NCBI GenBank assembly: GCA_003249935.1
Contig: QKHT01000029.1
Location: 1 to 36,183, forward strand
Direction: 5' to 3'
Origin: Bacteroidota bacterium
GTDB lineage: Bacteria; Bacteroidota; Bacteroidia; Bacteroidales; UBA5342
DNA length: 36,183 nt
How positions within the stretch are numbered: the first letter of the stretch is position 1; the number at the start of each line of letters is the position of its first letter. A program made the translations under genes and the position numbers. This document shows positions 1 to 36,183 of this stretch, piece by piece. Below the pieces are notes generated by a model. The model was given only the letters and a program-made list of their open reading frames with translations, ran no database searches and was not told the DNA's origin.

Positions 1-2265
1 TGCATCGCTGAATGCTAAAGAGGTATTTAATACGGTAGCTCCGGTTACATTTGCTCCGCCCGTAATGGTAGCACCGCCAGCCATTGTTGTAGCACCGGTA
101 AGTGTGGTGGTTCCGCCTACAGTTAAGTTACCCGCAGTTACAGCCAAGTTACCTGTTGAAACCGCTAAATCACCAGATGATATTGTTGCACCATTACCGA
201 GAGTTGCTGCACCGGTTACACCCAAAGTACCGCCTACCGTTGCATTGTTGGCTATAGCCGCACTATTTAGTGTCGATGCGCCGGTTACATTCAAAGTATT
301 GTTAATGGTTGTTGCCCCATCGATGGTTGCAGTACCGGTTACACCCAAATTACCTGTAATAGAAGCACCACCGGTAGAAACAGTTAAACCGGTTCCAACA
401 GTTACGTTACCTGTTGTGGCAATGTTGGTACCATCGTTAGTTAAAGCACCTGAGGTTACCCATTTTGTACCATCCCAACGAAGCGTTTGATTTGGAGCGG
501 TACCATTCTCAATAGCACTCGACATTTTATCTTCTACAAACTTTGCAACCGCTTTTTCAGTTACTGTTTTTGCATCAGATGCTGATGTAGAGGCTTGTAT
601 TCCTTCGGTTGAAGTAACAACGGCCTCAGCATTTAATTTGTCGAAAGTAACAGCACCATCGGCTATTTTGGCTGTTGATACACCACCATCTTTAATTTGA
701 ATGGCATTTGAACCATTTACTTCAACAGTTACACCATCGGTGTTTACATCTAATGCTCCGGTTGTGCCATTTTGAGATAAAGCAACGCCTGCTACATCGG
801 CATTAAGTTTTGCTGCAGTTACTGCATCGTTCAAAATATTAATCGTTTTTACTTCGCCTTCACCTATTTTTGCTGAAGTTACAGAACCATCGGCTAATTT
901 TTCATTGGTTACATTGGCATCGGCTATCATTGTGGTAACTACTTTACTTGTACCAATAGTTGTTACACCAGTATTGCTCATAGTTACATCGCCACTCATC
1001 GTTTGTGCAGCTGCTTTTCCATCAGTTCCACCAATAAGTATTTTACCATCAGCAAGATTAATATTTTGAGCTGAATTTTCAATTGCTTCTTTTACAGCGG
1101 CTTCGGTAATAAGTTTATTATTGTTAGCTGCTAAAGTACCACCCGATTGGGTAATTCCGTTTACTGTATTACTACCTATTGTTAAATCTCCACCTGTTGT
1201 GATTGAACCGGCAGACAAAGCACCGGTTACGGTTGCTGCACCACCCACTGTTGCATTGCCGGTTGTAGCCAAAGTTGCTGCAGAAACGGCACCTGCAGTG
1301 GTAACAGAACCAGCGGTTAATGCGCCTGTAACATCTGCTGTACCCGCATTTACTGTACCAGTCACGGTTGCATCGCCACCAACAGTTGTATTACCTGTAA
1401 TTGCTGCATTGCCACCAATTGTTGCGTCTCCGGTTGTAGTTATTGAGGCTGCACTTACTGCACCTGTTGTGGTAAAGTTGAGCGAAGAGGTAATCCCATT
1501 GGCAAGATCTATTTTAAATTTTGCAGGATCGGCCGCTGCCCATTTGCCGCCATCCCAAACCAGTACCTGACCGGCGGTGGTACCTTCTTCTACACTGGCT
1601 ACGCGTGCAGTAACAAAATCGTACACAGCTTTGGATGTCACCAAATTGTTGCCATCAATAGCGGTTGAACCGTCTGCTGTTATACCATCTTTGGTTGTAG
1701 TAATAGCATTTATTTCTGTTCCGGCAACACTTATTGAGGCCACCGAAATACCATTTATTGCAGAATTACCACTTTCGTCTAAAAGCGTCCAAAAATCAGC
1801 TCCATCGAATGCTGCATCGTTTGATATTGCATCTTTTGCCACATACATCCCATTGTTGTGCATCACAAGCTGCCCTTTGGCATAGCTACCACCGGCAACC
1901 CAATCCTGGGTTACATATATTTCCTGCCATACATCGTCCAATTTATCGGTATTTCCTTTGTCATCAGCCAACAAATACTGTTTGTACGCACCGGTTTGAT
2001 CGGTAAAAGTAACAACCATACCTTCGGTTCTGCGAGCAGCAGTAAGGTCGCCATTGGTATTAATCGCATTACTCGCGCCACCGGCTAAATTGAGTGTACC
2101 TAAGTTGTGCATTCCGCCTTTAACATGTTCCGATTTTACAATCGGTAAATCACTCCATGCTTGTGGAGTTAATGTTGTGTTCATCCGTGTTTCGGTTGTT
2201 TGCGCTGTTGCACCAAACGTGGTAGCTATGGCAAACATGCTGATTAATAAACTAAACCTTTTCAT
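1..2265 (-). CDS. Long secreted repeat-rich fibre-like surface protein, C-terminus beyond the window
   Basis: An open frame of 755 codons with no stop starts at the ATG at 2265 and continues past base 1, so only the N-terminal part is seen. Residues 1-22 look like a signal peptide ending ATAQ. Residues 116-163 resemble a family 5/12 carbohydrate-binding module (W122, Y128, G131, V134, Y141, W159). Residues 263-366 and 610-755 are six-residue-periodic Gly/Thr/Val repeats (GDATIG, GNTTVG, TGNLGV, TGTATI style). Residues 440-550 carry ADGxVTxxK(I/L) repeats. A module with KAV, QxLxWDGxKW occurs at about 211-242 and 570-602. This composition resembles phage tail fibres and trimeric surface fibres. 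It is the last visible gene of a four-gene minus-strand operon, 21 bases after its neighbour. Secretion through T9SS is inferred from the operon; the sorting domain, if any, is off the window. No enzymatic function is suggested. Confidence 0.85.
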   Translation of the reverse strand, partial: MKRFSLLISMFAIATTFGATAQTTETRMNTTLTPQAWSDLPIVKSEHVKGGMHNLGTLNLAGGASNAINTNGDLTAARRTEGMVVTFTDQTGAYKQYLLADDKGNTDKLDDVWQEIYVTQDWVAGGSYAKGQLVMHNNGMYVAKDAISNDAAFDGADFWTLLDESGNSAINGISVASISVAGTEINAITTTKDGITADGSTAIDGNNLVTSKAVYDFVTARVASVEEGTTAGQVLVWDGGKWAAADPAKFKIDLANGITSSLNFTTTGAVSAASITTTGDATIGGNAAITGNTTVGGDATVTGTVNAGTADVTGALTAGSVTTAGAVSAATLATTGNATVGGAATVTGALSAGSITTGGDLTIGSNTVNGITQSGGTLAANNNKLITEAAVKEAIENSAQNINLADGKILIGGTDGKAAAQTMSGDVTMSNTGVTTIGTSKVVTTMIADANVTNEKLADGSVTSAKIGEGEVKTINILNDAVTAAKLNADVAGVALSQNGTTGALDVNTDGVTVEVNGSNAIQIKDGGVSTAKIADGAVTFDKLNAEAVVTSTEGIQASTSASDAKTVTEKAVAKFVEDKMSSAIENGTAPNQTLRWDGTKWVTSGALTNDGTNIATTGNVTVGTGLTVSTGGASITGNLGVTGTATIDGATTINNTLNVTGASTLNSAAIANNATVGGTLGVTGAATLGNGATISSGDLAVSTGNLAVTAGNLTVGGTTTLTGATTMAGGATITGGANVTGATVLNTSLAFSDA

Positions 2266-2286
2266 TTTAAATGCTTTAATAAATAG

Positions 2287-3471
2287 TTATTTTATAATTG
2301 TAAGCTTCACATTTTTATACCAATCCGGAACTAAAGTTGCAATTCGCCATACCTGATAGTCGATTCCATTAATAGCCAGATTTTGTTTTTTTAATCCATC
2401 AACAACTTCATAATCATCTAAATAGAATTGTGGTCTGCCCCACTCTGCCGGAAAGGCCACGACATAAAATTTTTTATTACCTTTTATTAAATTGTAGCCG
2501 TTTTCGTCGAAATCTTTTTGGTTTGAATAAGCCATAAAATTTCCTGTACTCAATAACTCATCCACACTAATCTTTCCCGATTTTTCTAAACTATTACTCT
2601 CTCCGATAAAAACCGTGAAATCCTTTGAAGTAGCAGTTGATGATATAGAAAGACTAATCCAACTATCACCATAACTGTCGCCATTTGTATCAGTATACAC
2701 AAACCATTCATTTTGCCCTTTACCATTATCCTTTACAAAACACATATCCCCGACTTTAGCACCTGTTGCTTTAAGTTGACTAATGTGGTTCAATATACAA
2801 ACACCATGTGCCGAAGGTGCTGATGCCGGTTTTATACTGTTTATCCTGTTTTCGAAATAAACGCTGTCTTCCACTATTTTACGGGTAAATTTTCTTTCGA
2901 TGGTTACTAATCGGTTGGTAAACAACAAGCTGTCATTCGAAATTTTAATATATATTTTTGAAATCTCTGCTTTTAAACTGTCAATTGCCTTTTGATTGTT
3001 TTGTGCACCATAAAGCTTCGAGAAATAGGTACTATCGCTGATTACTTTATTGAATAATTTATTGATTTTATTTTCGAAAAAGGTACTATCACCCTTAATT
3101 TTAAGAAGAATTGCCTGAAAATTACCCGAAACATCTACTGTATCAACCGGCATTTGCACTGTATTACCGGTAGTGCTTAATTTTATCCATTTTGTGCCTT
3201 CGAAATAAAAGAATGCTTTTTCAGATAAATCGAAAACCAACAAACCTACCGCTGTTTCGTCGGGGTTAATGGCAATCCTTTCGGCAGTGGACATGCGCGG
3301 AATAAGTAAACCTGATTGTGTTGAATAAACCTCAAGTTTTGCAAATTTATTGGTTGAACCATCACGTTTGCCAATAAGAACGCCACTCTGTGCATGCAAC
3401 AGTTGAGTTCCTGTTTCAACTACAAACAGCGAAACTAATGCTAAAGCAAATATTTTCAGTTGTTTATTCAT
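2287..3471 (-). CDS. Secreted tail-fibre-like hypothetical surface protein, 394 aa
   Basis: The protein starts with a signal peptide (cleavage near LLHAQ, residue 28). Residues 29-105 contain a pattern common in Bacteroidota surface proteins: a short Gly-rich strand, then SGLLIPRMSTAERIAI, then VGLLVFDLSEKAFFYFEGTKW, which resembles the WDGxKW knobs of the longer protein encoded next to it. Residues 120-215 form a probable coiled coil with a recurring D-S-x-x-[FY]-x-N/K-[RK]-[IL] unit (GDSTFFENKI, SDSTYFSKL, NDSLLFTNRL, EDSVYFENRI). The C-terminal half has a Gly/Asp loop region and ends in a compact beta-rich segment. It is separated by 2 bases from the PorP/SprF gene upstream and by 21 bases from the long fibre gene downstream, so co-transcription is very likely. 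No T9SS sorting domain is obvious. Exact function is unknown; a surface adhesin or fibre component is the best guess. Confidence 0.8.
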   Translation of the reverse strand: MNKQLKIFALALVSLFVVETGTQLLHAQSGVLIGKRDGSTNKFAKLEVYSTQSGLLIPRMSTAERIAINPDETAVGLLVFDLSEKAFFYFEGTKWIKLSTTGNTVQMPVDTVDVSGNFQAILLKIKGDSTFFENKINKLFNKVISDSTYFSKLYGAQNNQKAIDSLKAEISKIYIKISNDSLLFTNRLVTIERKFTRKIVEDSVYFENRINSIKPASAPSAHGVCILNHISQLKATGAKVGDMCFVKDNGKGQNEWFVYTDTNGDSYGDSWISLSISSTATSKDFTVFIGESNSLEKSGKISVDELLSTGNFMAYSNQKDFDENGYNLIKGNKKFYVVAFPAEWGRPQFYLDDYEVVDGLKKQNLAINGIDYQVWRIATLVPDWYKNVKLTIIK

Positions 3472-3473
3472 AA

Positions 3474-4421
3474 TTAGTTGAGCAGATAAATCATTTTTTG
3501 TTTTCTTTCGTCGTTATGTTTTCCGTCTCCAAAACGAAAATCAAGCCTCATTTCAAAACTCCCGTAAGTAAATCTTTTTAACTCTGTAAGCTGCGCTTCG
3601 TAAGAGAAAGCTAAACGCGAAACAGGCCCAATTTTAACATCGCACGACATAATCACCGATTCGTTTATCCGGTTCGAAACGCCAAACCAAACTTCATCGT
3701 TATACAAAAAGTTGATACCTGCTTCATATGTACGAATGTTGCCCGGCAAAAACCTCGCCTGCATCGATTCTTTAATTCTCCAAGCCTGATTCAATCGTTG
3801 TATTGTACCGGCAATAGCATATGTTCCCTGATAAAAATCCACTTCGGTATACCTATTACCGTTTATCATAAGGTACGAACTTACGCCGGTATAAAATTTG
3901 GTGTTATAGTACAAAAATCCTAAACCCGCACACGGATTCACAAAACTGTAAAAACTGTTGGCAAAATCGTAATTCGAACCGTAGTTACTTTCCGGATATA
4001 GCGATTTGTATGTGATGATTTTATCCTTATCAATGTAATTATATTCAACACCAAATTGTAAACCAAATCCTAAATAGTTTGAATTACTTACCTGTAAATC
4101 TATATTTATGTTTGAAGAGACGTTCGATATACTAAAATTTCCTCTCTTTACATTTACACCTTGTATGCCTACACCCATATTATATCGTTCAATTGGTAAA
4201 AAAGATGTAAATCCATAAACCTCCGGACTCCCTTTGAGACCGTTCCACTGATTCCGGTACAGAATTTTGGCGGAAAAGCTGTTTTCAATTACAGAATATG
4301 CAGGATTCACGAAATCGACCGTTTTAAAGATTTGAGAAAACTGAACCGGCAATTGAGATTTGCCTGTAATGCAAATGCTCCACAGTGCGCATAGAAACAA
4401 TATTGAATAAAGTTTTTGCAT
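3474..4421 (-). CDS. PorP/SprF family type IX secretion-associated outer membrane protein
   Basis: This 315-aa protein has a signal peptide (about residues 1-22, ending GKSQ), followed by the family hallmark: FSQ near the mature N-terminus, then VNPAYS and a short SFSAKILYRNQWNGLKGSP stretch, and repeated amphipathic beta strands typical of an outer-membrane barrel (GVGIQG, YLGFGLQFGVEYNY, FYTGVSSYLMING, WFGVSNRI). Length matches the family. In Flavobacterium johnsoniae, SprF is required for surface display of the SprB adhesin, and relatives are often encoded beside proteins with type B T9SS sorting domains. That arrangement is present here: the upstream gene, 7 bases away, ends in a type B-like domain. 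I infer that it assists export or surface attachment of one or more proteins of this operon. The family assignment is firm; the partner assignment is inferred. Confidence 0.88.
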   Translation of the reverse strand: MQKLYSILFLCALWSICITGKSQLPVQFSQIFKTVDFVNPAYSVIENSFSAKILYRNQWNGLKGSPEVYGFTSFLPIERYNMGVGIQGVNVKRGNFSISNVSSNINIDLQVSNSNYLGFGLQFGVEYNYIDKDKIITYKSLYPESNYGSNYDFANSFYSFVNPCAGLGFLYYNTKFYTGVSSYLMINGNRYTEVDFYQGTYAIAGTIQRLNQAWRIKESMQARFLPGNIRTYEAGINFLYNDEVWFGVSNRINESVIMSCDVKIGPVSRLAFSYEAQLTELKRFTYGSFEMRLDFRFGDGKHNDERKQKMIYLLN

Positions 4422-4428
4422 ACCATAA

Positions 4429-5691
4429 CTAAAATGAAGCTTTTACATCAATAAAATCTTGTTTCGAATATCTTATACCATCCAAAGTATAATTGAAAAC
4501 ATAATAGTAGGTACCATCTTTATAATTCTTCATATCCAAATTATTATGGTACGGTTTTGCCCGAAACAGCTCTTTTCCGGAACTATTGTACATGATTAGT
4601 TCAGGTTCACCAAATGTTGCCAATTCGTTTATAATGAACCGCGATTCGCGTCCTTCTCCCGGGGCAATAAAATTTACAAATTCAGTTTCAACGCCGGTGG
4701 CCATAGCAAACAAGCCCAGCTTGTTAATATCTGTGGCTGAAACTACAGGAGAAAAACTCTTACGGGTATCTGAACCCAAAAGTGGTAAAACACCAGCTTT
4801 TTGCCATTTAGGAAAACCATTTTTGTAATCTCCGGCCATTATTAACGCAAAAAGATTACTTTTTAATTCAGCACTTCTTTTAAACCCTTCAATCTGACCT
4901 GTGAAATTTATTTTCCCACTTAAATTATTTTTGTCAGCTGTAATTTCCCAACCACCAATATTAATTATTTGATTGAAAGTAACCACATCATTTTTAATAT
5001 CTATTCGGTTTCCAAGGTTATAATCTGAAGTAAAATTTACATTTAAAAAATCAGCATCATTGAATTGATTTTCAATTTTTACAGGATAATAACCATTTAA
5101 GTTTCCTACCGGAAACATATATGTTTCGCCGGTTGATACCTTACGTTGCATATTACCAATAACATACGACTTCGAATTATTTTCAAAAAGAGCATTAACT
5201 GCCGCAGGATTTCTCGATTCAATTTTTAGTGCATAGCCTTTAAATACTTCAATATTTCCCGAATTAAGTGTTAATTCATTTTCTATAACTAAACTGTTAT
5301 TACACAAAAATGAACCCCCACTTAATGTATTCATTTTCAAATTGTATATATTTAATGGTTTATCACTGTCTAAATTCAGTGTACCGGTACCCTCTACCAC
5401 AAAATCACCAATACCGGTAAATAATTTGTTGTTCACCTCATTACTAAAATAGCGGTTACCTTCTCCACCAAAAATTAACGAACCATTATTCACAATCGAA
5501 ATATTGCCAACTGTTTTCAGATTACCATTAATGGTAACACTTTCGCCTTTAGAAATCACAATTTCTTCATTTCCAAAACAAACCATATCGGCCGACTCTT
5601 TTGAAGGCTGAGCATATGTTGCAAAACCACATGCAGAAATTCCTCCGATGAGAACGTATACTGATACTATATGTAATGTTGGAAATTTCAT
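4429..5691 (-). CDS. Secreted beta-rich protein with type B T9SS C-terminal sorting domain
   Basis: I chose the ATG at 5691 (420 aa) rather than the in-frame ATG at 5745, because it places a normal signal peptide (MKFPTLHIVSVYVLIGG, cleavage near FATYAQ) at the N-terminus. Residues 45-180 have short repeated strands of beta-helix type (VTINGNLKTVGNISIVNNGSL, LTLNSGNIEVF). The last 80 residues match the gliding-motility-associated type B sorting domain in outline: a degenerate PGEGRESRFIINEL in place of PNGDGxNDxFxI, then LIMYNSSGKELF, a YHNNLD turn, and the strongly conserved DGTYYYVFNYTLDG close to the end. Such domains direct export by T9SS and pair with SprF-like partners; the PorP/SprF gene lies 7 bases downstream. 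It is the first gene of the operon. A cysteine in ISAC could be read as a lipobox but the AYAQ cleavage looks better. Binding target is unknown. Confidence 0.82.
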   Translation of the reverse strand: MKFPTLHIVSVYVLIGGISACGFATYAQPSKESADMVCFGNEEIVISKGESVTINGNLKTVGNISIVNNGSLIFGGEGNRYFSNEVNNKLFTGIGDFVVEGTGTLNLDSDKPLNIYNLKMNTLSGGSFLCNNSLVIENELTLNSGNIEVFKGYALKIESRNPAAVNALFENNSKSYVIGNMQRKVSTGETYMFPVGNLNGYYPVKIENQFNDADFLNVNFTSDYNLGNRIDIKNDVVTFNQIINIGGWEITADKNNLSGKINFTGQIEGFKRSAELKSNLFALIMAGDYKNGFPKWQKAGVLPLLGSDTRKSFSPVVSATDINKLGLFAMATGVETEFVNFIAPGEGRESRFIINELATFGEPELIMYNSSGKELFRAKPYHNNLDMKNYKDGTYYYVFNYTLDGIRYSKQDFIDVKASF

Positions 5692-6124
5692 TTGAATTGA
5701 TCTATTAAAACTGCATGTTAACAATTTGTACTTGTTGTAAGTCATTCATTAAAAGCACTAACGCTAAAGTCACATTATTCCGATACGAATTCATATTTTT
5801 AATCTTTTAATTATTATCCCTAAATAAAGATTATCATATTTCATGCCAAAATTTTATTTACTTTATATTCAATACTTTACAAATTAAATACATCTTATTA
5901 AATAAATATTTCTTCATTCCCGAAGATATATTTTCGTTCTAATCACAATACAAATATAAAGCAAATATTTTATATATGATAATTTATTGTTAAGTTTATT
6001 ACTATATATCTCATACTTATGTTACCTTACTATTAATTTATAATTAATCTACTCAAATATTATTTACATTAAAATCATATTAACAAATATAATACATTAT
6101 ATATAAACATCTTACTTCAAATTA
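5692..6124. other. AT-rich non-coding leader region
   Basis: No convincing gene is present between the surface operon start and the hairpin at 6125. The DNA is strongly AT-rich. A minus-strand TATATTTG at 5958-5951 fits the Bacteroidota -7 element TAnnTTTG, but no matching -33 element was found at normal spacing, so the operon promoter is not settled. If used, it would give a 5' leader of about 250 bases. Confidence 0.5.
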
Positions 6125-6167
6125 AAATTCTAATGTCTTACACAAAATGTGTAAGACATTAGAATTT
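6125..6167. repeat. Perfect 20-bp inverted repeat with 3-base loop
   Basis: The arms at 6125-6144 and 6148-6167 are exact reverse complements, separated by AAA. The core reads GTCTTACACA then TGTGTAAGAC. The hairpin lies between the deoC terminator and the leader of the surface operon. No long T tract follows on either strand, so a classical intrinsic terminator is possible but not clear. An operator, cruciform or small interspersed palindrome are alternatives. Confidence 0.85.
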
Positions 6168-6205
6168 AATGTTAAGTATAGAAATAAAAAACACAAATTT
6201 ATTGC

Positions 6206-6240
6206 CAAAAAAAAAAGCCTGTTACAATGCGTAACAGGCT
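6206..6240 (-). terminator. Rho-independent terminator of deoC
   Basis: On the minus strand a 10-bp stem, AGCCTGTTAC at 6240-6231 pairing with 6225-6216 around a 5-base loop, is followed directly by a run of about ten T residues. It begins about 22 bases after the deoC stop codon. Stem, loop and T tract are all typical. Confidence 0.9.
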
Positions 6241-6261
6241 AAAAATAAAATATAGTACAAA

Positions 6262-7137
6262 TTAGAAATACTTCAATTCATTCAAATTATTCGATGCCGA
6301 AATTAAATTATTTGCCAACCTGCTTGCACCAATTCTGAATAGCTCTGGCTTGAGCCATTCTTTACCCAAAATATTTTCAACAATTGTATAATATAAAATG
6401 GCATCTTCAACAGTAACAATTCCACCGGCCATTTTAATACCTACCATTTTTCCGGTTTTTTTATAATACCACTCAATAGCTTTACACATTACTATTGCAG
6501 CTTCAGGCGTTGCAGAAACAGATGTTTTTCCGGTTGAAGTTTTAATGAAATCGGCACCTGATTCCATTGCCAAAATTGCGGCGATAAATATTAGTTTTGG
6601 TGTTTTTAATTCACCCGTTTCTAAAATTACCTTCAGGTGTTTTTCCTTCAGTAATTGTTTAATTTCACTAATTTCTTCATACACTGCATCATATTCTTCA
6701 TTTATAAATGAACCCACAGGCATAACAATATCTATTTCGTCGGCACCATCCAAAAGTGCAAGGTTAACTTCTGCAATTTTTATTTCAATAAATGTTTGCG
6801 AAGATGGAAAACCACCAGCCACAGCAGCAATTTTAATCCGTTTAGAATTTAGGCTGTTTTTCAACTGTCCTACAAAATTAGGATAAACACACAAGGCTGA
6901 AACTTCTGGCATATCGGGATAATTTACCCTAAAATTGTTTACTTTATTAACAAATATTGTGATGGAATCCACACTGTCTGTTACATTCAATGAGGTAAGA
7001 TCGAGCAAACCAAAAATCAATTTGTAAATATCCTGATTACAATTTTTTTCTAATAATTCGTTCGTTTCTTGAAGGATATTACTGATTTCTTGGTCAGTAA
7101 TCACTTCTTTTATAAGATCGTAAAATTGTGCATTCAT
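6262..7137 (-). CDS. deoC: Deoxyribose-phosphate aldolase
   Basis: The enzyme reversibly splits 2-deoxyribose 5-phosphate into glyceraldehyde 3-phosphate and acetaldehyde in nucleoside catabolism. Counting from the ATG at 7137 (291 aa), the TIM-barrel active site is intact: D136 in ADEIDIV, the Schiff-base lysine K199 in FIKTSTGK, and the second lysine K235 in GIKMAGGI. The phosphate-binding glycine motif follows. The protein is longer than the roughly 260-aa E. coli enzyme because of an N-terminal helical extension, as in Bacteroidales homologues. An alternative ATG at 7170 would add 11 low-complexity residues. The gene stands alone on the minus strand, ends in a strong terminator, and faces away from the putative origin. 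In Bacteroides, as I recall, deoC follows uvrC and mazG; here it is displaced. Confidence 0.95.
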   Translation of the reverse strand: MNAQFYDLIKEVITDQEISNILQETNELLEKNCNQDIYKLIFGLLDLTSLNVTDSVDSITIFVNKVNNFRVNYPDMPEVSALCVYPNFVGQLKNSLNSKRIKIAAVAGGFPSSQTFIEIKIAEVNLALLDGADEIDIVMPVGSFINEEYDAVYEEISEIKQLLKEKHLKVILETGELKTPKLIFIAAILAMESGADFIKTSTGKTSVSATPEAAIVMCKAIEWYYKKTGKMVGIKMAGGIVTVEDAILYYTIVENILGKEWLKPELFRIGASRLANNLISASNNLNELKYF

Positions 7138-7170
7138 TAGTACCGTATTATATATATTATTATTAATCAA

Positions 7171-7767
7171 GCAATTAAAAAATAATTGAAATTATTCGTA
7201 GTGCAAAATTCAGATAAATATTTAATATTACCAATAATCTTAACCAGTTCAACATAAAATATATAAATTATATGTTGTATGATATTGCTGTTAATAAGTT
7301 CTGAGATATTATGTTTGGTAAATTGTAATATCTTTTAAATCTGTATTTTACTCTAATGAAACATGAGTATGGATAAAGCAATAAAATTGTGAATAAGTTT
7401 TAATTATTTCTGATCCTTTGATTTTTATATTCAATAACATTGTATATAAAATCAGTGATTTGAATAATGCAAGTAAAACTTGTTATTACTTTTAAATAGT
7501 TATCCATAGTCTTTCAGAATTTTTAATCGTAATATTGAAGCAATAATTTTTAACTTTGTGTGGTTTGAACAATTGTGGATAACAATCATTAATATATTGT
7601 ATGTCAATATTGTAATTCAAATTTTATTGTGAACAACACCTTTATAACATTAGGTAATTTATTAATAAAGGAAGTTGCAAGAAAATTAACACAAAGTTTT
7701 ACACTATACTAACAGGCATAATAGTATTAGTAATTTAATTTAAATATATATCAATAATAATAATAAT
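7171..7767. other. Candidate replication origin (oriC) in divergent intergenic region
   Basis: This 600-base stretch between deoC (minus) and nadA (plus) has no credible gene and is very AT-rich, with near-pure A/T segments at 7141-7200 and 7725-7767 that could serve as unwinding elements. It holds a cluster of DnaA-box-like 9-mers: 7368-7376 (TATGGATAA, one mismatch), 7388-7396 (TGTGAATAA, one mismatch), 7500-7508 (TTATCCATA, one mismatch), 7574-7582 (TGTGGATAA, perfect) and 7628-7636 (TGTGAACAA, two mismatches). Genes diverge from it on both sides and G/C strand bias appears to flip here. TAnnTTTG elements at 7310-7317 and 7551-7558 are possible plus-strand promoters. No dnaA gene lies in the window. 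The assignment is an inference. Confidence 0.6.
7574..7582 (-). promoter_or_regulatory. Perfect DnaA box
   Basis: The minus strand reads TTATCCACA, the consensus DnaA-binding 9-mer. Three one-mismatch boxes lie within the 215 bases to its left. Function depends on the surrounding region being an origin. Confidence 0.6.
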
Positions 7768-8721
7768 ATGAATGTTGCTAACAACATTGATTTTAAATCT
7801 GAGATAAAGAAGATAGCCAAAGAGAAGAATGCAGTAATACTTGCTCATTATTATCAAAACGATGATATACAAGATATTGCAGATCATATTGGCGATAGTT
7901 TGGCCCTTGCACAATGGGCCAAAAATACAACGGCCGATATTATTGTACTTTGTGGGGTTCATTTTATGGCCGAAACGGCAAAATTACTCTGTCCAGAAAA
8001 ATTGGTTCTTTTGCCAGATACAAATGCCGGCTGTTCGTTAGCCGATTCGGCCGATCCAACTGAATTTAAGGCTTTTGTTGATGCCCATCCTGATCATGTG
8101 GTTATTTCTTATGTGAATACTTCTGCGGCAATTAAAGCTTTAACAGATGTAGTAGTTACTTCTACAAATGCCAAAGCAATTGTTAATAGCTTTCCATTGG
8201 ATAAAAAGATTATCTTTGCGCCGGATCGGAATCTCGGCAATTATTTAAATAGCATAACCGGACGAAATATGGTACTTTGGGATGGGGCATGCCATGTTCA
8301 TGAACAGTTTTCGCTAGAAAAAATTTTAAAATTAAAGCAGGAATATCCGAAGGCATTGGTCTTATCTCACCCCGAATGCAAGAAAGTGATTCTTTCTATA
8401 TCCGATTTTATTGGTTCAACCAGCGCACTTTTAAACTTTTCTAAAAATAGTGTGGCTCAAGAGTTTATTGTAGCTACAGAATCCGGTATTTTGCATGAAA
8501 TGCGAAAGGTATGTTCCGAAAAATTGTTTATTCCGGCTCCACCCAATGATAGTAGTTGTGCTTGTAATGAGTGTAACTTTATGAGGTTAAATACTTTAGA
8601 AAAACTATATTTTTGCCTTAAAAATGAAAGTCCGTATATAACGTTAGACGATAACATTAAAGATAGGGCCGTTATTCCAATAGAAAGAATGCTCAAAATA
8701 TCTCAGGATTTAGGTTTATAG
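7768..8721 (+). CDS. nadA: Quinolinate synthase A
   Basis: NadA condenses iminoaspartate with dihydroxyacetone phosphate to give quinolinate, the second step of de novo NAD synthesis, using a 4Fe-4S cluster. The 317-aa protein has the expected length of the short form. It begins its core with VILAHYYQ and QDIADHIGDS, and carries the cluster cysteines in DTNAGCSLAD (C89), WDGACHVHE (C175) and the CACNECNFM motif (264-269). The extra cysteine in HPEC (C204) is not one of the usual ligands. No nadB or nadC gene is in the window. It is the first gene of the long rightward run, next to the putative origin, and ruvB follows 9 bases after its stop codon. Confidence 0.96.
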   Translation: MNVANNIDFKSEIKKIAKEKNAVILAHYYQNDDIQDIADHIGDSLALAQWAKNTTADIIVLCGVHFMAETAKLLCPEKLVLLPDTNAGCSLADSADPTEFKAFVDAHPDHVVISYVNTSAAIKALTDVVVTSTNAKAIVNSFPLDKKIIFAPDRNLGNYLNSITGRNMVLWDGACHVHEQFSLEKILKLKQEYPKALVLSHPECKKVILSISDFIGSTSALLNFSKNSVAQEFIVATESGILHEMRKVCSEKLFIPAPPNDSSCACNECNFMRLNTLEKLYFCLKNESPYITLDDNIKDRAVIPIERMLKISQDLGL

Positions 8722-8730
8722 AACTTATTG

Positions 8731-9747
8731 ATGGCACAAGATTTTGATATACGTAGTACTTCAGAAATAGAAGTTGATAATAAACTTCGCCCTTTAAATT
8801 TTGATGATTTTAAAGGGCAGAGTCATATTTTAGAAAATCTGAAAGTTTTTGTATTAGCCGCTAAAAACAGAGGCGAAGCTTTAGATCATGTATTATTGCA
8901 TGGGCCACCCGGGTTGGGTAAAACAACCTTATCCAATATTGTGGCTAATGAATTGGGTGTTGGGTTTAAGATAACATCTGGACCGGTTTTGGATAAACCC
9001 GGCGATTTAGCTGGAGTACTCACAAATTTGGCCATGAATGATGTTTTATTTATTGATGAAATTCATCGTTTAAGCCCGGTAGTTGAAGAATATCTGTATT
9101 CTGCAATGGAAGATTTTCGTATCGATATTATGATTGATAAAGGACCGAGTGCACGATCCATCCAACTTAGTTTAAATCCATTTACAATGGTTGGAGCTAC
9201 AACACGTAGTGGATTGTTAACTAGTCCGTTAAGGGCACGATTTGGAATTAATTGTCATTTCGATTATTATGATTTAGAAGTATTGTCAGGTATTATACAA
9301 CGGTCTTCACGTATTTTAAATGTTTCTATTTTTGAATCTGCAGCTTATCAGATTGCACGACGGAGTAGGGGAACGCCACGTATTGCCAATGCGTTATTAC
9401 GTAGAGTTAGAGATTTTGCCCAGGTAAAAGGTAATGGTGTAATTAACGATGAGATAACTGAGTATGCTTTAAATGCACTAAATATCGATTCTCATGGTCT
9501 CGATGAAATGGATAATAAAATACTGATTACTATTATTGATAAATTTAATGGTGGTCCGGTTGGATTATCTACTATTTCTACGGCAGTTGGTGAAGATAGT
9601 GGAACCATCGAAGATGTTTATGAACCATTTTTGATAAAGGAAGGGTTTATTAAGCGAACACCACGGGGTAGGGAAGTTACTCCTTTAGCTTATAGTCATT
9701 TAGGTAGAATGAACCTTCCAGGAGGTTCTCAAGGTTTGTTATTTTAA
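8731..9747 (+). CDS. ruvB: Holliday junction DNA helicase RuvB
   Basis: RuvB is the hexameric AAA+ motor that drives branch migration of Holliday junctions with RuvA. From the ATG at 8731 (a TTG directly before it is also in frame), Walker A GPPGLGKT lies at 58-65, Walker B LFIDEIH near 106-112, and the arginine-finger/sensor segment [18 protein letters not shown] follows. The C-terminal winged helix ends in [13 protein letters not shown]. The protein is 338 aa, normal for the family, and all motifs are intact. It lies 9 bases after nadA and 10 bases before the flippase gene, so it is probably co-transcribed with both. ruvA and ruvC are not in this window. Confidence 0.97.
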
Positions 9748-9757
9748 TATTATTGTT

Positions 9758-11224
9758 TTGGCTGCTGGAATAAAGTCTTTGTTTAAAGATACTGCCATAT
9801 ATGGTTTAAGCAGTATTTTGGGTAAGTTTATGAATTGGCTTTTAGTGCCTTTATATACTTATGTCATTACTGTTCAGGCTGAATATGGAATAGTTGTGAA
9901 TTTGTATGGTTGGTTAGCATTAGTTCTGGTTTTTTTAACATATGGCATGGAAACCGGATTCTTTAGGTTTTCAAAAAAGCATTCTGATTTTGAACAAGTA
10001 TATAGTACTTCTTTTTTTAGCATATTAACTACCTCTGTAATTTTTGTATTACTTACCTATTTTTTTAATGAACCCATTTCTAAGGTTTTAGATTTAGGTT
10101 CTAATAATAAAATATTAATTTATTGTGCAGTAATTTTATTTTTTGATGCCATAAGTACTATCCCTTTTGTATATTTAAGGCAACAAAATAGGCCTGTGCG
10201 ATTCGCTGTAATTAAGTTGGTAAACATTGGTTTAAATATTTTTCTTAATCTATTTTTTCTAATTGTTTTGCCCAAGTATTTTGTTAATTCGTTTATTTTT
10301 AAATCATTATCATTTGTTGATTTTATTTTTTTAGCCAATATAGCCACTTCAGTGCTTACTTTTTTGATGTTAATTCCTTACTTAAATGTTTCTAAAAGTA
10401 AGTTTGATTTCAATCTTTTAAAATCCATGTTAAGTTATTCATTCCCGATTTTGGTTGTGGGTATTGCTGGTGGAATTACTCAATATGGAGATAAAATTAT
10501 TTATCCTTATTTGTATAATAATCAGGATATGGCTTACCATCAATTAGGTATTTATGGTGCTTGTTATAAGCTTGCTGTAGTAATGGTTATGTTTGTACAG
10601 GCCTTTAGGTTTGCCTATGAGCCTTTCTTTTTTTCTAAAAATAGTGATAAAAATGATCGGTTGTTGTATTCAAAAATCATGAATATTTTTGTGGCACTTT
10701 GTCTTTTTGTTTTTTTAGGAATGACATTTTTTGTGGATGTTATTAAGTATTTTATTGGAGTAAATTATCAGGAAGGTTTGTATATTCTACCCATAATTTT
10801 GTTAGCTAATATTTTTTATGGTGTTTATTTTAATCTTTCTGTGTGGTATAAGGTTACCGATAAAACACGGTATGGTGCCTATTTGGCTATAGTTGGTTCA
10901 ATGATTACCTTATGTTTAAATATTATTTTTGTTCCAAAATATGGTTATATCGCATCTGCATGGGCTAATTTTGTATGTTTTGGCGTGATGATGATTTTAT
11001 CTTGGGTTTTTAGTCTAAAACATTTTAGGGTGGATTATGAATTAAGTAAATTAGGTATTTTATTTGTTATGGCCATATTAATGTTTTATGCAGATAAATT
11101 TTTGGTTATTCATACTAATGTTTATTTAGCCTATATTTTAAAAATTTTATTTCTGTTTATTTTTACGGTATATTATTTGTATACTGATGGTTATATAAAA
11201 AAATTTGTATCAAATAAATTTTAG
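9758..11224 (+). CDS. Wzx-like polysaccharide/lipid flippase (MATE/MVF superfamily)
   Basis: A 488-aa integral membrane protein with about 12-14 hydrophobic helices. The N-terminus, GIKSLFKDTAIYGLSSILGK, and the following MNWLLVPLYTYVI are typical of Bacteroidota O-antigen or capsule flippases. Such proteins move lipid-linked glycan units across the inner membrane. The start is a TTG at 9758, 10 bases after the ruvB stop; no ATG lies nearby and the next methionine (residue 26) would remove a conserved segment. dut follows 3 bases after its stop. Placement between ruvB and dut is, as I recall, common in Bacteroidales. The glycan it carries cannot be told from sequence; the glycosyltransferase and heptose genes at 24-27 kb are possible partners. 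Confidence 0.88.
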   Translation: MAAGIKSLFKDTAIYGLSSILGKFMNWLLVPLYTYVITVQAEYGIVVNLYGWLALVLVFLTYGMETGFFRFSKKHSDFEQVYSTSFFSILTTSVIFVLLTYFFNEPISKVLDLGSNNKILIYCAVILFFDAISTIPFVYLRQQNRPVRFAVIKLVNIGLNIFLNLFFLIVLPKYFVNSFIFKSLSFVDFIFLANIATSVLTFLMLIPYLNVSKSKFDFNLLKSMLSYSFPILVVGIAGGITQYGDKIIYPYLYNNQDMAYHQLGIYGACYKLAVVMVMFVQAFRFAYEPFFFSKNSDKNDRLLYSKIMNIFVALCLFVFLGMTFFVDVIKYFIGVNYQEGLYILPIILLANIFYGVYFNLSVWYKVTDKTRYGAYLAIVGSMITLCLNIIFVPKYGYIASAWANFVCFGVMMILSWVFSLKHFRVDYELSKLGILFVMAILMFYADKFLVIHTNVYLAYILKILFLFIFTVYYLYTDGYIKKFVSNKF

Positions 11225-11227
11225 TGT

Positions 11228-11668
11228 ATGAAACATAAAGTTAAAATAGTGAATACTTCGCGTTACGATCTTCCTCAATATGCTACTGAACATTCAGCTG
11301 GTATGGATTTACGAGCTAATTTAGACGCTTCAGTTGTATTAAAACCTTTAGAAAGGTATCTTGTTCCTACAGGATTATTTATAGAGCTTACTGAAGGTTT
11401 AGAAGCGCAAATCAGACCGCGTAGTGGTTTAGCAAATAAATATGGCGTAACTGTTTTAAATACGCCTGGTACAATTGATGCGGATTATAGAGGTGAAATC
11501 AAAGTGATATTAATTAATTTGTCTAACGAAGATTTTGAAATTAAACCTGGCGAGCGAATTTGTCAAATGGTGATTTCAGAATATACAAAAGTGGTTTTAG
11601 ATCCTGTTTCTTTTTTGTCTGAAACGGAAAGAGGATCTGGAGGTTTTGGTCATACCGGAAAACATTGA
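11228..11668 (+). CDS. dut: Deoxyuridine 5'-triphosphate nucleotidohydrolase (dUTPase)
   Basis: This enzyme hydrolyses dUTP to dUMP and pyrophosphate, keeping uracil out of DNA and supplying the dTMP precursor. All five motifs of the trimeric dUTPase family are present in 146 aa: SAGMDLRA (23-30), PRSGLA (64-69), [10 protein letters not shown] (81-90) with the catalytic aspartate, GERICQMV (108-115), and the glycine-rich C-terminal arm [10 protein letters not shown] (135-144). The length is typical. It begins 3 bases after the flippase stop and is followed 13 bases later by the TPR gene. Confidence 0.97.
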
Positions 11669-11681
11669 TTATAAGACATAT

Positions 11682-13403
11682 ATGAAATATTTATTAATTT
11701 TTCTTTTTTCTTTTTTCTTTTTTAAATCATTTTCGCAGAGTGAACTTAACTCTGTTCTTAATAAAATTAATGAGGGTTTATCTATTGAAGATAAACGCAC
11801 GTTTGAATTTTACTTTTATCAGGGTTTGGAACAAAAGAACAGAGGCGATTTTCAAAATGCTTTGAATTCATTTTTAAAATGCGTGGATATCGATAAAAAT
11901 AGTGCAGTTGTTTTATTTGAAGCAGGTAAGATACTTGTTTATGGTGGTCAGTCTGAAAAGGGAATCGAACTTTTGAATAAAGCTTGTGCGCTTAATAATG
12001 ATAATATTTGGTATGCTCTTACTTTGGCAAATATTTATGTTAATTCTGAAAGAATTTCAAGTGCTATCGCAATTCTTGAAAATTTGCATCAAACTATTCC
12101 TGATAATTTTGACTTAACTTTCAATTTAATTTCTTTGTATGAACAGAATAAGCAATTTGATAAAGCTATTACATTACTTTTACCATTTGCAAAGTTAAAT
12201 GAATATGCAGATGATGTTAATTTAGAAATTTATAAGTTGTATTTAAATTCTAATAATTTGAATGATGCTGTAAAATTAATGAAGACGAGTTATAAGAAAG
12301 TACCTTCTTCAAAATTTGCTTTATTAATTGGTGATGCATATGCTATTGGTAAGGACTTTAAAAATGCTTTAAAATGGTATAATAAAAGTTTTAAACATAA
12401 TCCGAATTATGGTGCTACATGGTTATCTCTATTGTATCTTTCGGTCGAAAATAAAGATGAAATTTCTTTTCGTAAAGCGTTTGATAGTATAGTAGGAAAT
12501 TCTGACATAGATTCTGATATAAAATTGGGGGTCGGTGTAAATATTTTATCTAATGATTCTTATAAATTTTTAAATCACTCAGAAATAGATTCTATGATTT
12601 CTGATTTATATAGAATTAATTCTATGAATAAAAATTTTAATTCATTTTATGCAAATTATTGTATTTCAAAAGATGATACTATTGGTTCAATAAAATATTT
12701 AAAGAGAGAAATACAATTTTATCCGGATAATAATTCAGCTTGGTTGCAATTACTTTCTACTTATTTGCAAACGGATAGTTTGTCGGAGGCTGAGGCAATT
12801 TTTAACGAAGGCAAAGAGTTAAACCCTATGTCTGATTGGTTTATGTTAGGTAGTTTTGTGAGTTTTAAGCTTAAAGATTATAATGCTACAATTAAAAATT
12901 GTATTGAAGGAATTAAGTTGTCAAATAACGATAAATCCATAGCTCAGTTTTCAGCCCAAATTGGAGATGCTTACTTTGCATTAAATGAGAGAGATAGTGT
13001 TATTAAATATTATGATATTGCAATAAAATATAATAATGAAGATAAATTATTATTAAATAATTATGCGTATTATTTGTCTGTTTTCAATATAAATTTGTCA
13101 TTAGCTGAATCTATGGCCTCGAAATGTGTTTCTATTGATCCGGGAAATTATACATTTTTAGATACCTATGCATGGGTACTTTTTCGAAAAAAGGAGTATA
13201 TTCTTGCAAAATTTTATATTGAAAAAGCATTAGAATTGCTTAAAATTGATGAAGGAGTTATTTTTGAACATTATGGTGATATTTTGTTCTTTTTAGACGA
13301 TAAAGATAAAGCAATTTTAAATTGGAGAAAAGCAAAAAGTTTAGGAGTTGATTCAAAATTTATTGATAAAAAAATTGAAGAGAAACGATATATTGAAGAT
13401 TAA
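11682..13403 (+). CDS. Secreted tetratricopeptide repeat protein
   Basis: I chose the ATG at 11682 because it opens a clear signal peptide (MKYLLIFLFSFFFFKSFSQ) and lies just after the dut stop at 11668; the longer frame from 11646 would overlap dut. The mature protein of about 550 aa is built of helical TPR units, for example GDFQNALNSFLKCVDIDKNSA, GQSEKGIELLNKACALNND, and near the C-terminus KEYILAKFYIEKALELL. TPR proteins are scaffolds for protein-protein contact in the periplasm. Gene order dut - TPR - DUF4292 - EnvC-like is, as I recall, conserved in Bacteroidales, suggesting a shared envelope role. Partner and exact function are unknown. The gene is extremely AT-rich. Confidence 0.87.
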   Translation: MKYLLIFLFSFFFFKSFSQSELNSVLNKINEGLSIEDKRTFEFYFYQGLEQKNRGDFQNALNSFLKCVDIDKNSAVVLFEAGKILVYGGQSEKGIELLNKACALNNDNIWYALTLANIYVNSERISSAIAILENLHQTIPDNFDLTFNLISLYEQNKQFDKAITLLLPFAKLNEYADDVNLEIYKLYLNSNNLNDAVKLMKTSYKKVPSSKFALLIGDAYAIGKDFKNALKWYNKSFKHNPNYGATWLSLLYLSVENKDEISFRKAFDSIVGNSDIDSDIKLGVGVNILSNDSYKFLNHSEIDSMISDLYRINSMNKNFNSFYANYCISKDDTIGSIKYLKREIQFYPDNNSAWLQLLSTYLQTDSLSEAEAIFNEGKELNPMSDWFMLGSFVSFKLKDYNATIKNCIEGIKLSNNDKSIAQFSAQIGDAYFALNERDSVIKYYDIAIKYNNEDKLLLNNYAYYLSVFNINLSLAESMASKCVSIDPGNYTFLDTYAWVLFRKKEYILAKFYIEKALELLKIDEGVIFEHYGDILFFLDDKDKAILNWRKAKSLGVDSKFIDKKIEEKRYIED

Positions 13404-14022
13404 TTTATTGATAATTGTGTTATTCTTCACTTCATGTAGTATTTTAAAAAAAGGTAATATTGCAAAATCATCATTAGATATTTCTAAAGTAAAGTATTTT
13501 GAAATTTATGGTGTTTCAAAAGTTGATATGAACAGTTCTAAGTTTAATTTTCAAACGACTGTAAAATGGTCAACTAAAAAAACTCTATTAATATTTAAAA
13601 TATTTCCGGGTATTGAAGTTGGTAAAATTCTTTTTCAAAACGATTCTGTTTATATTATAAGTAATTTGGAAAGTTGTGTTTATAAATATTTTTCTAAAGA
13701 TATTTGTAATAATAATCAACTGCGCACAATTTTTTCAGGATTGATTAATAAGGATTACAAAAAAGTTAACTCTAATTCAATTGAGTATTTTTATACTGGA
13801 TTTCAACTTGATTCTATGTATATCAATAATTCAATTTTTAATGGAAATTTCAAATATTCTTATCTCGATAATTGGTATCCAAATTTAATAAGTGGTTTAC
13901 TTATTTATAAAAATAGGAATGTTTTTTGTGATTTTACCGTTGTAAGAGGTTTGTATAATTTTAAAGATGTATTAATTGACTATCAAATTCCTTCCGATTA
14001 TGAAGTTATTTATGTTAAATAG
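13393..14022 (+). CDS. DUF4292 family lipoprotein
   Basis: A small lipoprotein of Bacteroidota with unknown function. The signal segment KINLLIIVLFFTSC ends in a lipobox-like FTSC, so outer-membrane or periplasmic lipid anchoring is likely. I favour the TTG start at 13393 (209 aa), which overlaps the TPR gene by 11 bases and gives a signal peptide of normal size. An ATG at 13348 would give 224 aa with a longer charged N-terminus and a 56-base overlap. The body is beta-rich (YFEIYGVSKVDMN, VGKILFQNDSVYIIS, FYTGFQLDSMYINN), resembling the LolA/LolB-like fold reported for related envelope families, though that link is tentative. It lies between a TPR protein and an EnvC-like protein and probably works with one of them. 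Confidence 0.78.
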   Translation: MKINLLIIVLFFTSCSILKKGNIAKSSLDISKVKYFEIYGVSKVDMNSSKFNFQTTVKWSTKKTLLIFKIFPGIEVGKILFQNDSVYIISNLESCVYKYFSKDICNNNQLRTIFSGLINKDYKKVNSNSIEYFYTGFQLDSMYINNSIFNGNFKYSYLDNWYPNLISGLLIYKNRNVFCDFTVVRGLYNFKDVLIDYQIPSDYEVIYVK

Positions 14023-15211
14023 GTATCTTATTCTATTGCTAATTTTTATTAGTCATTATGCCAATGGTCAATCTTTAAAAACATTACAAGATGAAAGAGA
14101 TAAACTTAAGAAAGAAATTGATTATAATAACTCTCTACTAGAAAAGAATAAGAAGGATCTCAATTACTTATTTTCAAATTACAAAATTAATAAGATTCAA
14201 ATTTTAAATCGAGAGGCTTTAATAAAAAATTTGGATGCGCAGATCGCATTAATATCGGGAAATATTGCAGATAAAGAAATACAAATTTCTAATAGTGAAA
14301 AAAAGTTAGTAGAAATCAAAACGGAATATGCAAATATGATTTACAATTCGTGGACTACTAAACAAAAGCAGAATTCATTAATGTATATTTTTAGTGGTAC
14401 TGATTTTGATGAAATAGTTCGGAGATATAGATATTATATAGAATTTACTAATTATAGGCGATCTCAGGCTGAGAATATTGACAAACTTACTAGTTTATTG
14501 AAGAAGGAACATTCAGAATTAAATATTCAAAAATTGCAATTGAAGCGATTAATTGACGAAAAGAATATTGAGAAGAACAATTTAGTTGCCAAGAAATTGG
14601 ATCAGGAGAAATCAATGAGTTCATTGAAAGAAAATGAAAAGAGAATAAATTCTGATTTAGCAAAGTATAAAAAACGTGTTGATGATTTAAATAAATTCAT
14701 TGAAAGACTGATTATTGCCGAATCTAAAAAACGGCAAAAAGAACGAGGTTCTTTAAAACTCACACCTGAAGAACAAAAATTAAGTTCTGAGTTTGGTCGT
14801 AATTTAGGTAAATTGCCTTGGCCGGTTTCTAAAGGCGTAATCGTGAGCAAGTTTGGTGTTTCTAATGTTGGAACGTCTGGTCAGGTAAAAATAGATAACA
14901 GTGGTATAGAGATTGAGACTGAAAAGGGTAGTAATGTTAGAGCTGTATTTGAGGGAATTGTTACAGTGGTGATGAATTTGCCTGGTAGTAATATGGGTGT
15001 TATAATAAGGCATGGCGATTATTTAACTTTTTATGCAAATCTTTCTGGTGTAAATGTAGTAAAAGGAGATAAAGTTGTTTTGAAACAGACACTTGGAACT
15101 GTTTTTGTTGATAAAATTACTGGAAAGTCATTATTGAATTTTCAGGTTTGGAAGGAAGGAAGTAATGGTGTTCCGGTAAAATTAAATCCTGAAAGCTGGT
15201 TAATGAAATAG
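14012..15211 (+). CDS. EnvC-like murein hydrolase activator (coiled coil plus degenerate LytM/M23 domain)
   Basis: A 399-aa exported protein. From the ATG at 14012 the signal peptide is MLNRYLILLLIFISHYANGQ; in-frame ATGs at 14000 and 13976 overlap DUF4292 more. Residues 22-250 form a long coiled coil (LKTLQDERDKLKKEI onward). The C-terminal domain starts at LPWPVSKGVIVSKFG and follows the M23/LytM fold, but the zinc site is lost: the HxxxD position reads NSGIEIE, and the final HxH strand reads LLNFQVW with Asn in place of His. This matches EnvC-type proteins, which activate cell-separation amidases rather than cut peptidoglycan. The amidase partner is not in the window. ybeY follows 2 bases later. 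Confidence 0.88.
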   Translation: MLNRYLILLLIFISHYANGQSLKTLQDERDKLKKEIDYNNSLLEKNKKDLNYLFSNYKINKIQILNREALIKNLDAQIALISGNIADKEIQISNSEKKLVEIKTEYANMIYNSWTTKQKQNSLMYIFSGTDFDEIVRRYRYYIEFTNYRRSQAENIDKLTSLLKKEHSELNIQKLQLKRLIDEKNIEKNNLVAKKLDQEKSMSSLKENEKRINSDLAKYKKRVDDLNKFIERLIIAESKKRQKERGSLKLTPEEQKLSSEFGRNLGKLPWPVSKGVIVSKFGVSNVGTSGQVKIDNSGIEIETEKGSNVRAVFEGIVTVVMNLPGSNMGVIIRHGDYLTFYANLSGVNVVKGDKVVLKQTLGTVFVDKITGKSLLNFQVWKEGSNGVPVKLNPESWLMK

Positions 15212-15213
15212 TT

Positions 15214-15645
15214 ATGGCTATAAATTTTTATTTCGACGATATTAAACCAATTAAGTTTCCACGACTTAAAGTGAAACGTTGGATTAGCATAATTTGTGAT
15301 TTGCATTTTTTTAAATGTGGTTCAATAAATATTATTTTTTGTAGTGAGGATAAGATATTAGAAATTAATAGACAATTTTTAAATCATGATTTTTATACTG
15401 ACATTATTACTTTTGATGAAACAGATTACAATTTAAAAATAGTTAATGGAGAATTGTATATTTCTGTGGGAACTGTTTTGTTTAATGCAAATCAATTTAA
15501 TCAAGATTTCTTGGAAGAACTATATCGTGTAATTATTCATGGTTTTTTACACTTAATGGGATTTAAAGATAAGAAGGCCAATGAATTATTAGTAATGAGA
15601 GAAAATGAAAATAGAGCGTTGATGATATTTAATAAAATAGAATAA
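15214..15645 (+). CDS. ybeY: Endoribonuclease YbeY / rRNA maturation factor
   Basis: YbeY is a metal-dependent RNase involved in 16S rRNA 3' processing and ribosome quality control. The 143-aa protein has the family pattern HGFLHLMGFKD near its C-terminus: H109 and H113 are the first two metal ligands, and the third position, usually His, is D119. This looks like the form seen in Bacteroidota, and Asp can still bind metal. The upstream segment FLNHDFYTDIITFDE is also characteristic. The stop codon overlaps the mnmG start (TAATG), indicating coupled translation. Confidence 0.93.
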   Translation: MAINFYFDDIKPIKFPRLKVKRWISIICDLHFFKCGSINIIFCSEDKILEINRQFLNHDFYTDIITFDETDYNLKIVNGELYISVGTVLFNANQFNQDFLEELYRVIIHGFLHLMGFKDKKANELLVMRENENRALMIFNKIE

Positions 15646-17525
15646 TGGAATTATTTTCCAAATATGATGTAATAGTTATTGGAGGTGGCCATGCGGGATG
15701 TGAAGCTGCTACGGCTTCGGCGAATTTAGGATCTAAAACATTGTTAATTACAATGGATATGAATAAGATTGCACAAATGTCGTGCAATCCAGCTATGGGT
15801 GGAATAGCTAAAGGGCAAATTGTTAGAGAAATAGATGCACTTGGTGGAAATGCAGGAATTGTAACTGATGCTTCTGCTATTCAATTTAAAATGTTAAATC
15901 GTAGCAAGGGACCTGCGATGTGGAGTCCCAGATCACAGAGTGATAGAGTGGAATTTATCAAACAATGGCGTAAAGTTATTGATAACACACCAAATTTAGA
16001 TCTTTGGCAGGATACCGTTAATTCATTGATTATTAAAAACAGAGTTATTTGTGGAGTAAAAACAGCTTTGGGTATTGAAATTTTTAGTAAAACTGTCATC
16101 CTAACAAATGGCACATTTTTGAACGGATTAATGCATATTGGTACGGTTAGTTTTTCAGGAGGTCGTATTTCTGAGCCAGCCAGTTTAGGGGTTTCTGATC
16201 AGCTTAAAGCGTATGGTTTTACTACTTCAAGAATGAAAACTGGTACACCTGTAAGAATTGATGGGCGTTCTGTTGATTTTAAGAGTCTTATTGAACAACC
16301 GGGGGATGAAGATTTTCATAAGTTTTCGTATTTGGAGAGTTCCAAAAGAATTTTAGAGCAGCGAAGCTGTTATATGGCATATACGAATGAGGTTGTTCAT
16401 AATATTTTAGAATGGGGATTTAAGGATTCTCCGATGTATAATGGTACTATACAAAGTCTTGGCCCACGGTATTGCCCCAGTATTGAAACAAAAATCGTGA
16501 CCTTTGCTGATAAAGTTAGTCATCAACTTTTTTTAGAGCCTGAAAGTTTAGATAATAATGAATATTATTTAAATGGTTTTTCTTCTTCACTGCCTTGGAA
16601 TATTCAATATGAAGCTTTGAGAAATATTTCCGGTTTTGAAAATGTTAAGATTTATCGGCCTGGCTATGCGATTGAATATGATTATTTTGATCCCACTCAA
16701 TTAATCAATACATTAGAAACAAAATTAGTAAGCAATTTGTTTTTTGCCGGTCAAATTAATGGAACTACCGGGTATGAAGAGGCTGGGGGACAAGGACTTA
16801 TTGCTGGTATTAATGCACATTTGAAGGCACATTCTATGAGTTCATTTACTTTAAATAGAGATGAAGCTTATATTGGCGTTTTAATTGACGATTTAATTAC
16901 AAAAGGTGTCGATGAACCATATAGAATGTTTACTAGTCGAGCAGAATATAGGATTTTATTGCGACAAGATAATGCGGATACGCGCTTAACCAAACGTGGT
17001 TATGATTTGGGTTTAGTGAATAATGTAAGATTTGAATTGTTAAATTTTAAAGCGCATCGTATCGAATACTTAACAAATTATCTTCGTAATACTTCTATTT
17101 TACCTGATAAATGCAATAATTTGTTACTGGCAAAAGGTACTACCGAAATTAGTCAAAAAGTAAAACTTAGTGATATTCTGTCTCGGCCTCAGATTTCTCT
17201 TATCGATATTTTAGAATTAGATTCATCTTTTGCTGAATTAGTATATAGTGATAATCGTGTCTTAGATGAAATTTTAGAATCGATTGAAATTGATATTAAG
17301 TATGGAGGATATATTGAACGTGAGCGAATCGTGGCCGACAAAATGATGCGTTTAGAAGATTTAAAGATAAAAGGGCGATTTGTTTATGCTGATATTTTAT
17401 CTTTAAGTACTGAAGCTCGTCAGAAATTGACTGCTATTAATCCGGATACAATTGGTCAAGCAAGAAGGATTAGTGGTGTTTCACCATCTGATATTAATGT
17501 TTTATTGGTGTTATTGGGTCGTTAA
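15645..17525 (+). CDS. mnmG: tRNA uridine-5-carboxymethylaminomethyl modification enzyme MnmG (GidA)
   Basis: MnmG, with MnmE, places the carboxymethylaminomethyl group on U34 of certain tRNAs, using FAD and a folate-derived methylene. The 626-aa length is typical. The N-terminal dinucleotide-binding motif GGGHAGCEAA spans residues 13-22, followed by CNPAMGGIAKGQ and, in the second half, NGTTGYEEAGGQGLIAG. The C-terminal helical domain (QARRISGVSPSDINVLLVLL) is intact. The start overlaps ybeY by one base. A parS-type palindrome lies 5 bases after the stop. mnmG (gidA) is classically found close to oriC in many bacteria, which fits the proposed origin 8 kb upstream. Confidence 0.97.
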   Translation: MELFSKYDVIVIGGGHAGCEAATASANLGSKTLLITMDMNKIAQMSCNPAMGGIAKGQIVREIDALGGNAGIVTDASAIQFKMLNRSKGPAMWSPRSQSDRVEFIKQWRKVIDNTPNLDLWQDTVNSLIIKNRVICGVKTALGIEIFSKTVILTNGTFLNGLMHIGTVSFSGGRISEPASLGVSDQLKAYGFTTSRMKTGTPVRIDGRSVDFKSLIEQPGDEDFHKFSYLESSKRILEQRSCYMAYTNEVVHNILEWGFKDSPMYNGTIQSLGPRYCPSIETKIVTFADKVSHQLFLEPESLDNNEYYLNGFSSSLPWNIQYEALRNISGFENVKIYRPGYAIEYDYFDPTQLINTLETKLVSNLFFAGQINGTTGYEEAGGQGLIAGINAHLKAHSMSSFTLNRDEAYIGVLIDDLITKGVDEPYRMFTSRAEYRILLRQDNADTRLTKRGYDLGLVNNVRFELLNFKAHRIEYLTNYLRNTSILPDKCNNLLLAKGTTEISQKVKLSDILSRPQISLIDILELDSSFAELVYSDNRVLDEILESIEIDIKYGGYIERERIVADKMMRLEDLKIKGRFVYADILSLSTEARQKLTAINPDTIGQARRISGVSPSDINVLLVLLGR

Positions 17526-17529
17526 TTAC

Positions 17530-17545
17530 TGTTCCACGTGGAACA
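17530..17545. promoter_or_regulatory. parS-type centromere site
   Basis: The sequence TGTTCCACGTGGAACA is a perfect 16-bp palindrome and matches the bacterial parS consensus TGTTNCACGTGNAACA, the binding site of ParB. It sits just after the mnmG stop, in a 162-base gap. parS sites usually cluster near the replication origin. No parA/parB gene is in the window. A very short terminator is the main alternative, but there is no loop and no T run. Confidence 0.8.
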
Positions 17546-17687
17546 ATTTAAAAAATATAGTCTACTGAAATTGGAATTTTGGCAAATTGCAATAATTGAG
17601 TCTGGTTATGTAATAATTGTATAATTCTTTGCATAAGTGTAGTTGTTTATGTAAGATAAATATTTTTCAATCAATTAGGGTTGCTTT

Positions 17688-19496
17688 ATGAGTGAAATGA
17701 ACGATTATATCAGGGAGCGCTTGTCGGCTATGCCTGGAGCTCCAGGTGTATATCAGTTTGTAGATGTTGACGGAAAAGTAATATATGTTGGCAAGGCAAA
17801 AAATCTTAAGAATCGGGTTTCATCTTATTTTCATTCTAACCTTTCGAGTGGTAAGGTGCGAACTTTAGTTTCTAAAATTAACGATTTAGTTTATTTTCAA
17901 GTTAATACGGAGCAAGATGCTCTTCTATTAGAAAATAGCTTAATTAAGCAACATCAACCCAAATATAATATTTTACTTAAAGACGATAAGACCTATCCTT
18001 CCATTGTAATAAAGAAAGAAAATTTTCCCCGTGTTTTTAAAACAAGAAATATTATTCATGATGGAAGTACCTATTTTGGTCCTTATAGTTCTGCTTCTGT
18101 TGTTAATAATATGCTAGATTTAGCTAAATCGTTGTATAAAGTTCGTACATGTAATTTAGATTTGTCTATTGATAATATCCTGAATAAAAGGTTCAAGCCA
18201 TGTCTTGAATTTCAAATTGGAAATTGTTGTGCGCCGTGTATTGGTTTGCAGTCCATTGAAGAATATAATGATTCAATTAGTAATATCAAACATATTTTTA
18301 AAGGTAATATTAATGAAGTAAAGGCGGTATTGAATACTAAAATGATGGATTTTGTCAAAAATCTTGAATTTGAAAAAGCACAAATATGTAAAAATAAATT
18401 GCAATTAATTGATCAGTTTCAATCTAAGTCGGCTGTAGTTAATAGTAGTGTGGGATTTCTTGATGTTTATGCAATTGCAGAAGACAAAGAATCGGCGTAT
18501 GTAAGTTATTTACAAGTTTCGAGCGGTTCAATTATTTTGACATATACCATTGAGCTAAAAAGAAAGTTAAACGAATCGATCGAAGAGCTACTCATATATG
18601 CCATTGAAGAAATGCGATCTCGTTTTTCGAGTAATGCTAAGGAATTGGTGTTGCCTTTTACCGTAGATTTAAGTTGGTTTGATTTAGTATATACGATTCC
18701 ACAAAAGGGAGATAAAAGAAAATTGCTCGATTTGGCAGAAAAGAATGCGAATTATTACAAATACGAACGGATTAAGCAGAAATCGAGGTTGAATATTCAA
18801 CAAAGGAGCTTTAGAGTATTGGATACTTTGAAAAAGGACCTGCAGCTTTCCGAACTTCCTGTTCATATTGAATGTTTCGATAACTCTAATCTTCAGGGCA
18901 CTAATCCTGTGGCTGCTTGCGTTGTGTTCAAACATGGAAAAGCGTCGAAAAAAGACTATCGCAAATTCAATATTAAAACCGTAGAAGGGCCTGATGATTT
19001 TGCTTCCATGCGAGAAATTATTTATCGCCGGTATAGCCGGCTGATTGAGGAGGAATCTGATATCCCGCAGTTGATAATTATTGATGGCGGTAAAGGGCAA
19101 TTGTCGTCGGCAGTGGAAGTTTTGTCGCAATTGCCTTTTCCGGTTATGCCAAATGTAATTGGATTAGCTAAAAAGCTTGAAGAGGTCTTTTTCCCTGGCG
19201 ATCCTGTTCCTTTATATCTCGATAAAAGGGGTGAATCGTTGAAACTCATTCAGCAATTGCGCGATGAGGCCCACCGTTTCGGCATAACATTTCATCGTTC
19301 CAAACGGTCAAAAGCACAGGTTACTTCAGAGCTTGACGGTATAAAAGGTGTTGGACCAAAAGTTATTGAAAAACTTCTTGTAGCTTTCGGTTCAGTAAAA
19401 AGAATAAAGATGGCTACGGAGGCCGAAATAGCGGTGGCTGTGGGACCAAGTAAATCAAAAATAGTATATAACTATTTGAATAACAATAAGATATGA
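17688..19496 (+). CDS. uvrC: Excinuclease ABC subunit C
   Basis: UvrC makes the dual incisions of nucleotide excision repair. The 602-aa protein has an N-terminal GIY-YIG nuclease (PGAPGVYQFVDVDGKVIYVG, then KAKNLKNRV), a cysteine cluster typical of many UvrC proteins (CLEFQIGNCCAPCIG), a UVR helix pair (MMDFVKNLEFEKAQICKNKL), the RNase H-like second nuclease (HIECFDNSNLQGT and IIIDGGKGQL), and a C-terminal helix-hairpin-helix (LDGIKGVGPKVIEKLL). All domains look intact. Base composition rises in GC part-way through the gene, around 18.5-18.9 kb. The stop codon overlaps the next gene by 4 bases (ATGA), so the two are translationally coupled. Confidence 0.97.
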   Translation: MSEMNDYIRERLSAMPGAPGVYQFVDVDGKVIYVGKAKNLKNRVSSYFHSNLSSGKVRTLVSKINDLVYFQVNTEQDALLLENSLIKQHQPKYNILLKDDKTYPSIVIKKENFPRVFKTRNIIHDGSTYFGPYSSASVVNNMLDLAKSLYKVRTCNLDLSIDNILNKRFKPCLEFQIGNCCAPCIGLQSIEEYNDSISNIKHIFKGNINEVKAVLNTKMMDFVKNLEFEKAQICKNKLQLIDQFQSKSAVVNSSVGFLDVYAIAEDKESAYVSYLQVSSGSIILTYTIELKRKLNESIEELLIYAIEEMRSRFSSNAKELVLPFTVDLSWFDLVYTIPQKGDKRKLLDLAEKNANYYKYERIKQKSRLNIQQRSFRVLDTLKKDLQLSELPVHIECFDNSNLQGTNPVAACVVFKHGKASKKDYRKFNIKTVEGPDDFASMREIIYRRYSRLIEEESDIPQLIIIDGGKGQLSSAVEVLSQLPFPVMPNVIGLAKKLEEVFFPGDPVPLYLDKRGESLKLIQQLRDEAHRFGITFHRSKRSKAQVTSELDGIKGVGPKVIEKLLVAFGSVKRIKMATEAEIAVAVGPSKSKIVYNYLNNNKI

Positions 19497-19819
19497 CAAT
19501 TTTAGAAGCACAAACAGCCGTAGATGTATGGATTAAGAAATATGGCGTTCGGTATTTTAGTGAATTAACTAATTTAGCAATTCTCACCGAAGAAGTTGGT
19601 GAACTGGCCCGAATTATTGCACGTAAATACGGTGATCAGAGTTTTAAGGCCAATGAACTTTCCGTTGATATGGCAGATGAAATGGCCGATGTACTTTGGG
19701 TGCTTCTTTGTTTGGCAAACCAAACAGGTGTTGATCTTGATGCTGCTTTGGTTAAAAATATTGAGAAAAAGACTATACGCGATAACGAACGGCATATTAA
19801 AAATGAAAAATTGAGGTAG
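19493..19819 (+). CDS. MazG-like nucleotide pyrophosphohydrolase
   Basis: A 108-aa all-alpha NTP pyrophosphohydrolase. The metal-binding pattern of the MazG superfamily is seen as EEVGELARI (first pair of acidic residues) and DMADEMADVLWVL (second). Such enzymes hydrolyse nucleoside triphosphates to monophosphates and clean the nucleotide pool. The exact substrate cannot be told. The start overlaps the uvrC stop by 4 bases. A uvrC-mazG neighbourhood is, as I recall, common in Bacteroidales. The next gene follows 6 bases later. Confidence 0.9.
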   Translation: MTILEAQTAVDVWIKKYGVRYFSELTNLAILTEEVGELARIIARKYGDQSFKANELSVDMADEMADVLWVLLCLANQTGVDLDAALVKNIEKKTIRDNERHIKNEKLR

Positions 19820-19825
19820 GGTAGT

Positions 19826-20584
19826 ATGATAAAGTATTGTTCGATTGCTTCGGGTAGTAACGGTAATTGTTACTATGTAGGAACCAAATCCGAAGGCGTT
19901 TTGGTTGATGTAGGATTAACGGCAAAGCAAATATTTTTACGTATGGCCGAATTGCATATAGAATTAAACCATATCAAAGCAATATTTATTTCGCACGAAC
20001 ATGCCGATCATATGAAGGGTGTTAGGGTTTTTGTAAAAAAGACAGGTATTCCGGTATACTTTTCGAAAAAAACATTCGAAAATGCCTGGAATCCTTTTCG
20101 TCCGTTGAATTATCGCTTGTTTACGCCGGGTGATATTATTCAAATAGGTGATATTCAGGTTCATACATTTAAAAAGAACCACGATGCATCTGACCCTTGT
20201 TCGTTTAGGATTGAATCCAATGGAAAAAGTATTGGCGTATTTACGGATATTGGTGAACCATGTGATAATGTTACGGCACATTTTGCACAATGTCACAGTG
20301 CATTTTTCGAATCGAATTACGATGAAGAAATGTTGTGGGCTGGAAAATACCCCTATCACTTAAAAAAGCGGGTGGCATCGAATGTTGGTCACTTATCCAA
20401 CAAACAAGCATTCGATTTTGTATCTCAGATTGCCTCTGTTGAATTTAAACATTTGATATTAAGTCATTTATCAGGTGAAAACAATACTCACGAAAAAGTT
20501 TTGTCGTGTTTTGAACCGCTTTCCGGCCGATTCGGTATTGATATAGCGTCACGAAGTGGCGTTTCAGAAATGTTCGAATTGTAA
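19826..20584 (+). CDS. MBL-fold metallo-hydrolase, WalJ/YycJ-like
   Basis: A 252-aa metallo-beta-lactamase-fold protein. It begins with SIASGSNGNCYYVG, a hallmark of the YycJ/WalJ branch, and carries the metal motif HEHADH (H57, H59, D61, H62), followed by a second histidine-bearing segment (HLSNKQAFDF, LILSHLSGENNTHEKV). WalJ-type proteins have been linked to DNA-end processing and coordination of division with replication in Firmicutes; its role in Bacteroidota is not established. It follows the MazG-like gene by 6 bases. A 68-base gap with a hairpin separates it from polA. Confidence 0.9.
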   Translation: MIKYCSIASGSNGNCYYVGTKSEGVLVDVGLTAKQIFLRMAELHIELNHIKAIFISHEHADHMKGVRVFVKKTGIPVYFSKKTFENAWNPFRPLNYRLFTPGDIIQIGDIQVHTFKKNHDASDPCSFRIESNGKSIGVFTDIGEPCDNVTAHFAQCHSAFFESNYDEEMLWAGKYPYHLKKRVASNVGHLSNKQAFDFVSQIASVEFKHLILSHLSGENNTHEKVLSCFEPLSGRFGIDIASRSGVSEMFEL

Positions 20585-20587
20585 TTG

Positions 20588-20611
20588 CCGAAAAAATTGC
20601 GATTTTTTCGG
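20588..20611. repeat. Perfect 10-bp inverted repeat before polA
   Basis: CCGAAAAAAT at 20588-20597 pairs with ATTTTTTCGG at 20602-20611 around the loop TGCG. The three GC pairs are at the base and no T run follows outside the stem on the plus strand, so it is not a standard terminator. It lies 3 bases after the upstream gene's stop and may be a weak attenuating or mRNA-end structure. Confidence 0.6.
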
Positions 20612-20626
20612 AAAAAATAAAGTTTG

Positions 20627-20634
20627 TATCTTCG
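20627..20634 (+). promoter_or_regulatory. Possible polA promoter (-7 element)
   Basis: TATCTTCG is one base from the Bacteroidota -7 consensus TAnnTTTG and lies 18 bases before the polA ATG. A T-rich TTTTTTCGG about 17 bases upstream could act as a weak -33 element but overlaps the hairpin stem. Confidence 0.4.
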
Positions 20635-20652
20635 AAGCAAGTAATTTGTATA

Positions 20653-23424
20653 ATGGCAGAAAAAAAACTATTTCTTCTCGATGCTTATGCGCTTATTTAC
20701 AGAGCGTATTATGCTTTTATCCGTAACCCACGGGTTAACAGCAAAGGTTTAAATACTTCTGCAATTTTTGGATTTGTAAATACTCTCGATGAGATACTAA
20801 AAAAAGAGCATCCTACGCATATTGCTGTGGTATTCGATCCGCCGGGTGGCACTTTTAGAAATGAAATATTTCCCGATTATAAGGCCAACCGCGAAGAAAC
20901 GCCCGAAGATATTCGAAAATCGATACCCATTATTCGTGAAATTATTTCTGCATACAATATTCCGGTAATTGAATTACAGGGATATGAAGCTGATGATGTA
21001 ATAGGCGCCATGGCTTACAAGGCGGCTTTAGAAGGCTTTTCGGTGTATATGATGACACCAGATAAGGATTATGGTCAATTAGTGCAGTCTAACGTCTCTA
21101 TTTATAAGCCATCGCGTAGTGGAAACGGAGCCGAAATAATCAACTCCGATAATTTTTCGGAAAAAACCGGTTTGGCAAAGCCCGAATATGTGATTGATAT
21201 GCTTGCGCTTATGGGTGATGCTTCCGATAATATTCCCGGATGTCCGGGCGTTGGCGAAAAAACTGCTTTAAAGCTCATTGAAGAATTTGGTTCGGTTGAT
21301 GATATTTACAGCAGAATTGGTGAAGTAAAAGGCAAACTGAAAGATAAATTAGTAGAGTTTAAAGAGCAGGTTTATCTTTCGCGCCATTTAGCCACAATAG
21401 TAACAGAACTTGACGTGGAAATCGACGAAGAAAAGTTATTGATAAAGCCACTTAATGTGGGCGCAATGTCAAAACTATTCGATTTGCTCGAATTTCGAAA
21501 TATTAAGACTCGAATTCTTGGTGAGACGGTTCAACCAAAACCTATACAAGGCAGTTTGTTTCCCGAATTTGACTTTGAAGAGCATGTTCCCACGCCACCA
21601 CAATCTATTTTGAATAGTATTGATACTGTAGCTCACGAATATTATTTAATCGAAAATGAAATGCAGCTGGCTTCACTTCGTGCTGCGTTAAGTGTTCAAA
21701 AAGCATTTTGTTTCGATACCGAAACTACCAGTTTGGATATTGTTGATGCCGAATTGGTTGGTATCTCAATTTGTTTTTCAAAAGGCGAAGCCTACTATAT
21801 TTCTGTTCCGGATAATTTTGACGAAGCTTGCAAAATGGTTTCGGGAATGAACACCATTTTTTCTGATCCCGGCGTTTTAAAAATCGGGCAGAACATGAAA
21901 TACGATATTTCAGTTTTGTCGAAATATGGTTTGAAACTAAAAGGTAAGTTGTTTGATACCATGTTGGCGCACTATATTCTACAGCCTGAATTAAGGCACA
22001 ATATGGATTTTATGGCCGAAACGCTTTTGGGATATAAAACCGTGAAAACTGAAGAATTACTTGGTCAAAAGGGAAAAGATCAAATTTCGATGCGTGAGGT
22101 GGAAGTCGAAAAGGTAAAAAGGTATGCATGTGAAGATGCAGACATTACTTTTCAACTTTATGAGGTTTTGGTAAAATTGCTCGATGAAAAGAAAATGAAG
22201 CTTTTGTTCGAGAATGTTGAAATGCCATTAGTCGAAGTCCTTTCGGAAATGGAAATGAATGGTGTTTCGATTGATACTGAAGCGTTAAGCGATTATGCAA
22301 AAACATTGATTGATGTTATCATAAAAACTGAGGATGAAATCTTAAAATTAGCTGGTTATTCATTCAATATAGGATCACCAAAACAGGTTGGCGAGGTGCT
22401 TTTCGATCATCTTAAAATTGATGCAACAGCAAAAAAGACTAAATCGGGCCAATATGGCACGTCTGAAGAAGTGTTGCAAAAATTGGCGGGTAAACATCCT
22501 ATTGTTGATAAGATATTGGAACATCGTGGACTGAAAAAGTTGCTTTCGACCTATGTCGAAGCATTACCGCAATTAGTAAACAGTAAAACAAACAGAATAC
22601 ATTCCTCTTACAATCAGGCTGTAACATCTACCGGACGGCTAAGTAGTACAAACCCTAATTTGCAAAACATTCCGATACGAGACGAAGCCGGCAGGGAATT
22701 AAGAAAGGCATTTGTACCGCAAAACGATGAATATGTTTTAGTTGCGGCCGACTATTCGCAGGTGGAATTGCGGCTAATGGCTCATTTAAGTGCCGATCCC
22801 AACATGCTCGAAGCATTCAGGAATGGAGAAGATATTCATGCAGCTACTGCGGCAAAAATTTATGGCGTTGCAATTGCAGAGGTAACCAGCGAAATGCGCC
22901 GAAAGGCAAAAACGGCTAATTTTGGTATTATTTATGGCATTTCGGCCTTTGGACTTGCTGAGCGTTTAAATATTTCGCGCTCTGAAGCCAAGGAGCTAAT
23001 CGACGGCTACTTTAACACCTACCCAAAGGTTCAAAAATATATGGAGCATGCCATTTCCAAAGCGCGCGAAGAGGGATTTGTTGAAACAATATACGGCCGT
23101 CGCAGGTATTTGGCAGATATCAATTCGCGAAATGCCGTTGTACGCGGAATGGCCGAACGAAATGCTATCAATGCGCCCATTCAGGGTTCAGCCGCAGATG
23201 TAATAAAAATTGCAATGGTTAAAGTTCATAAGCAATTTAAGGCTGCTAAACTAAAATCGAAAATGATCATGCAGGTGCACGATGAGTTGGTATTTGAAGT
23301 TTATAAACCCGAATTGGAGCATGTACTTGAAATAGTAAAATATGAAATGGAACATGCTGCTGATCTTAAATTGCCGTTGTGTGTGGATTGTGGTGTGGGA
23401 AATAACTGGTTACAAGCACATTAA
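20653..23424 (+). CDS. polA: DNA polymerase I
   Basis: A 923-aa three-domain polymerase for Okazaki-fragment processing and repair. The N-terminal 5'-3' exonuclease begins FLLDAYALIYRAYYAF and contains YEADDVIG and GDASDNIPG. The 3'-5' exonuclease is likely active, since FDTETTSLD keeps the catalytic D355 and E357, and a later acidic motif is present in YACEDADITFQLY. The polymerase domain has motif A VAADYSQVELRLMAHLS (near 697), motif B RRKAKTANFGIIYGIS and motif C QVHDEL (near 875). Length and motifs are standard. tatC follows 2 bases after the stop. Confidence 0.98.
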   Translation: MAEKKLFLLDAYALIYRAYYAFIRNPRVNSKGLNTSAIFGFVNTLDEILKKEHPTHIAVVFDPPGGTFRNEIFPDYKANREETPEDIRKSIPIIREIISAYNIPVIELQGYEADDVIGAMAYKAALEGFSVYMMTPDKDYGQLVQSNVSIYKPSRSGNGAEIINSDNFSEKTGLAKPEYVIDMLALMGDASDNIPGCPGVGEKTALKLIEEFGSVDDIYSRIGEVKGKLKDKLVEFKEQVYLSRHLATIVTELDVEIDEEKLLIKPLNVGAMSKLFDLLEFRNIKTRILGETVQPKPIQGSLFPEFDFEEHVPTPPQSILNSIDTVAHEYYLIENEMQLASLRAALSVQKAFCFDTETTSLDIVDAELVGISICFSKGEAYYISVPDNFDEACKMVSGMNTIFSDPGVLKIGQNMKYDISVLSKYGLKLKGKLFDTMLAHYILQPELRHNMDFMAETLLGYKTVKTEELLGQKGKDQISMREVEVEKVKRYACEDADITFQLYEVLVKLLDEKKMKLLFENVEMPLVEVLSEMEMNGVSIDTEALSDYAKTLIDVIIKTEDEILKLAGYSFNIGSPKQVGEVLFDHLKIDATAKKTKSGQYGTSEEVLQKLAGKHPIVDKILEHRGLKKLLSTYVEALPQLVNSKTNRIHSSYNQAVTSTGRLSSTNPNLQNIPIRDEAGRELRKAFVPQNDEYVLVAADYSQVELRLMAHLSADPNMLEAFRNGEDIHAATAAKIYGVAIAEVTSEMRRKAKTANFGIIYGISAFGLAERLNISRSEAKELIDGYFNTYPKVQKYMEHAISKAREEGFVETIYGRRRYLADINSRNAVVRGMAERNAINAPIQGSAADVIKIAMVKVHKQFKAAKLKSKMIMQVHDELVFEVYKPELEHVLEIVKYEMEHAADLKLPLCVDCGVGNNWLQAH

Positions 23425-23426
23425 AT

Positions 23427-24242
23427 ATGAAAAAAGTTGAAAAGGAGATGACTTTTCTTCAACACCTTGAAGAATTAAGATGGCATTTTGTACGTAGTAT
23501 TTCGGCAATAATTATTCTTGCTGTTGTTGCTTTTTTGTTTAGAGATATTTTGTTCGATAAAATTCTGTTGTACCCGAATAATCCGGATTTTCCAACAAAC
23601 AGGATGTTTGCCTGGATTGCCGACTATCTCAATATCCCTTCGCTCAAAATTAATCAGCACCCGGTTCAGCTTATTAATATTCAAATGGCCGGGCAGTTTA
23701 CTATTCATATCGCCGTGTCGATGATTGCAGGTGTGATTATTGCGTTTCCTTATATTTTTTACGAATTTTGGCGTTTTGTTGCACCAGCTTTGTACGATAC
23801 CGAAAGGAAATATGCCAGAGGTGGAATATTTTATACCTCGGCTCTGTTTTTTATTGGAATTTCTTTTGGTTTCTTTTTAATTGTACCGCTTTCTATTGAC
23901 TTTTTAGGTGGTTATAATATTAGTGAAACAGTTCTTAATCAGATAAATATACAATCTTATATTGCTACCGTTACTTCGGTAACTCTTTCGGCCGGTGTGG
24001 TATTCGAGTTGCCGATAATTATATTCTTTCTGAGCCGTATAGGGGTAGTTACACCAGATATGATGAAGAAATACCGCCGTCATGCCATCGTTGGGGCTCT
24101 GTTTTTAGCGGCAATCATCACGCCGCCGGATGTTGTAAGCCAAATAATGGTTTCGGTACCACTTATTGTGCTGTATGAAGTGAGTATTGGCATTTCGAAA
24201 CGGGTGTTGAAAAACAAACAAAAGGCCGAAATTAATGAATAA
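23427..24242 (+). CDS. tatC: Sec-independent protein translocase TatC
   Basis: TatC is the inner-membrane receptor for twin-arginine signal peptides. The 271-aa protein has the N-terminal family signature MTFLQHLEELRWHFVRS and about six membrane helices, with the conserved FWRFVAPALYDTERKYA segment after the second. The extended periplasmic loop between helices 1 and 2 is typical for Bacteroidota. No tatA gene is in the window. It begins 2 bases after polA and overlaps the next gene by 8 bases. Confidence 0.96.
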   Translation: MKKVEKEMTFLQHLEELRWHFVRSISAIIILAVVAFLFRDILFDKILLYPNNPDFPTNRMFAWIADYLNIPSLKINQHPVQLINIQMAGQFTIHIAVSMIAGVIIAFPYIFYEFWRFVAPALYDTERKYARGGIFYTSALFFIGISFGFFLIVPLSIDFLGGYNISETVLNQINIQSYIATVTSVTLSAGVVFELPIIIFFLSRIGVVTPDMMKKYRRHAIVGALFLAAIITPPDVVSQIMVSVPLIVLYEVSIGISKRVLKNKQKAEINE

Positions 24243-25380
24243 AAAGCTTAAAATTGTCATTCTTGGTTCAGCCTATCCCTTTAGAGGTGGTTTGGCTGCG
24301 TATAACGAGCGATTAGCTAAACAGTTTATTGATGAGGGACATGAGGTGGAAATGGTAACATTTTCATTGCAGTATCCTTCATTTTTATTTCCCGGAAAAA
24401 CTCAGTTTGCCAGTTGGAAAGCACCGGAAAACCTTAAAATTCATATTTGGTTAAATTCAGTAAATCCACTCAATTGGATTCGTACAGGGCTGAAAATTAA
24501 AAGATTAAAACCAGATTTACTTATTGTAAAGTATTGGTTACCCTTTATGGGACCGGCATTTGGAACTGTTGCTCGTATTGCAAAATATCGGACAAATATC
24601 AAAGTAATTTCAATCTTAGATAATATTATTCCTCACGAGAAAAGAATTGGTGATCATTTGTTTTCGAAGTTTTTTGTTGGGATAGTAGATGCATTTGTGG
24701 CTATGTCTCAATCGGTTTTGTCAGATCTTGATTGTTTCGACAAATTCAAACCGCGAGCATTTTGCCCTCATCCAATGTTTGATAATTTTGGTGGATTGAT
24801 GGATCGCGAAGAGGCTAAAAATGAATTTGGTATACTCAATTCGCAAACATGTCTTTTGTTCTTCGGATTTATAAGAGGATACAAGGGGCTCGACTTAGCG
24901 TTGGAAGCCATTGGGGGTAATAAGTTGAGAAATTTGAATGTTAAGTTATTAGTTGCCGGTGAGTTTTACGAGAGTCAAGACCATTATATGTCAATAATAG
25001 AGCGACTTAACATTGAAGATAAAGTTGTTTTAAGAACCGAATTTATACCTGATAGTGAAGTTTACAAATATTTTAGTGCTGCCGACATTGTGGTTCAGCC
25101 ATACAAAAGTGCAACCCAAAGCGGTGTTACTCAAATTGCATATTACTTTAATAAGCCGATGTTGGTAACAGATGTTGGCGGCTTAAAAGAAATAGTGCCT
25201 CATGGAAAAGCCGGATATGCGGTTCAGCCTAATGTAATTGAGATAGAAGATGCCTTGGTTGATTTTGTGGAGAACCACCGTTACGATGAGTTTTGTAAGG
25301 GGGTGGCCGACGAAAGGCAAAAGTATACTTGGGACAAAATGACCAAGGCCGTATTTAGTTTATTTGAAAGTTTAACGTAA
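24235..25380 (+). CDS. Glycosyltransferase family 4 (GT-B fold)
   Basis: A 381-aa GT-B glycosyltransferase. The N-terminal Rossmann domain opens with KIVILGSAYPFRGGLAAYNE, the glycine-rich acceptor-side loop of GT4 enzymes. The C-terminal donor domain has LLFFGFIRGYKGLDLALEA and VVQPYKSATQSGVTQIAYY followed by VTDVGGLKEIV, which fits the usual nucleotide-sugar binding region. It overlaps tatC by 8 bases, and its stop touches the heptose-kinase-like gene. The neighbours suggest an LPS or surface-glycan role with a heptose-type sugar; acceptor and donor are not determined. Confidence 0.9.
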   Translation: MNKKLKIVILGSAYPFRGGLAAYNERLAKQFIDEGHEVEMVTFSLQYPSFLFPGKTQFASWKAPENLKIHIWLNSVNPLNWIRTGLKIKRLKPDLLIVKYWLPFMGPAFGTVARIAKYRTNIKVISILDNIIPHEKRIGDHLFSKFFVGIVDAFVAMSQSVLSDLDCFDKFKPRAFCPHPMFDNFGGLMDREEAKNEFGILNSQTCLLFFGFIRGYKGLDLALEAIGGNKLRNLNVKLLVAGEFYESQDHYMSIIERLNIEDKVVLRTEFIPDSEVYKYFSAADIVVQPYKSATQSGVTQIAYYFNKPMLVTDVGGLKEIVPHGKAGYAVQPNVIEIEDALVDFVENHRYDEFCKGVADERQKYTWDKMTKAVFSLFESLT

Positions 25381-26402
25381 TGATTATAAGAAGTAAAGCA
25401 CCGTTAAGGATTGGTTTGGCTGGTGGTGGCACCGATGTTTCACCCTATTCTGACTTGTATAGCGGAGCAATTCTGAATGCCACAATTTCAATGTATGCCT
25501 ATGCCACCATTGAGCCGTTAAATAATGGAAAGATTGTATTAGAATCGAACGATCGTGGCGAATTGGTTGAATGTGATTCTTCTGAAGAATTGCCGATCGA
25601 AGGCGATTTAATACTACATAAAGGTATTTACAATGCCATTGTTAAGCGGTTCATTAAAAAACCATTATCATTTAAGTTGTCTACTTTTGTCGATGCTCCG
25701 TCCGGGTCCGGCTTAGGTACGTCCTCGACTTTGGTTACGGCCATTATTGGTGCGTTTGCCGAATGGTTGCATTTACCCTTGGGCGAATACGATATTGCTT
25801 GGCTTGCCTATCAAATAGAACGCGTAGATTTAGGTATGGCCGGCGGAAAGCAGGACCAGTATGCTGCTACTTTTGGTGGTTTTAATTTTATGGAATTTTC
25901 GGCAAACGACAAGGTAATTGTCAATCCACTTAGAATTAAGTCGCAATTGCTCAACGAGTTGGCCTATAATGTTGTGCTCTATTATACCGAAACCAGCAGG
26001 TTATCGTCGAAAATTATCGCGATGCAACAGATTAATGTTAATAGTGGCAATGAAAAGAGTATTGAGGCAATGCATCACCTAAAACAGAGTGCTATATTAA
26101 TGAAAGAGACTTTGTTACGTGGTGATCTCGATAAGATTGGGGTAATAATGGATGAAAGCTGGCAATTTAAAAAGCAAATGGCCGATGGTATAACCAATGC
26201 GTATATCGACGAAATTTATGCCAGTGCGATAAATGCCGGTTCAACCGGGGGTAAAATATCGGGAGCCGGGGGTGGTGGCTTTATGTTCTTTTACTGCCCC
26301 GGAAACACACGTCATGCCGTAATCAAATCGCTCGAAAAGTTTGGCGGACAAGCAAAAAGATACCAGTTTACAAAAAGCGGACTTGCAACATGGACAGTTT
26401 AA
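25380..26402 (+). CDS. GHMP kinase, D-glycero-D-manno-heptose 7-phosphate kinase-like (HddA-like)
   Basis: A 340-aa GHMP-superfamily sugar kinase. It begins with RSKAPLRIGLAGGGTDVSPY, typical of HddA-type heptose kinases, has the ATP-binding loop APSGSGLGTSSTLV (motif 2) and the C-terminal GGKISGAGGGGFMFFYC (motif 3). HddA phosphorylates C1 of heptose 7-phosphate on the GDP-heptose route. The next gene, overlapping by 13 bases, is an HddC-like nucleotidyltransferase, which supports this reading; related kinases for other sugars are an alternative. No heptose isomerase (GmhA) or phosphatase (GmhB) gene is in the window. Confidence 0.88.
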   Translation: MIIRSKAPLRIGLAGGGTDVSPYSDLYSGAILNATISMYAYATIEPLNNGKIVLESNDRGELVECDSSEELPIEGDLILHKGIYNAIVKRFIKKPLSFKLSTFVDAPSGSGLGTSSTLVTAIIGAFAEWLHLPLGEYDIAWLAYQIERVDLGMAGGKQDQYAATFGGFNFMEFSANDKVIVNPLRIKSQLLNELAYNVVLYYTETSRLSSKIIAMQQINVNSGNEKSIEAMHHLKQSAILMKETLLRGDLDKIGVIMDESWQFKKQMADGITNAYIDEIYASAINAGSTGGKISGAGGGGFMFFYCPGNTRHAVIKSLEKFGGQAKRYQFTKSGLATWTV

Positions 26403-27100
26403 AATACGATGAAGCAATAATTCTGGCTGGTGGCTTGGGAACCCGATTGAGATCGGTTATTTCCGATATTCCGAAGCCGATGGCTCCGGTAGCAGGTAAA
26501 CCATTTCTCGAATATCTTCTCGAATCATTGTTTGTTCAGGGAATCCAAACGGTTATCCTTGCGGTGGGCTATAAATGGGAAGTAATAGAGGCCTATTTTG
26601 GTTCGGCCTATAAAACCATGAAATTGGTTTATTCGGTTGAAGAAACACCCATAGGCACCGGGGGAGGAATTAAACTGGCCCTTGAAAAATGTAAAGGAAA
26701 TAAAGCTTTTCTTTTAAATGGAGATACTTTTTTTGATGTGAATTTGAAACGGCTCATTGAATCGGATGTGGCTGACAATGACGTTGTTTTGTCGTTAAAA
26801 AAAATGTTTACTTTTGATAGATACGGTACTGTTGAAACCGATATTCAAAATAGAATTGTGGCTTTTGCTGATAAAAAATATTGCGACGAAGGTTTAATAA
26901 ACGGTGGTGTATATTTGGTTCGAACCGATATTTTAAACGAATTTGGTTCAACCGAAAAATTTTCGTTCGAAAGCCGGTTTCTTGAAACCGGTTGCCAAAG
27001 ATGTAAATTGTCGGGAGTGGTTTTCGAGGATTATTTTATTGATATTGGTATTCCCGAAGATTTTGAGAGGGCTCAAATCGATTTCAAAAATAAATTTTAA
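26390..27100 (+). CDS. Sugar nucleotidyltransferase, D-glycero-alpha-D-manno-heptose-1-phosphate guanylyltransferase-like (HddC-like)
   Basis: A 236-aa nucleotidyltransferase with the N-terminal signature [21 protein letters not shown], then [16 protein letters not shown], and the catalytic acidic motif LNGDTFFDV. Proteins of this size and pattern next to HddA-like kinases transfer GMP to heptose 1-phosphate, giving GDP-heptose for surface glycans. The start overlaps the kinase gene by 13 bases. Substrate is inferred from the pairing, and a different hexose or heptose cannot be excluded. rdgB follows after 14 bases. Confidence 0.87.
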
Positions 27101-27114
27101 AAAACAGCGTTTCT

Positions 27115-27693
27115 ATGTTGGGTAAAATAGTTTTTGTAACAAACAACAGGCATAAACTCGAAGAAGTTTCGGCAATTCTTGCTGGTATTTATGAGGTGGT
27201 TAGTCTCGAACAAATTGGTTGTACCGACGATATTGAAGAAACAGCCCATACGCTCGAAGGAAATGCACTCATAAAAGCAAAATATATTTACGATCGGTAT
27301 GGAATCGACTGTTTTGCCGATGATACCGGCCTTGAGGTCGAAGCCCTCGATAATGCCCCAGGAGTTTATTCGGCGCGTTATGCTGGTGAAGAAAAAAGTG
27401 CAGAGAACAATATGAATCTGCTTCTTCGAAATTTAGAAGGTGTAACGAACCGAAATGCGAGGTTCAGAACTGTAATTTGTGCCATATTACACGGAAAGGA
27501 ATTGTTTTTCGAAGGCGTTGTAGATGGTAAAATTTTGTATGAACCGGTTGGAAATGGTGGTTTTGGATACGATCCGATTTTTATGCCCGATGGATATAAT
27601 TTGTCGTTTGCCGAACTAAATATGGCCGATAAAAATAAAATAAGTCACCGGGGCAGAGCCGTAGAGGCTTTTTGCAGTTATCTCAAAATGTAA
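27115..27693 (+). CDS. rdgB: Non-canonical purine NTP pyrophosphatase RdgB/HAM1
   Basis: This house-cleaning enzyme hydrolyses dITP, ITP and XTP to monophosphates. The 192-aa protein begins with [19 protein letters not shown], the Ham1 nucleotide-binding start (T/S-N-N-x-x-K). It contains [26 protein letters not shown] with the catalytic acidic residues, [12 protein letters not shown], and ends with [10 protein letters not shown]. Length and motifs are standard. It lies between sugar-nucleotide genes and a PorZ-like gene, 12 bases before the latter. Confidence 0.96.
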
Positions 27694-27705
27694 AATAGTT
27701 GTATT

Positions 27706-30090
27706 ATGATACTTATACGAAAATTATTGTCAATTTTTCTGATGTTTTCTGCGGTTTTGTCTGCTCAAATCTCAGTTGGAACCTGGCGTACGCACACTTC
27801 TTACAGTGTTGGGCAATCGGTAGCCTATACCGGAACTAAAGTGTATTCGGTTGCAGGTGGCAGCCTTTTTTCGTATAGCATTTCGGAAAAATCGACGGCA
27901 TTGTACAATGCCACAAATGGTCTTCATGATGTAAATGTTAAATTTATTGCCTACAATACACAATATAAAGTGTTGGTTGTGGTATACGAAAACAGCAATA
28001 TCGACCTCATTACAGAGGGTGGCGTTACCAATGTTTCGGATATTAGCAGAAAAACACTTTCTGGCAGTAAGTCAATTAACCGGGCCTCTTTCGATGGTAA
28101 AAATTGTTTGTTAAGTACCGATTTTGGTTTAATTATTCTCGATTTGGTTCGGGCAGAAATTAAAGAAATATATCCGATGGCTTCCATAGGCAGTTCGGCA
28201 GTAAATGATGCCGCTGCCGATAAGGATAATTATTATGCAGCCACAAATAAGGGTTTATATAAAGGTTCAAAAAATAGTGCCAATCTCATCGATTTTTCTG
28301 CCTGGCAAAAAGTATCAGTGATAGCCGGTCAGGAAGACTACTACTATTCTGACGTAGAAATGTGGCAGAACCGGCTGACTGTTGCTTTTGCTCCCAAGAA
28401 AGGCGATATAATTAACGTGTGCACACTGATGGATGGCGTTTGGCGTTCGTTATACCCGGATATTGTAACCCCGGTTGAAAAGAATATCATGCAACTTAAA
28501 ACAACCGGAGACAACATCATGCTTCTATTTAATGGTTATATACGAACCGTTAAGTATAATACCACTTCGGCCAAATTTCAGCATGTAAATTATCTTGGAA
28601 AATATGTATTCTCAGACCCCCTTATTTCTACGCGTGTAGGGTCGGTAGATGCAGAATTTGTAAATGCTAATGAATACTTTATTGCCGATAATTCGCTGGG
28701 TTTGGTAAACCATAAAACAAGTAATGTATCAACAGTATTAGCACCAAACGGTCCATATTCCAATAATGTATTCGATTTCGATTTTTCCACAGCAGGTTTA
28801 CGGGTTGTACAAGGTGGTGTTAATGGCGACTGGAATAACATGAGTTTACCCGCTGCTGTATCGCGATATTCCAATGGTGTGTGGTCTTCGATTACAAAAT
28901 CAAACAGTAATAAGCTTAACGGGGTGTATGATATGATATCGATCGCCACCGATCCACTGGATAATAAGCATTATTTTGTTGCTTCATGGAACAGTGGGTT
29001 AATAGAGTTTAAATCAGATACCGTTTTTAGAATTTACGATGCATCGAATAGTCCGCTGGAATCGGCAATTCCGGGGAGTACTTTTTTTCGTATCAATGGC
29101 CTTGTGTTCGATAAGGATAATAATCTTTGGTTAACCGATACTTATGCCAATAATCCGATTCAAATGCTCGACAAAAATGGTCAATGGCACACTTATGCAT
29201 TTACGGAGATTGGTAGTGCGGCTGGTGTATTTGCTTTAGGAAAAATTATTATCGACCAGAATAACCTTAAATGGGTACAGGTACCTCGTGAAAAGGGCAT
29301 ATTCGTATTCGACGATCGTGCGCTCACCGATACTGCTTACCGCACACATCGTAAAATGTTACAAATTCTTGATGAAGATGGAAAAGTAATCTCAAACGAT
29401 GTATATGATTTGGCCGAAGATAAAAACGGCGCGATTTGGGTAGGAACCGCTAATGGTGTTGTGGTGTATTACTCGCCCGAACGGGTATTTAATGCAGGGG
29501 TTTTTACTGGTTCACGTATAAAAATACCTAGAAATGATGGTTCCGGATTGGCCGATCTGTTACTCGATGGCACCTTGGTAACTTCTATAAAGGTTGATGG
29601 GGGAAATCGTAAATGGATTGGAACAAGTGGTGCAGGTTTATTTTTGGTTTCGGCCGACGGTTTAACTACACTGCAACATTTCGATACCCAAAACAGTCCC
29701 TTGCCTTCCGATAATATTATCAGGTTGGGAATTGACGAAACCAACGGCGAGGTGTTCATTGCTACCGATCGTGGATTAGTTTCATACCGGTCTGATGCTA
29801 CTACCGGTAACGAAGATTTTCTCAATGTACATGCTTTTCCAAATCCTGTTCGTGAGGATTTTACAGGAAATGTTACAATAACCGGCTTGGTATACGATAC
29901 CAATGTAAAAATAACCGATGTTAGTGGAAACCTTGTTTTTCAAACTACTTCAAACGGTGCATATGCTACATGGAATGGCCGCAATTTTTATGGAAAACCG
30001 GTCGGAACAGGTATTTATTTGGTTTATTGTGCTTCCAAAGATGGCTCAAAATCGGCAATGACAAAAATTCTCGTGGTAAAAAAGAATTAA
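27706..30090 (+). CDS. porZ: Type IX secretion system protein PorZ-like, with beta-propellers and C-terminal sorting domain
   Basis: A 794-aa secreted protein. After a signal peptide (ending VLSAQ, about residue 21) comes SVGTWRTHTSYSVGQSVAYTG, the usual PorZ opening, and two beta-propeller domains built of repeats such as YAATNKGLYKG, GAIWVGTANGVVVY and GEVFIATDRGLVSY (two-component-regulator propeller type). The last 80 residues (VHAFPNPVREDF, VKITDVSGNLVF, GTGIYLVYC, MTKILVVK) form a type A T9SS sorting domain. In Porphyromonas gingivalis, PorZ is part of the cell-surface attachment complex with PorU, PorV and PorQ and binds A-LPS. It lies downstream of glycosyltransferase and heptose genes and 2 bases upstream of a CvpA gene. 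Family call is good; the symbol is by homology. Confidence 0.87.
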   Translation: MILIRKLLSIFLMFSAVLSAQISVGTWRTHTSYSVGQSVAYTGTKVYSVAGGSLFSYSISEKSTALYNATNGLHDVNVKFIAYNTQYKVLVVVYENSNIDLITEGGVTNVSDISRKTLSGSKSINRASFDGKNCLLSTDFGLIILDLVRAEIKEIYPMASIGSSAVNDAAADKDNYYAATNKGLYKGSKNSANLIDFSAWQKVSVIAGQEDYYYSDVEMWQNRLTVAFAPKKGDIINVCTLMDGVWRSLYPDIVTPVEKNIMQLKTTGDNIMLLFNGYIRTVKYNTTSAKFQHVNYLGKYVFSDPLISTRVGSVDAEFVNANEYFIADNSLGLVNHKTSNVSTVLAPNGPYSNNVFDFDFSTAGLRVVQGGVNGDWNNMSLPAAVSRYSNGVWSSITKSNSNKLNGVYDMISIATDPLDNKHYFVASWNSGLIEFKSDTVFRIYDASNSPLESAIPGSTFFRINGLVFDKDNNLWLTDTYANNPIQMLDKNGQWHTYAFTEIGSAAGVFALGKIIIDQNNLKWVQVPREKGIFVFDDRALTDTAYRTHRKMLQILDEDGKVISNDVYDLAEDKNGAIWVGTANGVVVYYSPERVFNAGVFTGSRIKIPRNDGSGLADLLLDGTLVTSIKVDGGNRKWIGTSGAGLFLVSADGLTTLQHFDTQNSPLPSDNIIRLGIDETNGEVFIATDRGLVSYRSDATTGNEDFLNVHAFPNPVREDFTGNVTITGLVYDTNVKITDVSGNLVFQTTSNGAYATWNGRNFYGKPVGTGIYLVYCASKDGSKSAMTKILVVKKN

Positions 30091-30092
30091 TC

Positions 30093-30644
30093 ATGGGCTC
30101 AATCTCAATTATCGATATATTTATTGTAATTCCGCTTGTTTTTGCTGTGGTCAGAGGGGCAAAACGAGGATTTGTAATGGAACTTACTTCACTCATGGCG
30201 TGGTTACTTGGTATTTGGGGGGCGATTCATTTTTCTAAATTCATTGCAGTTGTACTAATTCAATCTTTTAATATTAAGGGACAATACTTACCTCTTTTGG
30301 CATTTCTTGTAACTTTTTTACTCATTATTGTTGCTGTTAACCTCATTGGTAAATTGGTGGATATGATGATTGGAACCGTATCAAAGGGTGCCGTAAATAA
30401 AATATCCGGAGCCATACTTGCAGCGTTAAAAACCTTGCTATTAATTGGTTTATTCTTTCTTTTTTTCGATGGGTTGAACCGCAATTGGAATGTTGTTTCT
30501 AAAGAAACCCTACAATCTTCGCGGCTTTATTATCCTGTTATTAGTGCCACAGAAAAAACCGTGCCCTATTTGAAGTCGTTTCGAAATGACTATTTTGGAA
30601 AAAAGAGTAAGGATCCAAAACCATCTAATAATGCCGATATTTAA
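30093..30644 (+). CDS. CvpA family membrane protein
   Basis: I chose the ATG at 30093 (183 aa), 2 bases after porZ; the longer frame from 29970 would overlap porZ by 120 bases and add a non-hydrophobic leader. The protein begins with IDIFIVIPLVFAVVRGAKRGFVMEL, the CvpA signature, and has four membrane helices followed by a short charged tail. CvpA is needed for colicin V production in E. coli and, in several bacteria, for envelope integrity and bile resistance; the biochemical role is not settled. Likely co-transcribed with porZ. Confidence 0.9.
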   Translation: MGSISIIDIFIVIPLVFAVVRGAKRGFVMELTSLMAWLLGIWGAIHFSKFIAVVLIQSFNIKGQYLPLLAFLVTFLLIIVAVNLIGKLVDMMIGTVSKGAVNKISGAILAALKTLLLIGLFFLFFDGLNRNWNVVSKETLQSSRLYYPVISATEKTVPYLKSFRNDYFGKKSKDPKPSNNADI

Positions 30645-30674
30645 AAACCATTTTATGGTTCAATACAAAAAAAT

Positions 30675-31736
30675 ATGAAAAAACTTAACGCCATACAGGC
30701 ATTGCGGGCATTGGCAGCCTTTGGAGTTGTGGTTTTTCACCTTATCTCAGTGGAGAATAAGTACGCAGGGGGTGATGTTATCTTATCCGACAAACTTAAT
30801 TTTCTAATGCTTGGTGTCGATCTGTTTTTCGTAATAAGCGGTTTTATCATGATGACCCTTTGGTTACGGGGCAACAGGTCTGCAAAAGATTCTTTCACTT
30901 TTCTCGTTCATCGCGCTGCACGGATATACCCTACGTATTGGTTTTATTTCTGTATAACTCTAATGGTGTACCTGTTAATGCCCGGCACGGTGAATACAAC
31001 ACATGGCAATGTTGGTATTCTCAACTCATTTTTTCTCTTGCCATCTCATAAAACACCTCTGGTACTAGTGGCATGGTCGTTGGTTTACGAACTGTTTTTC
31101 TATTTGGTTTTTGCCGTATTGCTTAATTTCAATAAAAAAGTAATGGTTGCTGGTCTTATTTGTTGGGCAAGCCTTTTAATTGGTTCGAACCTGTTACTAA
31201 ATCTTGGTTCCGATATTAATCCCTATCTGGAGTTGGTAACTAATCCTTATTCCTTAGAATTTATTTTGGGCGCGTTTTCGGCTGTGGCTGTCCATAAATT
31301 AAATACCAGGCTGGTGCACCGATGGGTATTGTGGCTAATGTTAGCCGGATTATTGCTTATCCCCGGTGCTTATGGCGCGTTTAACGATGGAAATACAGTA
31401 CTTAGGGCTTTTGTGTTTGGAGGATTGTTTTCGGTGGCATTAACAGGTTTATATTTACTCGAAGAAAACTATAATCTAAAGATTTCAGGTAAGGTCGTTT
31501 TTCTTGGTGATATATCTTATTCGGTTTATCTCTCGCACTTATTGGTGCTTGGTGCTATTGGGCGTATATGGTCTCATTTTTCGCTGGTATCTAATTTTTG
31601 GGATCACATTATAGCCATTACGTTGATGGTCGTTTCGGTAATACTCTTCTCTTCGTTGGCATATAAATTTTTCGAAAGGCCTTCTTATCAGTATCTTATT
31701 CGAAAATTCGGTTCAGCCAAAAACAATGTAGTATAA
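30675..31736 (+). CDS. Acyltransferase family 3 (OafA/YrhL-like) membrane protein
   Basis: A 353-aa membrane-bound O-acyltransferase with about ten helices. The N-terminal KLNAIQALRALAAFGVVVFHL contains the catalytic histidine of the Acyltransferase_3 family; VDLFFVISGFIM and the HRAARIYPTYWF segment are also diagnostic. Such enzymes acetylate or acylate cell-surface glycans such as LPS O-antigen or exopolysaccharide. It follows CvpA by 30 bases and ends just before a hairpin terminator. Substrate is unknown; the glycan genes upstream make a surface polysaccharide the likeliest target. Confidence 0.92.
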   Translation: MKKLNAIQALRALAAFGVVVFHLISVENKYAGGDVILSDKLNFLMLGVDLFFVISGFIMMTLWLRGNRSAKDSFTFLVHRAARIYPTYWFYFCITLMVYLLMPGTVNTTHGNVGILNSFFLLPSHKTPLVLVAWSLVYELFFYLVFAVLLNFNKKVMVAGLICWASLLIGSNLLLNLGSDINPYLELVTNPYSLEFILGAFSAVAVHKLNTRLVHRWVLWLMLAGLLLIPGAYGAFNDGNTVLRAFVFGGLFSVALTGLYLLEENYNLKISGKVVFLGDISYSVYLSHLLVLGAIGRIWSHFSLVSNFWDHIIAITLMVVSVILFSSLAYKFFERPSYQYLIRKFGSAKNNVV

Positions 31737-31741
31737 AACAA

Positions 31742-31771
31742 AAAACCTCCCCACTTTCGTGAGGAGGTTTT
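31742..31771. terminator. Bidirectional hairpin terminator
   Basis: AAAACCTCC at 31742-31750 pairs with GGAGGTTTT at 31763-31771; the stem continues with one C-A mismatch and a CAC/GTG top around a TTTC loop. Read on minus it is followed by a T run and would end the tRNA-Pro transcript; read on plus it ends in TTTT and can stop the acyltransferase operon 5 bases after its stop codon. Confidence 0.88.
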
Positions 31772-31773
31772 CG

Positions 31774-31848
31774 TCGGGGTGGAGGGATTCGAACCCCCGA
31801 CCCTCTGTTCCCAAAACAGATACGCTAACCGGACTGCGCTACACCCCG
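31774..31848 (-). tRNA. tRNA-Pro (anticodon TGG)
   Basis: The minus strand folds into a full cloverleaf of 75 bases including the discriminator A. The acceptor stem CGGGGTG pairs with CACCCCG; the D arm is GCGC...GCGT; the anticodon stem TCTGT/ACAGA encloses the loop TTTGGGA with anticodon TGG; the T arm holds GGTTCGAAT. CCA is not encoded. It has its own promoter upstream at 31871-31900 and a terminator directly downstream. Confidence 0.97.
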
Positions 31849-31870
31849 TTGCCTTTTGTTAAAAGCGTTG

Positions 31871-31900
31871 CAAAAGTAGTGCTTTTTTTGATACTTGCAA
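31871..31900 (-). promoter_or_regulatory. Promoter of tRNA-Pro
   Basis: On the minus strand TTG (31900-31898) and TACTTTTG (31878-31871) are separated by 19 bases, matching the Bacteroidota -33/-7 promoter (TTTG, TAnnTTTG). The -7 element ends 23 bases before the tRNA 5' end. Confidence 0.75.
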
Positions 31901-31973
31901 GGGATTGCTGAAAAAAAAAGGTATTTTTTCTGTTCCATTGAATTTTTCGCAATTTTTCCGATATTTACGTTTA

Positions 31974-31981
31974 TATCTTTG
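31974..31981 (+). promoter_or_regulatory. Possible promoter of the cardiolipin synthase gene (-7 element)
   Basis: TATCTTTG is a perfect match to TAnnTTTG and ends 3 bases before the chosen ATG at 31985. No good -33 element is visible at normal spacing. If it is used, the transcript would have essentially no 5' leader. Confidence 0.45.
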
Positions 31982-31984
31982 TTT

Positions 31985-33451
31985 ATGTTCAATTGGTTTA
32001 ATATTCCACCAACACTCTACTTGCTTATTGAATGGGCCTATCTGCTATTGGTCATCAGTATTGCGATTGTGATTTTACTCGAAAACCGCAATCCCGTAAA
32101 ATCCATGTCGTGGATACTTGTTTTAATCTTATTGCCTGGTTTGGGGCTTATTCTATACCTGTTTTTTGGGCAAAATTTACGTAAGCAAAAAATTATTTCC
32201 AAAAAAAGTATTAAACAAATTGAACTGGTAAATGGCTATTACGAAAGGCTTAAACGAAGATATAATGTTAATAGTATCGATTTGCCCGATGATTTGGCCT
32301 GTTGCCGTAATAACATAGGATTATTGTTTCGCAACAACCACGCTTTGTTGACCGAAAAGAACGAACTCGATATTTTTCTCGACGGTGAATCCACCTTTCA
32401 GAGTATCCTTAGTGCTGTTTCATTGGCCAAGTCTTTTATTCACATAGAGTATTATATTATCGATAACGACGAAACTGGCAATATCTTTTTCGATTTACTG
32501 ATGAAAAAGGCTGCAGAAGGCGTTGAAGTGCGTGTAATTGTCGACGATGTGGGTAGTTGGGAGATAAAGAAGCGCGATTTCGAACGGCTTACAGAGGCCG
32601 GGGTTCAGATTTTTCCGTTTTTAATGGTTCGTTTTCCATATTTTACAAGTCGGATAAACTACCGCAATCACCGTAAAATTGTCATTGTCGATGGGGTTGT
32701 AGGTTTTGTGGGCGGCATAAATATTGCAAACAGATACCGGTTTGGAATTGAAGATGGCGGGGTGTGGCGCGATACCCATTTACGTATTACCGGTAATGCA
32801 GTTACAGGCTTACAATCGGTATTTATTCTCGACTGGTATTTTGTAAGCCGGCAACGCATACGCGATAAACGCTATTTTCCGGATAATAGTCATGTAAACG
32901 GCAAGTACAGCATTCAAATTGCTTCGAGTGGACCCGACAGCGACTTTAAAAATATCGAACAGGCTTTTTTCAGGACAATAGCTGCTGCCCGAAAGTATGT
33001 TTACATTCAATCACCTTATTTTTTACCTACCGAACCGGTACTCATGGCATTGCGTACGGCGGCACTCAGCGGCACCGATGTGCGGATTATGTTACCGGGT
33101 ATTTCCGATGCCAAAATAACGGCTGCGTCCACCAATTCGTATTTAAAGGAGATGTTAACGGCAGGAGTAAGAATCTATCTGTACGAAAAAGGTTTTTTGC
33201 ATGCCAAAACCCTGGTTGCCGACGATGTAATTTCCACTGTTGGAACCGCAAATATGGACTTTAGGAGTTTTGAATATAATTTTGAAGTGAACGCATTTGT
33301 GTACAACAAAGATTTTGCTGCCCAAATGAAACAAATCTTTGAGGCAGATATGTCCGATTGTCACGAAATAAAGCTGTTTGAGTGGAACCGCAGGCCGCTT
33401 AAAGATAAAATATCCGAATCTATGGCCAGATTACTAAGTCCGTTGCTCTAA
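31985..33451 (+). CDS. cls: Cardiolipin synthase (phospholipase D family)
   Basis: The enzyme forms cardiolipin from phosphatidylglycerol in the inner membrane. I chose the ATG at 31985 (488 aa): the longer frame from 31895 overlaps the tRNA-Pro promoter and adds an unlikely leader. Two N-terminal membrane helices flank the conserved ENRNPVKSMSW segment. Two HKD motifs are intact: HRKIVIVDG with GFVGGINI after it, and HAKTLVADD with STVGTANMDFRS. Both catalytic His-Lys-Asp sets are present, so the enzyme should be active. It converges on the acyl-CoA ligase gene with a 4-base overlap of stop codons. Confidence 0.94.
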   Translation: MFNWFNIPPTLYLLIEWAYLLLVISIAIVILLENRNPVKSMSWILVLILLPGLGLILYLFFGQNLRKQKIISKKSIKQIELVNGYYERLKRRYNVNSIDLPDDLACCRNNIGLLFRNNHALLTEKNELDIFLDGESTFQSILSAVSLAKSFIHIEYYIIDNDETGNIFFDLLMKKAAEGVEVRVIVDDVGSWEIKKRDFERLTEAGVQIFPFLMVRFPYFTSRINYRNHRKIVIVDGVVGFVGGINIANRYRFGIEDGGVWRDTHLRITGNAVTGLQSVFILDWYFVSRQRIRDKRYFPDNSHVNGKYSIQIASSGPDSDFKNIEQAFFRTIAAARKYVYIQSPYFLPTEPVLMALRTAALSGTDVRIMLPGISDAKITAASTNSYLKEMLTAGVRIYLYEKGFLHAKTLVADDVISTVGTANMDFRSFEYNFEVNAFVYNKDFAAQMKQIFEADMSDCHEIKLFEWNRRPLKDKISESMARLLSPLL

Positions 33452-35064
33452 CAATACAAATAACGTTTTATCTTTTGTGTTGCTGTTTTTTGAAACGGAG
33501 CGGTCTGAACAACAATAAGTTGTATCTGAGAGAATTTATTTACCTTACTGTTTACATAGTGTTGAAGTTCTGCTTGTAGTTCTTCCACAACCTTTTCGGC
33601 ATAGTTTTGTACTTCGTGCTTGATGTGTTTGTAATGTGTTTCAATCTCTTCTTTATTAAAATGAACCATGGCTACGAGCTTCCCTTTCTTTTCGACCACC
33701 AACGATTCCAGAACAAAACGGAAATTGTTAATTACCGATTCAATCTCTTCGGGGTAGATGTTTTCGCCGCCCGAACCAATAATTACATTCTTCGAACGCC
33801 CTTTAATAAACAGGTATCCATCCTTGTCGAAACACCCCAAATCGCCGGTTTTAATCCAGCCATCGTCGGTAATTACTTCTTTTGTGGCCGCTTCGTCGTT
33901 ATAGTAACCCAACATTACATTACGGCCTTTGGCCCAAATCTCGCCCTCGCCATTGTGTTTTTCAGGTTCATTAATTTTAAGCGTTACGCCTTGCATTTGT
34001 GGTCCCGTGGATTGTAGTTTGGTCGAAAATGGTGGTGCACCGGCCAAAAGTGGTGCCGTTTCGGTGAGGCCATAGCCAATGGCATATGGAAAACCGGCAT
34101 CGTTCAAAAATTTTTCGGTTTCGGGATTGAGTTTTGCGCCGCCAATACCAAAGAATTTAAGATGGCCGCCAAAGGTCTCTTTGAGGCTTTTGCCTGCTTT
34201 TTTGTGTAAGAGCTTGCGTGTAGGGCCAAAACGATATAACACACGGCCTATCGTGCTCTTTTTTATAGTTGGAACCACCTTTTGGCGGTGTATTTTTTCT
34301 ATTATTAATGGAACCGAAAGCATTACGGTTGGTTTTACCACCTTCATGGCCGGTAACAGCACCGCAGGAGTAGGGGCTTTGCGCAGGTAATACACGGCTG
34401 CACCCACCATTAATGGCAGAACCATGCCGAGCGAATTTTCGTAAGTGTGCGAAAGGGGCAAAATGGATAAAAACCGGTCGTACTGATTCATGGGCTGTAT
34501 TGTTCCGCTGTAAAATGCGGTAAAACAAATGTTTTCGTGGGATAACATTACGCCCTTGGATTTACCGGTAGTGCCCGAGGTGTAAATAATTGCGGCCAAA
34601 GTACCGGTATTTATTTCAATCTTTGGTTCCGGTGTTTCAGCAACCGGTTCAATCCACGAAAAACTATCGATTAGTATTGCATTGTTTTTAATTGATTGCT
34701 CGCATGTCTCGAGTTTGTGCAGCAGGCTTTTTGATACGAATATCTGTTTTGAACCCGAATGGGCTATTATGTTTGCAATTTCGTCGGCATGAAAATCGGG
34801 AAGTAAGGGTACAATTACGGCACCAATTGAAACTGTGGCGAGGTAAGATATGGGCCAGTTAGGCATGTTTTGAGCAAGTAAAGCCACACGGTCGCCCGGT
34901 TCAACGCCAAGATTCATCAAATAGGCCGAAAGTTTATCGACTTCAGTCTTTAATTGAGTGTAAGTGATGGCTTCTTCCGAAACGAAGGAAAGTGCAATGT
35001 TGTTGGGATACTGTTTGTATGCCTCGGCCAGCAGGGCCGGAAATGTGAATGTTGGTTCACCCAT
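33448..35064 (-). CDS. AMP-dependent long-chain fatty acid-CoA ligase
   Basis: An adenylate-forming enzyme that activates fatty acids to acyl-CoA through an acyl-AMP. From the ATG at 35064 (538 aa) the N-terminus is GEPTFTFPALLAEAYKQYPN; the longer frame to 35145 would run up to the terminator of the upstream gene. The AMP-binding P-loop is IIYTSGTTGKSKGVMLSHEN. The adenine-binding motif is YGLTETAPLL, the hinge region is TGDLGCFDKDGYLFIKGRSK, and the C-terminal PFQKTATQKIKRYLY carries the expected lysines. The subfamily lacks the long insert of eukaryotic ligases. Chain-length preference is not predictable. It is likely a single-gene unit. Confidence 0.93.
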   Translation of the reverse strand: MGEPTFTFPALLAEAYKQYPNNIALSFVSEEAITYTQLKTEVDKLSAYLMNLGVEPGDRVALLAQNMPNWPISYLATVSIGAVIVPLLPDFHADEIANIIAHSGSKQIFVSKSLLHKLETCEQSIKNNAILIDSFSWIEPVAETPEPKIEINTGTLAAIIYTSGTTGKSKGVMLSHENICFTAFYSGTIQPMNQYDRFLSILPLSHTYENSLGMVLPLMVGAAVYYLRKAPTPAVLLPAMKVVKPTVMLSVPLIIEKIHRQKVVPTIKKSTIGRVLYRFGPTRKLLHKKAGKSLKETFGGHLKFFGIGGAKLNPETEKFLNDAGFPYAIGYGLTETAPLLAGAPPFSTKLQSTGPQMQGVTLKINEPEKHNGEGEIWAKGRNVMLGYYNDEAATKEVITDDGWIKTGDLGCFDKDGYLFIKGRSKNVIIGSGGENIYPEEIESVINNFRFVLESLVVEKKGKLVAMVHFNKEEIETHYKHIKHEVQNYAEKVVEELQAELQHYVNSKVNKFSQIQLIVVQTAPFQKTATQKIKRYLYC

Positions 35065-35145
35065 AATCTCTGTAACGCAAAAATAATTGTACAAAGGTAT
35101 AACATTATTTGTGCATGAATGTTGCTTTGGTCTGTAAATCAACAA

Positions 35146-35174
35146 AAAGTCCGGAATATTTGATTCCGGACTTT
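35146..35174 (-). terminator. Rho-independent terminator of the AIM24-like gene
   Basis: AAAGTCCGGAAT at 35146-35157 pairs perfectly with ATTCCGGACTTT at 35163-35174 around a 5-base loop. On the minus strand the stem is followed by TTTTTG. It begins 17 bases after the stop codon of the upstream minus-strand gene. Confidence 0.88.
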
Positions 35175-35190
35175 GTATTTTAATGCGATT

Positions 35191-35949
35191 TTAGTCGCCA
35201 AATATATTGCGGCCCGATTCTTTATGGGCATTCGGGCTTGCGGTGCTTAACTCTCGAATAAGTTTGCGAATAGGCATGGATTGAATCCACACTTTGCCTG
35301 TCCCGCGCAAAGTGGCTAAAAAAAGACCTTCGCCACCGAATAGCATCGACCGTAAACCGCCAGCCTGTTCGATACTAAAATCGATAGACGATTCGAACCC
35401 AACAACACAGCCGGTATCGACCCTGAGCGTTTCGTTGTTAAGTTGTCGCTCTATTACGCTGCCCCCTGCGTGAATAAAGGCCATCCCATCGCCTTCGAGT
35501 TTTTGAAGGATGAACCCTTCGCCACCGAAGATGCCTGAGCCTAATTTTCTGTTGAGGGTAATGCTGAGTTTTGTACCTAATGCAGCACACAGAAACGCGT
35601 CTTTTTGTACGATTACTCGCCCGCCAAGTTGGTGCAGGTTAAGAGGAACAATTGTGCCGGGGTAGGGAGCCGAAAAGGCCACATGCCGTTTGCCGTAGCC
35701 GTTATTTGTGAAATGAGTGATGAATATCGATTCTCCTGTAAGTAGTCTCGATCCGGCAGAAATGAGTTTTTCGAATATACTGCCACCAGGGTTCGACCCG
35801 TCTCCCATTTTAGCTTCGAATGAAATGCCCTCTTCCATAAAGAGCATAGCACCTGCTTCGGCAATTACAGTTTCGCGTGGATCGAGCTCAACTTCAACAA
35901 ATTGTACGTCGTGCCCGTAAATTTTGTAATCAATTTCGTGTGAATTCAT
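35191..35949 (-). CDS. TIGR00266/AIM24 family protein
   Basis: A 252-aa beta-rich protein of the AIM24 family. Family features include [25 protein letters not shown] near the N-terminus, a glycine-rich segment after it ([27 protein letters not shown]), and the C-terminal [30 protein letters not shown]. The yeast relative is mitochondrial and affects inner-membrane architecture; the bacterial role is not established. It has its own terminator, and a minus-strand -7 element upstream at 36014-36007, so it is likely monocistronic. Confidence 0.92.
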
Positions 35950-36006
35950 TTTTGTAATTTATAATGTTTGCTGTCAATAACGATGAGTGCTTTTGTTTTG
36001 ATACAC

Positions 36007-36042
36007 CAAATTTATGGGAATAGTCCGAATATTTAAAGCAAA
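36007..36042 (-). promoter_or_regulatory. Possible promoter of the AIM24-like gene
   Basis: On the minus strand TAAATTTG (36014-36007) matches TAnnTTTG and lies about 57 bases before the ATG at 35949. A TTTG at 36042-36039 could be the -33 element, but the 24-base spacer is longer than usual. Confidence 0.4.
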
Positions 36043-36059
36043 TTATTTTTGCTACGGTG

Positions 36060-36089
36060 TTTGAGATTAAGAAATTATTGCTATTTTTG
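36060..36089 (+). promoter_or_regulatory. Strong Bacteroidota promoter upstream of the tRNA-like gene
   Basis: TTTG at 36060-36063 and TATTTTTG at 36082-36089 are separated by 18 bases, close to consensus for the Bacteroidota primary sigma factor. It is followed by a short CCGC-AAAA-GCGG hairpin at 36093-36104 and, about 40 bases on, the tRNA-like sequence. Confidence 0.75.
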
Positions 36090-36129
36090 CAACCGCAAAA
36101 GCGGAAAAAGTTCCCTTTCGCAACATAAT

Positions 36130-36183
36130 GGCGAGGTAGCTCAGTTGGTTAGAGCGTCCCGATACATCGGGAAGGCCGCCGAC
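36130..36183 (+). tRNA. Partial tRNA-like gene, anticodon uncertain
   Basis: The 5' half of a tRNA is clear: acceptor strand GGCGAGG (36130-36136), TA, and a D arm GCTCAGTTGGTTAGAGC (36139-36155). The next part does not give a normal anticodon arm. TCCCG (36157-36161) pairs with CGGGA (36168-36172) around a 6-base loop ATACAT, one base short of the usual seven. A 7-base loop would break two pairs. The window ends before the T arm and acceptor 3' strand, so identity cannot be assigned. It may be a real tRNA with an odd arm, a tRNA-derived sequence, or an assembly artefact at a contig end. Confidence 0.6.

Follow-up and report, generated by a model that had tools for sequence, protein, structure and literature searches.

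The replication origin of Escherichia coli, oriC, does not lie beside dnaA. In Prevotella intermedia OMA14, an oriC far from dnaA was predicted from a skew transition together with several DnaA boxes, and origins far from dnaA are described as common in Bacteroidetes (PMC4755523, with DoriC); a dnaA-distant origin is therefore not new, having already been reported for Bacteroidetes in that paper. The E. coli oriC has been placed at gidA-mioC (PMC10225481). In the basal unwinding system (BUS), as described, DnaA boxes in tandem and of one orientation are followed by about 4 bp of GC-rich spacer and then by triplets whose middle base, on the opposite strand, is A (PMC8287927, PMC10721633).

The window analysed here (36,183 nucleotides) is the entire contig C115 of a 326-contig draft genome of 4.27 Mb. 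Within it, deoC (6262-7170, minus strand; Pfam DeoC), which reads left, and nadA (7768-8721, plus strand; Pfam NadA), which reads right, enclose a gap of 597 bp at 7171-7767, and we are highly confident that this gap is the chromosomal replication origin (oriC) of this Bacteroidales bacterium. A sequence-only reading had already inferred an oriC here, and the inference was supported by the box cluster, the local flip of skew and gene direction, the skew of relatives and two conserved modules. Replication would thus initiate at 7171-7767. The AT content of the gap was 79.4%, bearing out the AT-rich, gene-free region noted earlier between the two genes. If deoC starts not at the TTG (7170) but at an ATG near 7137, as it may, the gap would measure about 630 bp. 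All four predicted genes left of 7171 were oriented leftward, as was a 755-aa frame at 1-2265 that runs off the left end; the short plus-strand ORFs left of 7171 overlap this frame. The protein genes at 7768-33451 were all oriented rightward, showing the same polarity as had been claimed, with a tRNA-Pro (31773-31848) on the minus strand among them. The GC skew was -0.153 left of the gap and +0.164 over 7768-33451, so that the excess of C on the left and of G on the right, previously judged by eye, was confirmed by computation. The cumulative minimum for the window fell inside the gap, 515 bp upstream of nadA, the chromosome as a whole being in 326 contigs.

Other features of the window were recorded alongside. 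The 755-aa frame (1-2265, minus strand) had a repetitive 'ATVTGxxxxGG'-like sequence up to the contig end and probably encodes a large repetitive surface or tail-fibre-like protein. Left of deoC (2287-5745, minus strand) lay genes for a PorP/SprF family protein and for a protein with a CHU_C type IX secretion signal, and a PorZ-type protein was encoded at 27706-30090.

All five DnaA boxes named in the sequence-only reading were recovered by the box scan, four with at most one mismatch and one with two, so that the gap holds a DnaA-box cluster, as expected of an oriC. The perfect box TTATCCACA was at 7574-7582 (minus strand); the one-mismatch boxes were TTATCCATA at 7368-7376 (minus) and 7500-7508 (plus) and TTATTCACA at 7388-7396 (minus); the weak box TTGTTCACA, with two mismatches, was at 7628-7636 (minus). 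The variant TTATTAACA, enriched in relatives (40/91 candidate gaps versus 10/248 control gaps), was found at 7289-7297 on the minus strand. Dinucleotide shuffles of the 597 bp gave a mean of 0.27 boxes with one mismatch or fewer, and 2 of 2000 shuffles reached the four observed. When stretches of 597 bp were taken every 100 bp along the window, the maximum outside the gap region was two boxes. The looser pattern TTATNCACA with one mismatch was not in excess over the whole window (59 observed versus 56 expected), and it is therefore the clustering alone that is notable. On other contigs of the same genome, four perfect boxes lay on one strand within 4.1 kb (C180:23917-28011) and two lay 3 bp apart (C121:1627-1647); these groups are possibly secondary DnaA sites or parts of repeats.

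Because the own genome is a 326-contig draft, relatives were used for the origin test. Two loci lacking upstream sequence (L023 and L096) were dropped, leaving 121 of 123 in the first box count; L034, L043 and L051 were taken as duplicates of L004, L007 and L009 and removed from all later counts. Where gaps were filtered by length, those below 300 bp were dropped and the upper limit was 900 or 1500 bp depending on the analysis. Counting nine box variants, we found 135 boxes in 118 gaps upstream of nadA (54.4 kb, 2.48 per kb) and 18 in 248 control gaps of the same loci (87.4 kb, 0.21 per kb), a density approximately 12 times higher upstream of nadA. None of the nine variants occurred in 51 of the 118 gaps, or in 29 of the 91 gaps of at least 300 bp. 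The expectation that boxes would be conserved upstream of nadA was thus upheld for their density but not for every relative. With the three duplicate records still included, 4 boxes were counted in the 22.5 kb of 65 divergent control gaps. The candidate gaps were 72% AT compared with 65% in the divergent controls, so the chance level of boxes is somewhat higher in them. The E. coli box was rejected as the motif of the relatives, in which TTATCAACA was commoner (49/91 gaps) than TTATCCACA (13/91). At four loci of Hallella and Prevotella (L078, L091, L094 and L100) the gap upstream of nadA was just 58-114 bp, and their origin is therefore probably elsewhere; another Prevotella locus (L071) had a 432-bp gap with boxes.

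Two modules recurred upstream of nadA in relatives from the order Bacteroidales, in the same order and at near-fixed spacing. The left module, with a consensus of approximately AAAGTTnTTAACTTTGCannTTATnAACAnnnnGTTAATAA and TTTTnAACA about 40 bp upstream (48 anchored loci), is a TAACTTTGC element amid DnaA boxes. The right module reads CAAG, about 15 bases, TTATCAACAnTATYAACA, GGC and then T(ATY) repeats; behind its two DnaA boxes in tandem there is thus first a GC-rich triplet and then a trinucleotide repeat. With only the box pair as anchor (76 of 91 gaps), the frequency of T over the following 15 bases was 0.67 in one phase, compared with 0.40 and 0.24 in the others. Of these 76 anchors, 60 were within 124 bp of nadA, and for the window the anchor fell at 7674 instead of 7697. 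The full 24-letter reference for the right module scored at least 16 in 48 of 91 gaps versus 2 of 455 shuffle draws, and in one of the control-gap stretches scored.

Models of the left module (R1, 44 of 47 rows aligned) and the right module (R2, 46 of 57) were built from sequence alone with the window left out; family member G002 contributed training rows to both and G001 also to R1. In the own genome, where 150 first-look candidates were scored with each model, R1 placed 7512-7584 (plus strand) first with an E value of 5.2e-5, the next among the matches listed being 0.029. R2 placed 7676-7717 (plus strand) first with a weak E value of 0.011, the next among the matches listed being 0.17, and with stricter filters and an E cut of 0.001 R2 gave no match in this genome. 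The two matches were 92 bp apart, in the order and on the strand seen in relatives; the distance was 79-116 bp in 32 of 33 relatives with both modules on one contig and strand, and -277 in the remaining one. The window therefore carries the arrangement of a Bacteroidales nadA-type origin, with both modules on the same strand, 79-116 bp apart and before nadA, R2 being weak. The core of the left module, TAACTTTG, was at 7551-7558 (plus strand) and occurred in 51/91 candidate versus 14/248 control gaps. In Bacteroidales, TAACTTTGC sits between the arms of an inverted repeat (AAAGTT, AACTTT), with DnaA boxes to either side.

The right module of the window consisted, on the plus strand, of GCAAG, two degenerate tandem boxes (7697-7705 and 7706-7714) and GGC (7715-7717), followed by six DnaA-trio-like minus-strand triplets with A in the middle (7718-7735, phase read by eye). 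Whether compared with TTATCCACA or with TTATCAACA, each tandem box had at least three mismatches, and position 7697 scored lower as a box than two other positions in the last 260 bp of the gap (10/16 versus 11). The other parts, namely GCAAG, GGC and the triplets, did fit, as did the spacing. Within the gap, the 50 bp of lowest stability were 7717-7766, at the 99.99th percentile for the window. This stretch began directly after the tandem boxes, giving the gap an unstable AT-rich stretch beside its boxes, which we propose as the unwinding element.

Skew was sampled along three complete chromosomes from three other families (G183, G161 and G199), in 20 stretches of 20 kb each, 17 spread and 3 around nadA. 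It was mostly negative before nadA and positive after it, and the reverse change came about half a chromosome away; two sampled stretches on the left arm of G199 were weakly positive. In the 60 kb around nadA, the distance of the minimum from the 5' end of nadA was 73 bp in G183, 449 bp in G161 (inside nadA) and 76 bp in G199, and dnaA was in the first 1.2 kb of each record, more than 1 Mb from nadA. Local 60-kb stretches of G274 and G318 had their minimum 1.3 and 6.2 kb from the nadA start. Among drafts, the minimum was 202 and 91 bp upstream of nadA in G027 and G043 and 4.3 kb upstream in G004; in G031 the sign changed at nadA with the minimum elsewhere, the switch being only local. A clean switch at nadA was not found in drafts G001 (same family) and G025, though boxes were present in G001. 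In the complete genome G216, the switch was absent in the 60 kb around nadA and at its best R1 match. Applied to relatives, the proposed check of the skew minimum pointed to the nadA gap in all three sampled complete chromosomes but not in G216. G216 had three perfect and six loose boxes before nadA (C1:2664631-2665566 and upstream; L200, L215-L217); its boxes and its skew could be reconciled by an inversion, by an origin that has moved or by a fault in the assembly. Weak DnaA-domain (AAA+) matches, many with identical scores, were dispersed over single chromosomes in G161, G118, G170, G219 and G260; these are probably ATPase genes of insertion elements.

In a draw of 297 genomes, R1 (E 1e-4) matched 48, with the best match upstream of nadA in 40, elsewhere in 3 and unplaced in 5. 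R2 (E 0.001) matched 129 genomes of the same draw, 77 upstream of nadA and 18 elsewhere, the place of nadA not being listed for the other 34. As an absolute marker nadA was rejected, since the best R2 match was away from it in 18 of the 95 genomes with a known nadA place. A same-strand gene directly preceded nadA in 46 of 118 loci (simple ORF caller). Nor was deoC a constant neighbour: in Bacteroides gallinarum (L046) the upstream gene belonged to the SpoU methylase family (one gene scanned). R1 matched 8 times across 197 genomes of the class, and 7 of these matches, that of the own genome included, were in the own order; a 30-letter exact pattern gave no match in viral contigs. At least 16 near-identical weak R2 matches (12.7-13.5 bits, same model span) were spread across one chromosome of G219 and look like a repeat family resembling the tandem-box module.

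In two genomes whose right module was not at nadA (G118 and G260), the skew minimum of the surrounding 60 kb was 1.8 kb from the R2 match, and the sampled chromosome skew turned from minus to plus in the interval holding that match, the profile of G118 being weak. To the right of the module, G260 had dut, a TPR protein, a DUF4292 protein and an M23 peptidase; the window keeps this order (dut, TPR, a frame lacking a Pfam match, M23), and nadA, ruvB and a polysaccharide gene lie in between. Because G260 retains the right-hand gene order of the window, the origin address looks old and nadA a common but inconstant neighbour. In G260, TAACTTTGC was located between the unwinding module and dut, not before nadA. 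The left module as a pure origin element was rejected as the leading reading, TAACTTTG not being seen in the G118 origin gap. From its placement in G118 and G260, TAACTTTGC seems tied to the downstream gene.

The gap could instead be the divergent promoter region of deoC and nadA and nothing else, its boxes serving as regulatory DnaA sites and its skew arising from divergent transcription. In the window the skew flips along with gene direction, so the two are not independent, the left module is promoter-like with its TAACTTTGC before dut in G260, and in G216 boxes precede nadA yet the skew switch is absent. However, chromosome-wide sampled skew turned at the nadA gap in three genomes, boxes were scarce in the 65 other divergent gaps, and the box/triplet module of G118 and G260 was away from nadA and near the skew minimum, all of which make this explanation very improbable. 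That the origin lies elsewhere in the own genome, near dnaA or at another box cluster, with the gap an old or secondary site, we likewise regard as very improbable. The module can leave nadA, as in G118 and G260, and the own genome had 84 perfect boxes, partly in clusters, compared with 58 for the reversed control pattern. By contrast, the dnaA contig C162 (31.1 kb) was without a perfect box and absent among the own-genome matches listed for R1 and for R2, and both models ranked 7171-7767 first genome-wide, where the skew also flips. The location of dnaA on C162 agreed with the earlier statement that this oriC is away from dnaA.

Reading the gap as the chromosomal origin, as we prefer, known DnaA biology suggests how it would work. 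DnaA would bind the gap boxes, starting with the perfect one at 7574-7582; a DnaA filament would be guided by the degenerate tandem boxes at 7697-7714 past GGC to the triplets of the minus strand; the DNA beside nadA would open at the unstable stretch 7717-7766; and helicase loading would be followed by the departure of two forks. TAACTTTGC resembles the Bacteroides -7 promoter element, and the TAACTTTG element is most likely the promoter of nadA inside the origin, amid DnaA boxes. Since such a promoter would lie inside the origin, nadA transcription would cross the unwinding site. We offer only as a tentative and rather unlikely proposal that the Bacteroidales nadA promoter, with its rigid TAACTTTGC element, is a working part of the origin whose transcription crosses the unwinding module. 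If so, initiation and NAD synthesis would regulate each other: DnaA on a loaded origin would repress nadA, and transcription would aid melting of the triplet repeat.

In the literature listed, no Bacteroidales origin anatomy beyond skew-and-box prediction was found, and no paper on the nadA address or the two-module layout; DoriC, outside the search, may hold such sites. The nadA-upstream address and two short models would allow origins to be located in many broken drafts, which helps read-depth estimates of growth rate and the choice of where closed genomes are numbered from. Of 13 single-contig genomes, 7 began within 1.3 kb of dnaA, and the origin was more than 1 Mb away in the three tested. 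The module layout also makes direct tests of DnaA unwinding feasible in Bacteroidales.

As an oriC, the gap is a known kind of element. It resembles the origins predicted for P. intermedia and, through DoriC, for other Bacteroidetes in combining skew and boxes far from dnaA; PMC4755523, in what it says of the P. intermedia oriC, does not give the neighbouring gene or modules. Like the E. coli oriC it is away from dnaA, and mnmG (gidA) lies 7.9 kb to its right; its direct neighbours and box layout differ from those of E. coli. The closest likeness in layout, order-wide, was to the BUS, with tandem co-oriented boxes, a short GC-rich spacer and middle-A triplets on the complementary strand (PMC8287927, PMC10721633). 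The triplets were 3'-TAG/TAA-5' in the Bacteroidales relatives, whereas 3'-GAT-5' is given as commonest in the BUS (PMC8287927), and the usual box of the relatives is TTATCAACA, unlike the BUS. At the conserved module, 7697-7705 and 7706-7714 fall outside the BUS rule of at most two mismatches per box (PMC8287927) because each has at least three; for the rule of a spacer of up to 16 bp and at least three NAN triplets (PMC8287927), we found the 3-bp GGC and six triplets, with the phase read by eye. By plain count, other boxes of the gap conform to the BUS rule, for example that at 7500, with an 11-bp spacer and 6 triplets.
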